From assembly GCF_025398035.1 (NCBI RefSeq), contig NZ_CP104558.1, forward strand, positions 3,544,001 to 3,608,000: a DNA stretch of 64,000 bases, in the 5' to 3' direction. The notes under the pieces are model-generated. The model saw only the letters and a list, made by a program, of their open reading frames with translations, was not told the origin of the DNA and made no database searches. Of the stretch, positions 1 to 64,000 are shown one piece after another (the stretch's first letter is position 1; every line of letters begins with the position of its first letter). The translations under genes and the position numbers were made by a program. This DNA is from Rossellomorea vietnamensis. GTDB taxonomy: Bacteria > Bacillota > Bacilli > Bacillales > Bacillaceae_B.

Positions 1-431
1 TTAAACATAAAAACATAACCTTCGTTGCCATCTTTCTCAAAAGCCGTAACCGTAGCTAAATAATTCATGTCTTTCCAATTTGATTCAATGACCCTTCCTC
101 CCCGGGGCAAAGATCGGGGGCTCTCATCAATGAGTTCTCTCATTCCTTTTGTTAATTTCTTCGAACTGATAATAACGTGATGATTTTTATCAGTAATCAC
201 CACTTCGGTTTCGGTTTTTGATTCCATGAGCGCAATATGGTGCAAGGTAGTAGTTGAATAACGATCCTCTAATACATCCCGGTGGCTGTTCCCCCGGGAA
301 AGGATGGATTGAAATTCCTCCTGAATCCGGACATCAATTATATTGTCATGGAGGTATAACATTAATAAACCTTCCATGATGAATACGGCGATCGTAAAGT
401 AAGCAGCTAACTTGATTGAAATCTTATTCAT
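1..431 (-). CDS. sensor histidine kinase-like protein, N-terminal part (cut by window edge)
   Basis: An open frame runs from an ATG at 431 on the minus strand through the left edge without a stop, about 143 codons. The N-terminus has a short basic start, one hydrophobic segment (about residues 6-27) and then a mainly hydrophilic stretch that would lie outside the membrane. This is the usual shape of the sensing half of a two-component histidine kinase. No kinase core is visible because the gene is truncated, so the family is an inference. It is divergent from the copper-linked ydhK gene and could sense metal or envelope state. Confidence 0.5.
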   Translation of the reverse strand, partial: MNKISIKLAAYFTIAVFIMEGLLMLYLHDNIIDVRIQEEFQSILSRGNSHRDVLEDRYSTTTLHHIALMESKTETEVVITDKNHHVIISSKKLTKGMRELIDESPRSLPRGGRVIESNWKDMNYLATVTAFEKDGNEGYVFMF

Positions 432-639
432 ATCGGCAACCCCATTTATACATTTCTTTGTTTAGTTTAGGGGAAAAATATGAAAAAAGTATGCATATTA
501 TCCCTTCAACTTAAATTCGCTTAATTAAGTACTCAATACGATACCCTAAAAAAGCTGTCTTGAAAATGTTTGGTCTCCATATAATTTGCATATTTGCTGG
601 GTAAAATTTTAAAAGAAATGATTCAAGGAGGTACTACCT

Positions 640-1230
640 ATGAAACAACGCAGAAGAAAATGGTTCCCATTTATCATGACAGCTCTGTTTCTCATGTTGA
701 GTGCTTGTTCAACTAACCAAGATGAGAATAAAGCAAATAATGATAATAAGACGGAGAAGTCCGAAGAAATGGACGGTATGGACCATGGTGACATGAATCA
801 CTCAGGTTCGGAAGAAGTACCAGAGGGGTTGAAAGAAGCATCAAGCCCAAAATATGAAGTAGGAAGCAAAGCCATCATAAAGGCTGATCATATGAAAGGG
901 ATGAAGGGTGCAGAAGCAACCATTACAGGGGCTTACGACACAGTTGTTTATACCGTTACCTATACACCAACCACTGGTGGAGAGAAAGTGAAGAATCATA
1001 AATGGGTCATACATGAAGAACTGAAGGACTTTGGTGAGAAACCTTATAAACCTGGAGAAGAGGTTGTCTTGAATGCCGTTCATATGAAGGGGATGAAAGG
1101 GGCAAGGGCTACCATTGACTCTGCTGAGAAGATGACGGTTTATATGGTAGATTACACACCTACTTCAGGTGGGAGTGTAGTCAAGAATCATAAATGGGTA
1201 ACTGAAAGCGAATTATCACCAGTTGAATAA
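640..1230 (+). CDS. ydhK: YdhK-type (DUF1541) lipoprotein
   Basis: This 196-residue predicted lipoprotein has a signal peptide ending in the lipobox LSAC, so it is probably anchored outside the membrane. Two copies of a roughly 60-residue DUF1541 unit follow, each with HMKGMKGA and a KNHKWV motif. A linker before the first unit is rich in Met, His and Asp (MDGMDHGDMNH), which suggests metal binding. A strong AAGGAGG site precedes the ATG. The gene sits next to the copper operon, and DUF1541 proteins often neighbour copper genes. The molecular role of the family is not established. Confidence 0.85.
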   Translation: MKQRRRKWFPFIMTALFLMLSACSTNQDENKANNDNKTEKSEEMDGMDHGDMNHSGSEEVPEGLKEASSPKYEVGSKAIIKADHMKGMKGAEATITGAYDTVVYTVTYTPTTGGEKVKNHKWVIHEELKDFGEKPYKPGEEVVLNAVHMKGMKGARATIDSAEKMTVYMVDYTPTSGGSVVKNHKWVTESELSPVE

Positions 1231-1237
1231 AGAAGGG

Positions 1238-1267
1238 AGAGATGTCCGAAATAGGTCATCTCTTTTT
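1238..1267 (+). terminator. terminator after ydhK
   Basis: A 7-bp stem (AGAGATG with CATCTCT) is followed by a short T run just after the ydhK stop codon. Confidence 0.65.
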
Positions 1268-1389
1268 CACACAATCACTTTCCCTCTCTGTTTGAGATTG
1301 AAGGTTTATAGAATACCACCAGTGGTACAGAATAAAAAACAGGGATCAAGAGCAACAGCCCATTTTTACATTTAATCAAATCAATTCTG

Positions 1390-1444
1390 TTGACTATAAT
1401 CGATTACAGTTGTAAACTATAAATATAAATCGATTACAAATGTA
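1390..1444 (+). promoter_or_regulatory. copYZA promoter with two CopY boxes
   Basis: A -35-like TTGACT lies at 1390-1395. Two copies of the cop-box consensus TACAnnTGTA lie at 1405-1414 and 1435-1444. Both sit in a longer shared context, ATCGATTACAnnTGTAAAC, with centres 30 bp apart (about three helical turns). TACAnnTGTA is the established target of CopY repressors, and a CopY gene starts 21 bp downstream. The first box covers the expected -10 region, so binding should block transcription until copper is in excess. Confidence 0.85.
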
Positions 1445-1465
1445 AACAAAAAAGGGGGGATAAAC

Positions 1466-1927
1466 TTGCCCAAAGAAGAAAAACCGGAAATCACGGATTC
1501 TGAGTGGGAAGTGATGAGAGTTGTCTGGACGCTCAAAGAAGTGACCAGTAAGGAAATAAGTTCTGTCCTTCAGGAAAAGAAAGAGTGGAAGCCGGCAACG
1601 ACGAAAACCTTTATTGGGCGCCTGGTCAAAAAAGGGATACTGACGACTGAGAAAATCGGCAACCGGTTCATTTACAGGCCGGGAGTCAGTGAGGAAGAAA
1701 GCCTAAAAACACTGAAGGCAGGATTATTTACTAACATATGCAGCCGGGCGGTGGGTAAGACGATTGCCGACTTGATTGGAGAGGCTAAGCTGAGCCATGA
1801 TGATATCGCCCTTCTTGAACAAGTTTTACAAACCAAGAAAAGGGATGCTGTCGATGAGATCGCATGTAATTGCGTACCAGGACAGTGTACCTGTAAAAAG
1901 GATCACGGCATGAACTGCCATCACTAA
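1466..1927 (+). CDS. copY: CopY-type copper-responsive repressor (BlaI/MecI family)
   Basis: This 153-residue protein has an N-terminal winged helix of the BlaI/MecI/CopY family (SEWEVMRVVWTLKEVTS, then TTKTFIGRLVKKG). Its C-terminus carries CNCVPGQCTC, an exact CxCx4CxC metal-binding motif typical of CopY. In that family Cu(I) displaces Zn at these cysteines and the repressor leaves the DNA. Translation starts at TTG, chosen because GGGGGGA lies six bases upstream. It is the first gene of a tight operon with copZ and copA and is probably autoregulated through the two cop boxes. Most Bacillus use CsoR for this job, so CopY is notable here. Confidence 0.92.
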   Translation: MPKEEKPEITDSEWEVMRVVWTLKEVTSKEISSVLQEKKEWKPATTKTFIGRLVKKGILTTEKIGNRFIYRPGVSEEESLKTLKAGLFTNICSRAVGKTIADLIGEAKLSHDDIALLEQVLQTKKRDAVDEIACNCVPGQCTCKKDHGMNCHH

Positions 1928-1949
1928 AAATTAAAGGAGTGTTTTAGCA

Positions 1950-2165
1950 ATGGAAAAAACATTATTAAACGTATCTGGAATGACATGTGGGAATTGTGTG
2001 AAAAAAGTAGAGACGGTTCTGAATGAACTGGACGGAGTAGAAAAAGCCAAAGTTGATCTCGAGAATGGTGCGGCTAAGGTGAAGTTTGACGAATCGAAGC
2101 AATCACCAGACAGTTTAAGTAAAGCGGTGTCTGATGCGGGATATCAAACAGAACCTGCCAAATAA
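1950..2165 (+). CDS. copZ: copper chaperone CopZ
   Basis: This is a 71-residue single heavy-metal-associated domain with the Cu(I) site GMTCGNC near the N-terminus. Its length matches the CopZ family, which carries Cu(I) to the CopA ATPase and delivers copper to CopY in other Firmicutes. AAAGGAG lies upstream of the ATG. It lies between copY (22-bp gap) and copA (15-bp gap), so the three are almost certainly co-transcribed. Confidence 0.95.
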   Translation: MEKTLLNVSGMTCGNCVKKVETVLNELDGVEKAKVDLENGAAKVKFDESKQSPDSLSKAVSDAGYQTEPAK

Positions 2166-2180
2166 AAGGTGGTTAGCACA

Positions 2181-4637
2181 ATGACGGGAAAAACATTGAA
2201 CATCGAAGGAATGACATGTGCCTCTTGTTCACAGGCTGTTGAGAAAGCAACTAAGAAACTGGCTGGTGTTCAACAAGCAAGCGTAAACCTTGCAACGGAG
2301 AAATTGAATATAACCTATGATGAAAATGAGCTCTCACTTGAAGAAATCAAGCAAGCCGTGGATGACGCAGGTTATAGAGCAGTTACAGAAATGGAGAAAA
2401 AGACATTCAGCGTGACAGGCATGACGTGCGCTTCCTGTGTGCAATCGGTCGAAAAGGCAACAATGAGGCTCGATGGCGTCAAGGATTCGACGGTCAATAT
2501 GGCTACAGAGAAAATGGTCATTGAGTACGATCCCGCCGTCGTTACCGTGTCTGATATCAAGGGAGCGGTATCTGACGCAGGATATGAAGCACATGAGGAC
2601 ACTGATGTCGAACAATCAGTGGACGAAGACCGGGATAAGAAGGAGCAGCACATCAAGACCATGTGGAAACGCTTCTGGGTTTCAGCCGTCTTCACCGTTC
2701 CTTTGCTCCTGGTTTCCATGGGGCATATGTTCGGCATGCCGCTGCCCGATGCGATCGATCCGATGGTGAACCCAACTGGATTTGCATTGATACAACTGGT
2801 TCTTACCATTCCTGTCGTAGCGATGGGGAAACCCTTTTTCACCGTAGGATTTAAGACGCTTTCCAAACGCCATCCGAATATGGATTCATTGGTGGCCCTC
2901 GGAACGGGGGCAGCGTTTTTCTATAGTTTGTTTGCAAGCATCATGATCATAGCAGGAAGTGAACGGTATGCGCAGAACCTTTATTTTGAATCGGCAGCCG
3001 TCATCCTCACCCTCATTACATTGGGTAAATATTTCGAGGCCCTTTCCAAAGGGAAAACGTCTGAAGCCATCAAGAAGCTGATGGGGCTTGCCCCTAAAAC
3101 GGCTACTGTCGTAAGAGATGGAGAAGAAGTAGAAATCTCAGTGGACGAAGTGGCAGTGGGAGAGATCATCATCGTGAAACCCGGTGAGAAGATACCGGTG
3201 GATGGAGTGGTGCTGGAAGGAAAAACATCCGTCGATGAAGCGATGCTGACAGGGGAAAGCATCCCTGTAGAGAAGACCAGTGGCTCAAACGTCATCGGTG
3301 CGAGCATCAACAAAAATGGAACCATCCGATACGAGGCTACGAAAGTCGGAAAAGATACTGCACTTTCCCAGATCATCAAGCTGGTCGAAGATGCCCAGGG
3401 GTCAAAGGCACCAATCGCCAAAATGGCCGATATCATTTCAGGTTATTTTGTTCCGATCGTCATCGTCCTTTCCATCCTATCCGGTCTCGCCTGGTATATA
3501 GCAGGTGAGTCAGGTCTCTTCGCCTTTACGATCACGATTTCGATTCTTGTCATAGCCTGTCCTTGTGCACTGGGACTCGCAACACCTACGGCCATTATGG
3601 TTGGTACGGGGAAAGGCGCGGAAAATGGCGTCCTTATTAAAAGCGGCGGAGCCCTTGAAACGACCCATAAAATAGACACCATCGTGTTCGATAAAACCGG
3701 CACCATCACGGAAGGGAAGCCTGTGGTTACGGATATCGTAACATCAGCATCCATTTCAGAAGAAGAACTCCTGGTACTTGCCGCTTCAGCTGAAAAGGGA
3801 TCTGAACATCCTCTTGGCGAAGCGATTGTCAGAGAGGCGGAAGAAAGAGGGCTCACCTTGCGAAAGACCGACTTCTTTGACGCCATTACGGGACAGGGAA
3901 TTGAAGTGACGGTTGAAGGAGACGATCTCCTGCTCGGAAACCGCAAGCTGATGGACGAAAATGATGTCGATGTCGGTGAACTGGCGGAAGTTTCGGACCG
4001 CTTGGCAGCCGAGGGGAAAACGCCCATGTATATCGCCGTCGAAGAAGAGATTGCGGGCATCATCGCCGTTGCTGATACGGTGAAGGAAACGAGTTTCAAA
4101 GCCATTGAAAAGCTTCACAGGATGGGGCTCCAAGTGGCTATGATCACGGGAGACAATAAGCGCACAGCGGAAGCGATCGCAAGAGAAGTAGGGATCGACC
4201 GCGTACTGAGTGAAGTACTGCCTGAAGACAAAGCAAATGAAGTCAAGAAGCTTCAGGAAGAAGGCAGGAAAGTGGCGATGGTCGGGGATGGAATCAACGA
4301 TGCTCCGGCACTTGCACAAGCGGATATAGGGATCGCCATCGGTTCTGGTACGGATGTAGCCATGGAGTCGGCAGACATCGTCCTTATGAGAAGTGATCTC
4401 ATGGACGTACCAACCGCCGTCGAATTGAGTAAAGCAACCATACGGAACATTAAACAGAACCTTTTCTGGGCCTTTGGCTATAACATCCTCGGCATACCTA
4501 TTGCCATGGGAATCCTGTATTTGTTCGGCGGACCTTTACTGAATCCAATGATCGCTGGTGCAGCCATGAGCTTCAGTTCTGTATCCGTGTTGCTGAACGC
4601 CCTGCGTCTGAAAGGATTCAAACCATCAGAAACGTAG
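2181..4637 (+). CDS. copA: Cu(I)-exporting P1B-type ATPase CopA
   Basis: This 818-residue membrane ATPase exports Cu(I). Two N-terminal HMA domains each carry GMTCASC (about residues 10-16 and 80-86). The actuator motif is TGES, the intramembrane metal site is CPC (about 460-462), the phosphorylated Asp lies in DKTGTIT (about 504), and SEHPLG and [10 protein letters not shown] follow. All signature residues are present. The frame also opens at a GTG at 2169, but AAAGGTGG at 2165-2172 places the ATG at 2181 at normal spacing, so 2181 is chosen. It is the third gene of the CopY-controlled operon. Confidence 0.96.
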
Positions 4638-4665
4638 TTCTTGACGAAAGGAGCTTTCGAATACC

Positions 4666-4947
4666 ATGAGTCATGACCTTGAATTAGAGCTTTACACCAG
4701 ACCAACCTGTTCCGATTGTCAAGCTGCTAAAGAATACCTGAATGGGCAGAACATCAAATATGTCCATAAGAACGTAGGAGAAGATGAAAGGTTCGAAAAG
4801 GAACTCAAGGAAATATCCGGCTCCAGAATCGTTCCTTCCTTTGCTTTCTATAAAAAAGGTATATTCGGTAAAAAAAGAGTCGTAAAGAATTTGATTGGTT
4901 TTGAGAACAATAAAGAAGAAATCAAGCAATTATTAGGATTGAAATAA
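4666..4947 (+). CDS. glutaredoxin/thioredoxin-fold protein
   Basis: This 93-residue protein has a glutaredoxin-like fold with the redox pair CSDC near the N-terminus (ELYTRPTCSDC) and the cis-proline region SGSRIVPSFAFYKKG. It probably reduces disulfides or protects thiols in the cytoplasm. It follows copA by 28 bp and precedes a strong terminator, so it is likely the last gene of the copper operon, where thiol repair would make sense. AAAGGAG lies rather far (about 15 bases) from the ATG, but no better in-frame start is visible. Confidence 0.82.
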   Translation: MSHDLELELYTRPTCSDCQAAKEYLNGQNIKYVHKNVGEDERFEKELKEISGSRIVPSFAFYKKGIFGKKRVVKNLIGFENNKEEIKQLLGLK

Positions 4948-4991
4948 CTTCATTAAAACAGCTCAAGGATGACGCAGAGGGCTGCAATATA

Positions 4992-5046
4992 CAAATCAGA
5001 AATGTCCAGTAGATAATCAAGGACATTTCTGATTTGTTTTTTGTTG
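4992..5046 (+). terminator. terminator of the cop operon
   Basis: A perfect 16-bp stem (CAAATCAGAAATGTCC at 4992-5007 and its complement at 5021-5036) is followed by a T-rich tail. It is a strong intrinsic terminator. Confidence 0.92.
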
Positions 5047-5130
5047 TTTTCTTCATTAAATTTGCACATTTATGGGGAAGAAAGAATAAAGGAGTCTCCA
5101 AGATATTACATGAGGTTTTTGTTTTAAAAA

Positions 5131-5146
5131 ATACCGTAATGGGTAT
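5131..5146 (+). promoter_or_regulatory. possible CsoR-like operator upstream of the SHOCT/multicopper oxidase pair
   Basis: An ATACC-N6-GGTAT dyad lies about 35 bp before the 5179 gene. It resembles the G-tract dyads bound by CsoR copper sensors. No csoR gene is present in the window, so the assignment is tentative. No cop box was seen here. Confidence 0.35.
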
Positions 5147-5178
5147 ATGGGGATAAAAAACATTAAGGAGATGATTCT

Positions 5179-5415
5179 ATGATGAATGGTGGAGGAATGG
5201 GCGGCGGATTCTTTGGAACAGGTTTTCTTTTTATCCTATTGATCGTAGCTATTTTGGGGGTATTCGTCTGGATGATGAGGGCCAAGACGCCGAAAGAGAA
5301 CAACCAGACGCCGAATGCAAATCGACATTCATTGAGTTTATTAAAGGGCCGACTGGCAAAAGGGGAAATAACGGAAGAAGAATACGAACGACTTAAACGG
5401 AAAATCCAAGAGTAA
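5179..5415 (+). CDS. small membrane protein with SHOCT domain
   Basis: This 78-residue protein starts with a Gly/Met-rich stretch (MMNGGGMGGG), has one transmembrane helix (about residues 14-34), a short polar linker, and ends in a SHOCT motif (LLKGRLAKGEITEEEYERL). SHOCT proteins are short, often membrane-bound and of unknown mechanism. An AAGGAG site lies upstream. It is 51 bp from the multicopper oxidase and probably in the same transcript, so a copper-related envelope role is inferred. Confidence 0.82.
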   Translation: MMNGGGMGGGFFGTGFLFILLIVAILGVFVWMMRAKTPKENNQTPNANRHSLSLLKGRLAKGEITEEEYERLKRKIQE

Positions 5416-5466
5416 TAACCTACTTGCAAGACTGGTTGGTACGACAAACGGTTAGGAGAGGCAGCG

Positions 5467-6990
5467 ATGAAAAGAAAAATGATTGGAAGCATACTCATTA
5501 CGTTATTAGTGGCAATCGGGGTGCTCGTCTTTCTTCAATCACCCTGGTATAAAAATGGGGAAATGGCATTGCCCAAGGGAGTGACGGACGGAGAGACGAG
5601 TATATTAGACGTAAGCGCACAAGAAAAAGGTGACCGCCATGTCAAAAAATTTGAATTAACGGCTCAGGATACGGAGTGGCAGATCAGTGAAGGTAAAAAA
5701 GTGAATGCTTGGACTTATAATGGGACGGTTCCTGGAAAATCCATTCGTGTGACGGAAGGAGATTTTGTACAAGTTAAGCTTAAGAACGAGCTTGATGTAC
5801 CGGTCACCATTCACTGGCACGGCGTCCTGCTGCCAAATAAAATGGACGGGATCCCAGGTTTGACTCAAGATGCTGTTCAGCCGGGAGAAAGCTTTACCTA
5901 CGAATTCATTGCACAAGATGCCGGTACGTATTGGTATCATTCCCATCAACAAAGCTCCGTACAGGTCGACAAAGGCTTATATGGATCGTTCATTGTGGAA
6001 GAAAAGGAAAAAAAGTATAAGAAGGATGAAGTCTTCATCCTCGATGAGTGGGCAGTAAATCAAGAAAAAGAGGACATCACCAATATGGGAGGAATGATGA
6101 AGGGAGCCATGTCCGGGGACGGTGAAGCAGATACGAAACAAATGTACGATACCTTTACCGTGAACGGAAAATCAGGAAAGGCCATTGAACCCCTCGTGAT
6201 GGAAGCAGGTGAAAAAGCAAGATTGAGATTCGTGAATGCCGGATACCAGGTTCATCGGTTGGTCTTTCCGGAGGGATCGATGAAGGTTATTGAGAATGAT
6301 GCAGAAAGAGTGGTCTCTGATGATAACAACACCAATGTTCTTGAAATTGCCCCTGGCGAAAGAGTGGATGTGGAATTCACGAAGCCCGATCAAGATACGG
6401 TATTCATTGGTCAGGAACAGAATATAGACTACGCAGAAGACATGATTCTCCCAGTTGTTTCGAATGAGACTCATGCCGATCAAGAAGCGTCACTTGCAAG
6501 GGAAGCAGGGACTGCGAAAGGAATTTCATATGGGAGTGAAGAACTTATTTTCGACAAAACCCCTGACCCCGATGTTACCTATGACATGGATCTAAGCATG
6601 GGCATGTCAATGGGAGAAGGCATGTCCTTCCAAATTAACGATAAGACCTTTCCCGATACACCGCCTATCAAGGTGCAAGAAGGGGACATCGTAAAAGTCA
6701 CATTAAGAAATAAAGGCAGGATGAATCATCCCATGCACCTTCATGGTCATCGTTTTCAGGTGGAATCCAAGAACGGAAAAGAATTTGAAAAACCGATTGT
6801 TAAAGACTTAATTCATGTGAAACCAGGCGAGGAATACGTGATTTATTTTAAAGCCGATAATGTGGGAGAATGGTTATTCCATTGCCATGATAACAATCAT
6901 GCTGCCAGGGGAATGGTGACGATTGTCGATTATGAAGGAGTATATTCCCCGTTTGAGTTAGGCGGACAAGAGAAGAATCAGCCTAACTGA
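5467..6990 (+). CDS. multicopper oxidase (CueO/laccase-like), membrane-anchored or exported
   Basis: This 507-residue multicopper oxidase begins with one hydrophobic N-terminal segment (about residues 6-24, signal anchor or signal peptide) and so acts outside the membrane. All four copper-ligand motifs are visible: HWHG (about 118), WYHSHQ (about 156), HPMHLHGHRF (about 420) and HCHDNNHAARGM (about 473). The last contains the Cys and His of the type 1 site. A Met-rich stretch (MDLSMGMSMGEGM, about 375-387) resembles Met-rich regions that bind Cu(I) in CueO-type enzymes. Oxidation of Cu(I) to less toxic Cu(II) is the likely role. Confidence 0.9.
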   Translation: MKRKMIGSILITLLVAIGVLVFLQSPWYKNGEMALPKGVTDGETSILDVSAQEKGDRHVKKFELTAQDTEWQISEGKKVNAWTYNGTVPGKSIRVTEGDFVQVKLKNELDVPVTIHWHGVLLPNKMDGIPGLTQDAVQPGESFTYEFIAQDAGTYWYHSHQQSSVQVDKGLYGSFIVEEKEKKYKKDEVFILDEWAVNQEKEDITNMGGMMKGAMSGDGEADTKQMYDTFTVNGKSGKAIEPLVMEAGEKARLRFVNAGYQVHRLVFPEGSMKVIENDAERVVSDDNNTNVLEIAPGERVDVEFTKPDQDTVFIGQEQNIDYAEDMILPVVSNETHADQEASLAREAGTAKGISYGSEELIFDKTPDPDVTYDMDLSMGMSMGEGMSFQINDKTFPDTPPIKVQEGDIVKVTLRNKGRMNHPMHLHGHRFQVESKNGKEFEKPIVKDLIHVKPGEEYVIYFKADNVGEWLFHCHDNNHAARGMVTIVDYEGVYSPFELGGQEKNQPN

Positions 6991-7362
6991 ATCGATCATT
7001 AGTATTTACCACAAGAGAGGTATAAAACGTTCATGAGGATACAGATATATATAATGAATGTTTTATTAGCATAATGGTAATCAGAGAAAAATTTTAGGTC
7101 TGTTCACATTTTATGAGTGATGATTATTAATATTCTAAATAATCAACCTATAAACCGCTCTCAACGTTATTCTCAGATAACTTTGAGAGTTATTTTTTTG
7201 TCCATTGAGCAATTCTTTCCAACATTGTTACCGTTCTGTGAATAAAATGCGTCGAAATTTCGAAAATCTGTTTAAAAATGCAGTTATGGAGGGTACCTGA
7301 TTAGAGAATTTGATAGTATAGGTCTACGAGAGTAAATTCTACATAAAGGAAGGTGATTTCTT
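6991..7362. other. intergenic region between the multicopper oxidase and qoxA
   Basis: This 372-bp gap has no credible gene. It holds a 12-bp hairpin without a T tract (about 7021-7064) and a weak terminator at 7158-7199 (CTCTCAA with TTGAGAG, long loop, then a run of seven T). The AT-rich stretch before 7363 probably carries the qox promoter, but I cannot assign -35 and -10 boxes with confidence. Confidence 0.5.
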
Positions 7363-8373
7363 TTGTTTAATAAATTTAAACCGTATCTAATTGTTTTAAT
7401 AAGTCTTATTTCGTTATTTTTCATCATTATTTTCAGTACGGATAGCGAATTAATCATCCTGGATCCCAAAGGACCGGTGGGAGCCGTTCAAAAAGATCTG
7501 ATTATGCTGTCCATCTACTATATGATTGCCATTATGGTTGTTGTACTTGGATTCTTTACAATCATATTATTCAAGTATCGAAGCAGTAAGAAGAATAGTG
7601 ACTATAAACCGGATATGCACGGAAGTACATTCCTTGAGATCATTTGGACGTTGATTCCTGTCCTGATCGTCATCGCATTATCCATCCCGAATACAAAGGC
7701 ACTTTATGAATTGAAAAATGCACCGGAAGCGACCTCTCATAAAGACCCGATCGTGATCCATGCGACGGCTGTCGATTGGAAATGGATCTTCAGTTATCCT
7801 GAAGAAGGAATTGAAACGGTCAACTATGTCAATGTTCCTGAAGATCACCCGATTCTATTTAAAGTAACAGCGGCAGATTCCATGGCTTCTTTCTGGGTAC
7901 CGCAAATCGGCGGTCAGATTTATGGAATGCCTGGAATGGTCAATGACTTATATCTGCAGGCTGATGAGCCTGGAACGTATGATGGAAGGAATTCAAACTT
8001 CACAGGTGAAGGAATGACTCACCAAACGTTTGATTTTGTTGCGATGAAGCAGGACAAATACGAAGATTGGGTAGAAGATGCACAAGACGAACCGAAATTG
8101 ACGGAAGACACTTATGAAAAACTGATGCTTCCAGAAACGGTTGATAAGATGACTTTTTCATCTACTCACTTAGCATTTGTCGATCATGGTAAGAATTCCG
8201 AGTATGCCATGGCGATCCGCCAAAAGTACGGACTGGATACTACCGTGGATGGAGCAGATAAAGATGCTCAGTCCGTTCATGGCAATATGGATATGGATGG
8301 CCATGAAGGCATGGACCATGATGATAAGAAGAAGGAAGACGATCATGAAGACGAAGGTAGTCATGAGCACTAA
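7363..8373 (+). CDS. qoxA: cytochrome aa3 quinol oxidase subunit II
   Basis: Subunit II of a heme-copper quinol oxidase, 336 residues. A hydrophobic N-terminal segment and a second helix are followed by the external cupredoxin domain (AVDWKWIFSYPEEGIETVNYVNVP). The CuA cysteine pair of cytochrome c oxidases is absent, as expected for a quinol oxidase. The C-terminus is an unusual tail rich in His, Met and Asp (HGNMDMDGHEGMDHDD, ending EGSHEH). Translation starts at TTG behind AAGGAAGGTG. It is the first gene of a tight qoxABCD operon that oxidises menaquinol and reduces O2 at the membrane. Confidence 0.92.
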   Translation: MFNKFKPYLIVLISLISLFFIIIFSTDSELIILDPKGPVGAVQKDLIMLSIYYMIAIMVVVLGFFTIILFKYRSSKKNSDYKPDMHGSTFLEIIWTLIPVLIVIALSIPNTKALYELKNAPEATSHKDPIVIHATAVDWKWIFSYPEEGIETVNYVNVPEDHPILFKVTAADSMASFWVPQIGGQIYGMPGMVNDLYLQADEPGTYDGRNSNFTGEGMTHQTFDFVAMKQDKYEDWVEDAQDEPKLTEDTYEKLMLPETVDKMTFSSTHLAFVDHGKNSEYAMAIRQKYGLDTTVDGADKDAQSVHGNMDMDGHEGMDHDDKKKEDDHEDEGSHEH

Positions 8374-8389
8374 GAGAGGAGGACTTTAA

Positions 8390-10351
8390 ATGTTTGATTT
8401 TATTAAGGATAATCTGATCCTCAACGATCCGTTGATTCTGGGAGCCAACATTTCGATCGTTTTCACCGTTATCGGAATCGTTGCAGTCCTCACTTATTTT
8501 AAAAAGTGGAAATGGTTGTGGAACGACTGGATCACAAGCGTTGATCATAAAAAAATCGGGATTATGTATATCCTGGCTGCACTTGTCATGCTCTTCCGCG
8601 GAGGGGTCGATGCACTTTTGATGAGGGCACAATTGACAGTGCCGAATAACTCATTTTTAACATCCGAGCACTACAATGAAATCTTTACGACTCACGGTAC
8701 GATCATGATCCTGTTCATGGCGATGCCGTTCTTACTTGGATTGATGAACGTGGTCGTTCCTTTGCAGATCGGTGCAAGGGACGTAGCCTTCCCTTATTTG
8801 AATAACCTGAGTTTCTGGTCATTCATGTTCGGGGCAATCCTTTTCAATATTTCATTCGTATTCGGTGGTTCACCGAATGCTGGTTGGACGAACTACGCAC
8901 CGCTTGCAATTGAAGGTAGTCCTGGACCGGGTATCAACTATTACCTGCTGGGCTTACAGATATCGGGGATTGGTACGTTACTGACGGGGATTAACTTTGT
9001 CGTCACCATCATCAAGATGCGTGCGCCTGGCATGACGCTTCTTCGCATGCCGATGTTCACATGGACGACGTTGATCACGGCTTTCATCATCGTGTTTGCT
9101 TTCCCGATTTTGACTGTCACACTGGCTCTGATGACATTTGATCGTCTTTTCGGTTCCCACTTCTTCACGCTTACGAGTGGTGGAGACCCGATGCTATGGT
9201 CAAACCTTTTCTGGCTGTGGGGACATCCGGAAGTATATATCGTTATATTGCCGGCTTTCGGTATTTTCTCAGAAATCATTGCTACGTTTGCAAGAAAAAC
9301 ACTATTTGGTTATAAATCTATGATTATCTCACTTGTTGCGATTTCTGGACTAAGCTTCGTCGTATGGGTCCATCACTTCTTTACAATGGGTGGAAGCGCG
9401 GCAGTGAACAGTGTATTCTCGATTTCAACGATGGCGATTGCCATACCGACTGGAATCAAGATATTCAACTGGCTGGGTACGTTATTTAAAGGTAAGATCG
9501 AATTTACGGTCCCGATGTTATGGTCTGTCGCGTTCATTCCGACATTCCTAATTGGTGGGGTAACAGGGGTTATGCTTGGAATGGCTGCGGCCGATTTCCA
9601 ATATCACAATAACTACTTCCTGGTTGCTCACTTCCATTACACGTTGATTGCCGGTGTTGTATTTGCCTGCTTCGCGGGTCTTGCATACTGGTATCCGAAG
9701 ATGTTTGGTCATAAGATGAATGAACGAATCGGACGATGGGCTTTCTGGTTCTTCTCCATCGGATTCAATCTATGTTTCTTACCGCAGTTCGTATTAGGAT
9801 TTGCAGGTATGCCAAGACGTGTATACACGTACGGTCCTGAAGATGGCTGGACGGCATTGAATGTGATCTCTTCTGTTGGTGCTTTCGGAATGGGAGTAGG
9901 ATTCATGGTGCTCGTTTATGGTATCTATTACAGCTACCGTTTTGCTGAGAGAGAAACAACAGGTGACGCGTGGGATGGACGTACCCTTGAATGGGCAACA
10001 AGTTCAGCCATTCCGCCTCATTACAACTTTGCACATGTACCTGAAGTGAAGAGTCATGATGCATTTTATGATATGAAGCAAGAAGGAAGAAAGATGGTTC
10101 CTGACAACTTTGAATACCAACCAATTCACATGCCAAGCAATGCAGGCACACCTTTCATTATGTCCGGACTGTTCTTCGTTGCAGGATTTGGTTTAGTATT
10201 TGAACTGTTCTGGATGGCCATAGCAGCACTTGTGGGGATCTTCGGATGCATGGCATTCCGTTCAATGATGTCACACAAGCAGGATGAAGGTTATTATGTA
10301 AGTGTGGAAGAAATAGAAAAGACTGAAAATCCGTATAAGAGGGAGGCGTGA
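8390..10351 (+). CDS. qoxB: cytochrome aa3 quinol oxidase subunit I
   Basis: This 653-residue polytopic membrane protein is the catalytic subunit. It carries the heme-copper signature with THGTIM (low-spin heme His), WGHPEVYI (CuB His and cross-linked Tyr), VWVHHFF (CuB His pair) and HFHYTLI (heme a3 and low-spin His). It reduces O2 to water and pumps protons. An AGGAGG site lies upstream of the ATG, 16 bp after qoxA. The C-terminus overlaps the spacer of qoxC, consistent with translational coupling. Confidence 0.96.
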
Positions 10352-10353
10352 GC

Positions 10354-10965
10354 ATGGCACATAGTACGAATATAGATCCAAACACGCCACTTGAATATCA
10401 ATCCGATATCGGTAAACTGAACATCTTCGGATTCTGGGTTTTCCTTGGTGCGGAAATCGCATTGTTCGCCACGATCTTCGCAACGTTCTTCGCTCTGAAG
10501 GCAGGCACCATGGGTGGCCCGCTTCCAAGTGAAGTGTTTGATATGAAGAATACGATCATCATGACGCTGTTGCTGTTAATCAGTAGTTTCACGTCTGGTC
10601 TATCAATAAATGAATTAAGAAAACGTAATGTCAAATCCATGATGGTTTGGCTGGTCATCACATTATTATTTGGACTCGGATTCCTTTACATGGAAATCAC
10701 CGAATTCATTCATCTGGTCCATGAAGGAGCTGCCATGGGCACGAACGCATTCTGGTCATCCTTCTATTTACTGACCGGGACTCATGGTCTCCACGTATCA
10801 GTGGGTATCCTGTGGATCCTTCTCGTCATGTTCCAGGTGAAGCAACGCGGATTGAATCCTGATACCGCTAAAAAACTATTTGTATCAAGCTTGTACTGGC
10901 ACTTCCTGGACTTTGTCTGGATCTTCGTGTTCACAAGCGTGTACTTACTAGGGATGGTGGGATAA
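10354..10965 (+). CDS. qoxC: cytochrome aa3 quinol oxidase subunit III
   Basis: This 203-residue five-helix subunit III has FWVFLGAEIALFATIFATFF near the N-terminus and a later GTHGLHVSVGILW motif, both typical of the family. The frame also opens at a GTG at 10348, but GGGAGG at 10341-10346 is correctly spaced for the ATG at 10354. It starts 2 bp after the qoxB stop and overlaps qoxD by 1 bp. Confidence 0.94.
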   Translation: MAHSTNIDPNTPLEYQSDIGKLNIFGFWVFLGAEIALFATIFATFFALKAGTMGGPLPSEVFDMKNTIIMTLLLLISSFTSGLSINELRKRNVKSMMVWLVITLLFGLGFLYMEITEFIHLVHEGAAMGTNAFWSSFYLLTGTHGLHVSVGILWILLVMFQVKQRGLNPDTAKKLFVSSLYWHFLDFVWIFVFTSVYLLGMVG

Positions 10966-11261
10966 TGTCACAACATTCGAATCATAGTGGATTACCTTGG
11001 ACTCAGATCATTGGATTTATCTTATCGATTGCGTTGACGTTCTTAGCCGTCTGGTTTGGACTGTATACGAATATGGCATATGAACTGATCGTAGCGATCG
11101 TATTCGTCCTGGCCTTCATACAGGCTGCCATCCAGCTCTTCATGTTCATGCACGTAACGGAAGGTGAAGGCAGATGGCAGGTAGGTAAGATGATGTCGGC
11201 GGCATTTATCGCGATTGTCATCGTGGCCGGATCTGTCTGGGTATTGAGCAGTATGCATTAA
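10965..11261 (+). CDS. qoxD: cytochrome aa3 quinol oxidase subunit IV
   Basis: This small membrane subunit of 98 residues has three predicted helices, including the AFIQAAIQLFMFMHVTEGEG segment typical of subunit IV (COX4_pro). The start codon overlaps the qoxC stop (TAATG). It stabilises the oxidase complex and is the last gene before the terminator. Confidence 0.93.
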   Translation: MSQHSNHSGLPWTQIIGFILSIALTFLAVWFGLYTNMAYELIVAIVFVLAFIQAAIQLFMFMHVTEGEGRWQVGKMMSAAFIAIVIVAGSVWVLSSMH

Positions 11262-11266
11262 AATAG

Positions 11267-11304
11267 AAAAGAAGCTGTTGGGATTCCAGCAGCTTCTTTT
11301 TTTG
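11267..11304. terminator. bidirectional terminator between qoxD and the VOC gene
   Basis: An AAAAGAAGCTG stem with its exact complement is flanked by A and T runs. It lies between two convergent genes, so it probably serves both. Confidence 0.85.
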
Positions 11305-11309
11305 CATTG

Positions 11310-11732
11310 TTACATATCCTGACCTTCGTAATTAAACTGCCATTGAATGCCGAATTTATCGGTGACCTGACCGTACAGCTTGCTCCAGAAAGTTTCCTGA
11401 AGCTCCATGTCCACCTTACCGCCTTCTTTCAACTTGTGGAAACGGGCCATCAGTTTTTCAGGGTCATCGCTTACGATGGCAAGGGTAATGTTGTTTCCTT
11501 CTACAAAAGGCATATTTGGAAAAACATCGGAAAACATGACATGACTGCCGTCGATGGTGAGTCGTGTATGTAGGACCAGATCTTTTGCTTCTTCGGGCAG
11601 GGGATAGTCAGGATGCGGGGGTGCTTCAGCGAACGTCATGATCTGTGGTGGTTCGGTTTCAAATACTTCTGCATAATACTCTGCGGCAGCCCGGCAATTG
11701 CCGTTGAAATTCAGGTAAACATTGACCGACAT
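11310..11732 (-). CDS. VOC-fold protein, PhnB/glyoxalase-like
   Basis: This 140-residue protein has the VOC fold of the PhnB-type subgroup (VNVYLNFNGNCRAAAEYYAEVF at the start, GSHVMFSDVFP in the middle, QETFWSKLYGQVTDKFGIQW near the end). Such proteins are often annotated as glyoxalase-like; the substrate is unknown. The frame extends upstream to 11792, but TAGGAGTG places the ATG at 11732 at good spacing, so 11732 is chosen. Confidence 0.85.
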   Translation of the reverse strand: MSVNVYLNFNGNCRAAAEYYAEVFETEPPQIMTFAEAPPHPDYPLPEEAKDLVLHTRLTIDGSHVMFSDVFPNMPFVEGNNITLAIVSDDPEKLMARFHKLKEGGKVDMELQETFWSKLYGQVTDKFGIQWQFNYEGQDM

Positions 11733-11835
11733 ATACATCACTCCTAAAATTGAGTTGGGTATTCTTCTGTATTTTACCATCTTTGTAGGCATATGAAATA
11801 ATAAAAATTTGAAAAGTCAAAAAAATAAAACCGCT

Positions 11836-11868
11836 AAAAACCCCTTCCTGCCAACTGGCGAAAGGGGC
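11836..11868 (-). terminator. terminator of the 11882 gene
   Basis: Read on the minus strand, a CCCCTT-AAGGGG stem with an inner GCC-GGC pair is followed by TTTTT. Confidence 0.75.
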
Positions 11869-11881
11869 TTTCCGAATTGGA

Positions 11882-12247
11882 TCAAGCTTTTAATTCTCTC
11901 AGGATATTGATGCCAAACAACAGTATACCAACTGTCGTCAAGACCCCGCCTGTAGCAATGACCGGGACGACTGCTTCATTCCCAAGTACAAACAAGAATA
12001 ATCCGATCATCATCAACGGCAAACCGACATTATGGAGCCAGAAGTGGGCTTTGGCCAGTTTCGTGGTTGATACAGCCGGGAATAAGTGATAAATGAGACC
12101 TGCAAGCGTCAGTGCTGTCCAGCCTAATAAGTTAATGTGAACGTGAACCGGGGTCAGGGTGTAGTCATGGACCATGGACATATACAGTCCGATACATACA
12201 CCGATCATAAAGTAGACGACAGAAATTTTAATCAGTTTGATCCCCAT
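11882..12247 (-). CDS. small four-helix membrane protein resembling part of heme-copper oxidase subunit I
   Basis: This 121-residue protein has four predicted transmembrane helices. It contains VHVHINLLGW and LIYHLFP, then KAHFWLHNVGLP, histidines in helices that resemble a piece of the heme-copper/nitric-oxide-reductase subunit I fold. Proteins of this size and pattern occur as stand-alone genes in Bacillaceae, but I know of no assigned function. A GGAGGAGG site precedes the ATG. It lies between the Qox operon and aspartase, with its own terminator. Confidence 0.7.
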   Translation of the reverse strand: MGIKLIKISVVYFMIGVCIGLYMSMVHDYTLTPVHVHINLLGWTALTLAGLIYHLFPAVSTTKLAKAHFWLHNVGLPLMMIGLFLFVLGNEAVVPVIATGGVLTTVGILLFGINILRELKA

Positions 12248-12375
12248 ACGAATCCTCCTCCTTCACTGGTAATATATGAGTATTTAGACCCGTGTAGAAC
12301 GTTCTGTCATGGTGAGATGACAATAAGTTTAACGCATCCGTTTTCTGAAAAAACGGGAAGATCATTTAAACATTC

Positions 12376-12389
12376 TGAAAGCGCTTTTT
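12376..12389 (+). promoter_or_regulatory. cre-like site upstream of aspA
   Basis: TGAAAGCGCTTTTT matches the catabolite response element TGWAARCGYTWNCW at 13 of 14 positions. It suggests CcpA control of the downstream aspartase gene, about 110 bp away. Confidence 0.5.
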
Positions 12390-12437
12390 TGAAATTTTTG
12401 AAATTAATGGTTTTGCCCCTAAAACGTTGCCTACTCC

Positions 12438-12469
12438 CTCTCTAATTGATAGAATCATCAATTAGAGAG
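12438..12469 (+). promoter_or_regulatory. 13-bp inverted repeat in the aspA leader
   Basis: CTCTCTAATTGAT (12438-12450) and its exact complement (12457-12469) are separated by six bases. The repeat ends 13 bp before the aspA ribosome site. It could be a repressor operator or an RNA hairpin that controls translation or stability; no T tract follows, so it is not a terminator. Confidence 0.6.
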
Positions 12470-12495
12470 ACAATCCAAATATGGGGAGTAGAGAA

Positions 12496-13926
12496 ATGAT
12501 AAACGTCACTAGTGGATTTAGAATAGAGAAAGATTTCCTCGGGGAAAAAGAAGTACCCCAAGATGTATACTATGGAATACAAACGCTAAGGGCCGTGGAA
12601 AACTTCCCGGTCACTGGTTATAAAATTCATAAAGAAATGATCGATGCCCTGGCAGTGGTAAAGAAAGCGGCGGCACTTGCGAACATGGAGACGACGCGTC
12701 TTTATGACGGAATCGGCCAAGCCATCGTGCAGGCATCCGATGAGATACTTGAAGGCAAGCTTCATGAATTCTTCATCGTGGATCCGATCCAGGGAGGGGC
12801 TGGTACGTCGATCAACATGAACGCCAATGAGGTCATTGCGAATCGTGCCCTGGAACTCATGTCCCACCGTAAAGGGGAATATGGGAAGGTGAGCCCGAAC
12901 AGCCATGTGAATATGTCTCAGTCAACCAATGACGTATTCCCGACGGTCATCCATATTTCCACTTTGAAATTACTGGAGAAGCTATTGGATACGATGGAAC
13001 ATATGCTGAAAGCCTTCAGACAGAAAGCCCAGGAGTTCGATCCCATCATTAAAATGGGACGTACCCACCTGCAGGATGCGGTACCGATTCGCCTCGGGCA
13101 GGAGTTTGAAGCATACAGCAGAGTAGTGGAACGGGATATCAAGCGGATCGGACGCACCCGTGAACATCTCTACGAAGTGAATATGGGGGCAACTGCAGTA
13201 GGAACCGGCTTGAATGCGGATCCTGTTTATATCAAGAGTGTCGTCAAGCACCTTGCAGATATCAGCGGATTACCATTGACAGGGGCAGAACATTTGGTAG
13301 ACGCTACACAAAACACCGACGCTTACACTGAAGTTTCAGCAGCACTGAAGGTATGTATGACCAATATGTCCAAGATCGCCAATGATCTTCGTATGATGGC
13401 TTCCGGACCACGGGCCGGACTTGGTGAAATTTCACTGCCGGCAAGACAGCCCGGCTCTTCCATCATGCCGGGTAAAGTGAATCCGGTCATGCCGGAACTG
13501 ATCAATCAAGTAGCCTTCCAGGTGATGGGGAATGATCAGACCATCTCATTGGCATCGGAAGCCGGTCAGCTTGAATTGAACGTAATGGAGCCTGTGCTCG
13601 TATTCAATCTCCTTCAATCCATCAGCATCATGAACAATGCGTTCAGAAGCTTTACGGACAACTGTCTTGTCGGTATCGAAGCAAATGAGACGCGAATGAA
13701 AGAGTATGTGGAAAACAGCGTAGGGATCATCACGGCGGTCAATCCTCACCTGGGATATGAAGTCGTATCTCGGATCGCCAGGGAAGCGATCCTGAAAGGG
13801 AAGTCTGTGAGAGAGCTTTGTCTCGAATATGATGTTCTGACAGAGGAAGAGCTTGACCTGATCTTGAACCCTTATGAAATGACGAACCCGGGGATTGCTG
13901 GTCGAGTGCTGTTTGATCGGGAATAA
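12496..13926 (+). CDS. aspA: aspartate ammonia-lyase (aspartase)
   Basis: This 476-residue enzyme of the fumarase/aspartase superfamily converts L-aspartate to fumarate and ammonia in the cytoplasm. The signature loop GSSIMPGKVNP is intact, as are NMSQSTNDVFPT and GRTHLQDAVP. It closely resembles the B. subtilis ansB product throughout. An ATG at 12481 is in frame, but GGGGAG at 12483-12488 is ideally spaced for the ATG at 12496, so 12496 is preferred. No asparaginase gene precedes it, unlike the B. subtilis ansAB operon. A cre-like site and an inverted repeat lie upstream. Confidence 0.94.
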   Translation: MINVTSGFRIEKDFLGEKEVPQDVYYGIQTLRAVENFPVTGYKIHKEMIDALAVVKKAAALANMETTRLYDGIGQAIVQASDEILEGKLHEFFIVDPIQGGAGTSINMNANEVIANRALELMSHRKGEYGKVSPNSHVNMSQSTNDVFPTVIHISTLKLLEKLLDTMEHMLKAFRQKAQEFDPIIKMGRTHLQDAVPIRLGQEFEAYSRVVERDIKRIGRTREHLYEVNMGATAVGTGLNADPVYIKSVVKHLADISGLPLTGAEHLVDATQNTDAYTEVSAALKVCMTNMSKIANDLRMMASGPRAGLGEISLPARQPGSSIMPGKVNPVMPELINQVAFQVMGNDQTISLASEAGQLELNVMEPVLVFNLLQSISIMNNAFRSFTDNCLVGIEANETRMKEYVENSVGIITAVNPHLGYEVVSRIAREAILKGKSVRELCLEYDVLTEEELDLILNPYEMTNPGIAGRVLFDRE

Positions 13927-13934
13927 GAATATGA

Positions 13935-13969
13935 AAAACGTTCCGTTATGAATGACGGAGCGTTTTTTT
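13935..13969 (+). terminator. terminator of aspA
   Basis: A stem AAAACG-TTCCGT with ACGGA-CGTTTT ends in seven T. Confidence 0.88.
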
Positions 13970-14259
13970 GTATATCTACCATTTCTGCCCCCAGTTGGGA
14001 TAATAGAATAGGTTAAAGGGAGTGGGTGCTTATTCCTGTTTTCTGAAAAAGTGGGGCTATTTAAACAGAATCTTGCGAATGCCAATGCGGAATATAGGTA
14101 TATGGACTGTGATTACCAAGGCTTACGTCATAAGAAAACCCCAATTTCACACGGATTATTTCTTAGTATAATAGGAGTAGAAAACAATATCGCTATAATA
14201 AAAGATAAAGCGTGAGACCTGTTATGTACTTTCTACTACGGCATCCTGGAGGTTGAGTC
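13970..14259. other. intergenic region before the XRE/TPR regulator
   Basis: No gene is visible. Two TATAAT sequences (14167-14172 and 14194-14199) could be -10 boxes for the 14260 gene, but neither has a good -35 partner. An AT-rich stretch fills the rest. Confidence 0.4.
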
Positions 14260-15222
14260 ATGAACATTGGGGAATGTATGAAATACTACCGAATCTTTAA
14301 GGGGATGACCCAGAAACAAGTGGGCGATGGCATTTGTACCCCGGGACATATTAGTAAGATTGAAAGCGGTCACCTGCATGTTACGAAAGATAAGCTGGAT
14401 CTCTTTAATCAAAGATTGGGGATCAATATTGAACATGAACGAAATGCGTATCAGAAGTTACAGACCGAATTGGGGAAGTGGTACGAGGCCATGATCAAGC
14501 GGATTCATGGGAAAGTGGAATTATTGAAAGAGACGATAGAGCAGAATCCCCTCGTGAAGATTGAAACACTGAACGGTACCTATAAGCTCCTCAAAGCCCG
14601 CTATCTTATGGGGAAGGGTGACGTTCAGGAAGCGGCCTTTCTTTTAAACCAACTTTCAACTAAACGCTTGTCCTATTATATGAGAGAGTATGATCATCAC
14701 TTATACTACCATATAAAAGGAATATTCGAGCTATTAAAAGGTGACGCCAAAGCCTCAATCGACGTTTTACAAAAAATTGACGCAAAGGTATACACCAATT
14801 TCGAATATCACTACCACATGGCTCTTGCCCATCAACAATTGGATCAACATGAGGCGGCCATCCATCATGGTGGGATTTCCCTCCATCATTTTAAAGAAAC
14901 GTTGAATTTCACCCGCTGCATTGATGCTGCGACGGTTCAACTGGTCTCGGAAGCGAAGAAAGGGAAAGAGAACCTTGAACAATTAGAAGTTAAACATAGA
15001 GATTGGCTTGAGCATTGTGATCATCTTCATGATTATCGAAGAAAAGCGATCCTTTATATGAATCTGGGGAATGTGTATCGTGATGTGAGGAATGATAGGA
15101 AGGCAAAAGAAGCCTTTCAAACGGCGGATAGTTTACTGAAGCATGGTGTCCCGGCACATGGGGAAGACAGTTTGTTGTTGAATCATGTATATAGGGCTAA
15201 CAGTGAGCTTCTTCCCGTATAA
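14260..15222 (+). CDS. XRE-family regulator with TPR-like C-terminal domain (RNPP-like)
   Basis: This 320-residue protein starts with a helix-turn-helix of the XRE type (GMTQKQVGDGICTPGHISKIESGH, about residues 15-38). The remaining roughly 250 residues are helical with repeated TPR-like spacing (ALAHQQLDQHEAAIHH, YMNLGNVYRDVRNDRKAKEAF). This layout is shared with quorum-sensing RNPP regulators such as PlcR, NprR and Rap-like proteins, which bind short signal peptides. No candidate propeptide gene lies next to it, because a terminator overlaps its stop codon. Its ligand and targets are unknown. GGAGG precedes the ATG. Confidence 0.8.
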   Translation: MNIGECMKYYRIFKGMTQKQVGDGICTPGHISKIESGHLHVTKDKLDLFNQRLGINIEHERNAYQKLQTELGKWYEAMIKRIHGKVELLKETIEQNPLVKIETLNGTYKLLKARYLMGKGDVQEAAFLLNQLSTKRLSYYMREYDHHLYYHIKGIFELLKGDAKASIDVLQKIDAKVYTNFEYHYHMALAHQQLDQHEAAIHHGGISLHHFKETLNFTRCIDAATVQLVSEAKKGKENLEQLEVKHRDWLEHCDHLHDYRRKAILYMNLGNVYRDVRNDRKAKEAFQTADSLLKHGVPAHGEDSLLLNHVYRANSELLPV

Positions 15223-15238
15223 AGGGAAGAAGCTTTTT
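15206..15238 (+). terminator. terminator overlapping the regulator's stop codon
   Basis: An 11-bp perfect stem AGCTTCTTCCC pairs with GGGAAGAAGCT, with the TAA stop in its 7-base loop and five T after it. It lies between convergent genes. Confidence 0.9.
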
Positions 15239-16622
15239 ACGTGTTTTCATTGGCGGCCGGGTAGAATTTCGTTTCGATTTTCTCATACTCCTCAAGGTTT
15301 TGGGTGAGCCGAGCAAGCTTATGGACTTCCTGCAGGAGAAAGCTCTTATCCAGCTCATAGATGACCTCTCTTTCTATATGATCAATCGTATTACAGGCGA
15401 ATTCCCACAGATCCTTATGCTTCGATGGTTGAATGGATTCTGCTAAAAGAGCCAATGCCCGCACGATTTCCGTTATAATTAAATGATTGTCTTTAGCGTA
15501 GTGTCGAATGTAACCGAATCCCCGGTAAAGATAATAGTCGAACGGTTCTGATTGGAGAATGACACGGATCCTTTTCTGGTGATCGATCAGATAGGGACTG
15601 AAGGATAATTGATCCTCCACCGTCAGCATCAGGTCCGCCATTTGGTGGATGGTGTTTGATGCGGTTTTGGGATCGTCATTTCCCAGTGATTTTATCGCCA
15701 CTTCCGCAAGTTTGTGGATCCCCATCTGCAGATCCTGGATTTCGGTCTCTTTATGCCCCATCTCAATGAATGAAAGGAATGAACCAGTGGAGATATGGTC
15801 AGTTTCCGGCCCCCACAGGCTCATCAGTTCATTCCCGGCGAGAACGAAATCTCCCACTTTGTAATGAAGCTTGAGGACAATGTTCTCTTCTTGTGCACGT
15901 TGGATCATCCCCTGAAAATCGACCAATTGTATATATCCCGACCCTCTGGACGTCACGTGAACGATATTCCTTTTCTCTTTCTCCATGATGTCCCCACTAT
16001 CCGCGGTACGGTGAGTTTCTAAGTCTTTCTTCAGAGTCTGGTTGATCATCACTTCGGAAACCTGCTTCATATTGTACGTAATATTATGGACCTGCATCCA
16101 CGTCGACGCATGGTTAATGAAAAAGATGAACGTTAGGGCTGAGAGGAACGCCAGTCCGATCGTCATGAGCGGGGCAGCAACAAACATTTCCTTCTTTGAA
16201 CTTCCGATAAAAAGGAAAAGGAGGAGTACGTACACGAAACTTCCGTTGAAAATGCCGAGGGCGTGCTGTGTTTGTTTATCCGAAATGAAATCCAACAGCA
16301 TCCTTGGTGAAAACTGGCCGCTGAACATCGTCAGCACGACGAGCAAGGAGTTAAGTGTAAAAGCGCTGAGTGTCAGAATGCCTCCTATGAGCGTGCTCAC
16401 CAGGATACGGGTGACGGATGCATCCATACTTAACAAATCAGACGTGTACTGTGACACTTCCAGAGAGAGATCTAAATAAAGGGTAACGGCAACCATGAGC
16501 AAGGACAGGCATATGTAAATAAAAGGCATATACCAAATGGTGAGCCTGATTTCATGCCTGCGCTGCCGCTTTGACATGAGAAAATATTTTCTGATGGATA
16601 ATGGAAGCATTTTTTTCAACAT
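15237..16622 (-). CDS. DUF2254 membrane protein
   Basis: This 461-residue protein has four predicted transmembrane helices in its first 190 residues, then a soluble helical region. The first half (TLIGGILTLSAFTLNSLLVVLTMFSGQFSPRML, described here in part) matches the DUF2254 family, which has no established function. It is monocistronic, with AAAGGA upstream of the ATG and a terminator shared with the convergent regulator gene. Confidence 0.82.
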   Translation of the reverse strand: MLKKMLPLSIRKYFLMSKRQRRHEIRLTIWYMPFIYICLSLLMVAVTLYLDLSLEVSQYTSDLLSMDASVTRILVSTLIGGILTLSAFTLNSLLVVLTMFSGQFSPRMLLDFISDKQTQHALGIFNGSFVYVLLLFLFIGSSKKEMFVAAPLMTIGLAFLSALTFIFFINHASTWMQVHNITYNMKQVSEVMINQTLKKDLETHRTADSGDIMEKEKRNIVHVTSRGSGYIQLVDFQGMIQRAQEENIVLKLHYKVGDFVLAGNELMSLWGPETDHISTGSFLSFIEMGHKETEIQDLQMGIHKLAEVAIKSLGNDDPKTASNTIHQMADLMLTVEDQLSFSPYLIDHQKRIRVILQSEPFDYYLYRGFGYIRHYAKDNHLIITEIVRALALLAESIQPSKHKDLWEFACNTIDHIEREVIYELDKSFLLQEVHKLARLTQNLEEYEKIETKFYPAANENT

Positions 16623-16799
16623 GATCGAAACGGTTCCTTTCTAGTAAATGGATATGGGTTAGTTTTCCCTCTCAAACACGGTTAAAACTTCCTTTATTCA
16701 AAAAGATTAGTAGAAAAGTGAATAATCTGGACTAAACCGATCGGAAATAAACCATCCTCATTTATTAGAAAGAATTTTTAAAAAATAACAAAAACTCTA

Positions 16800-16828
16800 T
16801 TGACGAAGGGGTGAATCCCCTATATAAT
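16800..16828 (+). promoter_or_regulatory. sigma-A promoter of the S-box operon
   Basis: TTGACG at 16800-16805 and TATAAT at 16823-16828 are separated by 17 bp, directly upstream of the SAM riboswitch. Confidence 0.85.
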
Positions 16829-16871
16829 CCAATTCATACTCAAATATCAAGTGAAAACATAACGTTATCTA

Positions 16872-17032
16872 TATCTCTTATCAAGAGCGGCGGAGGGATA
16901 GGCCCGATGAAGCCCGGCAACCTGCAGGATCAATCTGTAAAGGTGCCAATTCCTACAGATTCCATGTGGATCTGGAAGATAAGGGGAGGAGCATGATCAA
17001 TTAGCCCTCTTCTTACAAGAAGAGGGCTTTTC
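16872..17032 (+). promoter_or_regulatory. SAM-I (S-box) riboswitch with terminator
   Basis: The aptamer spans about 16872-16988 and shows the S-box core CTTATCAAGAG, the GGAGGGA and GGCCCGATGAAGCCCGGCAA elements, and a closing P1 helix (CTCTTATC with GATAAGGG). A 12-bp terminator stem (17003-17014 with 17017-17028) and T run follow. When S-adenosylmethionine is abundant the terminator forms and the downstream hom-aspartokinase genes are turned off. Confidence 0.95.
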
Positions 17033-17112
17033 TGCATACCCTCTTTCTTTCCACCACACCTTCAGACAGGAATCGTACGTGCAGGTCAAAACGGAAAAAA
17101 GGAGGCTGAATG

Positions 17113-18360
17113 ATGTCAGCGATAAATGTGGCGCTTCTGGGCTTTGGAACCGTTGGTCAAGGGGTCTGTGAAGCCATTGATACTCATCAGGAGAGATTAA
17201 AAGAAGTACTCGGTAAAGAGGTGAAAATAAGAGCAATCCTCATCAAGGATCCCTCTAAGCAAAGGGAAATCGATCCATCCATCAGGATTACGACCGATTT
17301 TAAAGACATTCTCGATATACCTGACCTTCATGTAATCTTTGAAGCGATCGTAGGAGAAGAACCGACTTATACGTATGTGACACAAGCCATCGAGAAGGGG
17401 ATTCACGTCATAACGGCCAATAAAGCCATGTTCGCAAAATACGGCCCAGAGCTTCTGAAGAAAGCTTCACATAATGGGGTGTCCCTTGGTTTCGAAGCGA
17501 CCACGGCGGGAGGGATACCGGTCATCGGCACCATCCGTCAGCTCCTGAAGGTAAACGAAATCAAAAGCATTCAAGGAATATTGAATGGAACGTCCAACTT
17601 CATTTTATCCCAGATGAGGAAAAAGGGGCTTTCCTTTGAAACTGCCCTCAAGCAGGCGCAAGAGAAGGGATATGCCGAAGCGGATCCGACGAACGACATA
17701 GAAGGATATGATGCCTTTTATAAGCTTCTGATCTTAAGTCAGACCGCCTTTGGCAGGCAGCCGGACTGGAAGGATATCAGGCAGAAAGGGATCACCCACT
17801 TGACGGCTGAATGGCTGCAGGCAGCCGAGTCCTTCCGTTTGCGCTTCAAGCATGTTGGATCACTGGAACGTGACGGATTCAATCGCATCAAAGGGGGAGT
17901 GGAACCGATCCTTGTCCACGACACTCATCCCTTTTACGGGGTGGAGGATGTGGAAAACGCGATTTCACTGAAAGGGAGTCTGGTGGGGAGGGTCACACTG
18001 CTGGGTCCCGGAGCTGGTAAATATCCGACGGGAAGTGCCATGGTGGAGGATTTTCTCTCCCTGATAGAGGGGAAATACACCGTTTCTCCCGAAAAGACGG
18101 TGACGAGCGAAGATATTCAAGAAGAAAGCATGGGGCAATGGGTCTTGCGGTTCAAGGAAAAAGAGGAGTATCAAAGCTGGATCACACCGTTCACCTTAAA
18201 GGACCGCATTCAGCTTGGAGATGACCTTTACGTCTTTGTCGAAGGAAGACAAGAAGAACTGGACTATCTTCTTCAATCCCATGAACACATACAGGCTGTA
18301 TCGATTCTAGACGAAATTCCTCTTGAAAACGAAGTGAAGGAAGGATTGGCTGTTTCATGA
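17113..18360 (+). CDS. hom: homoserine dehydrogenase
   Basis: This 415-residue enzyme reduces aspartate semialdehyde to homoserine with NAD(P)H. It shows the nucleotide-binding GFGTVGQG at the N-terminus, ILNGTSNFI, and the catalytic region ADPTNDIEGYDAFYKL. The C-terminal part resembles a divergent ACT-type regulatory region. GGAGG at 17101-17105 favours the second of two adjacent ATG codons. Placement directly behind a SAM riboswitch and before an aspartokinase indicates a dedicated role in methionine supply; the genome may have another hom copy for threonine. Confidence 0.92.
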   Translation: MSAINVALLGFGTVGQGVCEAIDTHQERLKEVLGKEVKIRAILIKDPSKQREIDPSIRITTDFKDILDIPDLHVIFEAIVGEEPTYTYVTQAIEKGIHVITANKAMFAKYGPELLKKASHNGVSLGFEATTAGGIPVIGTIRQLLKVNEIKSIQGILNGTSNFILSQMRKKGLSFETALKQAQEKGYAEADPTNDIEGYDAFYKLLILSQTAFGRQPDWKDIRQKGITHLTAEWLQAAESFRLRFKHVGSLERDGFNRIKGGVEPILVHDTHPFYGVEDVENAISLKGSLVGRVTLLGPGAGKYPTGSAMVEDFLSLIEGKYTVSPEKTVTSEDIQEESMGQWVLRFKEKEEYQSWITPFTLKDRIQLGDDLYVFVEGRQEELDYLLQSHEHIQAVSILDEIPLENEVKEGLAVS

Positions 18361-18409
18361 CGCCATCATTGAAAGCAGAAAATAGATCTGATGGAAAGTA
18401 GGAGATCAC

Positions 18410-19606
18410 TTGGGTATCATTGTTCAGAAATTTGGTGGAACCTCTGTAGGTTCTACGGATCGTATGAAGAGGGTGGCCGGTCAAATCGTGAAGGAAAAGG
18501 AAAAAGGGAATGACGTCGTGGTGGTCGTATCGGCGATGGCCAATACGACGGACACCCTTGTGAAACTGGCAGGGGAACTTTCTGATTACCCCGGTAAAAG
18601 AGAGATGGATATGCTCCTCTCTACAGGGGAGCAGGTCACGATTTCCCTGCTAACGATGGCCCTTCAGCACAGAGGGATGAAGGCCGTGTCCCTGACAGGT
18701 CGGCAGGCGGGGATCCGGACCGATGACGTGTTCGGAAATGCAAAGATCACTTCCATTGATACGGGAAGGATTAAAGAAGAGTTATCCGCCGGGCGAATCG
18801 TTGTGGTGGCCGGATTTCAAGGGGTCACCGAAGAGGGGGAGCTCACCACTTTAGGCAGGGGTGGATCGGATACGTCGGCTGCTGCCCTGGCTTCAGCCCT
18901 GAAAGCGGATCGATGCGACATTTATACGGATGTGGACGGGGTGTATACCTCCGATCCGAGGGTAGTCCCCCGGGCTGCAAAAATCGATGGCCTATCCTAT
19001 ACTGACATGCTCCGGTTTGCCATGATGGGGGCCAATGTCCTCCATCCAAGAGCGATTAAACACGCCAAAGAACACGGAGTCCCTATGATCGTCCGTTCCA
19101 GTTTAAAAGAGGGGCGGGGAACCGTCATCAGCGGGAAAGTCCAAAGAAATGATAGCATCGTGGGGGTAGCCCTCCAGGAAGAAGTCTCCGTCCTTACGAT
19201 CCATGGCTGTGATGGAGGGGAATCCTTGATTCTTTATGATCTTGATTCACACCACATCGAAACAGAAAGAATCAGACACCGACAAGGGCTGGTCCTGATC
19301 ATTAAAGATCAGGATATTCACCTTGTGAAAAAAATCGTCAGGAAATATAACCAGGCTTACTCCCATTTTGACATGAGGGAAGATGTATCAAAGGTGTGTG
19401 TGATTGGAAGCATCCAGTCTTCTGGGGAAGTAAAAGAAAAGGTTACGAATGTCTTCCATGATTACCATATCGGCAAGGTGTCCGTATGGGAATCGTCAGT
19501 GGGCCTGAGCGCCATTGTCGATCGCACGGACGTTGAAAAGGCCGCAAGAATCCTTCATATGCATTTCGGATTGGATTATATCGAATCCAAAAGGGCGATT
19601 TTATAA
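18410..19606 (+). CDS. aspartokinase
   Basis: This 398-residue enzyme phosphorylates aspartate, the first step towards lysine, threonine and methionine. It has the amino-acid kinase motifs KFGGTS (about residue 7) and GRGGSDTSA (about 149), and a C-terminal regulatory region of ACT type. Translation appears to start at TTG behind AGGAG. It lies 49 bp after hom, downstream of the S-box riboswitch, so it is probably SAM-regulated. This places it apart from lysine-sensitive LysC and meso-diaminopimelate-sensitive DapG isozymes. A broken paralogue lies at 24952. Confidence 0.9.
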   Translation: MGIIVQKFGGTSVGSTDRMKRVAGQIVKEKEKGNDVVVVVSAMANTTDTLVKLAGELSDYPGKREMDMLLSTGEQVTISLLTMALQHRGMKAVSLTGRQAGIRTDDVFGNAKITSIDTGRIKEELSAGRIVVVAGFQGVTEEGELTTLGRGGSDTSAAALASALKADRCDIYTDVDGVYTSDPRVVPRAAKIDGLSYTDMLRFAMMGANVLHPRAIKHAKEHGVPMIVRSSLKEGRGTVISGKVQRNDSIVGVALQEEVSVLTIHGCDGGESLILYDLDSHHIETERIRHRQGLVLIIKDQDIHLVKKIVRKYNQAYSHFDMREDVSKVCVIGSIQSSGEVKEKVTNVFHDYHIGKVSVWESSVGLSAIVDRTDVEKAARILHMHFGLDYIESKRAIL

Positions 19607-19609
19607 AGA

Positions 19610-19640
19610 AAAGAAGTGTATGGTCCATACACTTCTTTCT
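19610..19640. terminator. bidirectional terminator after the aspartokinase gene
   Basis: AGAAGTGTATGG and its exact complement are separated by one base, flanked by A and T runs, between convergent genes. Confidence 0.88.
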
Positions 19641-20135
19641 TTATGGGGTGATGGATACAGGAGTCCCAATTGGTACGATGCCCGAGAGCTCTTCCACGTC
19701 TTTGTTATTCATCCGGATGCATCCTTTGGATACTGCATTGCCTATGGAGGCGGGGTTATTCGTCCCGTGGATCCCATAGCTTTCTTTGGATAAACTCATC
19801 CACATCGTGCCAAAGGGTCCCCCGGGGTTCGGTGCTTTATTGATGATGATGAATTCGCCGATGGGCGTTTCGAAAAGAACCCTTCCGACTGCAATGGGGT
19901 ATTCTTTCACTTGAACCCCATCTTTGAATAATCGGAGAGTCCGATTGTTGACAGACACTTGGATGCTATACGGATTCCCAGTGGTATCGGGGATTCCCGG
20001 GATGGTGATCGTCTGTCCCGGGTATAGTTGATCCGGATTGATGCCGGGATTGGCGTTCAGGATGTCAGGCAGGGGAGTCCTGAAATCCCTTGATATCTGA
20101 TTAAGAGTTTCTCCAGTCTTGACGGTGTGGATCAT
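19641..20135 (-). CDS. ykuD: LysM L,D-transpeptidase, YkuD type
   Basis: This 164-residue protein, the same length as B. subtilis YkuD, has an N-terminal LysM peptidoglycan-binding domain ([16 protein letters not shown]) and a C-terminal L,D-transpeptidase domain. The catalytic motif [20 protein letters not shown] contains the active Cys and His. It forms 3-3 crosslinks in peptidoglycan; YkuD is associated with the spore in B. subtilis. No signal peptide is obvious. AGGAGG precedes the ATG. Confidence 0.92.
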
Positions 20136-20216
20136 TGATATCAGACCTCCTCATTTCACCTTATCATTCCATTCTATGTGTCAGGGGGAAAGTGGTTCAA
20201 TGAGCTTGCGTCAAAT

Positions 20217-20246
20217 AAAGCCTGCATCCATGAAGATGCAGGCTTT
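20217..20246 (-). terminator. terminator of the coat protein gene
   Basis: A 12-bp stem AAAGCCTGCATC and its complement around a six-base loop lie directly downstream of the minus-strand gene at 20257. Confidence 0.85.
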
Positions 20247-20256
20247 AAAGGATAGA

Positions 20257-20892
20257 TCATTGAGGCAGGTTTTGCTGCGGGACAGTCGTATAGCTCTGCA
20301 GCATGAGGGTCATATCCTGCCCATTCAATTGAGGAACTTGATAATACCCGTGCTTATTTTGATAAAGGAAAATTTCATAACTCATTTCAATGAAATTCGG
20401 TACACTGTCTGCAACCACCCGGCGCAGCACGGGGTTCGTCATCTCGAGAGCCGTCATGGCAAGGAGTGTGGCCAGGGATTTCGTCTGGCCCAGCATATAA
20501 GCGGACAAGCCTTTATCGGAAAGCTCCTGGACGGATTGATTCGGCTTTTTAGGTGCACCGGCTTTGATACCGTAGGTGGTCGTATGGTTTTGGGTCATTT
20601 TGTATTGTTGTGTCGGGACGATCGGGTCCTGTCCCGTCGAGAAACTTCCTACAATGGTATTGTACATAGTCGTCACGAAGTCGGTCTGGCGCTTGACGAT
20701 ATCTTTCAATTCCGGATCCTGGATGTGTTGATCATACATTTGATATTGGTCCAGCATGCTGATGATCCCTGCGATGACTTCATGGGCATCAAATAGCTCA
20801 TGACCCCCATGGTCCTGTTGGGTGTTCATCATGTTCGGTGGCATTTGAGCGCCGGGTTGCGGCATCCCATTGGATTGACCTTGGTTATTCAT
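20257..20892 (-). CDS. spore coat protein of the CotF family
   Basis: This 211-residue protein has a Gln/Asn/Pro/Met-rich N-terminus followed by two CotF-like halves (HEVIAGIISMLDQYQMYDQHIQDPELKD and the later LSAYMLGQTKSLATLLAMTALEM region, in part). CotF-family proteins are ferritin-like in fold and assemble into the spore coat. It resembles YhcQ in size and layout. It is monocistronic with GAGGAGG upstream; mother-cell expression is inferred from the family. Confidence 0.82.
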   Translation of the reverse strand: MNNQGQSNGMPQPGAQMPPNMMNTQQDHGGHELFDAHEVIAGIISMLDQYQMYDQHIQDPELKDIVKRQTDFVTTMYNTIVGSFSTGQDPIVPTQQYKMTQNHTTTYGIKAGAPKKPNQSVQELSDKGLSAYMLGQTKSLATLLAMTALEMTNPVLRRVVADSVPNFIEMSYEIFLYQNKHGYYQVPQLNGQDMTLMLQSYTTVPQQNLPQ

Positions 20893-21028
20893 ACTTATTC
20901 CTCCTCTATTGGCTTCGATGATTAGAATAACCCTTCGAAATAAAATTATGTATGATTCTTCGTTGGCCTACTACTTCCCGGCCTGTCCGAATACAATAGG
21001 GAGAAGTCAATATGAAGGTGGTACGGAT

Positions 21029-21658
21029 ATGAGTATATTTATTAGCTATATCGTTTTAGGGTTATCCCTTTCTGCACCTATGGGACCGATCAATGCCGCC
21101 CAATTGGACAAGGGGATCCGCTTCGGTTTCTTTCACGCCTGGCTTGTTGGAGTCGGGGGGATGGTGGCGGACGGGATCTTTATGCTCGTGATTTATTTTG
21201 GACTGGCTCAATTCATTGATACACCATTCATAAAATTATGTTTATGGATCTTTGGCTTTTTTATTTTGACCTATACGGGGATTGAAAGCATACAGAAGTC
21301 GGGAACCCTCACCTCCTCTTCACCTCAATTGCAGAATGAGTCGAAAGGGAAATCGTTTCGTACGGGTTTCTTTATGGCGATTTCGAATCCGTTAAGCATT
21401 TTGTTCTGGCTTGGGATTTATGGATCGATCCTTGCACAGACGTCCAGATCGTATGAATCCTCCCAGCTTTTCTTGTATAGTTTAGGAATATTTCTGGGCA
21501 TCACCCTGTGGGATGTGACGATGGCTTTTGTCGCGACGGGGGCAAGGAAACTGGTGAGCCCCCTCATCCTGAGGATCATTTCCGTCGTATCGGGGATTGT
21601 CCTGATGGGATTTGGCATTTATTTCGGCGTAGAGGCCTGTCGCATATTGTTTGGTTAG
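21029..21658 (+). CDS. ycgF: LysE-type amino acid exporter
   Basis: This 209-residue membrane protein has six predicted helices and the LysE family signature near the N-terminus (GLSLSAPMGPINAAQL). The frame opens further upstream at 20909, but AAGGTGG is correctly placed for the ATG at 21029. In B. subtilis the similar YcgF lies next to ycgG and ycgH, and the same neighbours are found here. It probably exports an amino acid. Confidence 0.82.
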   Translation: MSIFISYIVLGLSLSAPMGPINAAQLDKGIRFGFFHAWLVGVGGMVADGIFMLVIYFGLAQFIDTPFIKLCLWIFGFFILTYTGIESIQKSGTLTSSSPQLQNESKGKSFRTGFFMAISNPLSILFWLGIYGSILAQTSRSYESSQLFLYSLGIFLGITLWDVTMAFVATGARKLVSPLILRIISVVSGIVLMGFGIYFGVEACRILFG

Positions 21659-21731
21659 ACAGATTAGACAGACACCCAATGGGCGCCCTCCTAATAGGAT
21701 AGATGAGTAATCGTTAGGAGGGATCGGCTTC

Positions 21732-22469
21732 ATGTTATATACAAAAAGCTGGATCGATCAACATATGGAAGAACTCACTCCCTGGCAGCAATCTGCTTAT
21801 CTCCACTTCTCGGAACTGATGTGTGATGAAGAGCACCCGTATCCGTGTGTACCAGGTAAACAAGGCTTTCAAACAGATACTTTGCGCTTCGGTTTTGCTG
21901 AAGATCCGAGAAAGGGTGAGGCAACGGATAAGCTGGTCTCGTTATTAAAACAATACGGTGGCATCTCAAGGGCTACAGGGAAATACGCCTCTCTTGTCGT
22001 GTTTTTTCAATCAAAAGAGATCGAGGGTTCCGTTGAATACTATCAACAGATTTTCTGGGACTTGTTGAATCGGGTACACAGGCTCGATGCCACACCTTGG
22101 CCGGATGATATCGGAAAGGATCCCCATGATCACACGTGGGAGTTTTGCTTTGACGGAGAACCCTATTTTTCCTTCTGCGCGACTCCTGCCCACCTCGTCC
22201 GAAAGAGCCGGCATTTTCCCTATTTTCTACTTGCTTTTCAGCCCCGGTGGGTATTTGACGAAATCAATTCGTCAACGGCATTCGGTCAGAAATTAAAGAA
22301 GGTCATACGAAAGCGGCTCGTTGAATTCGATGGTGTCGATCCTCATCCCAGCCTGAAATGGTACGGACAGGAAGACAACTATGAATGGAAGCAATATTAT
22401 CTCAGCGACGATGATTCTTCCATGAGTAAATGTCCCTTTTCCCATATGCATAAGAAGATCAAGAGTTAA
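21732..22469 (+). CDS. ycgG: YqcI/YcgG family protein
   Basis: This 245-residue protein belongs to the YqcI/YcgG family. It contains an FPCVPGKQG-like stretch (YPCVPGKQGFQTDTLRFGF), DHTWEFCFDGEPYFSFCATPAHLVRKSR in part, and a C-terminal KCPFSHM with conserved Cys. The biochemical role is unknown, although conserved Cys and His suggest metal or heme binding. It follows ycgF in the same direction. Confidence 0.82.
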   Translation: MLYTKSWIDQHMEELTPWQQSAYLHFSELMCDEEHPYPCVPGKQGFQTDTLRFGFAEDPRKGEATDKLVSLLKQYGGISRATGKYASLVVFFQSKEIEGSVEYYQQIFWDLLNRVHRLDATPWPDDIGKDPHDHTWEFCFDGEPYFSFCATPAHLVRKSRHFPYFLLAFQPRWVFDEINSSTAFGQKLKKVIRKRLVEFDGVDPHPSLKWYGQEDNYEWKQYYLSDDDSSMSKCPFSHMHKKIKS

Positions 22470-22493
22470 GGCATCAGGCTTTAACTCTTTTTT
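22461..22493. terminator. bidirectional terminator between ycgG and the permease gene
   Basis: AAGAGTTAA pairs with TTAACTCTT across a loop; the stem overlaps both stop codons and is followed by T runs. Confidence 0.8.
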
Positions 22494-23784
22494 CTTTTAT
22501 GAATGCAGCCACTGCAATCAAGATGATGAATCCAAGACTGACAAAAAAACCGACGCGGCTCACTTCATCAAGAAGAGTGCCGCTGATGGCAAAAAGGATG
22601 AGAAGCAGGGCAATGATGGAACGGGTCAGATCCCAGGCAGTCCGGCTCATAAGTTTGTGAAAGGAAGCCAGGATGAAAAGCCACGTATAAAGAAGCATCA
22701 GTCCTGCAGCCGTAGTGATATATTCAAAGAGTTTATCCGGAAGCAGCATGGCGACGACAATGGATAGAGCCACGACGAGAGTAGTCAGACCGAAAGCGGG
22801 CAGCGGGACTTCCATTTTTCCCTTTTTGGCGAAGATACGGGGGGCATCGCCTTCTTCGGCCAGAGCCACGAGCATCGTGGTGACAGCGTATAAAGAAGCG
22901 ACCATGGTAGAAAATCCGGCAATGATCAACACGGCATTGAATAGGTGGGGGACCCACGGAATGCTGTATTGATCGAGGGCGGTCAGGAAGGGACTTTCAT
23001 TTGGGTCGATCCTGCTTGCCGGAACCAGCTTTAAAACGAGATAGAAGGAAAGTATATAAAGGACCGTCAATATCAACAGCATAATATTCCCTGATTTCGG
23101 AGCTTCCTTGGGATCCTTCAGTTCCTTGGCCATCAGACCCATCACTTCAATACCCCCGAATCCATAGAAGGCAAAAAGAAGGGCGAGCCATAAGCCTTTT
23201 CCCTCATGCGGGAGTACTTCATTCATAGGGGATTGAAGAACCCGACCCGAAGACCCGTCCCCCAGAAAGCCGAACATGGCGGCACCGGCAATGATGATGA
23301 ACATGACGATGGCGGCGGCTTTCATCACTCCAAACACATTCTCCATTTGTTCCACTTTCCGGACTCCCATCAGGATGATGACCAACCCCAGGCAGGCAAA
23401 TCCGGCCGTGAATATCCAAAGGGGGATTTCTGGGAACCAAAATTGAGCGAAGAGGGCGAGAGCCGTTAACTGGCTCCCCATGATCAACATTTCGGCCGAC
23501 CAATACACCCATCCATTACTGAACCCTGCCCAGGAACCATAAGCTTGCTTAGCATATGTCCGGAATGAACCTTTTTCCGGGTGATGTGCCGTCAGTTTAG
23601 CGAGTGCCTGGAATACCATCCAGGTTCCGATCCCTGCAACCAAATAGGCAATGAGAACCGAGGAACCCGCTTTTTGAATCGGAATGGCAGAGCCAAGGAA
23701 ATAACCGGTTCCGATGATGCAGCCCACCCCGATGAAAGAGAGCTGCCACCATGAAAGATTTGTCTGATTCGTACATTTGCTCAT
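22474..23784 (-). CDS. ycgH: APC superfamily amino acid permease
   Basis: This 436-residue permease has about 12 transmembrane helices and the APC N-terminal pattern (FIGVGCIIGTGYFLGSAIPI). It imports an amino acid by proton symport. It is convergent with ycgG, and B. subtilis carries ycgH (an amino acid transporter) beside ycgFG, so the symbol is plausible but not proven. AGGTGAAACGAT precedes the ATG. Confidence 0.8.
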   Translation of the reverse strand: MSKCTNQTNLSWWQLSFIGVGCIIGTGYFLGSAIPIQKAGSSVLIAYLVAGIGTWMVFQALAKLTAHHPEKGSFRTYAKQAYGSWAGFSNGWVYWSAEMLIMGSQLTALALFAQFWFPEIPLWIFTAGFACLGLVIILMGVRKVEQMENVFGVMKAAAIVMFIIIAGAAMFGFLGDGSSGRVLQSPMNEVLPHEGKGLWLALLFAFYGFGGIEVMGLMAKELKDPKEAPKSGNIMLLILTVLYILSFYLVLKLVPASRIDPNESPFLTALDQYSIPWVPHLFNAVLIIAGFSTMVASLYAVTTMLVALAEEGDAPRIFAKKGKMEVPLPAFGLTTLVVALSIVVAMLLPDKLFEYITTAAGLMLLYTWLFILASFHKLMSRTAWDLTRSIIALLLILFAISGTLLDEVSRVGFFVSLGFIILIAVAAFIKEKRVKA

Positions 23785-23911
23785 ATCGTTTCACCTGACC
23801 TTTATCCTTCATAGTTTGACGTTGAACACCCTGAAATATGTGAATGGACACGGAATGATTTTTTATGAGACAGGAGAAAGTAAGGGAGAATGAAATCGAG
23901 GAGGCTGGCTG

Positions 23912-24856
23912 ATGGAAAAGATTCATCCGAATTGCTGGAACGAACATGGAGAATTGAAGACGGTCATGGTATGCTCGCCTTCATCAGTGGATGTACCGGA
24001 TCAAAGAACCGCGGATTATGTCGGCTGGGAGAAGCCGGTTAACCAGGAGAAAGCGAAGGAAAACCACGAAGAGATGAAGAGAGCCATGGAGAACGCGGGG
24101 GCAAAGGTCATTGATTACTCCGATTACCTTACAGATGAGGTCAGGGACTTGAATCAACAGCTCATCAATCGTGTGTTTGTAAGGGATCTCGCCTGTGTGT
24201 ACGGGAAAACGGTGATTCCGGGTGATGCGGGCACTACGATGAGGGCTCCCGAGTATATTCACAGTCATGAATTATTTCAAACCTGGTTTGAGGAGAAGAC
24301 GTTTTCCATTCGGGATAATAACCGTTTGAAGGCATTGGAGAACGGGGATGTATTTGTGTTGAACAAGGACACCGTTTTCATTAATACGGGTCTTAGATCC
24401 AGCATCGAAAGCATAGAAGCATTGAAGGAGAAGATCTTTCAGGCGGGGTTTTCGGAAATCGGGATCATCGACTTACCCCGGACGGGTGAAACGATGCATC
24501 TGGACATGAATTGCAATGTTGCAGGTGGAAATCTTCTCATTGCCAAAAGCTATATGAGGCTGTTCCCTGTCCGGATCGTCTCTGAAATGGGAGGACGGTA
24601 CGTGATGATGGAGGAATTCATCAAACGTCAGGGCTTCGAGGTATTATGGACGGATGACATAAAGCATACGGTCGCGGATATCAATTTTCTGAATCTGGAC
24701 CCGGAAACCCTGCTGATCAGCACGAAGGCCAATAAGAGCATTTTAAAGGATCATCCGTTTTTAAAAGGAAAGAGACTGATTGAAGTGGATGTGAATGAGC
24801 TTGAAAAAGGCGGGGGCGGGATCAGGTGCATGACGCTGCCGTTTGAGAGAGGCTGA
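23912..24856 (+). CDS. amidinotransferase/DDAH-family hydrolase
   Basis: This 314-residue protein belongs to the guanidino-modifying superfamily that includes arginine deiminase and dimethylarginine dimethylaminohydrolase. Motifs visible are FVRDLA (about 88), ENGDVFVL (about 145), HLDMN (about 194) and the catalytic Cys in GGGGIRCMTLP near the C-terminus. Substrates could be arginine or a methylated or decarboxylated arginine derivative. It is divergent from the amino acid permease, which suggests a linked uptake and breakdown role. A distant paralogue is at 52309. Confidence 0.85.
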   Translation: MEKIHPNCWNEHGELKTVMVCSPSSVDVPDQRTADYVGWEKPVNQEKAKENHEEMKRAMENAGAKVIDYSDYLTDEVRDLNQQLINRVFVRDLACVYGKTVIPGDAGTTMRAPEYIHSHELFQTWFEEKTFSIRDNNRLKALENGDVFVLNKDTVFINTGLRSSIESIEALKEKIFQAGFSEIGIIDLPRTGETMHLDMNCNVAGGNLLIAKSYMRLFPVRIVSEMGGRYVMMEEFIKRQGFEVLWTDDIKHTVADINFLNLDPETLLISTKANKSILKDHPFLKGKRLIEVDVNELEKGGGGIRCMTLPFERG

Positions 24857-24882
24857 ACAATATTAACTGAATGAAATAATAA

Positions 24883-24905
24883 ACCGGAGACTATTCTCCG
24901 GTTTT
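24883..24905 (+). terminator. terminator after the DDAH-like gene
   Basis: ACCGGAGA pairs with TCTCCGGT around a four-base loop, followed by TTT. Confidence 0.78.
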
Positions 24906-24951
24906 GTTTGTGTTTCGCTACCATTAATTCTCAATAAGAAGTGCTGAAGAT

Positions 24952-25155
24952 AATAGTACATTTGTTTAAAAATTCGGCGGGACCTCCATTGGCTCCACCG
25001 AGAGAATAAAACGAATGGCTGAAAGAATCATACAGGAGAAGAACAAGGGGCATGACGTCGTTGTTGTGGTCGCAGGTTTCCAAGTAATAACAGAGGATGG
25101 GGACAATTCGGCTTTGGGAAGAGGACGATCGGATATTACGGCTGTTTCTGAATAA
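24952..25155 (+). pseudogene. aspartokinase relic with internal deletion
   Basis: Translated in one frame, this stretch reads as a nonsense codon (TAA, where CAA/CAG is expected) followed by KFGGTSIGSTERIKRMAER, then GHDVVVVV joined directly to AGFQVITEDGDNS and ALGRGRSDITAVSE, then a stop. The two parts match residues about 7-40 and 131-153 of an aspartokinase such as the intact one at 18410, so about 95 codons are missing in frame. The rest of the gene is also gone. The deletion joins two GTTGTGGT-like sequences, so slippage is plausible. It cannot encode an active enzyme. Confidence 0.88.
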
Positions 25156-25211
25156 GTAAAGTGATCTATTTATCCTTTTTTAGCGTTAGCATAGGAAAGA
25201 GGAGTGATTGT

Positions 25212-25637
25212 ATGAAGAATCGAGTGGAGTGGTCTCTGCTTGTTGGCCGAATCATCTTAGGGATTATCATGGTGGCACATGGCATGCAAAAAATCATGGG
25301 CATGGAAAAGACGATCGGAATGTTTGATCAAATCGGGTTACCGCCTATTATGGCATATACAACGGCAATTATTGAAGCAGTTGCAGGACTTACGCTGATC
25401 ATTGGATTTTATGTTATTCCTTCAGCTATAGCCTTGGCCATAACGATGTTTGGAGCCATCATATTGGTCAAATTTAAAATGGGTCTGATTGGAGGATATG
25501 AATTTCCTTTAGCATTATTGGGTCTCTCTGTTATGCTCTCCATAGCAGGAAGTAATAAATGGTCATTAATGAACGTCATTAATAAGCAACGCGAAAAAGA
25601 GGCATCTGAAAATCCTTCTTTGTCATCGGGGAGGTAA
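25212..25637 (+). CDS. DoxX family membrane protein
   Basis: This 141-residue protein has four transmembrane helices and the DoxX pattern (GRIILGIIMVAHGMQKIMGM). Family members are linked to redox and thiol stress in several bacteria, but the reaction is unclear. The frame reaches back to a GTG at 25161, but GAGGAG at 25199-25204 fits the ATG at 25212, which is chosen. It lies just after the aspartokinase relic and has its own terminator. Confidence 0.85.
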   Translation: MKNRVEWSLLVGRIILGIIMVAHGMQKIMGMEKTIGMFDQIGLPPIMAYTTAIIEAVAGLTLIIGFYVIPSAIALAITMFGAIILVKFKMGLIGGYEFPLALLGLSVMLSIAGSNKWSLMNVINKQREKEASENPSLSSGR

Positions 25638-25646
25638 AGGAATAAG

Positions 25647-25698
25647 AAAAGGAGCGAAGAGTCGGGTGTGCCCAATTCGATTCTTCGCTCCTTTTTTT
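25647..25698 (+). terminator. terminator of the DoxX gene
   Basis: AAAAGGAGCGAAGA and its complement flank a roughly 20-base loop and are followed by a run of T. Confidence 0.82.
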
Positions 25699-25760
25699 AC
25701 ATATTGGACAAGATTCAACATCTTTTCCCAGGAAATGATGTTGAACCCTGTCGGTTATAA

Positions 25761-26849
25761 TCATGTGACGGCTTGAACCATATTAAAATCGCACACTTTA
25801 TTCCTGCCTGTTCGTTTCGCCAGGTAAAGGGCTTTATCTGCTTGTTCAAAAATCTCTTCTCCCGCAGGTGAAACAGTATCCGGGAAAGTGGATACTCCGA
25901 CGGAAATCGTAATGTGAATGGACTGCTCTTCAGAAATTCTAAAGGAGTGTCGTTCCACCGCTTCCCGAAGTCTTTCCGCAATGACCATCCCATGGCTGTG
26001 GGGACAGTCGATCAGAAGGATACTGAACTCTTCCCCTCCATTTCTGGATACGATATCGAAAGATCTGGAATGGTGGGTCAATACCTTTCCGAGTCCTTTT
26101 AGCACTTCATCCCCTGCCTGGTGACCGAATGTATCATTCACATTTTTGAAATGATCAATATCGATGAGGAGCAGGGACAGTTTTTCATGTCTTTCCTGGG
26201 CATGCTTCAAAGCTTGATTATAACTTACATCAAATTGCCGGACATTATTGAGACTGGTGAGGAAATCTTTCGTCGCATTCTGTTCCAGCTGATGATATTG
26301 TTCATTTGAACGTTTGATCTGCTCGGCAATAAAATAAATGATAAAGCCGACCAGGATAGAAGTAATCGTATGAAAGGAAATGATTTTCAATGCATTCAAG
26401 AGCCCTATGTTGCTTTGTAACGAGATGAAAATGATCATCAGGGCGGCCATGTTCATAATCTGAATCTTCACTAGTCTCCGGTAAGGGAGCAAGCTTAATA
26501 CGCTTGAGGTGATCCCGATAACCAACATACCGATTGCCGCCACAATCGCTTCCTGCGTGACTCCGAACATGATCATTCTGGCGACTGTGATGATGGAGGC
26601 GGAAAGAAGGGCAGGAATCCAGCCGATATAGACGGCGGTGGTCACGATCGCTAAATGCCTCAGGTCCACTATACTATTGTAATCCAAGGGAATGGCAAAA
26701 TACATGAGAGCCAATCCAAGGACCCCGGAGAAGGACCCAATCAATACTTTCATTGGAATCGGTGATTTCTGTGGATTTCTCAACACAATCCCGGCAAAGT
26801 ACAAAAAGGATATGAAAATACATATGTTGATGAATAAATGCTCTAACAT
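25761..26849 (-). CDS. dgcK: membrane diguanylate cyclase with 5TM-LYT sensor
   Basis: This 362-residue protein has an N-terminal 5TMR-LYT sensor with five to six helices (about residues 1-185) and a C-terminal GGDEF domain. The active-site motif is GGEEF, and the surrounding DFLTSLNNVRQFD and LLIDIDHFKNVND motifs are intact, so it should make cyclic di-GMP. The RxxD inhibitory site was not seen. This architecture is that of B. subtilis DgcK (YhcK). The frame opens earlier, but AAGGAGG supports the ATG at 26849. Confidence 0.85.
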   Translation of the reverse strand: MLEHLFINICIFISFLYFAGIVLRNPQKSPIPMKVLIGSFSGVLGLALMYFAIPLDYNSIVDLRHLAIVTTAVYIGWIPALLSASIITVARMIMFGVTQEAIVAAIGMLVIGITSSVLSLLPYRRLVKIQIMNMAALMIIFISLQSNIGLLNALKIISFHTITSILVGFIIYFIAEQIKRSNEQYHQLEQNATKDFLTSLNNVRQFDVSYNQALKHAQERHEKLSLLLIDIDHFKNVNDTFGHQAGDEVLKGLGKVLTHHSRSFDIVSRNGGEEFSILLIDCPHSHGMVIAERLREAVERHSFRISEEQSIHITISVGVSTFPDTVSPAGEEIFEQADKALYLAKRTGRNKVCDFNMVQAVT

Positions 26850-26956
26850 GATCATCCCTCCTTCATAATGGACCGACACCGTGACATATTACCTATATTT
26901 ATTATATCGGATTGCCGGGAAGGTTGGTGAAGTATTTTCTGAGATTCGTATAAAGG

Positions 26957-26987
26957 AAAAAAGCCGTCCAAGATAGGACGGCTTTTT
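26957..26987 (-). terminator. terminator of the neutral protease gene
   Basis: AAAGCCGTCC and its complement around a five-base loop, with A/T runs on both sides, lie directly downstream of the minus-strand gene. Confidence 0.88.
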
Positions 26988-27008
26988 GGGCTCTAACTGG
27001 ATCGTGTC

Positions 27009-28652
27009 TTAATAAACCCCGACAGCATCCCATGCTGCTTTAACGGAATTGTAAGTGGAGCTTCCACTTCCGTACAGGTCAGCTGCTGATTGAAGAAGGG
27101 CAGCACGTGCATAACTGAAATTACTTGTTGGTGTTAAGTAAACAGTCAGGGCACGATAGTAGATTTTCTCTGCTTTGGCTTTACCGATGCTTGAGATCGT
27201 GTTGTAAGCAGCTTTATTCGGGATACCGGAGTTTGTATGAACACCACCGTTATCGGAAGAAGTGTTCACATAGTTATTCATATGTTCCGGTTGTCCATAT
27301 TTAGATGGGTTTGAAAGACTGCGCAGCGCATCTCCCGAGATGCCAGGTGTGTAGACGTCTTCACCCATTAAGTAATCGCCCGGATCCAAGAAGTATCCAA
27401 ACACATCAGAGAATGATTCGTTCAGGGCCCCGGATTGATATTGATATTGTAATCCGGCAGTACGCTCCGTCACGGCATGAGTCAGCTCGTGGGCCACGAC
27501 ATCAAGTGCACCGGAAAGAGATGTGAAAGTCGACCCATCCCCGTCACCATAGACCATTTGGGAACCATTCCAGAACGCATTATTGTAGTTGGATCCATAA
27601 TGGACAGTGGAGCGGATGGTCGCTCCGTTGTTGTCGAAACTGTTGCGGTTATGTGTGTTTTTATAATAGTCATAGACTTTACCGGCATACGCATGGGCAT
27701 CGACATCAGCGGCCTGGGAATAAGCGGTCCAGGAGTTATTGCTATCTACTGAATAGTACCCCGGAAGGCTTGATCCATTTTGAGCCGTAAAGGTCTCGAT
27801 GACACCATTCATTGGTTTCGTCACATCATATAAGTAATAAGTTCCATTTGAAGAGTAAGTATTAAGAGTTTTATAGTCATCTAAAACTCCGTAACCGCTT
27901 CCGGTTGTCGCTGCATCTGTCACAGCATTGAACGCTTCAACAATCGATCCGTCTTTGGCATCCACATAGATCTGCCAGTTTGCTCCATAAGGCTCGATGA
28001 ACTGAAGTTGCACTTTATAAGCAAGAGTGAACTTTCCATCCTTTTCATGGATCACAAGATCATTTTTCTCAGTAGTGTTTTCAACTTTACTGTCTTTCTT
28101 TGCATCAATGCTGAACTCGTTTTGAGCCCCTTTCAAAGTGTCGGCTTTAGATAGACCGATATGCTTCCAGGCAAGATCCGTCGCGGATTTTTGATTGATT
28201 TTGGATTTGGTCTTGGTCACCTTTTTAGAAGCTTCTTTATAAAGCTGACCGGTTGTAGCCGTTACTTCATTCTTTTTATTTGTATGGACAATGAAGATGG
28301 CTCCATCAACAGGCACACCGTCCACTGATTGAGTGAATCGATAATGAGACATTCCAAGATCATCTGTCGTCTTTTCAAGTAATGTCAGTTCAGAATGGGG
28401 ATCGACGGCAAAAAGCTCTTTATTGTCTTTTATGAACTTTTTCACGTCTTGATCGTTCTTTACAATACCTTTTGATAGTTTCCCAGATAGGAAGCTTGGC
28501 CCTTTTTTATCTATGTTCATGACCTTTTGATGAATGTCCATTTTCGAAGTAATCGAATCTGAAGACTGGGCGAATGCGGAGGCACCTGTAAAAGATGCGC
28601 TGAATACAAGAGAAGTACCTAGTGCTAAACTAACTAATTTCTTTTTCGACAT
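27009..28652 (-). CDS. nprE: secreted neutral metalloprotease (bacillolysin, M4 family)
   Basis: This 547-residue preproenzyme has a signal peptide (about 1-28), an FTP/PepSY propeptide (to about 240) and a thermolysin-like catalytic domain. The zinc motif HELTHAVTE and the third ligand in GALNESFSD are present, as is the C-terminal His region ([14 protein letters not shown]). It is a secreted, calcium-stabilised protease for nutrient scavenging. Length and layout match NprE/NprB types. It is monocistronic with a long upstream region. Confidence 0.93.
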
Positions 28653-28997
28653 AATTACAATTTCCCCTTTTGATCATAGATTTTGGAAATAGCTATTTCT
28701 TTTGGCCCCGGCGGCTAATTAGTAGTCTAGTAAAAAAAAGGAAGGTTGACAATGAAAAAAATGGTAATTATCAGTAAATTTGAAATATTTAGTGTTTGAT
28801 AATGTCGATATATCCAAAATTTGAGGTGAATTTCACCCTTTATCTTTGCCGTTCAAAGAAAAATATTTTTCTAGGAATATTCCACTATTTTTTGTGCATG
28901 TGGGTATCAGGCAAAAAACGGTTGAATATGTTACAGTATTTGGTATAATTAATGTGAATTAATTCACAAACTCACGTAAAAGAAATGGGTGGATAGT
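28653..28997. other. divergent regulatory region between nprE and the epimerase gene
   Basis: No gene is seen in these 345 bp. A plus-strand promoter is likely at TTGAAT (28922-28927) and TATAAT (28944-28949), spaced 16 bp, serving the 28998 gene. The nprE promoter should lie on the minus strand but I cannot place it. Confidence 0.55.
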
Positions 28998-29888
28998 GTG
29001 AAAAAGAAAATTGTCATAGCAGGGGGAACAGGCTTTATCGGCCAGTATCTTCAGAAGAAGTTTCTCGCGAAGGGCTTTAAAGTGACCATCATTTCAAGAC
29101 AGTCTCCCCATGTTTCCTGGGACCGCCACGATGAAATCGTTCAGTCATTAGAGGATGCAGATATGCTCATCAATCTTGCAGGGAAGTCAGTCGACTGTCG
29201 GTACAATGAAAAGAATAAAGCGTACATTTTCAAATCCAGGACGGACACGACGAACATATTGGGGGAGGCTCTTTTACAATGTCAGAATCCACCTCCTTTA
29301 TGGATCAATTCCAGTACGGCCACGATCTATCGTCATGCAGAGGACCGGCCGATGACGGAGGAAGAGGGCGATATCGGCACAGGCTTTTCCGTTGAAGTAG
29401 CAAAGGAATGGGAGAAAGCATTCTTTTCCTTTTCATTACCCGGGACGCGGCAGGCTGCTTTACGGATCGCGATCGTATTGGGACCGGATGGCGGTGTGAT
29501 GACACCGTACAAAAACCTTGTCAGGTTTGGTCTCGGAGGTGTGCAGGGACCGGGAACCCAGAAATTCAGCTGGATTCATGTAGAAGACCTGTACCGGATT
29601 ATCCTTTTTTTGAATGAAGAGAAGGAGTTAAGCGGAGTGTTCAACTGTGCCTCGCCGGATCCAGTCACCAATCGTGAACTCATGGCAAACCTAAGGAACG
29701 TGATGAACAAGAAGATAGGGCTTCCGACCCCGAAATGGATGCTTGAAGCAGGTGCGGTGTTCATCAAAACGGAAACCGAACTGGTCCTGAAAAGCAGATG
29801 GGTCATCCCGGAACGGCTGGAGAAAGCAGGTTTCGTCTTTCAGTACGATACACTTGAAAAGGCACTGAGACAGATCATTGTGGAGTGA
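28998..29888 (+). CDS. yfhF: TIGR01777-type NAD-dependent epimerase/dehydratase
   Basis: This 296-residue Rossmann-fold protein of the TIGR01777 (SulA-like, YfhF) family has the nucleotide motif GGTGFIGQYL at the N-terminus, INLAGKSVDCRY, and SSTATIYRH with WVIPERLEKAGF near the end. The substrate is unknown. A GTG at 28989 is possible, but the second GTG at 28998 is better spaced from GGGTGG and starts the protein at MKKKIVIAGG, so it is preferred. Confidence 0.86.
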   Translation: MKKKIVIAGGTGFIGQYLQKKFLAKGFKVTIISRQSPHVSWDRHDEIVQSLEDADMLINLAGKSVDCRYNEKNKAYIFKSRTDTTNILGEALLQCQNPPPLWINSSTATIYRHAEDRPMTEEEGDIGTGFSVEVAKEWEKAFFSFSLPGTRQAALRIAIVLGPDGGVMTPYKNLVRFGLGGVQGPGTQKFSWIHVEDLYRIILFLNEEKELSGVFNCASPDPVTNRELMANLRNVMNKKIGLPTPKWMLEAGAVFIKTETELVLKSRWVIPERLEKAGFVFQYDTLEKALRQIIVE

Positions 29889-29894
29889 CAATAA

Positions 29895-29925
29895 AAGGAC
29901 TTGTCCGTGCGACAAGTCCTTTTCG
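29895..29925. terminator. bidirectional terminator
   Basis: A 13-bp stem AAAAGGACTTGTC with its complement around five bases lies between convergent genes. Confidence 0.9.
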
Positions 29926-29927
29926 CC

Positions 29928-30302
29928 TTACTCACTCTCCATGAAATCATACGTCGTCCAGCAGCGGTTCATCCCGATCCCTTTCTGCTCGGCATATTCA
30001 TCTCCCCATTTACACATCTCAAATAGCGTGGCCTGGAGTTTCTTCCCCATCTCAGTCGTCGAATATTCGACTTTCGGCGGGACTTCCTGATACACCGTAC
30101 GTTCGACCAGTCCGTGTTCTTCCAGCTCCCGCAGCTGCTGTGTGAGCATCTTCTGGGTGATGTTCGGCAGGGACCGCTTCAATTCATTGAATCTCTTTAC
30201 ACCTTCATTTAAATTCCATAGTATAAGTACCTTCCATTTTCCTCCGATAACATTGATCACGAGGTCGATGGCACATTGGTATTCGGGGTTGAGTTGTTTC
30301 AT
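29928..30302 (-). CDS. HxlR-family transcriptional regulator
   Basis: This 124-residue winged-helix regulator of the HxlR/DUF24 family has INVIGGKWKVLILWNL with a Cys near residue 10 (YQCAIDL), the conserved redox-sensing position in this family. Such proteins respond to quinones, aldehydes or disulfide stress through that Cys. It is divergent from an NADPH quinone-reductase-like gene, its probable target. AAGGAGG precedes the ATG. Confidence 0.88.
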   Translation of the reverse strand: MKQLNPEYQCAIDLVINVIGGKWKVLILWNLNEGVKRFNELKRSLPNITQKMLTQQLRELEEHGLVERTVYQEVPPKVEYSTTEMGKKLQATLFEMCKWGDEYAEQKGIGMNRCWTTYDFMESE

Positions 30303-30342
30303 ATTGGTACCTCCTTGATGTTGTTGTTGTTTGTGGAATTGG

Positions 30343-30382
30343 GTTCAGCTGCTGAAAAAGAATGGAAAATCAGCAGCTGAAC
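30343..30382. repeat. 13-bp inverted repeat in the HxlR/oxidoreductase intergenic region
   Basis: GTTCAGCTGCTGA (30343-30355) and its exact complement (30370-30382) flank 14 bases. No T tract follows on either strand, so it is more likely an operator or RNA structure than a terminator. Confidence 0.6.
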
Positions 30383-30470
30383 TCAAACTATCGACCTGAA
30401 GCAGTCACCCCCAGGTTTCCAAACGGTAACCATGATACTAAATAGTGCCTACTTGTTTATCGTGTTTATA

Positions 30471-30485
30471 GTATATATTATATAC
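30471..30485 (+). promoter_or_regulatory. candidate HxlR operator
   Basis: GTATATATTATATAC is a perfect palindrome around one central base, 46 bp upstream of the oxidoreductase start, in the position expected for a promoter -10 region. Confidence 0.45.
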
Positions 30486-30530
30486 CATGTAAGCAAAATA
30501 ATCATAACGCTCTTTAAGGAGATGAATATA

Positions 30531-31511
30531 TTGAAAGCTTTATTATTGAAAGATAAAGGTTTATGGAAAGACATGAAGGTGGAGGAAATCGAAACACCTT
30601 CACCGCAAAAAGGAGAACTTCTCGTGGAGGTCTATGCCGTCGGATTGAACCCGGTTGACTACAAGACAGCCACGAATGGGATGCCTGTCTGGTCCTATCC
30701 GCATATCCTCGGTTTGGATGTGGCGGGAGTGGTCGTACAAGTCGGTGAGGGGGTAACCGATTTTAAAGAAGGAGATCGTGTCGTTTACCACGGAGACTTT
30801 ACGAAAAAAGGCGGATATGCAGAATTCGCCACCATCACAGCACACACGGCTTCACGCATCCCTGACAATGTTTCCTTCGAGGATGCTGCAGCCCTTCCGA
30901 CTGCGGGTTATACAGCTTACCAGGCCATTCACCGTAAATTGCCCCTCGACAACATCGAGACGATTTTGATTCACGGCGGTGCCGGTGGAGTAGGCGGGTT
31001 TGGTGTACAGCTTGCGAAGCTTGCAGGGAAGACCGTCATATCGACTGCGTCCCGTCATAATCATGACTATGTGAAATCACTTGGAGCAGACTATTGTGTC
31101 GACTACAGGGAAGAAGATGTCACGGCGAAGATAATGGAAATCACGGATGGCCGAGGTGTGGACGCCGTCGTGGATGCGGTCAGCAGACAGAGTGCGACGG
31201 ACTCCCTGGATGCCCTAGCCTATATGGGTCACATGGTGTACATCGCCGGTGCCCCTGATTTCACCAAAATCAAATCATTCACAAAAGTCGTTTCCTATCA
31301 TGAAATCGCCCTTGCTGCAGCGCATCAAACGGAAGATTTCAAAGCCCAAAAGGACTTTGCGGTTATCGGTGATGAGATGCTTTACCTGTTGGAACAAGGG
31401 AAGCTGGATGCCATGCTGAAGGAGACGGTGACACTTGAAGAAGTGCCGGAAGCCCTCGGCCGTTTATCCGAGCGCCATGTGAAAGGCAAGATTGTAGCGA
31501 AACTAAAATAA
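30531..31511 (+). CDS. zinc-independent MDR oxidoreductase (quinone reductase-like)
   Basis: This 326-residue medium-chain dehydrogenase/reductase has the GroES-like N-terminal fold (VGLNPVDYKTATNG, LGLDVAGVV) and the nucleotide-binding motif HGGAGGVGGFGVQLAK. The usual catalytic zinc ligands are absent, so it resembles NADPH quinone reductases. The frame reaches back to 30432, but AAGGAG at 30516-30521 points to the TTG at 30531. Divergence from an HxlR regulator suggests induction by electrophiles or quinones. Confidence 0.85.
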   Translation: MKALLLKDKGLWKDMKVEEIETPSPQKGELLVEVYAVGLNPVDYKTATNGMPVWSYPHILGLDVAGVVVQVGEGVTDFKEGDRVVYHGDFTKKGGYAEFATITAHTASRIPDNVSFEDAAALPTAGYTAYQAIHRKLPLDNIETILIHGGAGGVGGFGVQLAKLAGKTVISTASRHNHDYVKSLGADYCVDYREEDVTAKIMEITDGRGVDAVVDAVSRQSATDSLDALAYMGHMVYIAGAPDFTKIKSFTKVVSYHEIALAAAHQTEDFKAQKDFAVIGDEMLYLLEQGKLDAMLKETVTLEEVPEALGRLSERHVKGKIVAKLK

Positions 31512-31517
31512 TGTAAG

Positions 31518-31550
31518 AAAGGAGAGCCATTATACCCGGCTCTCCTTTTT
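31518..31550. terminator. bidirectional terminator
   Basis: AAAGGAGAGCC pairs with GGCTCTCCTTT around nine bases, between convergent genes. Confidence 0.85.
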
Positions 31551-31556
31551 CTTATA

Positions 31557-32312
31557 TTAAACTTGATTATGCCGTAAATACTCAAGACTTTTTCGAACGC
31601 TGTCGATGGGCGGGATCTTGGAGTCGTCCTGTTCGACGATCCACCAGTCCACATCGCTGTGCATACCGAATTCCAGGATAGGTTCCAAATCCACTCCACC
31701 CGATCCAAGTTCTGCGAAAAATCGTTCGCCATCCGTTGTCATATCTTTTAAATGGACAAGTGGAGTCCGGCCCTGATAACGCTTCAGCCACTCAACAGGT
31801 TTTTCCCCTGCGTAGGTCAGCCAATAGATATCAAATTCAGCTTTGACCATATGGGGATTCGTTTCAGCCAGAATCGTTTCGAGAGCCGTTTTCCCGTTGG
31901 AAAGAGTCATTAACTCGAAGTCATGGTGATGATAGCAGAGGGTGATACCCGCTTCAAAGCATTTTGCACCAATGGTGTTCAGGTCATCGATCAATCGGAA
32001 ATAATCTTCCTCTGTTCGTTCTTCAGGGGGTAAATATGGGCACACGATGTAGGTACTGCCCAGCTCAAGCTGATCCTCGATCACCTGATCCGCATTGGTC
32101 CTTAGTTCGGATAAAGAAATATGACTGGAGACGGCACGAAGATTCAGCTTGTCCAATAAACCTTTCAGCTCCTTGACGGATAAACCGCCATAACCGGCAA
32201 GTTCTACCCCTTCATACCCTAAATCGGCCACTTTTTGCAAAGTACCGATGTAATCCTTTTCCGCCTCGTTTCGCAATGTATACATTTGGAGGGCAACAGG
32301 GATTTCTTTCAT
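31557..32312 (-). CDS. sugar phosphate isomerase/epimerase (xylose isomerase-like TIM barrel)
   Basis: This 251-residue TIM-barrel protein of the AP endonuclease 2 family has QMYTLRNEAEKD at the N-terminus and the metal-site pattern HHHDFEL, EFDIYW, HLKDM, ELGSGG. It probably isomerises or epimerises a sugar or inositol derivative; YfiH of B. subtilis is similar. AGGAGTG precedes the ATG. It lies 10 bp downstream of the MarR gene on the same strand. Confidence 0.82.
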   Translation of the reverse strand: MKEIPVALQMYTLRNEAEKDYIGTLQKVADLGYEGVELAGYGGLSVKELKGLLDKLNLRAVSSHISLSELRTNADQVIEDQLELGSTYIVCPYLPPEERTEEDYFRLIDDLNTIGAKCFEAGITLCYHHHDFELMTLSNGKTALETILAETNPHMVKAEFDIYWLTYAGEKPVEWLKRYQGRTPLVHLKDMTTDGERFFAELGSGGVDLEPILEFGMHSDVDWWIVEQDDSKIPPIDSVRKSLEYLRHNQV

Positions 32313-32322
32313 ACGCTCACTC

Positions 32323-32757
32323 CTATCCTTTGGTCATGTTCGCGTTGATTTGAGAAAGAACGCTCTTATATACTTCTAATTCCTCTTCTGAAATCCCTTT
32401 AAGAATCGTGTCTTCATACAAATTTTCAATGAAAGGGGACAGCTCGTCCTTTGCCGTCACTCCTTTCTCAGTGATGAAAATAAGGAATGATCTTCTATCT
32501 TCGGAATTCTTTTCTTTGTAGATCAGCTTTTTTCTTTCTAATATATCCAGGATTCTAGTCAGGGTCGGCTGGTCTTTTTCAGACCTCATGGCAAGCTGTT
32601 TTTGACTGATTCCATCCTTCTCGGCGAGTCTCTTCAAAACCGTCCACTGTTCAGGTGTCACATCGAAATCTTTCAGATGGAGGGTGAGGAATCGAATGAT
32701 ATTTTTGACTGTGTGGCTCGTATATAAGCCAATGGATTCATCTCGGGACATTGTCAC
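32323..32757 (-). CDS. ywoH: MarR-family regulator
   Basis: This 144-residue regulator of the MarR family has the winged-helix core VTPEQWTVLKRLAEKDGISQ and the DNA-reading and wing segment DQPTLTRILDILERK, KNSEDRRSFLIF. It probably represses the divergent MFS gene at 32905. In B. subtilis the similar YwoH/YwoG pair has the same layout. Start is uncertain: GTG at 32757 is spaced six bases from AAGGTG, while ATG at 32751 and GTG at 32766 are alternatives. Confidence 0.85.
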   Translation of the reverse strand: MTMSRDESIGLYTSHTVKNIIRFLTLHLKDFDVTPEQWTVLKRLAEKDGISQKQLAMRSEKDQPTLTRILDILERKKLIYKEKNSEDRRSFLIFITEKGVTAKDELSPFIENLYEDTILKGISEEELEVYKSVLSQINANMTKG

Positions 32758-32866
32758 TGGTTTCACCTTCTACTTGAGTTTCTTTCCTTTATCATACATG
32801 AAAACCGGAAGGAATTGAATTAATTGTCACAACAACTATATTTACAAATATACATGTTATAGATAT

Positions 32867-32886
32867 AATTAGTATAACAACTAATT
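32867..32886. promoter_or_regulatory. candidate MarR operator
   Basis: AATTAGT and its complement ACTAATT are separated by six bases directly upstream of the MFS ribosome site, in the MarR/MFS intergenic region. Confidence 0.6.
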
Positions 32887-32904
32887 GCGCGAAGGAGAAT
32901 GATA

Positions 32905-34107
32905 GTGGAGCACTCAACAAAACAAAACATCTGGACACGGCCATTTTTTATGGCGTTATTGAATAATTTTTTTCTCTTTTTGGTTTTTTACTCACTGTTG
33001 ACCATCCTGCCTCTGTATGTACTAGATGAGTTGCACGGAACGGAAGGTCAGGCAGGACTTGCTACAACGGTCTTCTTACTATCGGCGATCATTGTGCGTC
33101 CCTTTTCGGGAAAAATCATTGAGCTGTTGGGAAAGAAAAAGACGCTCATCCTCAGTGTATTCATGTTCGGGATTTCCTCATTCATTTACTTTTGGGTAAA
33201 TGATTTTTATTTTTTGATGGGGCTCCGTTTTTTCCATGGAATCTGGTTTAGTATCGGTTCAACGGTCATGGTGGCGATTGCGGCAGACATGATCCCGGCA
33301 AACAGGAAGGGGGAGGGACTTGGTTACTTTGCCATGTCGATGAACCTGGCCGTTGTGGTCGGGCCGTTTCTTTCCCTGGCGCTACTGCAATGGATCCCGT
33401 ATACGACATTGTTTATGGGTCTTGCATGGATCATTGTCATTGGCTTTCTTTGCTCATTTGGCATTCAGGTGACAGAGAACGATGTGGTGGAACAGGTAGC
33501 GAGCAGACGCCTGACCCTTAAGGATTTAATAGAAGTGAAGGCGATCCCGATTGCATTGGTAGGGTTCCTGACCTCATTTGCTTATTCCGGGATCATGTCG
33601 TTTATCTCCGTTTATGCGAAGTCTATCGGATTATTCGAATCCGTCAGTTTATTCTTCGTCGTATTTGCAGCGGCCATGCTTCTGTCGCGGCCATATACAG
33701 GGCGACTATTTGATCGGTCGGGACCAAACGCGGTCATCTACCCGTCCTTGATCATTTTTGCCTTTGGACTAATTCTCTTGAGCTTCACTCATTCCGTCGT
33801 TTTCTTATTGGTGTCAGGAGCGCTGATCGGTCTCGGGTATGGTGCCTTGCTTCCAAGCTTCCAGACCATGTCGATACAGGCGGCACCGAAGAGGAGAACA
33901 GGGCATGCGACGGCTACGTTCTTCATTTTTTATGACCTTGGTATTGCGGTAGGGTCGTTTATGCTGGGGCTTGTTTCATCGCAGCTCGGTTTTTCGGCTT
34001 TATATATCATCTGCAGTGGAGTGGTGTTGGTTACAGTCGCGGCATATAAAATCGTGACCAAACGAAGAACAATGGCTGTACATCAAGAGGAAGCATTGGA
34101 GTTATAA
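32905..34107 (+). CDS. ywoG: MFS transporter, drug efflux type
   Basis: This 400-residue major facilitator protein has 12 predicted helices and the family motif between helices 2 and 3 (RPFSGKIIELLGKKKT). It resembles B. subtilis YwoG and is divergent from a MarR regulator, so efflux of a toxic compound is likely; the substrate is unknown. The ATG at 32899 is too close to AAGGAG, so the GTG at 32905 is preferred. Confidence 0.85.
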   Translation: MEHSTKQNIWTRPFFMALLNNFFLFLVFYSLLTILPLYVLDELHGTEGQAGLATTVFLLSAIIVRPFSGKIIELLGKKKTLILSVFMFGISSFIYFWVNDFYFLMGLRFFHGIWFSIGSTVMVAIAADMIPANRKGEGLGYFAMSMNLAVVVGPFLSLALLQWIPYTTLFMGLAWIIVIGFLCSFGIQVTENDVVEQVASRRLTLKDLIEVKAIPIALVGFLTSFAYSGIMSFISVYAKSIGLFESVSLFFVVFAAAMLLSRPYTGRLFDRSGPNAVIYPSLIIFAFGLILLSFTHSVVFLLVSGALIGLGYGALLPSFQTMSIQAAPKRRTGHATATFFIFYDLGIAVGSFMLGLVSSQLGFSALYIICSGVVLVTVAAYKIVTKRRTMAVHQEEALEL

Positions 34108-34118
34108 AATGAACAGGG

Positions 34119-34147
34119 GCTTACCTTTCTGAGGTGAGTCCCTTTTT
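34119..34147 (+). terminator. terminator of the MFS gene
   Basis: GGGGCTTACC pairs with GGTGAGTCCC with G-T wobbles, followed by TTTTT. Confidence 0.7.
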
Positions 34148-34224
34148 GATGATCAGGGGTCAAAGTGAAGGTATGAACCTGAAACGAAACGTACACTCTA
34201 ATGGTACAGGGGAGGTGTAAGACC

Positions 34225-34380
34225 ATGGCACAGGACGTACTATGTGAAGTGAGCAACTGCAGGTACAACAGTGAAGGAAAGAAGTGTTCTGCAGACCAGA
34301 TTTTCGTTGTCAGTCATAAAGGGAACAAAGCGCATAACAGCGAAGAAACGGACTGCAAAACATTCGAACCGGGTATGTAA
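34225..34380 (+). CDS. DUF1540 small cysteine-rich protein
   Basis: This 51-residue protein has four cysteines spaced as in DUF1540 (DVLCEVSNCRY, KKCSADQ, TDCKTFEPG). The spacing suggests zinc or another metal is bound. Function is unknown. GGGGAGGTG lies eight bases upstream of the ATG and a terminator follows, so it is a real single-gene unit despite its length. Confidence 0.85.
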   Translation: MAQDVLCEVSNCRYNSEGKKCSADQIFVVSHKGNKAHNSEETDCKTFEPGM

Positions 34381-34384
34381 TAGG

Positions 34385-34418
34385 GAAGAAGGCAACCATA
34401 GGCGTGGTTGTCTTCTTT
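34385..34418 (+). terminator. terminator of the DUF1540 gene
   Basis: AGAAGGCAACCA pairs with TGGTTGTCTTCT around six bases, followed by T. Confidence 0.82.
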
Positions 34419-34478
34419 TGATATAGTATTGATAATAATTCTCATTGTTATACAAAAAAGCCCACCAGTAAAGTAAAA

Positions 34479-34507
34479 AAACCAGAGTCAAATAGACTCC
34501 GGGTTTT
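34479..34507 (-). terminator. terminator of the nucleosidase-like gene
   Basis: On the minus strand, AAACC-GGAGTC pairs with GACTC-TGGTTT and is followed by seven T. Confidence 0.75.
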
Positions 34508-34512
34508 TATGG

Positions 34513-35184
34513 TTAGATAAATCTAATTAAATATTCGCCAAATATTTTGTTCATCACTTTGGGTGTGTTTTCTATATAGACATTTATCTGTTCAATGTTT
34601 GATTCGAATGGATCAGAGTTACTTTCATCTGTTGGAAAATCAGATATTCCTTTCACAATGATACATTCAACATCATTCTTCTTACAGATATACGCAATGG
34701 CTCCCGCTTCTGTATCGGCTATCGTTATTTTGTTTTCTTTAAGTTCTAAATAGTCCTTCCACATAACGACTGCTTTATCAGCGGTGCCGATTGTTCCGGT
34801 ATAAAAAACATTTCCGTATTTTGACAGATCTATATCGACGATGAAGGATTGTTTAATAAGAGGCTCAACTTCTTTTACCGTGCAATCATATTGAACGGCT
34901 TTATCGGGTACAATAATATCCAAATTTCTGAACCTGTCATCTATTCCTGCACAGGTTCCAGCAACGATTACTTTCGTTAAGTTATATTTAGAAATCATAT
35001 ACTGAGTACCACCGACTCCGTTTACTTTTCTTACACCGGTACTATAAAAAACAAGTTCGGTATCATTCATTGTTCTTATGAAATATTCGCCAAAAGGATA
35101 AGCGAATATTTCATCATTTTTTATGCCGAAATATTCCAATGCCGCTTCGTATTCCCACTTCGTTGCTATACTGATTCCTATCAT
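34513..35184 (-). CDS. nucleoside phosphorylase/nucleosidase-like protein
   Basis: This 223-residue protein of the PNP/UDP phosphorylase and MTA/SAH nucleosidase superfamily begins MIGISIATKWEYEAAL and has GTCAGIDDR, a TADKAVVMW stretch, the substrate loop ADTEAGAIAYICK and KGISDFPTDE. The Glu and Asp of the active site look intact. It may cleave a nucleoside such as SAH or MTA. The frame reaches 35259 and would overlap the HxlR gene, but AAGGGTG fits the ATG at 35184. Confidence 0.78.
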   Translation of the reverse strand: MIGISIATKWEYEAALEYFGIKNDEIFAYPFGEYFIRTMNDTELVFYSTGVRKVNGVGGTQYMISKYNLTKVIVAGTCAGIDDRFRNLDIIVPDKAVQYDCTVKEVEPLIKQSFIVDIDLSKYGNVFYTGTIGTADKAVVMWKDYLELKENKITIADTEAGAIAYICKKNDVECIIVKGISDFPTDESNSDPFESNIEQINVYIENTPKVMNKIFGEYLIRFI

Positions 35185-35245
35185 CGACTTATCACCCTTA
35201 TATGTTTCTCTCCCAAAACGAAACCCCTTACTAACAAACGGACTG

Positions 35246-35560
35246 TCATTCCTTTTCAATCCACTCCTGTGACCACTTCTCTATATTCCTCATTAAGGGT
35301 TCTAACGAATATCCTTTCTCTGTTAACGAATATTCAATCCTCACCGGTGTTTCGGGATAGACGGTCCGTGTAACGATTCCTTCTTGTTCAAGGTCCTTTA
35401 ATCGCTCGGATAAAAGTCTGCCGCTGATGCCTATTGCGTCTTTGATGGTGCAGTTCCGTTGGGGGCCGGACAGCAGTTGATAAATGATGAGTCCCGTCCA
35501 TCGCTGACTTAAGATGCCGATCGCTTTTTCAAATCGTGGACATATTTCAGATTGGTTCAT
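35246..35560 (-). CDS. HxlR-family regulator next to catE
   Basis: This 104-residue DUF24/HxlR regulator has a conserved N-terminal Cys (SEICPRF) and IGILSQRWTGLIIYQLL. By analogy to CatR and YodB of B. subtilis it may sense catechols or quinones through that Cys. AAGGAGG fits the ATG at 35560 better than the one at 35578. It is divergent from catE and lies just upstream of the nucleosidase-like gene, probably in one transcript. Confidence 0.86.
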   Translation of the reverse strand: MNQSEICPRFEKAIGILSQRWTGLIIYQLLSGPQRNCTIKDAIGISGRLLSERLKDLEQEGIVTRTVYPETPVRIEYSLTEKGYSLEPLMRNIEKWSQEWIEKE

Positions 35561-35623
35561 CTTCAATGCCTCCTTCATTCATGGAAATTCTAATTTGTAG
35601 TATACCATATAACGGGTAATGGG

Positions 35624-35683
35624 GTAATTTAATTACTTGACGGAATTAGGTTATTAAAATAAAATTAGTTACATAAAGTAACT
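35624..35683 (+). promoter_or_regulatory. catE promoter with two candidate HxlR operators
   Basis: TTGACG (35637-35642) and TAAAAT (35660-35665) are spaced 17 bp. A 13-bp palindrome GTAATTTAATTAC (35624-35636) abuts the -35, and AGTTAC-N5-GTAACT (35667-35683) follows the -10. The two dyads share the GTAA motif and are well placed for repression by the HxlR protein. Confidence 0.65.
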
Positions 35684-35721
35684 TAATGAAAAACGTCTAA
35701 AAATAAATCGGAGGAACCATA

Positions 35722-36570
35722 ATGAACTTTCATAAAGGACCCCATACATTTGTTGGGGAAGTGAGCTTGATCGTACAAGATTTGAAACGATCTCTTTCTT
35801 TTTACAAGGAAGTGATCGGGTTTAAGGTTCTGGAACAATCACATAAACGGGCCACTTTAACGGCGGACGGTATTCATAGTCTGTTATCGCTGGAAGAGCT
35901 TGAAGAAACTTTACCCAAGGAGCCGCGGACGACCGGGTTGTATCATTTTGCTCTTTTGCTGCCAAGTAGAGAAGATCTTGGTAAGATATTGGCTCATCTG
36001 ATCAAGCTGAATATACGGCTCGGATCCTCTGACCACCTTGTCAGTGAAGCAATCTATTTATCCGATCCTGATGGGAACGGGATCGAGATTTACAGGGATC
36101 GTCCAGCGTCCGATTGGACATGGCATGGCGACCAAGTCGAGATGACCGTTGATCCCATCGATGCACGGGGAATATTAGCCGAGGCGGAAGGGGAAGCGTG
36201 GGACGGACTCCCTGCCGGTACAGTGATGGGGCACATCCATCTCCACGTATCAGATTTGAAGTCGGCGGAAGAATTCTACGGGAAAGGTCTTGGCTTTAAC
36301 GTGGTGAGCCGATTCGGGAATCAGGCACTCTTCATTTCGACAGGAGGATACCATCATCACATAGGATTGAATACGTGGAATGGTGTAGGCGCACCGGCTC
36401 CAGCCGAAAACAGTGTGGGCCTCAACTGGTTCACCCTTCACTTCCCAAATGAAGAAAAGCGAAGCAGCATCATTCATAGCCTGGAGTCCATTGGGGCTAC
36501 AATCAAAGAACTTGACGATAAGATCCTCACAATGGACCCATCCGGCAACCACATCTATTTAAGCTTGTAA
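35722..36570 (+). CDS. catE: two-domain VOC protein, CatE-like catechol dioxygenase
   Basis: This 282-residue protein has two glyoxalase/VOC modules, as in extradiol dioxygenases. The second has GHIHLHVSDLKSAEEFYGK and HHIGLNTW, and the last module ends NHIYLSL. It resembles YfiE/CatE, a catechol 2,3-dioxygenase that destroys toxic catechol. Pairing with a divergent HxlR regulator matches B. subtilis catDE control. GGAGG precedes the ATG. It is followed by a palindromic repeat that may serve as a terminator. Confidence 0.82.
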   Translation: MNFHKGPHTFVGEVSLIVQDLKRSLSFYKEVIGFKVLEQSHKRATLTADGIHSLLSLEELEETLPKEPRTTGLYHFALLLPSREDLGKILAHLIKLNIRLGSSDHLVSEAIYLSDPDGNGIEIYRDRPASDWTWHGDQVEMTVDPIDARGILAEAEGEAWDGLPAGTVMGHIHLHVSDLKSAEEFYGKGLGFNVVSRFGNQALFISTGGYHHHIGLNTWNGVGAPAPAENSVGLNWFTLHFPNEEKRSSIIHSLESIGATIKELDDKILTMDPSGNHIYLSL

Positions 36571-36575
36571 AGGGG

Positions 36576-36608
36576 AGGGACGGACCTCGGAAAACGAGGT
36601 CCGTCCCT
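36576..36608 (+). repeat. GGACGGACC palindrome, copy 1
   Basis: AGGGACGGACCTCG (36576-36589) and its exact complement (36595-36608) flank GAAAA. A second copy of the right arm (AAAACGAGGTCCGTCCCT) lies at 36688-36705, so the left arm has two possible partners. Related palindromes occur at 41341 and 59966. Confidence 0.85.
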
Positions 36609-36794
36609 ATTCTGTATTTTTCATAAATGTTGATACAGAGGGGTTCATCTGGATTTATGGATAGTGTTTTCCGTGATATTCCAACGAAAAACGAGGTCCG
36701 TCCCTCTAAGCAGTTTTTTTTGGTCCTGCAGATGTTAGTGGGATAATGTAAGTACATACTAATGGAAATTCGTTTGGGAAGGGGAGTGAGATGG

Positions 36795-37772
36795 ATGAAG
36801 TTGAGTGTATTGGATCAGTCTGTGATTGAGAGGGGTGGGGACGCTGGCACTGCGTTTCGGAATACAGTCAGGCTTGCGCAGGTTACAGAGAAGTTAGGGT
36901 ACACACGATTCTGGGTGGCGGAGCATCATAATACGAATGGCCTTGCAGGTTCGGCTCCCCAGGTACTGATTTCACATATTGCGTCCATGACGCGTACAAT
37001 CCGGGTAGGATCTGGGGGTGTCCTTCTTCCACAATACAGTCCGTACAAAATTGCGGAAGACTTCAAGGTGTTGGAAACCCTATTTCCCCATCGCATCGAT
37101 CTAGGAATCGGTCGTTCCCCAGGGGGATCATATGAAACACGGATGGCTCTTACGGATGGGTTGAAAAAGAGTATGAATGAGTTTCCGGGGCAGGTGGAGG
37201 CACTTCAGAATTACTTGCATCTCTCATCTGAACAAAGCGTGAAGGCTTATCCTGACATACCGTCTCCTCCACTTCCATGGATACTGGGCATCACCCACCG
37301 TGGTGCCAGGGTGGCAGCTGAAAAAGGCACGGCCTTTACCTTTGGTCACTTCATCAATCCGGTCAATGGGAAGCGGGCGATGGATTATTATCAAACCCAC
37401 TTTCAAACTTCATCCTCATTAGCCCGACCCTTGAGCAATGTGTGTATCTTTGTCGTGTGCGCTCCAACCGAGGAGAAAGCAGAAGAAATGGCTCTCATAC
37501 AAGACTTGTGGTTATTGGCTGTAGAGAAGGGGATTGATACTGAAATTCCTTCCGTGGAAGAAGCAAAGGCAAGGGTTCTTACACCGAAAGAAAAAGAAAA
37601 AATAAAGGAGAACAGAAAAAGAGCGATAGTCGGAACTCCTCAAAAGGTGAAGGAAGAGCTCCAGATGCTAAGAGAAGTATATCAAACCGATGAATTCATG
37701 ATCATCACCAATGTGTCAGGATTCGAAGACAAAGTAAGGTCGTATGAGTTGATCGCTGAGGCGGTTCTCTAA
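36795..37772 (+). CDS. LLM-class flavin-dependent oxidoreductase (MsnO8-type)
   Basis: This 325-residue luciferase-like protein has a TIM barrel with FWVAEHHNTNGLAGSAP, a segment typical of the MsnO8-type LLM group. It should use reduced flavin to oxidise an unknown substrate. The frame opens at 36762, but GGGGAG fits the ATG at 36795. The GVLLPQYSPYKIAEDFKVLE segment near residue 80 also fits this subfamily. Confidence 0.86.
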   Translation: MKLSVLDQSVIERGGDAGTAFRNTVRLAQVTEKLGYTRFWVAEHHNTNGLAGSAPQVLISHIASMTRTIRVGSGGVLLPQYSPYKIAEDFKVLETLFPHRIDLGIGRSPGGSYETRMALTDGLKKSMNEFPGQVEALQNYLHLSSEQSVKAYPDIPSPPLPWILGITHRGARVAAEKGTAFTFGHFINPVNGKRAMDYYQTHFQTSSSLARPLSNVCIFVVCAPTEEKAEEMALIQDLWLLAVEKGIDTEIPSVEEAKARVLTPKEKEKIKENRKRAIVGTPQKVKEELQMLREVYQTDEFMIITNVSGFEDKVRSYELIAEAVL

Positions 37773-37811
37773 TTCATAGGGACCTGAGAGGCATGAAAAC
37801 CCCTGAAATAA

Positions 37812-37852
37812 GAAAGGGAACCAATGGCGCTTTGCCGCCAAGGTTCCCTTTC
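37812..37852. terminator. bidirectional terminator
   Basis: GAAAGGGAACC pairs with GGTTCCCTTTC, with an inner TTGGCGGCAAAGCGCC hairpin in the loop, between convergent genes. Confidence 0.85.
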
Positions 37853-37865
37853 GATTTATATGAAA

Positions 37866-38159
37866 TTAGTAATAAGGATATGGCGAATAACCATAACCAT
37901 AATAAGGTGGCGGATATCCATATCCGTAGCCATACCCATACCCCGGACTCAATAATGCTGCTCCTAATAATCCACCGGCAAGTCCTCCCACAAACGGACT
38001 GAAGCCGAATCCAAATCCTGGTCTTCCGAATCCGCCATAGCCGAACCCTGGTCTCCCGAACCCTCCAAATCCCGGTCTTCCGAAGCCTACCCGTCCGATT
38101 GGTCGGCGGTAATCACTATAGTCTACAAACGTTTCAGTGCCTGCTTGAAAATCATTCAT
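37866..38159 (-). CDS. Gly/Tyr/Phe-rich small protein
   Basis: This 97-residue protein has a polar N-terminus, then tandem GRPGFG units (GRVGFGRPGFGGFGRPGFG), a short hydrophobic Gly/Ala stretch (FVGGLAGGLLGAALL) and a Tyr-rich tail of YGYGYGY and PPPYYGYGYSPYPYY. I do not recognise the family. Gly/Tyr-rich proteins are common in spore coats and crusts, so that is a guess. AGGAGG lies nine bases before the ATG. Confidence 0.72.
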   Translation of the reverse strand: MNDFQAGTETFVDYSDYRRPIGRVGFGRPGFGGFGRPGFGYGGFGRPGFGFGFSPFVGGLAGGLLGAALLSPGYGYGYGYGYPPPYYGYGYSPYPYY

Positions 38160-38318
38160 AGCATAAAACCTCCTCTCTATCTAGGTTATGAGTATTCTTT
38201 TTGAGTAGGATTGGTATAGGCATTTACCCAGATAGGGAGATTTTATGAAAAAGTACCCAGGGGGCCATCAGGAGAATGTTTGTATCTCTATCGGAATATG
38301 CATAGGGTTCGGTTGACT

Positions 38319-38915
38319 TTATTGCGAATCCATTCGCACAATATTCCCGTAATGGGAGTACGTAAAGCAGCATCGAGTGGAGGATTTTTTTGATTGGGCG
38401 AGGGCTGAAATAATGGCTCCGATCGCCTGGATCCAGCTGCCTATGGCATAGAGGTTTCCACTGTCCCTATCGTTTAATTCCAAGATGACGGCTATGGCTT
38501 GAAGGGAGTTCCCGATAGCTTTCAAAAGGTTCCCGTATATTGAAAATAGTTCTTCTACTGTGTGCTCTTCATTAAAGGAATCTGCCAGGGCAGTGGATGC
38601 CCCCAATGCCTGCACCAGGTTTCCCTTGATAATCAACTCCCGCTCGATAATGTCACTGTAACCCCTGACAATGCCTGCAATGACGATGACGTTCCCAATG
38701 GCCTGAAGCCCATTCCCCACTTTTGTCAAGGTGAATTCTTTAATGGCATCTGCACTAAGGGCGCTCCCTGTTGCCTGAAGTTCGTTTCCTATGAGATTAA
38801 AAGAATTGAGCGTTTCCCTCGGAATCCTCTTAATGGGTGTACTCCCGATCGCGGCGATGACGGTCCCGGTAGCCGCAACCCAAGCACCGAATGTGGCTTT
38901 TTGCTCATTTCCCAT
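38319..38915 (-). CDS. DUF6944-like protein with repeated GN-LQAIG motifs
   Basis: This 198-residue protein is built of repeats around G-N-x-L-Q-A-I/T-G (GNELQATG, GNGLQAIGN, GNLVQALGA, GNSLQAIA, GSWIQAIG). It lacks a signal peptide and has hydrophobic stretches that are short for membrane helices. I relate it tentatively to DUF6944; function is unknown. AGGCGATC precedes the ATG. It sits in a run of minus-strand, possibly spore-associated genes. Confidence 0.68.
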   Translation of the reverse strand: MGNEQKATFGAWVAATGTVIAAIGSTPIKRIPRETLNSFNLIGNELQATGSALSADAIKEFTLTKVGNGLQAIGNVIVIAGIVRGYSDIIERELIIKGNLVQALGASTALADSFNEEHTVEELFSIYGNLLKAIGNSLQAIAVILELNDRDSGNLYAIGSWIQAIGAIISALAQSKKSSTRCCFTYSHYGNIVRMDSQ

Positions 38916-38972
38916 AGTTGATCGCCTACTTTTTCGTTCTTAGATAGTGTATACATATGGACCAATGTTTGT

Positions 38973-40055
38973 TCATTCCCACCATTTAGAAGATGGGAAT
39001 GAATCTCCCTCCACAAGAAAGGTTTCCCCGATTTTAGGCGTTACAATGGGGACATTCCGGTCTTCTCCGAATTTTGTGACACGTTCAATCGGATCTGTCC
39101 ATGCATGGAAAGATAATGTGAAAGCCCCCCAATGGACGGGCAGCATCCATTTCCCATTCACGTCAATATGGGCTTGGACGGTTTCTTCAGGGAGCATATG
39201 AATCGGTGCCCATCTGGGGTCATACTGTCCGCATTCCATCAAGGTCAAATCGAACGGACCGTACTTCTCACCAATCTCTTTGAAATGTGGGCCATACCCA
39301 CTATCCCCACTGAAAAAGATGTTGGAGGAAATGCCGCTTATACACCATGAACACCATAAGGAAGCGTTCCGGTCATTCAGGCTTCTGCCGGAGAAATGCC
39401 GGGCAGGAGTACATACGAGTGTAAGGCCGGCCCATTCCTTTTCCTCCCACCAATCAAGCTCCACTATGTGATCGGGATGAATTCCCCAACGTTCCAAATG
39501 GCTGCCTACCCCAATGGGAACAAAGAATTGCTTCACTATCGTGCGAAGCTTTCGAATCGTCCCGTAATCAAGATGATCATAGTGATCATGGGAAAAAATC
39601 ACAGCATCGATGGAAGGCAGTTCATCGAGTTGAAAGGGAAGCTCCCTGCTGTACCTTTTTCCCCCTATCCATGGAAATGGGGATGGGGCACTGCCAAACA
39701 TGGGGTCAAGCAGCAGTCTCTTCCCGTCCATTTCAAGCATCGAAGCAGAGTGTCCGAACCACGTAACATTTGTCACAGGGTGGGGGTGGGAAAAAGATGG
39801 GAAAGCGACTCTTGGAAGATCAACATCAGGTTTGCGATTAGCGTTTCGTTTTACGAGGTCGCGGATCATGGAAACGGATGCAGAAAAGCTCGTGTCCATG
39901 GAAGTGGGAATCGAGTTTTGAAAGGATCCTTGTGAATACTGAGGCGATGAGAAAACCCGTTCACCTGAGGGTTTTTTTCCAAATGCGGGATAGTACTTTA
40001 CAATCAGGAAAGCGGTCAAAATGACAGCGAATAGCACTATAAGAATGAGAGACAT
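38973..40055 (-). CDS. metallo-beta-lactamase-fold hydrolase, NAPE-PLD-like
   Basis: This 360-residue protein has an N-terminal transmembrane anchor (MSLILIVLFAVILTAFLIV) and then a metallo-beta-lactamase fold. The metal-binding motif HDHYDHLD is intact, with HFSGRS, FSGDSGYG and LPVHWGAF supplying the further ligands. It belongs to the UlaG/NAPE-PLD-like branch that cleaves phosphoesters or lipids; the substrate is unknown. AAGGAG fits the ATG at 40055. Confidence 0.84.
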   Translation of the reverse strand: MSLILIVLFAVILTAFLIVKYYPAFGKKPSGERVFSSPQYSQGSFQNSIPTSMDTSFSASVSMIRDLVKRNANRKPDVDLPRVAFPSFSHPHPVTNVTWFGHSASMLEMDGKRLLLDPMFGSAPSPFPWIGGKRYSRELPFQLDELPSIDAVIFSHDHYDHLDYGTIRKLRTIVKQFFVPIGVGSHLERWGIHPDHIVELDWWEEKEWAGLTLVCTPARHFSGRSLNDRNASLWCSWCISGISSNIFFSGDSGYGPHFKEIGEKYGPFDLTLMECGQYDPRWAPIHMLPEETVQAHIDVNGKWMLPVHWGAFTLSFHAWTDPIERVTKFGEDRNVPIVTPKIGETFLVEGDSFPSSKWWE

Positions 40056-40212
40056 GGATTTTCTCCTTTTAGCTATTACTATCGCAGAATCCTGCGTTCC
40101 TGTCCAAAGCCAAGTTTGTGATCGTTCATAGAAGAAAACCGACTCATCTTCGCAAGACGAAAAGACAAAGAGTACAATGAAGGTAAGAGAAAAATGGTGG
40201 GGAGGAGAAACG

Positions 40213-41331
40213 ATGAAAAAGATATTGATTGGAATTGGGCTCATACTCATAGTAGCTCTTGGGGCATTTTTTGGACCGAAACTGTATGCAAGCCTGACCC
40301 AGAAATCGTTGGGGAGTGAAGCGGTGAAATCGGAGACGATCGATGAAGACCATGCAATTGCGACCTTTGCAGGGGGATGCTTCTGGTGCATGGAACCGCC
40401 CTTTGAAAAACTGGACGGAGTATACTCGGTCATTTCAGGATATACAGGCGGCGAAGAAAAAAATCCGACCTATGATGAAGTATCCTCACAACAGACGGGA
40501 CATGTGGAAGCTGTTCAAATCGAATACGACCCTGAGGTCATCACCTATGAACAATTACTGAAAGTCTTCTGGAGGCAAATCGATCCGACGGATGCCGGTG
40601 GACAGTTCGTCGACCGGGGACCCCAGTACGTGAGCGGGATTTACTATCATAATGAAGAACAGATGAAGACAGTTCAAAAATCAAAAAAGGAATTGGAAGA
40701 TTCAGGCCGTTTTGATGGAGAAATTGTAACAGAGATCCAGCCGGCAAAAACCTTTTACAAAGCCGAAGAGTACCACCAGGATTACTATAAGAAAAATAAA
40801 CTGAGCTACAAATTTTACCGAAGCAATTCAGGCAGGGATGATTTCCTTGATGAGGCCTGGGGAGATGATCGCCATATCGAACTCAAGACCAATTCTCTTT
40901 ATCCCTCTTTTACGGATGATGAATTAAAAGAAAAATTGACGGATATCCAATACAAAGTCACTCAGGAAGATGCCACGGAGGAAGCATTCAAGAATGAATA
41001 CTGGGACAACAAGGAAGAGGGCATCTATGTGGATGTCGTCTCGGGTGAACCTCTATTCAGCTCGAAGGATAAATACAAAAGTGGAACAGGGTGGCCGAGT
41101 TTCACAAAGCCTCTTGTAGAAGATAATATTGTGGAAGTGGAAGACCGGTCGTGGTTCACGGTTCGGACGGAAGTCAGGAGTAAACATGCGGATTCCCACC
41201 TGGGTCATGTATTTGATGATGGCCCGAAACCTACAGGACTAAGGTATTGCATGAATTCGGCAGCTCTTCGTTTTGTTCCGAAGAATGAGTTGGAGGAGCA
41301 GGGATACGGTGAATTCTTGTCTCAATTCTAA
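40213..41331 (+). CDS. msrAB: membrane-anchored MsrA-MsrB fusion
   Basis: This 372-residue fusion starts with a membrane anchor (about 1-27), then peptide-methionine S-oxide reductase MsrA with the active-site motif GCFWC, and a C-terminal MsrB domain with GTGWPSF and the catalytic [11 protein letters not shown]. Both stereoisomers of methionine sulfoxide could be reduced. The anchor would place it outside the cytoplasm, an uncommon setting in Bacillus. GGAGGAG supports the ATG at 40213 rather than 40177. Confidence 0.92.
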
Positions 41332-41340
41332 ATGGAAGTG

Positions 41341-41371
41341 GGGGACGGACCTTTATTGAAGGTCCGTCCCC
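41341..41371 (+). repeat. GGACGGACC palindrome, copy 2
   Basis: GGGGACGGACCTT and its exact complement flank five bases, directly after msrAB and before the convergent gene. It has the same core as the copies at 36576 and 59966. Confidence 0.88.
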
Positions 41372-41377
41372 GATCAT

Positions 41378-42568
41378 TTATCTATCCAATTTGACGATCT
41401 CTGCATCCGGGTTGGGACGGCCCGAGATAAGGTCCCGCAGGATGTTGGCTCCGAGCATGCTGTAGACAGTGCCGTTTCCACCATAACCGAGCAGATAATA
41501 AATCCTGTCTTTGTCGGGATGTTTCCCGATGTAGGGAAGGTTGTCTAGGGACTCCCCGAAGCTTGCCCCCCATGCATAGTCCATCTTGATCTTCAGGTCG
41601 GGAAACAGTTTCTGAACTTCTTTTTCAATCCGCTTTCCGCGTTTTTCGATTTTCTTCTCACTTTGTGGCGCCTCTGCAGGGTCTTCGTCTAACCCTCCGG
41701 CAATAATCCGATTATCGACCGTAGTGCGCAAGTATAAATAAGGCCGCTTTGTCTCCCATATGAGCGCTCTGTCATCCCATTGAGATAAATCTTCGATCGG
41801 TTCTGTCGCAATGGCATAGGATCTGTTGATGTCTGAGCCCACCTTCTTATTCAAGGGAGGCGTTTCATAGCCTGTTGCATGGATCAGGTGCGTAGCTTGA
41901 ATGATTCCGTCAGGGGTTTGGATATTTACACCTGTAGAATGTTCTTCTATGTTTGTTGCTTCCAGATTTTCAAATATCGTTGTTTGCTTTCCATCTTTTA
42001 AATAATCAAATATCCCATTCACGAATTTGTATGGATTCACTTCTGCGTCACCATGTGTGATCAACGCGCCGGCCTTTGAAAAAGGCAAGCGGTCTTTCAT
42101 CTCTTTACGAGACCAATACTCCACAGGGAAGCCGTGCTCATTCAAGGTTTTATATTCTTTCTTTAACTTTGGAACATGTCGTGACGTGCTTGCATAGTAA
42201 ATGCTTTTCCTGCGGATGAAATCAGGAGAAACGGGTAGATTCATCGCCACCTTCTCCAGATTCTCCACTGCTTCCATACATAAGGAATAAAAACTAACCG
42301 CTTTGTCTTCTCCAATCTGGTCCATCAATTCATGAAGCATGACGTCATTGGAAAACTGAAGCAGACCTGTATTGGCGGATGAACTGCCGGCAGCCAGCGT
42401 CCGTTTTTCAATGATGGCAACATTCAAGCCTTCCTGGACGAGTGAATAGGCGCATAATGCCCCTGACATCCCGCCTCCTATAATAACTGCATCATATTTT
42501 TGATCAAAATCTTCTTGTCTATTTTTTAATGTGGTTGGCCAATACAATTGACCATTATGTAATTCCAT
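41378..42568 (-). CDS. FAD-dependent oxidoreductase, DAO family
   Basis: This 396-residue protein of the D-amino-acid-oxidase family has the dinucleotide motif DAVIIGGGMSGALCAYSL near residue 26 and a C-terminal GLDEDP, GYGGNGTVYSM region. It probably oxidises an amine or amino acid using FAD. GGGGGCACCAGG lies upstream of the ATG at 42568, which is preferred to the longer frame at 42661. Substrate unknown. Confidence 0.83.
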   Translation of the reverse strand: MELHNGQLYWPTTLKNRQEDFDQKYDAVIIGGGMSGALCAYSLVQEGLNVAIIEKRTLAAGSSSANTGLLQFSNDVMLHELMDQIGEDKAVSFYSLCMEAVENLEKVAMNLPVSPDFIRRKSIYYASTSRHVPKLKKEYKTLNEHGFPVEYWSRKEMKDRLPFSKAGALITHGDAEVNPYKFVNGIFDYLKDGKQTTIFENLEATNIEEHSTGVNIQTPDGIIQATHLIHATGYETPPLNKKVGSDINRSYAIATEPIEDLSQWDDRALIWETKRPYLYLRTTVDNRIIAGGLDEDPAEAPQSEKKIEKRGKRIEKEVQKLFPDLKIKMDYAWGASFGESLDNLPYIGKHPDKDRIYYLLGYGGNGTVYSMLGANILRDLISGRPNPDAEIVKLDR

Positions 42569-42643
42569 CCTGGTGCCCCCATTGAGTAATGAATTTATTC
42601 CTATTCCATTCCCTTGAGGAGGGGAGATTAAAACATGTGAAAT

Positions 42644-42676
42644 CAAAAAAAGGATGGGCATTCATTTGCCCATCCT
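42644..42676 (-). terminator. terminator of the ohr gene
   Basis: GGATGGGCA pairs with TGCCCATCC, followed on the minus strand by a T tract. Confidence 0.85.
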
Positions 42677-42682
42677 GATCCA

Positions 42683-43105
42683 TTAAAATAATTCAGTATG
42701 CAATTCTACATCAATATTTCCGTTTGTCGCTTTGGAATAAGGACATACACCATGTGCTTTTTCCACCAGTTGTTTGGCTTCATCCAGTTCTACACCATTT
42801 ACGGCAACTGAGAGGACAACACCTAATTTAAATCCTCCATCTGTATCCTTCCCGATTGACACTTCAGCCGTCACATTGGATTGGATTTTTTTCTTTTCCT
42901 GGCGGGCCACTAAATTTAGAGCGCTGTCGAAACAAGCCGAATATCCAGCTGCAAATAGTTGTTCAGGATTTGTTGCCCCGTCTGCCCCGGAACCACCAAG
43001 TGATTTTGGCATGCCCAAAGCCACATCCAATACTCCGTCACTGCTTGTTACTTTTCCGTCACGGCCACCTTTAGCCGTTGCTTTTGCTGTGTATAATGCA
43101 TCCAT
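42683..43105 (-). CDS. ohrA: organic hydroperoxide resistance protein Ohr
   Basis: This 140-residue OsmC/Ohr peroxidase has the two redox Cys in AGYSACFDSAL and HGVCPYSKATNGNI. It reduces organic hydroperoxides. GAGGAG is well placed for the ATG at 43105. It is divergent from ohrR with OhrR-type boxes between, so it is a standard peroxide-inducible unit. Confidence 0.94.
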   Translation of the reverse strand: MDALYTAKATAKGGRDGKVTSSDGVLDVALGMPKSLGGSGADGATNPEQLFAAGYSACFDSALNLVARQEKKKIQSNVTAEVSIGKDTDGGFKLGVVLSVAVNGVELDEAKQLVEKAHGVCPYSKATNGNIDVELHTELF

Positions 43106-43121
43106 TTCTTTCACTCCTCTT

Positions 43122-43211
43122 TTTTAGTTGTGCACAATTTAACTTTGCAAAAATAACTATAAAGGATTTTAATTTAGTTGTCAACAATTTAGTTGTGCGC
43201 AATTTAATTTG
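43122..43211. promoter_or_regulatory. OhrR boxes between ohrA and ohrR
   Basis: TTTAGTTGTGCACAATTTAA (about 43123-43142) and a tandem pair reading TTAGTTGTCAACAATTTAG and GTTGTGCGCAATTTAA (about 43170-43206) match the A/T-rich ACAATT-type dyads bound by OhrR. They lie between the divergent genes and could control both. Confidence 0.75.
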
Positions 43212-43275
43212 ATAATTGTTATTCTTTTTTGTATGATAATCACAATTAGTATGTACAAGAAAGGAATCGACATGT

Positions 43276-43704
43276 ATGAAGGATCCACTATTATTGGAAA
43301 ATCAAATCTGCTTTAAAATATATACAGCTGAGAGGGAGATCACGAAGCTTTACCGGAGCCTCCTGGAGGAAATCGGTGTCACGTATCCACAATACCTGGC
43401 TTTGCTCGTGTTATGGGAAGAAAAAACGATATCGGTAAAGGAACTCGGAAGGAAGTTATTCCTCGACTCCGGAACGCTGACCCCCATGTTGAAAAGAATG
43501 GAAGCGAACGGACTGGTGGAGCGGAAGCGTTCGTCAGAGGATGAGAGAAGTGTCATCATCAGTCTTACAGATAAAGGACTGGAAATGAAGGAGAAAGCAG
43601 AATGTGTCCCGACCCGTTTATTGGAGCGTCTTGAGATGGATGGTGACGAGCTTTCGAAGTTGGATCAGACGTTGACGACGATCCTCGATAAACTGCAGGG
43701 ATAA
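43276..43704 (+). CDS. ohrR: OhrR organic peroxide sensor (MarR family)
   Basis: This 142-residue MarR-type repressor has the peroxide-sensing Cys near residue 12 (LENQICFKIYTAERE), LFLDSGTLTPMLKRME and SSEDERSVIISL. These match B. subtilis OhrR closely. Oxidation of the Cys releases the repressor from the boxes upstream of ohrA. It is followed directly by the 21-bp repeat array. Confidence 0.93.
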   Translation: MKDPLLLENQICFKIYTAEREITKLYRSLLEEIGVTYPQYLALLVLWEEKTISVKELGRKLFLDSGTLTPMLKRMEANGLVERKRSSEDERSVIISLTDKGLEMKEKAECVPTRLLERLEMDGDELSKLDQTLTTILDKLQG

Positions 43705-43749
43705 AAATAATTATCATTTCTGGATATATATTGTTATAATTTGGATATT

Positions 43750-43875
43750 GGCTGGTTTTTTTGCCGTTTTGGCTGGATTTTGTCTCATAACGGCCGGATT
43801 CTCCTTGTTTCTGGCTGGATTTTCTCCCATAACGGCTGGATTTCCATCACAAGCGGCTGGATTTTTCCTGTCTGG
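43750..43875 (+). repeat. 21-bp phased repeat array 1 (GGCTGGATT core)
   Basis: Six units start at 43750, 43771, 43792, 43813, 43834 and 43855, exactly 21 bp apart. Each begins GGCTGGATT with small changes (GGCTGGTTT in unit 1, GGCCGGATT in unit 3), and the next 12 bases are variable. The array lies between ohrR and the NERD gene. A second array with the same core and period is at 48169. Confidence 0.95.
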
Positions 43876-43956
43876 ACCGAACCCTCAACAAAAAATGATG
43901 AAAATCATCCCCTGAGACCATCCCAACACCCTACTTATCTTAAAGGAGTGATCTTA

Positions 43957-45015
43957 TTGATCGTAAAAAAGCATGAACCCCCTGGTATCATCGTAAACCT
44001 TGAGGTATTATTACGGCGCTTACCCAAATCCTACAGCGGAAGAAATGAGATTGAGCATCAGTTGGGGAATTTCAAGGCAGGTTACCACGGAGAGCTATCT
44101 TTGGACTATTATTTGAATCGACTCCCAGAAAAAGAATATTTGATTCTCCACGATCTTCGCCTCTTTATTCAATCCGCCTTTTTCCAAATCGATACTTTAA
44201 TCCTTCATAGGAATTTCATTCTCATTTTAGAAGTGAAGAACATCGCAGGAGAAATTTATATTGATACAACCTATAACCAAATGATCCGGAATCTTAATGG
44301 TAAAATAGAGGTATTTCAGGATCCCATACTCCAGTCTCACAGACAAAAAAAGGACCTTGAAAGTTGGCTGGTGGAAAGAAATTACCCGTCCATACCTGTC
44401 GAGAACATTGTAGTCTTTACCAACCCACATTCCCATATAAAAAATTCTTCGCAAGATCATTCCGTTTATCAGAAGGTGATAAGAAGTGCAAAACTCCCTT
44501 TCCAAATTGAAAGCTATTTCCAATCCCATCAAAATCCATCATTATCTCCTCAACAAGTAACCAAATTGACGAAAGCATTTTTGAAGCATCACATACCACA
44601 ATCCTATAACCTCTTGAAACAGTTCAATATCTCACAATCGTTTATTCTTCATGGAGTGTACTGTGTTCAATGTCAGTCCGGATCGATGGAGAGAATAAGT
44701 GGTACATGGAGATGCGGGCGCTGTTTATCCGTTCAAAAGGATGCCCATACTCATGCATTGAGAGATTATGCGTTTCTGATAAATACCTTTATTACGAACA
44801 AGCAAACGAGGGAATTCTTAAAATTGGAGTCCACTTCAACTGCGCGCAAACTCCTGCAAAAATTGGCCCTTCCATCGACGGGATCCACAAGGGACCGGGC
44901 ATACAACTTATCACCACTTATGGCGACTCCTCCTTCTCCCCCCGAAATGCCAGCACTGAAGTCTTCAAAGAAGCGTAATTCCCAATCGCCGCATAACCGT
45001 AAAAAAAGCCCATGA
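43957..45015 (+). CDS. NERD-domain protein with C-terminal zinc-ribbon-like cysteines
   Basis: This 352-residue protein has a nuclease-related (NERD) domain in its first half (GYHGELSLDYYL, then FQIDTLILHRNFILILEVKN), including the EVK nuclease-like site. About residue 240 onward there is a four-Cys ribbon (CVQCQSGSMERISGTWRCGRC, in part). NERD proteins may process DNA or RNA, but roles are unclear. AAGGAG at 43943-43948 fits the TTG at 43957; the frame extends back through the repeat array to 43741 but without a ribosome site. Its 3' end overlaps the convergent gene by 98 bp. Confidence 0.8.
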   Translation: MIVKKHEPPGIIVNLEVLLRRLPKSYSGRNEIEHQLGNFKAGYHGELSLDYYLNRLPEKEYLILHDLRLFIQSAFFQIDTLILHRNFILILEVKNIAGEIYIDTTYNQMIRNLNGKIEVFQDPILQSHRQKKDLESWLVERNYPSIPVENIVVFTNPHSHIKNSSQDHSVYQKVIRSAKLPFQIESYFQSHQNPSLSPQQVTKLTKAFLKHHIPQSYNLLKQFNISQSFILHGVYCVQCQSGSMERISGTWRCGRCLSVQKDAHTHALRDYAFLINTFITNKQTREFLKLESTSTARKLLQKLALPSTGSTRDRAYNLSPLMATPPSPPEMPALKSSKKRNSQSPHNRKKSP

Positions 45016-45205
45016 ATATGCCCGTGACGGGATGCCCCCTGTGGCTGATGAAAATCGAGATGAAAAGCCCGAGCAGGACGGCAATATTCGGTACCAGAAA
45101 AGCACGTGGTTTAAAGAAGACTTTGATAAGCTGGGTTAACAGGATGATGACGGGAATGGCGATGACGGCATCCCAGAAGTTTGTGTGAATCGTTGGGAAA
45201 TCCAT
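44918..45205 (-). CDS. small membrane protein of unknown function
   Basis: This 95-residue protein has two or three predicted helices (AVIAIPVIILLTQLIKVFF, NIAVLLGLFISIFI, GIFMGFFYGYAAIG). I do not recognise the family. Its last 98 bp overlap the 3' end of the NERD gene on the opposite strand, and no terminator separates them, so the transcripts may overlap. Confidence 0.62.
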   Translation of the reverse strand: MDFPTIHTNFWDAVIAIPVIILLTQLIKVFFKPRAFLVPNIAVLLGLFISIFISHRGHPVTGIFMGFFYGYAAIGNYASLKTSVLAFRGEKEESP

Positions 45206-45264
45206 ATAAAGCCTCCAATAAGGGTTTTGTTCATACTATTTCCTTATTGTGTGTGGATTAACAA

Positions 45265-45294
45265 AAAAAGATGACCCCTTAAGAGGGATCATCC
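45265..45294 (-). terminator. terminator overlapping the ywqN stop codon
   Basis: GATGA-CCCCTT pairs with AAGAGGG-TCATC around the stop, followed by TTTTTTT on the minus strand. Confidence 0.8.
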
Positions 45295-45830
45295 ATTTTA
45301 AATCGCGCGTTCCAGCGTTCTGCCTTCTCCAGTGCAGCCGTGTCGTTCACGATCTCACCAGGTTTGACGCCGGCACCGATCAGGTAATCTGTGAATTCCA
45401 TATGGACGAATTCAAAAATGTAATTGAATTGCTGTACAAGGGGAAGTCCTTTTATGTTGGCCGAGCTTCCTCCGGTAATCACCACGTACGCCTTTTTCTT
45501 CGTAAGCTCTTCTTTCAAGTTGAAACGCTCGTCGCGCAAATACTGACTCCAACGGTCGAAGAAGTTCTTCATCGGACCGCTCATTCCATACCAATAGAGA
45601 GGCGTAGCGAATAATAATACGTCATGCTCCTCCATCATCCGGACCAGCTGTTCGTAATCATCATCGACAGGGAGAAATCCTCCTTCAGCGTGACGCAGGT
45701 CTTCAATCGGCTCGATATGCAGATCGGCAAGGGAGACGACGGTATGGTCGGTACCTTCGACGATTTTCTTCGCAAGATATTCGGAGTTCCCGTTTTTTCG
45801 TGTGCTTCCTAAAAGGGCCAGTACTTTCAT
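45279..45830 (-). CDS. ywqN: NADPH-dependent FMN reductase, YwqN-type
   Basis: This 183-residue flavodoxin-fold protein has the FMN-phosphate loop GSTRKNGNSE at the N-terminus and FATPLYWYGMSGPMKNFFDR. It probably reduces FMN or quinones with NADPH. AAAGGAGTG is spaced for the ATG at 45830. In B. subtilis ywqN is paired with the LysR gene ywqM, as here. Confidence 0.86.
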   Translation of the reverse strand: MKVLALLGSTRKNGNSEYLAKKIVEGTDHTVVSLADLHIEPIEDLRHAEGGFLPVDDDYEQLVRMMEEHDVLLFATPLYWYGMSGPMKNFFDRWSQYLRDERFNLKEELTKKKAYVVITGGSSANIKGLPLVQQFNYIFEFVHMEFTDYLIGAGVKPGEIVNDTAALEKAERWNARFKMDDPS

Positions 45831-45978
45831 TGATGAACACTCCTTTATACATTTCATTATATTTGGCTTTAACCGCTAATGGGATTCTGAATGGTTAAGA
45901 GTATACCATTGATGGGGAGATTAAAGTTATCTATAATTATCGATACTAATTATTGTAATAGATGATAGGAGGGGAAAA

Positions 45979-46854
45979 ATGGATCTGAACTATTTTTATA
46001 CATTTAAGGAAGTGGTTAAATGGGGGAGTTACACGAAGACCGGGGAGGAACTCGGATATGCCCAGTCCAGTGTGACGACCCAGATCAAGAAGCTGGAAGA
46101 GCATTATGGGATAAAAATATTCGAACGGGTCGGCGGAAAAATGAGGCTGACGCAGTCAGGAGAAGAGCTTTACTACTACGTGGAAAAAATAGTGTCCCTT
46201 CTGGATGAAGCGGAAGAACGGATCTCCCAGGAAAGCAATCTGCGGGGGACCTTGCGGATCGGGACCGTGGAATCCCTGGCAGCTTATTTCATCACGCCTT
46301 ATATTAAGGAACTAAAAGGGAAGCACCCTGAATTAAAGATCCTCCTTGAATCCGGACTATGTCCGAACTTAAAGGAAGGCATCCTTGAAGGGAAGTATGA
46401 TATCGCTATCCTTCTTGACCGTTTTTCAGAACATCCCGACTTAACGACGATTCCCATCAGGCAGGAGAAATTGGTCATGATTGCGCCACCGGGTCACCGA
46501 TTGCATTCCCTGAAACAAATGAACGTAAGGGAGCTTGAATCGGAAACCCTGATTTTAACAGAGAAAGGTTGTTCGTACCGGGTCTTATTGGAGCAACTTT
46601 TAAAAGAGAACGATGTGCAGGCAAAATCTATCATCTCCTTCAGCAGCTTAGAAGCCATCAAACAGTGTGTAGCCGATGACCTGGGTTTGGCCATCCTGCC
46701 TGAGATAGCCGTGCAAAAGGATATTGAGAGTGGAAAGGTCGTTCAGATTCCATTTGATCATGAAAAAAGCCCTCTTTATACACAGATTATTTATCTAGAA
46801 AAAAAGTGGCTGACGCCTCCACTTACACAATTGATCGGAGCCCTGACTTCATAG
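45979..46854 (+). CDS. ywqM: LysR-family regulator, YwqM-type
   Basis: This 291-residue LysR regulator has an N-terminal HTH (SYTKTGEELGYAQSSVTTQIKKLE) and a C-terminal periplasmic-binding-like effector domain. It is divergent from ywqN and is probably its regulator. A GGAGGGG site precedes the ATG. Confidence 0.88.
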   Translation: MDLNYFYTFKEVVKWGSYTKTGEELGYAQSSVTTQIKKLEEHYGIKIFERVGGKMRLTQSGEELYYYVEKIVSLLDEAEERISQESNLRGTLRIGTVESLAAYFITPYIKELKGKHPELKILLESGLCPNLKEGILEGKYDIAILLDRFSEHPDLTTIPIRQEKLVMIAPPGHRLHSLKQMNVRELESETLILTEKGCSYRVLLEQLLKENDVQAKSIISFSSLEAIKQCVADDLGLAILPEIAVQKDIESGKVVQIPFDHEKSPLYTQIIYLEKKWLTPPLTQLIGALTS

Positions 46855-46955
46855 ATATCAAAATTCTTGATGAATAATATGAAAAACTATCAATAACTTT
46901 ATGGGTCAAAAAGATGGTAAAATGAATGGATAATTCTTACGAAGAGGTGCTGAAT

Positions 46956-48119
46956 ATGAACACTTTTTTACAATACAATCCGACGAAGCTTTACTTCGGT
47001 AAAGATGAAGTGAAGCAGCTGTCTTCCATTTTAGACAAGGGACTGAAGGTCTTACTGGTTTATGGGGGAGGAAGCATCAAGAGAAATGGCGTTTACAATG
47101 ATGTGATGACCGAGTTGGGTAAAATGGATGCCAACGTTTTTGAGTTAAAGGGAGTGGAACCCAATCCCCGACTGACCAATGTCCGTAAAGGTGTCGATAT
47201 CTGCAAAAAAGAAGGAATAGACTTCATCCTGGCAGTAGGCGGTGGAAGTGTGATCGACTGCACAAAAGCGATATCGGCAGGAGCAAAGTACGAGGGGGAC
47301 GTGTGGGAACTGATCACCGCCAAAGCCCCGATCGAGGAAGCACTTCCCTTTGGAACGATCCTGACGTTGGCTGCGACAGGTTCAGAAATGAACTCTGTGT
47401 CTGTGATTACGAACTGGGAAACGAATGATAAATTAGGTTGGGGCTCGCCTCTTGTCTTCCCGACGTTTTCTATACTGGATCCTTCTTACACATTCTCTGT
47501 ACCCCGCGACCAGACAATTTATGGGATCGTCGACAGCATGTCCCATGCTCTTGAACACTATTTCCATCGGACGGAAAATACGCCGATGATTGACGGGTTC
47601 ATTGAATCCCTTTTAAGGACGGCGATTGCAACCGGTCCTAAACTACTGGAGGATCTCGAGTCCTTCGAGCATAGGGAAACGATGATGTATATCAGTACGA
47701 CGGCATTCAATGGATCTCTTGCAAATGGGACCGACGGAGGGGATTGGGCCACCCACCGGATCGAGCATGCCATTTCGGCCATCTACGATATTCCCCATGG
47801 CGGCGGTCTTGCGATACTTTTCCCGAACTGGCTGGAGCATGTACTGGAAGAGGATCCATCCCGGGTCAAACAGCTTGCGGTGAATGTGTTCGGGATCTCG
47901 CCTGAAGGCAAGGAAGATATCGACGTGGCACGTGAAGGGGCGAAAGCTCTGCGCGACTTCTGGAACTCCCTCGGGGCACCTGGCACGCTTGCCGATTATG
48001 ACATTGATGATAGTCAGTTCGATTCCATTGCGGAGAAGACGTTCATCAAGCCTGGCGTAGGTACGTATAAAGAAATGGATCTGGACAGTGTGAGGGATAT
48101 ATTGGCAAGATCTCTTTAG
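46956..48119 (+). CDS. yugJ: iron-containing NAD(P)-dependent alcohol dehydrogenase
   Basis: This 387-residue group III alcohol dehydrogenase has the cofactor motif [12 protein letters not shown] and the metal-site segments [11 protein letters not shown] and [12 protein letters not shown]. It resembles YugJ, a butanol-type dehydrogenase, in length and sequence. AGAGGTG fits the ATG at 46956. It is the gene just upstream of the second repeat array. Confidence 0.9.
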
Positions 48120-48168
48120 ATGATGTGGTTCCCGGGTTTGGTGTGTTTGTTGGGAAAAAAAGTAAAAT

Positions 48169-48303
48169 GGCTGGATTCTGTTCAGGAACGGCTGGATTCT
48201 TGGCCATTCCGGCTGGATTTTCATCAAAAACGGCCGGATTAACGCGCGTTTCGGCTGGATTTTCTCGAAAATCGGCTGGATTCTTGGCGACTCCGGCTTC
48301 GCC
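48169..48303 (+). repeat. 21-bp phased repeat array 2 (GGCTGGATT core)
   Basis: Units start at 48169, 48190, 48211, 48232, 48253 and 48274, plus a partial unit at 48295 (GGCTTC), exactly 21 bp apart. Each begins GGCTGGATT (GGCCGGATT in unit 4), followed by 12 variable bases. It lies in the 3' region of yugJ, before the terminator at 48363. Core, spacing and setting match array 1 at 43750. Confidence 0.95.
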
Positions 48304-48362
48304 CGGACCAGATTCCCCTACACCATGACCAAATCCCCCCATCGCCCACGCTGCCCGAGAAC

Positions 48363-48400
48363 AAAAAAGGACGAATCGACACACCGATTCGTCCTTTTTT
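48363..48400. terminator. bidirectional terminator
   Basis: A 16-bp stem AAAAAAGGACGAATCG and its complement lie between the yugJ side and the convergent gene at 48427. Confidence 0.9.
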
Positions 48401-48426
48401 CATCCTTCTTGCATCCCGAAAACGTA

Positions 48427-48879
48427 TTACCGTCTCCGGAACCCTTCTTCACGCAGATACAACGCTGCTTCATCATACCCGCCGAAGCTGTCCTCAAGAT
48501 TGTCACCGGCGTAGATATTCCAGCGGTCATCTTCTTCAATCAGCATGAGGGAATGTCCTTCTGCGTCTTTCCATAACTGTTCCACGGGAGGCGCAACTTC
48601 TTCTTCCGTTGCCAAGTGATCGATCGACGCACGAATGATTTCGCGCAGTTCATCTGCCGAAAAATCACGGATATTCACAAGGCCTTTTGGATTGGATTCA
48701 TAATCGAGGCTGCCCGTGTAAACAAAGCCGTTTCCGTTCGGGTGCAGGTGATAGACGACGGTCGTTTTTTCATAGAGACTGTCTTCAAAGTGGAAGTTCA
48801 CGCGGTTCAGTGAAACGTCCTTTCGTGTAAGCTCGGGAAATTCTTCTATGAGAGCTAATTTATCTTCAAATGTCAGCAA
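48427..48879 (-). CDS. hypothetical soluble protein
   Basis: This 150-residue, acidic, probably cytoplasmic protein starts [20 protein letters not shown] and has [15 protein letters not shown] and [20 protein letters not shown] near its end. I do not recognise a domain. Its start is a TTG with GAGGA upstream. It has a terminator at its 3' end and is divergent from a DEAD-box helicase gene. Confidence 0.72.
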
Positions 48880-48979
48880 TGTGATTCCTCATTTCATTTT
48901 ACGATTTTCCCATTATACCACAGCGCCCTATTTTCTAAAGAGGATTACGGGTATAATGAGTATCAAAGAGGTGACCCCA

Positions 48980-50410
48980 TTGAATGATTTTACTTCCTTA
49001 GGAATTCAACCTAAGTACGTTAATGCTTTAAAAGAACAATCCATAACAGAACCGACGCCGATTCAGAGCGAAACCATCCCAGTCTTATTGAATGGTGAGG
49101 ACGTGATCGGACAGGCACAGACCGGAACGGGAAAAACGATGGCGTTTCTCCTGCCCATGCTTGCGAAAATCGATCCGGAAAAAGATGAGATCCAGTCCCT
49201 TATTGTGACTCCGACGAGGGAGCTTGCGATTCAGGTAACTGCTGAATTGAATCAAATACTATCTTCTGTCGAAGATGATATACATGTATTAGCTGTGTAC
49301 GGTGGTCAGGATGTGGAGAAACAGATTAAGCGACTGAAGAATAAGGCGATTCATATCGTGATCGGTACACCGGGACGACTCCTTGATCATGTGCGCCGCG
49401 AGACGGTCGATTTTTCAAATGTTAGGTTCCTCGTATTGGATGAAGCGGATCAGATGCTTCATATCGGCTTCTTCGATGAAGTGGAGTCGATCATCCGCGA
49501 GACGCCGTTCACCCGTCAGACCGCCCTGTTTTCAGCAACGATGTCCAAGGATATCCGTAAGATCGGGAAGCGCTATATGAATCAACCTCATAATGTGCAG
49601 ATCCGTGAAAAAGAAAAAATTGTACAGGAAATCCAGCAGGAAATTGTGGAAACGACGGATCGACAGAAGCTGGATGCCCTCAGTCAGACGATCCACGATG
49701 TCCAGCCGTTCCTTGGCATCATTTTCTGCCGGACGAAGAGGAGGGTCAGCAAGCTTCTGGGAGACCTTAAAGCGAGAGGTTTTCTCGTCGATGAACTCCA
49801 CGGTGACTTGTCTCAGGCGAAGCGGGAAAACGTGATGAAGAAGTTCCGGGACGCAAAGCTCCAGCTTCTTATCGCAACGGACGTGGCGGCCAGGGGGCTT
49901 GATGTGGAGGGTGTGACCCATGTGTTCAACTATGATATCCCTCAAGATGTGGAAAGCTATATCCATAGAATCGGGCGTACGGGCCGTGCCGGAAAAGACG
50001 GGCTGGCCATCACCTTTGTTGCACTGAAGGATAAGCAGGATCTGGAAATGATCGAAAAAGGCATCGGACGTTCATTGCCCCGCCGTGTAGTGGAAGTCGT
50101 TTCTACTAAAGAAACCCCCAATCGCACGAAAGGATCCAGTGAAAGTGCAAAGGATCGCCGTGAAAAGAATATACAAGCGAGTAAGGAAAGAAAAGCAAGG
50201 TCACCCCGGGGTGGCAGATCCAGGACGGGTGACAATGATGGTCCGACCCGCAGTCGCAGGTCCAAGAGTGAAGACAAGAATCCCCGCCGCGGTGGTGGTG
50301 AATCATCGGGTAACACCCGCGGTAAGCGAAGTGGCTCGACAGGAAGGAACAACAACGGTAATCAACGAAATAGTGGCAGCAGATCCACTTCGAATCGAAG
50401 AGGGCGCTGA
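48980..50410 (+). CDS. DEAD-box RNA helicase with Arg/Gly-rich tail
   Basis: This 476-residue RNA helicase has all core motifs: AQTGTGKT (Walker A), [19 protein letters not shown] (FSATMSK), ARGLDVEGV and [10 protein letters not shown]. About 90 residues at the end are rich in Arg, Gly, Ser and Asn ([17 protein letters not shown]), typical of RNA-binding tails. A TATAAT at 48952-48957 lies where an ATG-containing extension would begin, so the TTG at 48980 behind AGAGGTG is the likely start. It may act in RNA remodelling in the cold or in ribosome assembly. Confidence 0.86.
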
Positions 50411-50416
50411 TTTCTA

Positions 50417-50454
50417 AAGCATGGTGACGAGAAGGTCATCATGCTTTTTTAGTC
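50417..50454 (+). terminator. terminator of the helicase gene
   Basis: AAAGCATG-TGAC pairs with GTCA-CATGCTTT, followed by six T. Confidence 0.85.
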
Positions 50455-50543
50455 GGTATAAATATCTGAATATTCCCATAAATAGTCTGTATCTGTTAAT
50501 ATAGTCCATATAAGATTGATTAATAGAGGGGATGGATGTACAT

Positions 50544-52124
50544 ATGCACGTACCATTGGTGTTAACGGATTTTCTGGATCGGGCAGTGGAGTTATACGGG
50601 GATAAGGTAGCGATCATCGATGACGAAAAGCGTTTGACGTATAAACAACTCGGTGACCGTGTGAACCAACTGGCAAGGGGACTGAAGGAGTTTGGAATAG
50701 AAAAAGGGGATAAGGTGGCGTATCTTGCTCCCAATACGACGGAGATGCTGGAAGGATTTTATGGCGTTTACTCTGTCGGAGGAGTCATGACGCCTTTGAA
50801 TACCAGATTAAAGCCAGCCGATTATCAATTTATCCTCACACATAGTGAGAGTAAGGCACTGTTTGTCGATGAGGAACTCTATCCGTTGGTCCAGCCGATT
50901 CTACCAAAGGTCCCTCACTTGAAGCATGTGGTCATTCACGGGAATACGAGGGACGGCCATCGGGGCTATGATGAGTGGCGCGGCTCGTTCAGTCGCGAGC
51001 CTTTCTCCCGTGCCGAACTGGAAGAGACGGATATCGCGTCCCTTCTTTATACAAGCGGGACGACGGGGGATCCGAAGGGGGTGCTCCTCACACACAGGTC
51101 CAATTATTTGCATGCCCTATCGTCCATGCATCATTTGCGGGTGACGGATCAGGATACGCTTCTTCACGTCCTGCCCATGTTCCATGTGAACGGTTGGGGG
51201 TCACCATTTTATTATACGGCCAATGGCGCAACCCAGGTGATGCTCAGAAAAGTGGATCCGGAAGTGATTCTCGATAAGGTGGAGAAGCATGATGTGACCG
51301 TTATGCATATGGCACCGACCGTACTCAACATGCTCCTCGAGTCCTATCCGGACAGGGATCGCTCCACCGGGAAAAATATAAGGGTTGTCATTGCCGGGTC
51401 TGCCCCGCCGCCGGCATTCGTCCGGAAAGTAGAGGAGAATTTGAAGTGGGAATTCATCCAGGTGTACGGGATGACGGAAATCTCACCCCTTATCACGACT
51501 TCTATCTTAAGATCCTCGGAACAGGACCGGCCCAAGGAAGAAACATACCGCCTGAAGGCGAAAGCGGGATACAGCATGATCGGGAGTAGGGTGAAGGTGG
51601 TCAACGAACTCGGGGAAGAGGTGCTTCATGATGGAAAAGCGATTGGTGAAATCGTGACGAGGACCAATACGGTGATGGAAGGATATTATAAAAATCCGGA
51701 AGCCACCAATCAAACGATCAGGGAAGGATGGCTGCATACGGGAGATATGGCGACGGTCGATGAAGACGGCTACATCGAAATCGTCGACCGGATGAAAGAC
51801 GTCATCATAAGCGGCGGAGAAAACATTTCGTCCATTGAGGTGGAGGGAGCCCTTTACGAGCATGATGGTGTCCTGGAAGCAGCGGTGGTGGCCATTCCCC
51901 ATGAACGATGGGGGGAAGTTCCCCATGCAGTGGTGGTTCTAAGAGACGGACACATATTGACAGAACAGGACCTGATCGACTTCACGAGAGAAAAGCTTGC
52001 ACACTTCAAGGCACCAAAGAGCATTACTTTCGCGAAAGAATTACCTAAAACCGCATCAGGAAAGATCCAAAAAGTGGTGATCCGGAAAGAGTTTTGGAAG
52101 GATCATGACCGGATGGTTCATTAA
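50544..52124 (+). CDS. acyl-CoA synthetase (AMP-forming)
   Basis: This 526-residue enzyme of the ANL superfamily has the P-loop YTSGTTGDPKGVLLTH, the VYGMTEISPL motif, the hinge region GDMATVDEDGYIEIVDRMKD and the C-terminal Lys in PKTASGKIQK. It activates a fatty acid or similar acid to its CoA ester via acyl-AMP. ATG at 50532 is adjacent to GAGGGG, so 50544 is the more plausible start, though spacing (12) is long. Substrate unknown. Confidence 0.85.
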   Translation: MHVPLVLTDFLDRAVELYGDKVAIIDDEKRLTYKQLGDRVNQLARGLKEFGIEKGDKVAYLAPNTTEMLEGFYGVYSVGGVMTPLNTRLKPADYQFILTHSESKALFVDEELYPLVQPILPKVPHLKHVVIHGNTRDGHRGYDEWRGSFSREPFSRAELEETDIASLLYTSGTTGDPKGVLLTHRSNYLHALSSMHHLRVTDQDTLLHVLPMFHVNGWGSPFYYTANGATQVMLRKVDPEVILDKVEKHDVTVMHMAPTVLNMLLESYPDRDRSTGKNIRVVIAGSAPPPAFVRKVEENLKWEFIQVYGMTEISPLITTSILRSSEQDRPKEETYRLKAKAGYSMIGSRVKVVNELGEEVLHDGKAIGEIVTRTNTVMEGYYKNPEATNQTIREGWLHTGDMATVDEDGYIEIVDRMKDVIISGGENISSIEVEGALYEHDGVLEAAVVAIPHERWGEVPHAVVVLRDGHILTEQDLIDFTREKLAHFKAPKSITFAKELPKTASGKIQKVVIRKEFWKDHDRMVH

Positions 52125-52128
52125 TGGG

Positions 52129-52155
52129 AAAAGTCGTGCAGCTGCACGGCTTTTC
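52129..52155 (+). terminator. terminator of the acyl-CoA synthetase gene
   Basis: A near-perfect AAAAG-CGTGCA/TGCACG-CTTTT hairpin sits just after the stop codon. Confidence 0.8.
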
Positions 52156-52308
52156 TATTTTATGTGGACAAATGCCCTTATTTCATCTATCAAGGCTGCT
52201 CGTCGTCCCTGTTCATACCCAGACGGCATATGTTATAAAAAGGACGTTTTATCTTCATAATAACAGGGAAAAGCAGTTTTTAAGAGTAGATAATTGGAGG
52301 GCATAAAG

Positions 52309-53166
52309 ATGAGTTTAAATTCCCCGTTGGTTCCAAAATCAAAAACACATTGTACCAATGAGTATGGAAAGTTAATGAAAGTGGTCGTGGTTTCACCTGA
52401 AAATATGCAAATCAATGAAATCATAAATGAAACACAAAAACATTTTTTGAAAGAAAATATTGATATAGATAAAGCTGTTTCCCAACATAAAACATTTGTT
52501 GAAGCGCTGGAGGAAAATGGATCTGAGGTGATTCACCTTCAACCTTCTCCTGAATTCAATGAACAAGTCTTCACGAGAGATATCGGTTTCACGATTCATG
52601 ATCAGTTTTTCGTCGCATCGATGAATACGGATGTCAGGCGGGGGGAAGTGAAAATCCTCAAGCACTGGCTGGAAGAAAACGAGGTACCATATACCGAACT
52701 TCTCCATTCCATTGAAGGTGGGGATGTTCTTGTTGATGAAGAAAATATCTGGATCGGCGTGAGCGGTCGAACGAATCAGCTTGCAATACAATCCCTGAGG
52801 AATCAGCTCACACCATATACCGTACATGAACTCCCATTAAGGGAAGACATTCTCCATTTGGATTGTGTATTCACCATCATTTCCAGTGAATGGGCACTTG
52901 TATATCCGCCGGCCTTTTCCGAAGGGGATCTCGAGACCATCAAGAAGCACTACAACATCATTACGGTGACGGATGAAGAACAATTTCAAATGGGACCGAA
53001 TGTATTGGCAATCGGAGATGGGAAAATCATCAGTCTCACCCAGAACCAAGCTCTGAATGAGAGAATCAGGGCAGAAGGGTTTGACGTGATCGAACTGGAC
53101 TTATCGGAAATCATCAAGTCAGGCGGGTCATTCCGCTGCTGTACGCTTCCCCTTATAAGAGAATGA
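52309..53166 (+). CDS. ykgA: DDAH-family hydrolase, YkgA-like
   Basis: This 285-residue member of the amidinotransferase/DDAH superfamily has FNEQVFTRDIGFT, EGGDVLVDEENIWIGVS, HLDCVF and the catalytic Cys in KSGGSFRCCTLP. It matches YkgA of B. subtilis (a dimethylarginine dimethylaminohydrolase-like protein) in length and motifs. It may hydrolyse methylated arginine or a related compound. It is distantly related to the 23912 gene. GGAGGG precedes the ATG at 52309. Confidence 0.88.
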   Translation: MSLNSPLVPKSKTHCTNEYGKLMKVVVVSPENMQINEIINETQKHFLKENIDIDKAVSQHKTFVEALEENGSEVIHLQPSPEFNEQVFTRDIGFTIHDQFFVASMNTDVRRGEVKILKHWLEENEVPYTELLHSIEGGDVLVDEENIWIGVSGRTNQLAIQSLRNQLTPYTVHELPLREDILHLDCVFTIISSEWALVYPPAFSEGDLETIKKHYNIITVTDEEQFQMGPNVLAIGDGKIISLTQNQALNERIRAEGFDVIELDLSEIIKSGGSFRCCTLPLIRE

Positions 53167-53175
53167 TATTGAAAG

Positions 53176-53204
53176 AAACAGGTGACTATTTGCCTGTTTT
53201 TTTT
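53176..53204 (+). terminator. terminator of ykgA
   Basis: AAACAGG pairs with CCTGTTT, followed by a run of T. Confidence 0.75.
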
Positions 53205-53207
53205 CAA

Positions 53208-53224
53208 TTTACATAAGCTTTACT
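53208..53224 (+). promoter_or_regulatory. candidate PhoP box upstream of the phosphatase
   Basis: TTTACA, five bases, TTTACT is a pair of TT(A/T/C)ACA-like repeats at 11-bp spacing, the pattern bound by PhoP in Bacillus. It lies 84 bp upstream of the alkaline phosphatase start and abuts the previous terminator. Confidence 0.5.
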
Positions 53225-53307
53225 CTCTTGTATTCGTTTCGTAAATGGTTCTTCATATTTCCCCTTTATCCTTCTACATGTACCACGAATTATAGGAGGT
53301 AGGGAAA

Positions 53308-54687
53308 ATGAAGAAATCAATGAAGAAGATCCTTCCGTTGGCGGTCGTATCCTCATTAGCTCTTGGAAGCGTCATAGGAATGAACCAGGATAACACAGAA
53401 GCGAAAGCGAAGGAATCGAAAAATGGGAAAGCCAAGAACGTCATCTTTATGATCGGTGATGGAATGGGTGTACCGTACACAACAGCCCTTCGTTATATGA
53501 ATGACAATCCTGATACGATGGAAATGGAGAAGACGGCATTTGACCCTTACCTTGTCGGACTACAAACGACGTACCCGGAAGATGAAAAAGAGAACGTAAC
53601 AGACTCAGCGGCTGCTGCAACGGCAATGAGCGGCGGAGTGAAAACATATAATAACGCGATTGCAGTAGATAATGATAAATCAGATGTAAAAACGGTTCTG
53701 GAGCAGGCGAAGGAAAATAACATGTCTACAGGAATCGTCTCTACGTCAGAAATCACCCATGCTACACCGGCATCTTACGGAGCTCATGAAGAGTCACGCA
53801 AGAGTGAAGATGCGATTGCCAATGATTATTATGATGAAATGATCAACGGGAAGCATAAGATCGATGTCATGCTTGGTGGAGGAACAGATTTCTTCGAGCG
53901 TGATGATCGCAATATTGCAGAACAGTTCAAAAAAGACGGATACAGCTATGTAAAATCAGCTGATGAGCTTAAAAAAGATAAGAATGATCAAATTCTTGGT
54001 CTGTTCGCTGAATCCGGAATGGACAAGATGATCGACCGTGATGAGAAGCAGCCAAGCTTAGCGGATATGACGACGGCTGCCCTTGACCGTTTAAAAGGAG
54101 ATAAAGATGGTTTCTTCTTGATGGTGGAAGGAAGTCAAATCGACTGGGCCGGTCATGATAATGATGTAGTCGGTGCCATGAGTGAAATGAGAGACTTTGA
54201 ACAAGCGTTTGAAAAAGTAAGAGATTTTGCGAAAGAAAATGGAGAAACTCTTGTCATCGTAACAGCAGACCATTCAACGGGTGGAATCTCAATTGGCTCT
54301 GACGGTGAGTACAACTGGGATCCGGCTCCAATCCAGGCGGCAAAGCATACACCTGACTATATGGCAGAGCAGATTGTAAACGGTGCATCGGTTGAAGAAA
54401 CGTTAGCCGACAATATCGACCTTGAATTGACTGAGGAAGAAATTGATTCTGTGAAAACCGCAGCTGAAAAAGGCGATCAGACGGAAATCGATAATGCAAT
54501 CGAGAAGATTTTTGATAAACGTTCAGGTACCGGCTGGACAACGGACGGACATACTGGTGATGACGTACCTGTGTACGCATACGGTCCTCAAAAAGAGAAA
54601 TTTGCCGGCCTGATTGATAATACGGATCAAGCAAACATGATCTTTGAATTGTTGAAGAATAAAGGCAAAATCAAAGACAAGAAATAA
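53308..54687 (+). CDS. phoA: secreted alkaline phosphatase
   Basis: This 459-residue protein has a signal peptide (about 1-33) and an alkaline phosphatase fold. The nucleophile Ser lies in VTDSAAAATAMSGG (about residue 92). Metal ligands are visible in MIGDGMG, HATPASYGAH, DWAGHDND, TADHSTGG and GHTGDDVPVYAYGP. It releases phosphate from organic esters outside the cell. AGGAGG precedes the ATG. A possible PhoP box suggests phosphate-starvation control. Its terminator is split by an IS3-type element. Confidence 0.93.
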   Translation: MKKSMKKILPLAVVSSLALGSVIGMNQDNTEAKAKESKNGKAKNVIFMIGDGMGVPYTTALRYMNDNPDTMEMEKTAFDPYLVGLQTTYPEDEKENVTDSAAAATAMSGGVKTYNNAIAVDNDKSDVKTVLEQAKENNMSTGIVSTSEITHATPASYGAHEESRKSEDAIANDYYDEMINGKHKIDVMLGGGTDFFERDDRNIAEQFKKDGYSYVKSADELKKDKNDQILGLFAESGMDKMIDRDEKQPSLADMTTAALDRLKGDKDGFFLMVEGSQIDWAGHDNDVVGAMSEMRDFEQAFEKVRDFAKENGETLVIVTADHSTGGISIGSDGEYNWDPAPIQAAKHTPDYMAEQIVNGASVEETLADNIDLELTEEEIDSVKTAAEKGDQTEIDNAIEKIFDKRSGTGWTTDGHTGDDVPVYAYGPQKEKFAGLIDNTDQANMIFELLKNKGKIKDKK

Positions 54688-54695
54688 ACTCACTG

Positions 54696-54726
54696 AAAAA
54701 GACCATGTCGGGGGTACGCCCTGACG
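54696..54726. terminator. former phoA/sspH terminator, left part, split by an insertion sequence
   Basis: AAAAAGACCATGTC and GGGTACGCCCTGACG remain on the left, while GACGTGGTCTTTTTTT lies at 56201-56216 on the right of the element. Removing the element and one GACG restores a single hairpin, GACCATGTC with GACGTGGTC plus A and T tracts on both sides, that would have served both phoA and the convergent sspH gene. Confidence 0.82.
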
Positions 54727-54754
54727 GTGGCTAACCCCAAAAGTTAGAGTTTTG

Positions 54755-55567
54755 TTATGCAGCTGATTGGATGGACTGAGTTCGGTATTCGACTGGACTA
54801 AGTCCATCCAATTTTTCTTTTGAACGTTCATGATTGTACCAGTGGATATATTCTTCAATCCGGCTTCTCAAATCCTCAAAGGTAACTAATTTTTCTCCAT
54901 AATACATTTCCTGCTTCAAAACACCAAAAAAGTTTTCCATTACAGCGTTGTCTGCGCATGTAGCTTTCCGTGACATGCTTTGGAATACATTATTCTTCTT
55001 TAATGTCTTCACCCATTGATTGTGCTGGTAATGCCAGCCTTGATCAGAATGGATGGTGGTTCGATAGATTGCGTGATCTCTTATTATTTCTATCGTTTCA
55101 TGTAAAGGTTCCGTGACTAGATCTAACGTGGGACGTTTCCTGATTCCGTACGCGATGATTTCTCCGTTATAGAGGTCAAGAATGGGATTTAAATATAACT
55201 TCTCTTCGTTTAGACATTTAAATTCTGTAATGTCAGTTACTAATTTTTGTAGAGGGACATGCGTGTTAAACCGGCGTGATAATCGGTTCTTTGCCACCTT
55301 TCCAACGTTCCCCTTATACGAATTGTATTTACGGGATTTCCGCATGAATTTTACACATTTCAATCCGATGTCTCGCATAATACGATATACTTTTTTATGA
55401 TTGATATGATGACCTAATTTCTTTAATTCCTTCGTAATCCGTTTATACCCATAACGTTCATGAAATTTTTTAAATAGGGAAGTAATGAGTTCTTTTAATT
55501 CTGCATTTGAATCCTCTTTGTCAAAACCCTTCACATGATAGTGGTAGGTTGCTTCGGGAATCCCCAC
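54755..55567 (-). CDS. IS3-family transposase OrfB (DDE catalytic part)
   Basis: This 270-residue integrase-like part of the transposase has the catalytic triad in TDITEF, HSDQGWHY and NAVMENFFGVLKQE, plus the final WYNHERSKEKLDGLSPVEY segment typical of the IS150 group. It is probably made only as a fusion with OrfA, because its frame is open back to the AAAAAAG slip site at 55675 and has no ribosome site of its own. Confidence 0.93.
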   Translation of the reverse strand: MGIPEATYHYHVKGFDKEDSNAELKELITSLFKKFHERYGYKRITKELKKLGHHINHKKVYRIMRDIGLKCVKFMRKSRKYNSYKGNVGKVAKNRLSRRFNTHVPLQKLVTDITEFKCLNEEKLYLNPILDLYNGEIIAYGIRKRPTLDLVTEPLHETIEIIRDHAIYRTTIHSDQGWHYQHNQWVKTLKKNNVFQSMSRKATCADNAVMENFFGVLKQEMYYGEKLVTFEDLRSRIEEYIHWYNHERSKEKLDGLSPVEYRTQSIQSAA

Positions 55568-55584
55568 TACTTGAAAAATATCTT

Positions 55585-56148
55585 TTAATCGGAATCCTTC
55601 TTCTTTAAGTTCGAATGCGAGCTTGGCTTGTGCTTTTCGCGGAAGGCATTCGGATTCTCCCGAAAAGCTCTCAACTTTTTTAGGTACGCATTTTCCAATC
55701 GCAGTAATTCATTCTCGCGTTCTAATTCCTCTTCGCGTGTTACCTTTTTCTCTTCCTTCTTCTCCGATTTATTAGGTTTCTTAGACATAGAAGGTCTCCC
55801 CTTTAATTTAGGTTTCAGGCCATCTACTCCTTGTTCATTAAATATTTTCGTCCAAGAATGAATTAATGAAGGATTGTTCAGCTTAAATTGTTCCGCAGTT
55901 TCCTGATAAGAAGCGCCTGTCTCTAACATAAATAGTATCGTATCTAATTTAAATTGAACAGAGTACGCTTTGTTTATTTCTCTTCGCTTTATACCTTCTA
56001 TTCCTTGTGTTTTATAAGCTCTTACCCAATCTAGTAGTGGTGTCTTAGAAGGTAGGTTATATTTTTTCGCCAATGATTTATATCCAAGATGGCCATCCAG
56101 ATACTCGGTGACAAGTTTTAGTTTAAATTCTTCACTATATTTAGCCAT
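55585..56148 (-). CDS. IS3-family transposase OrfA (HTH part)
   Basis: This 187-residue protein has two helix-turn-helix regions (GHLGYKSLAKKYNLPSKTPLL, in part, and SYQETAEQFKLNNPSLIHSW) and a coiled coil rich in Lys/Glu (KKEEKKVTREEELERENELLRLE, in part). It binds the element ends. Ribosomes are expected to slip -1 near its end to make the OrfAB transposase. Confidence 0.92.
   Translation of the reverse strand: MAKYSEEFKLKLVTEYLDGHLGYKSLAKKYNLPSKTPLLDWVRAYKTQGIEGIKRREINKAYSVQFKLDTILFMLETGASYQETAEQFKLNNPSLIHSWTKIFNEQGVDGLKPKLKGRPSMSKKPNKSEKKEEKKVTREEELERENELLRLENAYLKKLRAFRENPNAFREKHKPSSHSNLKKKDSD
55675..55681 (-). promoter_or_regulatory. programmed -1 frameshift site of the IS3-type element
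   Basis: Read on the minus strand, the orfA frame passes A AAA AAG, the classical A6G slip heptamer. A -1 shift here continues without a stop into the OrfB frame (KVESFSGESECLPRKAQAKL and onward). Confidence 0.8.
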
Positions 56149-56217
56149 AAAAACACCCCCAAAAGTTAGTTTTCTACTCTAACTTTTGGGGGTCGATACC
56201 GACGTGGTCTTTTTTTA

Positions 56218-56397
56218 TTATACTTCTTCTAAATCAGAAATACTGACTTCGGAACGTTCTTCCGATGGTCCACGAAGGTGCACTACGGCTGTTTTTCCGT
56301 CTTCTTTGACAGAGTCGATCCAGACGGACGCATCCCGGTACTTGACTTCGATGTCGGCTGAAGAAGATAAGATTTGTTTGACTCGATTTTGATCCAT
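56218..56397 (-). CDS. sspH: H-type small acid-soluble spore protein
   Basis: This 59-residue protein matches the SspH family in length and pattern (MDQNRVKQILSSS, DASVWIDSVKEDGKTAVVHL, ISDLEEV). H-type SASPs are made in the forespore and bind or protect spore DNA. AGGAGG is spaced seven bases from the ATG at 56397, not the earlier ATG at 56403. A CACACTA on the minus strand upstream resembles a sigma-G -10 box. It is convergent with phoA. Confidence 0.88.
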   Translation of the reverse strand: MDQNRVKQILSSSADIEVKYRDASVWIDSVKEDGKTAVVHLRGPSEERSEVSISDLEEV

Positions 56398-56458
56398 ATT
56401 CATTCCTCCTAATGTTTTTCACTGATTAGTGTGTCCCAAATTCTGATGAACCATGACC

Positions 56459-56486
56459 GCATAATTCCTCAGGGGAATTGATACTC
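56459..56486 (+). promoter_or_regulatory. sigma-G-like promoter of the 56508 gene
   Basis: GCATA (56459-56463) and GATACTC (56480-56486) are separated by 16 bp, close to the sigma-G pattern GHATR-N17/18-CATWMTA. Confidence 0.4.
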
Positions 56487-56507
56487 TATAAGTGAAAGGA
56501 TGATGAG

Positions 56508-56660
56508 ATGAAAAAGCAGGATGAGAAAATGTCGGCAACAGAAGCCAATATGGAATTAAATGAACGATTCAATGGTGGCGCTGAAAGGGAAGCCGACCAG
56601 AGTCACATACATGTCGAATCCAATATGATGCCAGTGAATATCGCAAAGGAAGAAGAGTGA
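56508..56660 (+). CDS. 50-residue hypothetical protein, possibly forespore-expressed
   Basis: This small hydrophilic protein starts MKKQDEKMSATEANMELNER and ends MPVNIAKEEE. It has no cysteine or tryptophan and no obvious domain. AAAGGATGATG precedes the ATG and a sigma-G-like promoter lies upstream. Its 3' side is a hairpin that became duplicated around the IS1182-type element, so it was once convergent with the SASP-like gene at 58266. Confidence 0.6.
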   Translation: MKKQDEKMSATEANMELNERFNGGAEREADQSHIHVESNMMPVNIAKEEE

Positions 56661-56678
56661 CTCCTTTCCAAATCAAAA

Positions 56679-56708
56679 AAACCTGCCTGAAGGGAATCAG
56701 GCAGGTTT
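56679..56708. repeat. 30-bp target duplication of the IS1182-type element, left copy (terminator hairpin)
   Basis: AAACCTGCCTGA at the start and TCAGGCAGGTTT at the end form a 12-bp stem with loop AGGGAA. The same 30 bp recur at 58232-58261. This left copy keeps its T tract only on the minus strand, so it can still stop transcription leaving the transposase gene. Confidence 0.95.
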
Positions 56709-58231
56709 CAGACTGTAGACAAACCCCACCTTCACTTTAACCGAAGGTGGGGTTTTCTGATATTTTAAAAGATTTTTCTCCTGTTTCTAGGCTGGACATG
56801 GCCCTCGCCATGTCCAGTTTGCCAACTTCTTAAGATTCATGGCAGCGAATGTAAGCATCGCCTGCATTGAAACTTTTTTAAGACCTCTTAAGGTCGTCCA
56901 ACGCATGCCATGCTTTTCTTTTGCGTCCGCAAAGACCCGTTCGATCGTTTCTTTGCGTTTCGCATATAGAGTTTTATTAAGTTCTGTATGTCTCAAATGT
57001 TCTACTTCATCTATGTAATCCTGCCACACATGTCGATGAATCATCTTGGTGTGATTCTTACTTTGTGTACAACGTTCTAACAGAGGACAGTCTTTACATT
57101 CCAAAGGATTTGAAGCGTATTGTTTGTACCCGTCTCTTGTGGTAGTACGGTAAGGTAAAATTTGTCCTTCGGGACAAAGATAGGAGTCAAAATATTCATC
57201 GTAAACGTATTCGTATTTCCTAAGATATCCGTCTTTCGTTCTCGGCCGTGTATAAGGCATAACGGGTCTGATTTCTTGGTCCATGAGGAATTTAGCGATG
57301 TGGGGTGTTTTATATCCTGCATCAACAGCGACAGAACTGGGCTTACCGACTTTATCCGTGACTTGAGTGACGAGCTTGTCCAACATCCGACTATCGTGAA
57401 CATTTCCTCCCGTGACAAGAGATCCTAAGATAAAACCCCGGGAGTCGCTTGCCGTATGAAAAGAATACGCAAACAGCTTTTCGCGCTCATCTTTTACGTA
57501 ATACCCACTTTCAGGGTCTGTCGTGCTGACCTTTATTTCTTTTGACTCTTCTTTATTCTGTGGGGGGAAGGGCTTTTTTCCGTGTTCCTCTCGGTCAATG
57601 TTGATCTCTTTATCCAGCTGATCCTGATACGTTCTAGTTTCGACTCGGGCTATTTTCTTTTCGAATTTCTTCTTATTCGCATTCGCTTTTACATGAGTAG
57701 AATCTATAAACGCAACGGATGGATCCACCAATCCTTTGGTCATCGCTTCTTTCAAAATGCGGTAGAAAATTTGTTCAAAGAGATCCGTATCGTGGAAGCG
57801 CCTAACGTAGTTTTTACCGAAGGTTGAAAAGTGAGGGATTTTCTCTTTGAACGAATACCCAATAAACCATCGATAAGCAACGTTGGTTTCGATTTCTTTG
57901 ATGGTTTGACGCATGGAGCGTATGCCAAAGAGGTATTGGGTAAAGACCATTTTAATGAGAACAACGGGATCAATACCAGGCCGCCCATTGTCTAAACAAT
58001 ATTTATCTTCTACTAAGTCATAAATAAATTCAAAATCAATCGCTTGTTCAACTTTCCTAACTAGATGATCCTCAGGAACAAGTTCATCTAGCGCAACCAT
58101 TTCAATTTGATTTCTTCCTTCTTTAGTGTGTTTTGATAACATTTTTATCCCCCACAAAAGCTTTATTCCTTTCTATTATACAAAAAAAGCTTGTAGACTT
58201 GGTCTAATTCTTAGACTTTGTCTACAAGCTG
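56709..58231 (-). mobile_element. IS1182-family insertion sequence
   Basis: A 1523-bp element with terminal repeats CAGACTGTAGACAAA (left) and CAGCTTGTAGACAAA (right, inward), differing at two positions. It carries one intact 451-residue transposase. It is flanked by the 30-bp duplicated hairpin at 56679-56708 and 58232-58261. Inside the left end is another hairpin (about 56720-56756, CCCCACCTTC with GAAGGTGGGG), which may block transcription entering the element. Confidence 0.92.
56787..58142 (-). CDS. IS1182-family transposase
   Basis: This 451-residue DDE transposase has an N-terminal helical region (PEDHLVRKVEQAIDFEFIYD), DSTHVKANANKKK, a DAGYKTPHIAKFL segment, the CKDCPLLERCTQ cysteine cluster, and ERVFADAKEKHGMRWTTLRG near the C-terminus. 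All typical IS1182 family. The ATG at 58142 is spaced from GGGGGA; the frame also opens at 58157. Confidence 0.93.
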   Translation of the reverse strand: MLSKHTKEGRNQIEMVALDELVPEDHLVRKVEQAIDFEFIYDLVEDKYCLDNGRPGIDPVVLIKMVFTQYLFGIRSMRQTIKEIETNVAYRWFIGYSFKEKIPHFSTFGKNYVRRFHDTDLFEQIFYRILKEAMTKGLVDPSVAFIDSTHVKANANKKKFEKKIARVETRTYQDQLDKEINIDREEHGKKPFPPQNKEESKEIKVSTTDPESGYYVKDEREKLFAYSFHTASDSRGFILGSLVTGGNVHDSRMLDKLVTQVTDKVGKPSSVAVDAGYKTPHIAKFLMDQEIRPVMPYTRPRTKDGYLRKYEYVYDEYFDSYLCPEGQILPYRTTTRDGYKQYASNPLECKDCPLLERCTQSKNHTKMIHRHVWQDYIDEVEHLRHTELNKTLYAKRKETIERVFADAKEKHGMRWTTLRGLKKVSMQAMLTFAAMNLKKLANWTWRGPCPA

Positions 58232-58261
58232 AAACCTGCCTGAAGGGAATCAGGCAGGTTT
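58232..58261. repeat. 30-bp target duplication of the IS1182-type element, right copy
   Basis: An exact copy of 56679-56708. On the plus strand it runs into six T, so it can stop outward plus-strand transcription from the element. On the minus strand it directly follows the 58266 gene but ends in only three T. Confidence 0.95.
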
Positions 58262-58265
58262 TTTA

Positions 58266-58400
58266 CTATTTTGTTTTATTTTTCTGGTCTTTATTATGCT
58301 TATTTCCCTTGCTGTTGTCCCCGCTTGTGATTTCGCTTGCAAATTCTGTTGTGCCCCGTCTAGGTGAATTTTGGTTCTCGCTGCCCCGATTGTTTTTCAT
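58266..58400 (-). CDS. small acid-soluble spore protein-like peptide with a GPR-type site
   Basis: This 44-residue protein (MKNNRGSENQNSPRRG, then TTEFASEITSGDNSKGNK) contains EFASE, the sequence cut by the germination protease in gamma-type SASPs. The rest is polar and Lys/Asn-rich. It is much shorter than SspE, so it may be a minor SASP. ATG at 58400 is 12 bases from GGAGGG; a TTG at 58406 is spaced better and would add two residues. A sigma-G-like promoter lies at 58438-58468. Confidence 0.72.
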   Translation of the reverse strand: MKNNRGSENQNSPRRGTTEFASEITSGDNSKGNKHNKDQKNKTK

Positions 58401-58437
58401 TGTCAAAGGAATCCCTCCATATTAGTAAAATCGATAT

Positions 58438-58468
58438 TAGTTTTTGATAAGGAGAAGGGGACTATTCA
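58438..58468 (-). promoter_or_regulatory. sigma-G-like promoter of the SASP-like gene
   Basis: On the minus strand TGAATA is followed after 18 bases by AAAACTA, close to the sigma-G consensus. Confidence 0.45.
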
Positions 58469-58579
58469 ATTCGGGGAGAATATATGTCTTTATTCCTGAA
58501 TTTAACAATCAGGATGAATTTTTATCAGTACTGAACGATAATGAAGAAAAGAACTCTTTCTATTGGGAGGGCTATGCTG

Positions 58580-59956
58580 ATGCAAGAAAGAATGAAAGAA
58601 ATGCGGGAAGGAAAACCAGGCAGGTGGTTCAAAGATGAGGAAGCAGCGAATACGGAAGGGTTTCCGGTCTTGTTTGTCCATGGCATCAATACTTCATCAG
58701 ACACGTGGCTTTTGAATAATGATATGCTCCCCATCATCCGTGGAGCAGGTTATCAATCGGTGTTCATCGATTTGCACCGGGACGAAGACATGTGGACGAA
58801 TGGAGGGATTTTAGCAGAGAAGATAGGTGAAATGTACGATTCTTTAAAGGAAAAGCTCGTGATTGTCGGTCACAGCAAGGGAGGGATCGATGCCCAAACG
58901 GCACTGTTGCATTACGGTGCTTCCCCTTATGTAGAACGGGTCATTACACTATCAACTCCCCATCATGGATCAGAGCTCGCCGATCTTGCTTTTAGTAAAT
59001 GGGCAGGATGGCTGACCGATGCGTTGAAAAGCAAGACTCCTGCCGTCTTTTCATTGCAAACGGGCTATATGAAAGGTTTCAGGTCGGAAATGGACCGGCA
59101 TGATCTTGCCAGAAGCATCCCTTTTTATACGTTTGGCGGTACAGGTTGGGGCGGGGCGCAATCTGAATTGTTTTGGGGAGGGCTTTATTTAAGCCGGTTT
59201 GGGCAGAGCGATGGTGCTGTCCTGGTGAAGAGCTCCCGGCTCCCTTATGGCAAAGAAGTGGCGGTACGGGACTGGACTCATTCGACCATAAAAGAAGGAA
59301 GGTCTATTTTTCCCTATATGAAGGAAATTCTCTCGGATGAGGTGAAAGATGTCGTTCATGCTGAAGCGAACGAACATGTTAAGGAAGAGGAAACCTCGGT
59401 GCTTCACAGAGGAGGGACAGTGGATGGTGTGGCAGTGGAACATTTCTCTGTGGAAGAAAGGGTTGAGAGGCTCACGATCGACTGGGTCAGCGATCAACGG
59501 GATACGATGTATGAACTGGTGGGGCCGGACGGTCAAGTATACAGGCAGTGGAGTGTGGCTGAAGATGCGACAGGGTATTTCCCCGGTGCTTTTCATCACA
59601 GCTTCCTGCTTACTGCTCCCATTCCTGGAAGGTGGGAAGTAAGGGCTCACGCGTCTCAAGAACACTATATGCTGAGCATTCTCTTTCATAAGAAATCAGC
59701 AGTGACTTCCTTGACTGCAAGTGATCAAACCTTGTTGAAAAAAATGTATACGATCCACCATATCCCAATGAAGAGCGGGAAAAAACCCTCCACACTCATT
59801 ACTTCTGAAGATCTGTCGTCCCTGCCACTCGCGGACTTTGAGGAAGGAATCCACAACATCACCCTTGACCTGGAAGGGAAAACGGAGCAGGGAAACGAAT
59901 TTCAACGAACAGTGATTCAAACGGTGTATGTAGATGGAAAGGGAAATATTTATTAA
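58580..59956 (+). CDS. alpha/beta hydrolase, lipase-like (PGAP1-type)
   Basis: This 458-residue protein has an alpha/beta-hydrolase domain in its first half (VLFVHGINTSSDTW near residue 30; the nucleophile elbow GHSKGG; LSTPHHGSELADLAFS) and a C-terminal beta-rich region of about 200 residues that I cannot assign. The GHSKGG motif and HGIN suggest a lipase or PGAP1-like hydrolase. GGGAGGG is best spaced for the ATG at 58580. No signal peptide is obvious. A palindromic repeat follows the stop. Confidence 0.8.
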   Translation: MQERMKEMREGKPGRWFKDEEAANTEGFPVLFVHGINTSSDTWLLNNDMLPIIRGAGYQSVFIDLHRDEDMWTNGGILAEKIGEMYDSLKEKLVIVGHSKGGIDAQTALLHYGASPYVERVITLSTPHHGSELADLAFSKWAGWLTDALKSKTPAVFSLQTGYMKGFRSEMDRHDLARSIPFYTFGGTGWGGAQSELFWGGLYLSRFGQSDGAVLVKSSRLPYGKEVAVRDWTHSTIKEGRSIFPYMKEILSDEVKDVVHAEANEHVKEEETSVLHRGGTVDGVAVEHFSVEERVERLTIDWVSDQRDTMYELVGPDGQVYRQWSVAEDATGYFPGAFHHSFLLTAPIPGRWEVRAHASQEHYMLSILFHKKSAVTSLTASDQTLLKKMYTIHHIPMKSGKKPSTLITSEDLSSLPLADFEEGIHNITLDLEGKTEQGNEFQRTVIQTVYVDGKGNIY

Positions 59957-59965
59957 GTGAAAAAC

Positions 59966-60003
59966 AAAGGTCCGTCCCTCTGAATAACGAGGGACGGACC
60001 TTT
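59966..60003. repeat. GGACGGACC palindrome, copy 3
   Basis: AAAGGTCCGTCCCTC (59966-59980) and its exact complement (59989-60003) flank eight bases, between convergent genes. The core is the same as at 36576 and 41341. Confidence 0.9.
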
Positions 60004-60007
60004 ATCA

Positions 60008-60322
60008 TTATAAGGTGTTCAGGAATTCTGTCACTTGTTCTGGTGATTTGGCGTTGGCGCTGTGCAGGTGCGCGATTTTTTCGCCGTTTTTGTAGACGAG
60101 CAGGCTTGGGATGCCCATGACGTCATATTTCTCTGCGATTTCCGGGAATTCGTCCTTATTGATGTCATACCATTTATATTGATTGAATTCTTCCATGATT
60201 TCATCAATGAACATATCCATTCTACGGCAGTCAGGGCACCAGTCTGCATGGAATTTTACGATGACAGGCTCTGTTGAAGTAATAAGATCGTCAAAGGTTT
60301 CTTTATTTTTGATTGATTGCAT
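60008..60322 (-). CDS. ydbP: thioredoxin-like protein, YdbP-type
   Basis: This 104-residue thioredoxin-fold protein has WCPDC as the active site (VIVKFHADWCPDCRRMD) and the cis-Pro segment VMGIPSLLVYKNGEK. The CPDC pair differs from the classical CGPC, so redox potential may differ. It is soluble and cytoplasmic. GGAGG lies upstream of the ATG. Confidence 0.88.
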   Translation of the reverse strand: MQSIKNKETFDDLITSTEPVIVKFHADWCPDCRRMDMFIDEIMEEFNQYKWYDINKDEFPEIAEKYDVMGIPSLLVYKNGEKIAHLHSANAKSPEQVTEFLNTL

Positions 60323-60446
60323 GATGATAACCTCCCTTTCCCACTTATTTTATACAAAACAGAGTCTGATTGTAAAACGAATCATTTTTCGTCTCATCTT
60401 GTACATGATAATATGAGAATACATTTTGAAAGAAAAAGGTGACATT

Positions 60447-61487
60447 ATGCAGCCCATTAAAGTTGGTTTAGCAGGATACGGTTTTTCAGGACAAAGCTTT
60501 CATCGTCCTTTAATCTCTCATTTAGAGGAATTTCATATAGAAGCGGTCATGTCTTCCAATGAAGAAAAAGTATTAAACGATTTAGAGGCAGCGACTGTGG
60601 TGACCTCCCTTGAAGATCTGCTTCAGGAAGACATCGAATTAGTCGTTATCACCACTCCCAATCACCTTCACTACAGTATGATCAAGCAATCATTACTAGC
60701 CGATAAGCATGTGATCGTAGAGAAGCCATTTGTAACGGATAGCCGGGAAGGGCAGGAGCTATTGGAACTTGCGAAAGAAAGAGGACTTCATCTCTCGGTT
60801 TTCCATAACCGGCGCTGGGATGCGGACTTCCTGACGATTCAGCAATTGGTGAAAAAAGGGACGCTTGGACCGATCTTTACATATGAAGCGCATTTTGACC
60901 GGTACCGTCCGGCCATTAAGGATCGGTGGAAAGAGAATAAGATCGAAGGGGCAGGCGTCCTTTATGATCTGGGGTCTCATCTGTTGGATCAGGCCCTCAC
61001 CCTGTTCGGGAAACCCAATTGGGTACAGGCGGATGTGTTCCCGCAGCGGGATCCTGAAAAGGCAGAGGACTACTTCCTTATTACCCTGGGATATGACGTC
61101 ATGAGGGTTCAGCTGTATTCACGTTCAATCGTATTGGATCCGGGGCCACGCTATCAGGTCCATGGACTGAAAGGAAGCTTTGTGAAGCATGGGATGGATC
61201 GACAGGAGGATGACCTTAAGGCAGGAAAGAATCCTGTTTCTGAAGAATGGGGAATCGAAGACGAAGAAAATTGGGGTGTCCTTACGACTATCTCAGGTGA
61301 AGAGGTGACATCTGAAGTCATTCCATCGGAAAAAGGGGACTACACTCAATTTTACCTTGGGGTATACGGGTCAATAAGAGAAAATCATCCTCTCCCTGTC
61401 GACCCGGAAGAGGCTTTGCGCGTCATCACAATCATCGAAGCATGTAAAGAAAGTGCAGCATCCGGTCGAGTCATCACTATAAACTGA
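60447..61487 (+). CDS. iolW: Gfo/Idh/MocA oxidoreductase, IolW-like
   Basis: This 346-residue NAD(P)-dependent dehydrogenase has the Rossmann motif GLAGYGFSGQSFH, the conserved VEKPF and the HNRRWDADFLTI and YDLGSHLLDQAL segments of the YvaA/IolW group. B. subtilis IolW oxidises scyllo-inositol with NADP. The substrate here is inferred. AAAGGTG fits the ATG at 60447 better than the earlier frame start. Confidence 0.85.
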   Translation: MQPIKVGLAGYGFSGQSFHRPLISHLEEFHIEAVMSSNEEKVLNDLEAATVVTSLEDLLQEDIELVVITTPNHLHYSMIKQSLLADKHVIVEKPFVTDSREGQELLELAKERGLHLSVFHNRRWDADFLTIQQLVKKGTLGPIFTYEAHFDRYRPAIKDRWKENKIEGAGVLYDLGSHLLDQALTLFGKPNWVQADVFPQRDPEKAEDYFLITLGYDVMRVQLYSRSIVLDPGPRYQVHGLKGSFVKHGMDRQEDDLKAGKNPVSEEWGIEDEENWGVLTTISGEEVTSEVIPSEKGDYTQFYLGVYGSIRENHPLPVDPEEALRVITIIEACKESAASGRVITIN

Positions 61488-61489
61488 AA

Positions 61490-61523
61490 AAAGGGGCTCC
61501 CTGAACATGCAGGGAGCCCCTTT
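61490..61523. terminator. bidirectional terminator between iolW and the ger operon
   Basis: AAAGGGGCTCCCTG pairs with CAGGGAGCCCCTTT around a short loop, flanked by A and T. Confidence 0.9.
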
Positions 61524-61530
61524 CCATCTC

Positions 61531-62637
61531 TTATTCCACCGTTCCTGCTTCCAAAATCTGAACCTTGGCGTCAACATTGAATTTCACACGTGGGTAAATG
61601 CTGTCTTCCCATTCCTTGAAATCAAATCCCCGTACACCGTGCTTTTGAATTTGTCCGATGCCGACAGGGTCTATTCCTAACTCCTGGAATTCCTTCAGCA
61701 TTCTTATTCCATTTTCTTCAATATCTTTTTTCATTTGCTTCTCCACTTCAACCACTTTATCAGGAGTTAATTTCTTACCTGTATACTCACGGATGATTCC
61801 TCTTATTTTCACACGGATGGTCACTTCCACAGGATCCGCATGATGTTTGACGATGATTTTGTTCCTGGAGATGAGACTGGTCACGGATGCTTCAATAGAT
61901 TTCTCCACATGACCATTGCTTTTTTCTTTTCCCATTTTAATGACGTGACTTCCTTCAGCATATCTATCCACCATCAGCTTGAAGAAAAACATATCCTTAG
62001 CAGGGATTTTTTTAATCATCTTATCTTTATTAAATAATGCTATGCCCGTAATTCCCACACTTTCATTGGATAGCTGCTTTAAGATTGGCAGATAAGGTGT
62101 CTGACCTTCCTGGAAATAATCATAGATGAACATATGAAGATTGGTTGCAGGCAATTCCCTTCGTGAGATATTATGTTGAATCAAATTGGATAGATATGTA
62201 CCATTTCCCCTTAACCCATAATTCCCTTTAATGAGCTCTCCGGCTTCCCCTTCCGTCACAGTCAGAAAGAGCCTTGCCCCCACACTCGCATCCCTTTGAA
62301 GGGAATCACCGATATCGATGATCCCCTTCTTGGCAAGCTCCTCACCGATCAAAACGACGTCAAGGCTTCCACGGACCAGGGGCTGCTGTGATCTTCGTTC
62401 CAATTTCTCGAGCACTTCCCTCGTAGATGAGGCTTCTGCTGACAGCGTCCCATTTTGAATCGATTTATCGGCTAAGTAAATCGGGAAGAGGGCCGTCCCC
62501 CTGATCCTATCTTCTCCTACATAGTCGTAGGCTTTCCCTGTTTCGATATATAAATCATCCAGGATTTCCTTCTCCACACACCCTGTCAGTAATAAGAAAC
62601 AAATGAGAATAGCTGTGAGTAAACATGTATGTTTCAT
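61531..62637 (-). CDS. spore germination lipoprotein, Ger(x)C family
   Basis: This 368-residue lipoprotein has a signal peptide ending in the lipobox LLTGC and the Ger(x)C layout, with a central GVTGIALFNKDKM-like region (VGITGIALFNKDKMI) and a C-terminal GIRMLKEFQELGIDPVGIGQ segment. GerC subunits are needed for nutrient germinant receptors in the spore inner membrane. It overlaps the preceding permease gene by 4 bp. Confidence 0.9.
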   Translation of the reverse strand: MKHTCLLTAILICFLLLTGCVEKEILDDLYIETGKAYDYVGEDRIRGTALFPIYLADKSIQNGTLSAEASSTREVLEKLERRSQQPLVRGSLDVVLIGEELAKKGIIDIGDSLQRDASVGARLFLTVTEGEAGELIKGNYGLRGNGTYLSNLIQHNISRRELPATNLHMFIYDYFQEGQTPYLPILKQLSNESVGITGIALFNKDKMIKKIPAKDMFFFKLMVDRYAEGSHVIKMGKEKSNGHVEKSIEASVTSLISRNKIIVKHHADPVEVTIRVKIRGIIREYTGKKLTPDKVVEVEKQMKKDIEENGIRMLKEFQELGIDPVGIGQIQKHGVRGFDFKEWEDSIYPRVKFNVDAKVQILEAGTVE

Positions 62638-63722
62638 TGTTTGTTCCTCACTTTCTTCATGATGATCACAAGCAATAGAAGAGCAGGAATGTAAAAATAG
62701 TTAATGTAAAATCCAATCTGCCCTGATACCGTATTCAGGAAATTCACTTGTTTCCTGTCAGCGAAAAATGTGAGGGCGGATAAGCATAACAGGCATACGA
62801 TGAATAATGTATGCCTGTGCCTCAGTGGAGTCATCCGTTTTAAGATTCTGCTGGCACACCATATCGCAATACATACGTTGGGAAGGATGATCAAGCACCA
62901 ATTGGCAATACCGATATACTCAAATCGTTCCACAAACGGCATTTCGACGATCTTCCACATGGAGAGGGTCGCCCAGACGGTCTTTTCCAGTTGTTTCTGA
63001 CTGAAAAACGCGAAAGAAACAATGGCTAAGATCGTATAAAGGGTAGTGGTCGTAAATAGCGCCCAATGGGCATATTTTTGAGATTTCTTTGCCTCTTTCA
63101 CAAAAGGGTAAAGAAGTAAAATGGATTCATAACCTAAATATGTCAGGGACATGTTCTTGGTAGAAATCAACAGATCCTTCACGGTATGATCAAAGACGGG
63201 CAGGATATTTCTAAAGTCTGCATATTTAAAGGTGAAGGCAAACGTTAATATGAGATAACTCGGAAGAAAGATCCCGAAAAAGGCCGTTCCGGTCACGGTC
63301 CGTACCCCTCCGTTGACAATATAGTAAACAAGCACGAGAAAGAGCAATGAAAAGAAGAACGTACTCAATCTTGGATACATCCACACCTGCAATACCTCGA
63401 TATACGTACGCATAATGGTAATCACAAGCAAGCTGAAATAGATGACAAAGAAGAGACTGAATACTTTCCCAAGCCACTTCCCGAATACAAGAGTGTGGGC
63501 TGATACGAGATCTCCATCCACTCTATTTAAGATTTGATACATGATAAACATGATAACGTGAGTGAAAAGACCTGCAAGAATGACAGAAATCCATCCATCA
63601 TAGCCAGCATTTTTTGAAATGATGCGCTGGAATCCAAGGACCCCGGCCCCCACCTGAATGGCGTGAATGAGAAAGAAGACCATGAACGGCGATATTTTTC
63701 TTCTATCCGGAATCGGCTGCAT
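62634..63722 (-). CDS. spore germination permease, GerAB/ArcD type
   Basis: This 362-residue membrane protein has about ten helices and the GerAB pattern (ISPFMVFFLIHAIQVGAGVLGFQR). It is the germinant-binding B subunit of a nutrient receptor. GGAGGTG is spaced for the ATG at 63722 rather than the frame start at 63740. It lies between the A-type gene upstream and the C-type gene downstream in an operon on the minus strand. Confidence 0.9.
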   Translation of the reverse strand: MQPIPDRRKISPFMVFFLIHAIQVGAGVLGFQRIISKNAGYDGWISVILAGLFTHVIMFIMYQILNRVDGDLVSAHTLVFGKWLGKVFSLFFVIYFSLLVITIMRTYIEVLQVWMYPRLSTFFFSLLFLVLVYYIVNGGVRTVTGTAFFGIFLPSYLILTFAFTFKYADFRNILPVFDHTVKDLLISTKNMSLTYLGYESILLLYPFVKEAKKSQKYAHWALFTTTTLYTILAIVSFAFFSQKQLEKTVWATLSMWKIVEMPFVERFEYIGIANWCLIILPNVCIAIWCASRILKRMTPLRHRHTLFIVCLLCLSALTFFADRKQVNFLNTVSGQIGFYINYFYIPALLLLVIIMKKVRNKQ

Positions 63723-63739
63723 TTGATCACCTCCAACCA

Positions 63740-64000
63740 TTATTCATCGATATCAAGCTTTTTCTTCCCTTCAGACGGACGGAACCTGAACGGTTTCTTC
63801 GTGCGCAGATATTCCGGCCGGCCGCCTTGTCTGCTGAAGGGAAGGCGAATGAGTGCATCTTTCAAGTCTTTTACCCGTGGTGGGTAAATAGGTTCCAAGA
63901 ACGGTCTGCCGAGAGACGTCAATTGCAGGAGATGTCCCATCAGAAGGCAGAAGCAATAAACGATCCCAAGCAGTCCCCAAAGTTGTGCGAACAATAAGAA
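63740..64000 (-). CDS. GerA-family germination protein, C-terminal end (cut by window edge)
   Basis: The last roughly 86 codons of a GerAA-like protein run from the right edge to a stop at 63740. The terminal helix and SLGRPFLEPIYPPRVKDLKDALIRLP match the C-terminus of GerA A-subunits. The frame stays open to position 64000. It is the first gene of a gerA-gerB-gerC operon. Confidence 0.88.
   Translation of the reverse strand, partial: FLLFAQLWGLLGIVYCFCLLMGHLLQLTSLGRPFLEPIYPPRVKDLKDALIRLPFSRQGGRPEYLRTKKPFRFRPSEGKKKLDIDE

Follow-up and report, generated by a model that had tools for sequence, protein, structure and literature searches.

Plasmid iterons are sets of several direct repeats of about 20 bp which lie in helix phase and are bound by a replication protein, and the sites of the Lrp/AsnC family form phased, multi-site regulatory DNA in which the sites are whole helix turns apart and the DNA is wrapped. 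REP/BIME, BOX and bcr-type repeats are dispersed, intergenic and non-coding, in CRISPR arrays a leader precedes evenly spaced repeats separated by unlike spacers, and arrays of terminator-protein sites are found downstream of eukaryotic rRNA genes. The arrays analyzed here, in which a core GGCYGGATT recurs every 21 bp, resemble each of these systems in part. They resemble iterons in having multiple helix-phased direct repeats of about 20 bp, but they occur in about 17 intergenic copies on the chromosome, with no adjacent replicon or Rep gene in the window, and they combine one leader across arrays of different cores with a preference for six copies. With Lrp/AsnC-family sites they share multiple sites at whole helix turns (the wrapping belongs to Lrp/AsnC); in contrast to these, they are not located at one promoter, their core is non-palindromic, and most of them lie past terminators. 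REP/BIME, BOX and bcr-type repeats are likewise dispersed, intergenic and non-coding, and differ in that our arrays are non-palindromic, are built of six phased tandem units and have interchangeable cores. The order of a leader and evenly spaced repeats with unlike spacers recalls CRISPR arrays, yet the cores measure only 9 bp, the 12-bp spacers have conserved ends, and many loci exist with a copy number near six. Finally, repeated sites just past a terminator (putative protein sites in our case) are reminiscent of eukaryotic rRNA genes, although here they are bacterial and present at many loci. Full-text searches of open-licence papers yielded no description of such arrays.

The window, that is, the whole stretch of 64,000 nucleotides under analysis, covers positions 3544001-3608000 of a single-contig genome of 4,519,151 bases. 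A first-pass annotation made from the sequence alone had described array 2 as six full units and one partial unit with a period of exactly 21 bp, and had assigned the same core and period to array 1 at 43750; both descriptions proved accurate, array 2 spanning 48169-48298. Tandem Repeats Finder detects the two arrays, and when the 64-kb window was scanned de novo for lags of 14-49, they alone exceeded the threshold, at lags 21 and 42. As had also been noted, both are located 3' of the stop codon of a plus-strand gene and in one orientation, the distance from stop codon to first core being 45 and 49 bp. The features are as follows.

43728..43749, plus strand: leader of array 1; contains TATAATTTGGATATT, which is also -10-promoter-like
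43750..43863, plus strand: array 1, six cores at a 21-bp period starting at 43750 (GGCTGGTTT), 43771, 43792 (GGCCGGATT), 43813, 43834 and 43855; flanked by a MarR-family gene and a NERD-domain gene
46926..48119, plus strand: iron-containing alcohol dehydrogenase (ADH) gene upstream of array 2 (Pfam PF00465, PF25137)
48147..48168, plus strand: leader (unit 0) of array 2, TTGTTGGGAAAAAAAGTAAAAT, a diverged version of the leader consensus wTTTGGnAAAwAWTGTWAWTC (column statistics, 100 arrays)
48169..48177, plus strand: array 2 core 1, GGCTGGATT
48190..48198, plus strand: array 2 core 2, GGCTGGATT
48211..48219, plus strand: array 2 core 3, GGCTGGATT
48232..48240, plus strand: array 2 core 4, GGCCGGATT
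48253..48261, plus strand: array 2 core 5, GGCTGGATT
48274..48282, plus strand: array 2 core 6, GGCTGGATT
48295..48298, plus strand: array 2 partial seventh core, GGCT
48363..48401, no strand assigned: bidirectional intrinsic terminator after array 2, between the ADH gene and the convergent gene
48427..48879, minus strand: convergent gene of 150 aa, without a Pfam family at E 1e-5

Array 2 precedes the bidirectional terminator and may therefore be part of the ADH 3' UTR. A promoter at the leader of array 1 (TGTTATAAT) is possible only, because the bases of TGTTATAAT belong to the leader common to the arrays. The convergent 150-aa gene (48427-48879) is kept across most of the genus. A second iron-containing alcohol dehydrogenase-like gene of the same genome (L105:1702-2865), whose paralogy rests on a 67% match, also has an array 3' of it.

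The two arrays had been attributed to a repeat family rather than to chance, and the genome-wide searches bear this out. Exact two-core matches occur 41 times in the whole genome compared to 0 for the backwards pattern, and at up to 3 mismatches the numbers are 105 and 5, respectively. These 105 matches group into at least 17 arrays and one two-core remnant; twelve of the 17 arrays consist of six cores, two of five and three of seven. The exact two-core pattern was found in 14 of 61 genomes, all from the same genus (36 genus genomes searched, own included), and in none of 25 genomes that each represented another family. When three cores were required and 3 mismatches allowed, 16 of the 36 genus genomes match, with 0 matches for the reversed control in each, and a class-wide search returned 3 of 398 genomes, own included. 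Among 60 exact three-core loci in named genomes, 33 belong to Rossellomorea or near-relatives named Bacillus sp., seven to Sporolactobacillus vineae (one of them with six cores) and two to Domibacillus, and the remaining 18 resemble unrelated repeats. Further arrays, whose absence had been named as evidence against a family, are thus present both in the genome and in relatives.

From the fetched loci we gathered 100 distinct arrays, 44 of which remained after removal of shared flanks, and 28 of these 44 contain six cores. According to column statistics, the unit consists of the core, a spacer with free positions 13-16, which carry almost zero information, and a spacer end of the form R-W-W-W-Y. 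Position 4 of the core is only C or T (69% T, 30% C; 516 units), so that the change from GGCTGG to GGCCGG reported for array 2 is both genuine and frequent; position 7 is A in 94% of units, and position 21 is nearly always C or T. Positions 18-20 at the spacer end are nearly always all A or all T, and the AAA and TTT ends alternate in a conserved manner, T-type spacers adjoining only 3 times compared to 14.6 expected when types are shuffled within arrays. The leader before the first core carries TTTGG at -20 to -16 and TGTWAW at -8 to -3, and the flanks of the arrays are G/T-rich on the left and C/A-rich on the right. Of 394 core gaps in the 12-30 bp class (85 arrays, orthologues included; cores with at least 8/9 matches in clusters of at least 4), 389 measure 21 bp, two measure 22 bp and none 20 bp; this is the constant whole-turn spacing without indels that a phased protein-binding array requires. 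The core is also the slower part of the unit. Between the own genome and R. vietnamensis orthologues, 16 of 424 core positions (position 4 left out) differ compared to 36 of 184 spacer positions 13-16 (p 1.4e-9; 11 pairs retained from the loci of 13 arrays, with one locus entering twice and units of less than 13/21 identity left out), which corresponds to a divergence about five times lower in the core than in the mid-spacer. Collapses by multiples of 21 bp and 42-bp expansions do occur, as expected of a neutral satellite which arose by local slippage and which nothing maintains. However, this explanation is disfavoured, and we regard it as very improbable, in view of the common core at dispersed loci, the preference for six units, the lack of 1-bp indels and the slow core.

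The first-pass annotation had further proposed a hidden repeat peptide of AGFxxxx or NPAxxxx heptads. The period of 21 bp does equal seven codons, the frequent C/T change of the core is silent in either frame, and 19 of 28 six-core arrays contain no stop in the NPA frame (10 of 28 in the AGF frame). Yet stop codons are not depleted: in 225 distinct units we counted 35 in the AGF frame and 22 in the NPA frame, compared to 34.0 and 21.2 expected by within-column shuffling. One minus-strand frame shows fewer stops than shuffled units (91 vs 103.5, sd 4.6), but it is not open, as 91 of the 225 units still contain a stop. Conservation follows the nucleotide and not the codon, with the core being kept at AGF-synonymous sites such as the A at position 7, and there is no conserved start. 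Moreover, the period is not generally a multiple of three; it is 21 bp here and 20 bp or 20/21 bp in sister families described below, and because families with a 20-bp period exist, no reading frame fits. The peptide was rejected on the stop counts and the 20-bp families, and we consider it hardly credible; these unit statistics show the arrays to be non-coding. Of the earlier interpretation as a whole, the repeat family, the orientation and the placement are retained, and the peptide is not.

With respect to genomic placement, the neighbours of 84 arrays (orthologues included; genes called by a simple longest-ORF rule) are oriented ++ in 56 cases, +- in 13, -- in 12 and -+ in 3. A hairpin followed by a T-run, that is, a same-strand upstream terminator, precedes, as a raw count, 29 of 41 nonredundant arrays; in 28 of these 29 the T-run is located 35-98 bp before the first core. 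Among the 12 arrays without such a terminator, six face a minus-strand terminator on their right-hand side. Both arrays of the window belong to these 12, and array 1 precedes the NERD gene. A Pfam scan covering 29 of 34 flanking proteins of the own genome plus NERD revealed housekeeping functions without a common theme; the gene names murA, yqhY, recJ, fni and gcvPB are presumptive.

The arrays might also be read in terms of RNA. In this case a multimeric RNA-binding protein would bind the array as single-stranded or weakly folded RNA, be it in a read-through transcript, in a 3' UTR or, for array 1, in a 5' leader. In 69 of the 84 arrays, orthologues included, the upstream gene has the same direction as the array, the restriction of position 4 to C or T and of position 21 nearly to C or T is what G-U pairing would permit, GGCY can pair with the GGCY of the neighbouring unit, and the folding z of the array strand averages about -1.2 in 17 arrays (range -2.6 to 1.7; opposite strand -0.7). 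On the other hand, six dispersed copies yield a weak consensus fold on each strand (-10.6, z -2.1; -13.0, z -2.3), mutual information gives no sign of base-pairing covariation apart from the AAA/TTT alternation, cores of the other families lack the self-complementarity of GGCY, the arms match their own partner no better than the partners of other arms, and a spacing of 20-21 nt without one indel is not an obvious demand of an RNA. Taken together, we consider an RNA element unlikely. Hairpins between adjacent cores, attractive by eye, found no support in covariation or consensus folding, and a stem built from the left (G/T-rich) and the right (C/A-rich) flank, although conspicuous in L105, was unspecific over 39 arrays. 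Rfam searches of positions 43200-49000 of the window gave no match above gathering and three sub-threshold matches, none of them on an array.

Genomes lacking GGCYGGATT contain arrays of the same build with other cores, a period of 20-21 bp and mostly five or six units. Upstream of NERD, such an array was found in 4 of 13 genomes without GGCYGGATT, with the core GGCTCGATT (one base changed) in G025, the CRAAGATTA type in G001, TCATAGAWTA in G016 and GCACAAGTTT in G030. In G030 (L166) the site upstream of this nuclease-related gene carries three tandem modules of the different-core array. Genome-wide, the RAAGATTA type gave 80 matches, all from four of the 36 genus genomes (G001 32, G021 16, G024 17, G016 15), and 0 in the other 32, the reversed controls giving 0; the four genomes form one clade in a single-gene tree (450 bp, 28 genomes). 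Twenty of 28 RAAGATTA arrays have six cores. Samples of 400 kb contained 12 other-core matches in G012, three in G030 and one in G027, and no other-core arrays were seen in 400 kb of the own genome. In G012 several core families exist side by side, together with further arrays at lag 41, and four 20-bp arrays have five gaps each and hence six cores; the samples (L239-L258) also show tandem modules of about five units, three at L254:16700-17350 and two at L240:16000-16430. Gap lengths in these other families are again regular, with 20 of 20 gaps at 20 bp in four arrays, 16 of 16 at 21 bp in four arrays, and 9 gaps of 20 bp alternating with 12 of 21 bp in five arrays.

The leader is shared between families. 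A 22-bp profile trained on GGCYGGATT leaders scores a mean of 7.0 before RAAGATTA arrays compared to -1.5 in control windows (p 1.5e-12), although the 28 scores are not all independent because six of the 28 arrays are dispersed copies of one another; in 14 of the 28 the optimum exactly abuts the first unit. Some sites are shared as well. For seven array-flanking genes of the own genome searched in seven genomes, 30 of 45 matches had loci, all of which were examined, and of the 20 GGCYGGATT-array sites that fall in the five other-core genomes, 5 hold a lag-20/21 array (score at least 0.6), namely at eno in G001, G025 and G030 and at murA in G001 and G012. The base rate is 9 of 976 gene-3' windows, taken from G012, G030 and G027 (p 2.6e-5 at the highest genome rate). 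The yqhY sites of G012 (0.54; six cores by eye) and G025 remained below the threshold of 0.6, and an earlier search via protein neighbours had yielded a single usable site, which was empty. Since other-core arrays share the build, the leader and some sites, layout and leader persist while the core differs by clade. Judged by comparison of sequences, the arrays represent a non-coding intergenic DNA element with a leader of about 21 bp, after which come, in most cases, six short cores spaced at two helix turns; its status as a family, the preferred copy number, the exact spacing, the conservation of core over spacer and the leader across core families are established at this level, as are other-core arrays at shared intergenic sites.

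Individual arrays are lost readily. Among 15 orthologous loci of array 2, six units are found in G000, G023, G015 and G031, five in G006, three in G007 and one core in G022; G014 has an expanded array, G020 has lost it, G005, G024, G012, G018 and G035 lack it, and G025 holds a different repeat there. Because array 2 is collapsed or missing in several relatives, single arrays are by this comparison dispensable and none is essential. At five further GGCYGGATT sites G023 was empty in all five, and G022 had a three-core remnant at one. G022 (L113, L361) is nested among array-rich relatives, G023, G020, G003 and G000 being close to it, and contains no three-core match at 3 mismatches, only remnants; such a natural loss should be useful for tracing a partner gene.

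The differences observed between relatives at GGCYGGATT loci are collapses or deletions. In the RAAGATTA family, six loci are homologous from the leader through about 110 bp beyond the array, and whole-element tandem copies of 196-198 bp exist in G024 and G001. Of 12 loci queried in G021, 11 matched and six of these were without the array; at the four of the six that aligned on both flanks, G001 has 322-581 bp where G021 has 17-168 bp. Comparison of L326, L331 and L327 (G001) with L371, L373 and L375 (G021) shows array-bearing insertions of about 500-580 bp within an apparent interspersed repeat, and the G001 insert partly resembles what we take to be a common Bacillaceae interspersed repeat. 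These copies, the tandem duplications and the array-free G021 sites, together with the patchiness of families between species and the ease of loss, would suit a selfish or mobile repeat that spreads parasitically, with cores recognised by a protein that mobilises or replicates it and with a position past terminators that reflects tolerance or targeting. However, the dispersed copies lie within a longer interspersed repeat, so that a carrier may have moved the arrays, which may be its passengers. In addition, most arrays lack common flanking sequence and many are orthologous between species, the core is conserved more than the spacer, and GGCYGGATT arrays have no inverted ends of the REP-like or MITE kind, the flanks of 39 arrays pairing no better with their own partner than with those of others. 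There is also no match to these arrays in 72,556 plasmid records, 50,697 phage records or viral contigs, and phage or plasmid carriage was rejected on this ground. We regard a selfish origin as rather unlikely.

The exact two-turn spacing in unrelated cores and the conservation of the core point to DNA sites read along one helix face, and the failure of the coding and RNA-structure tests argues in the same direction. Our preferred reading, to which we give slightly less than an even chance, is that the arrays are docking arrays for a putative sequence-specific DNA-binding protein, copies of which would be aligned on one face of the DNA. The leader would start or delimit the row of bound protein, and the core would have followed shifts in protein specificity, so that clades differ in core and keep the layout. 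Placement and orientation of the arrays suggest an interaction with read-through transcription. As a guess, the nucleoprotein array, mostly just past terminators, might stop read-through RNA polymerase; alternatively, it might insulate neighbouring transcription units or anchor the chromosome (nucleoid anchor). Several observations count against docking arrays with such a role: single arrays are lost, the window's own arrays have no same-strand terminator, the RAAGATTA family is associated more weakly with terminators (upstream terminator in 13 of 28; neighbours ++ 15, -- 7, +- 4, -+ 2), the flanking genes are of the housekeeping type without a common theme, and the several core families of G012 would need several binding specificities. 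Possible but doubtful is the wider proposal of a genus-wide, and probably wider, site-array system of exchangeable specificity, in which a shared leader would specify a six-site two-turn array and the core, as the target of a fast-evolving DNA-binding protein, would be rewritten across all loci of a clade, in place, at conserved intergenic sites past terminators. If true, this would be a dispersed architectural DNA element of bacteria whose layout is kept while its recognition sequence turns over by clade, similar to fast-evolving site systems known from eukaryotes. It would make the coevolution of a DNA-binding protein with its whole genomic site set directly testable in harmless spore-formers, and it would account for a class of intergenic repeats which gene-finding programs may annotate as small repeat proteins.

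In Domibacillus (L031:6350-6560, L041:1040-1240 and 3740-3890), arrays consist of direct copies of a core followed by inverted ones, whereas all copies are direct in GGCYGGATT arrays. A genome from another family (G096, L217:1410-1660) contains an array of 41-bp period with GAAAATCCGGCC-like units.
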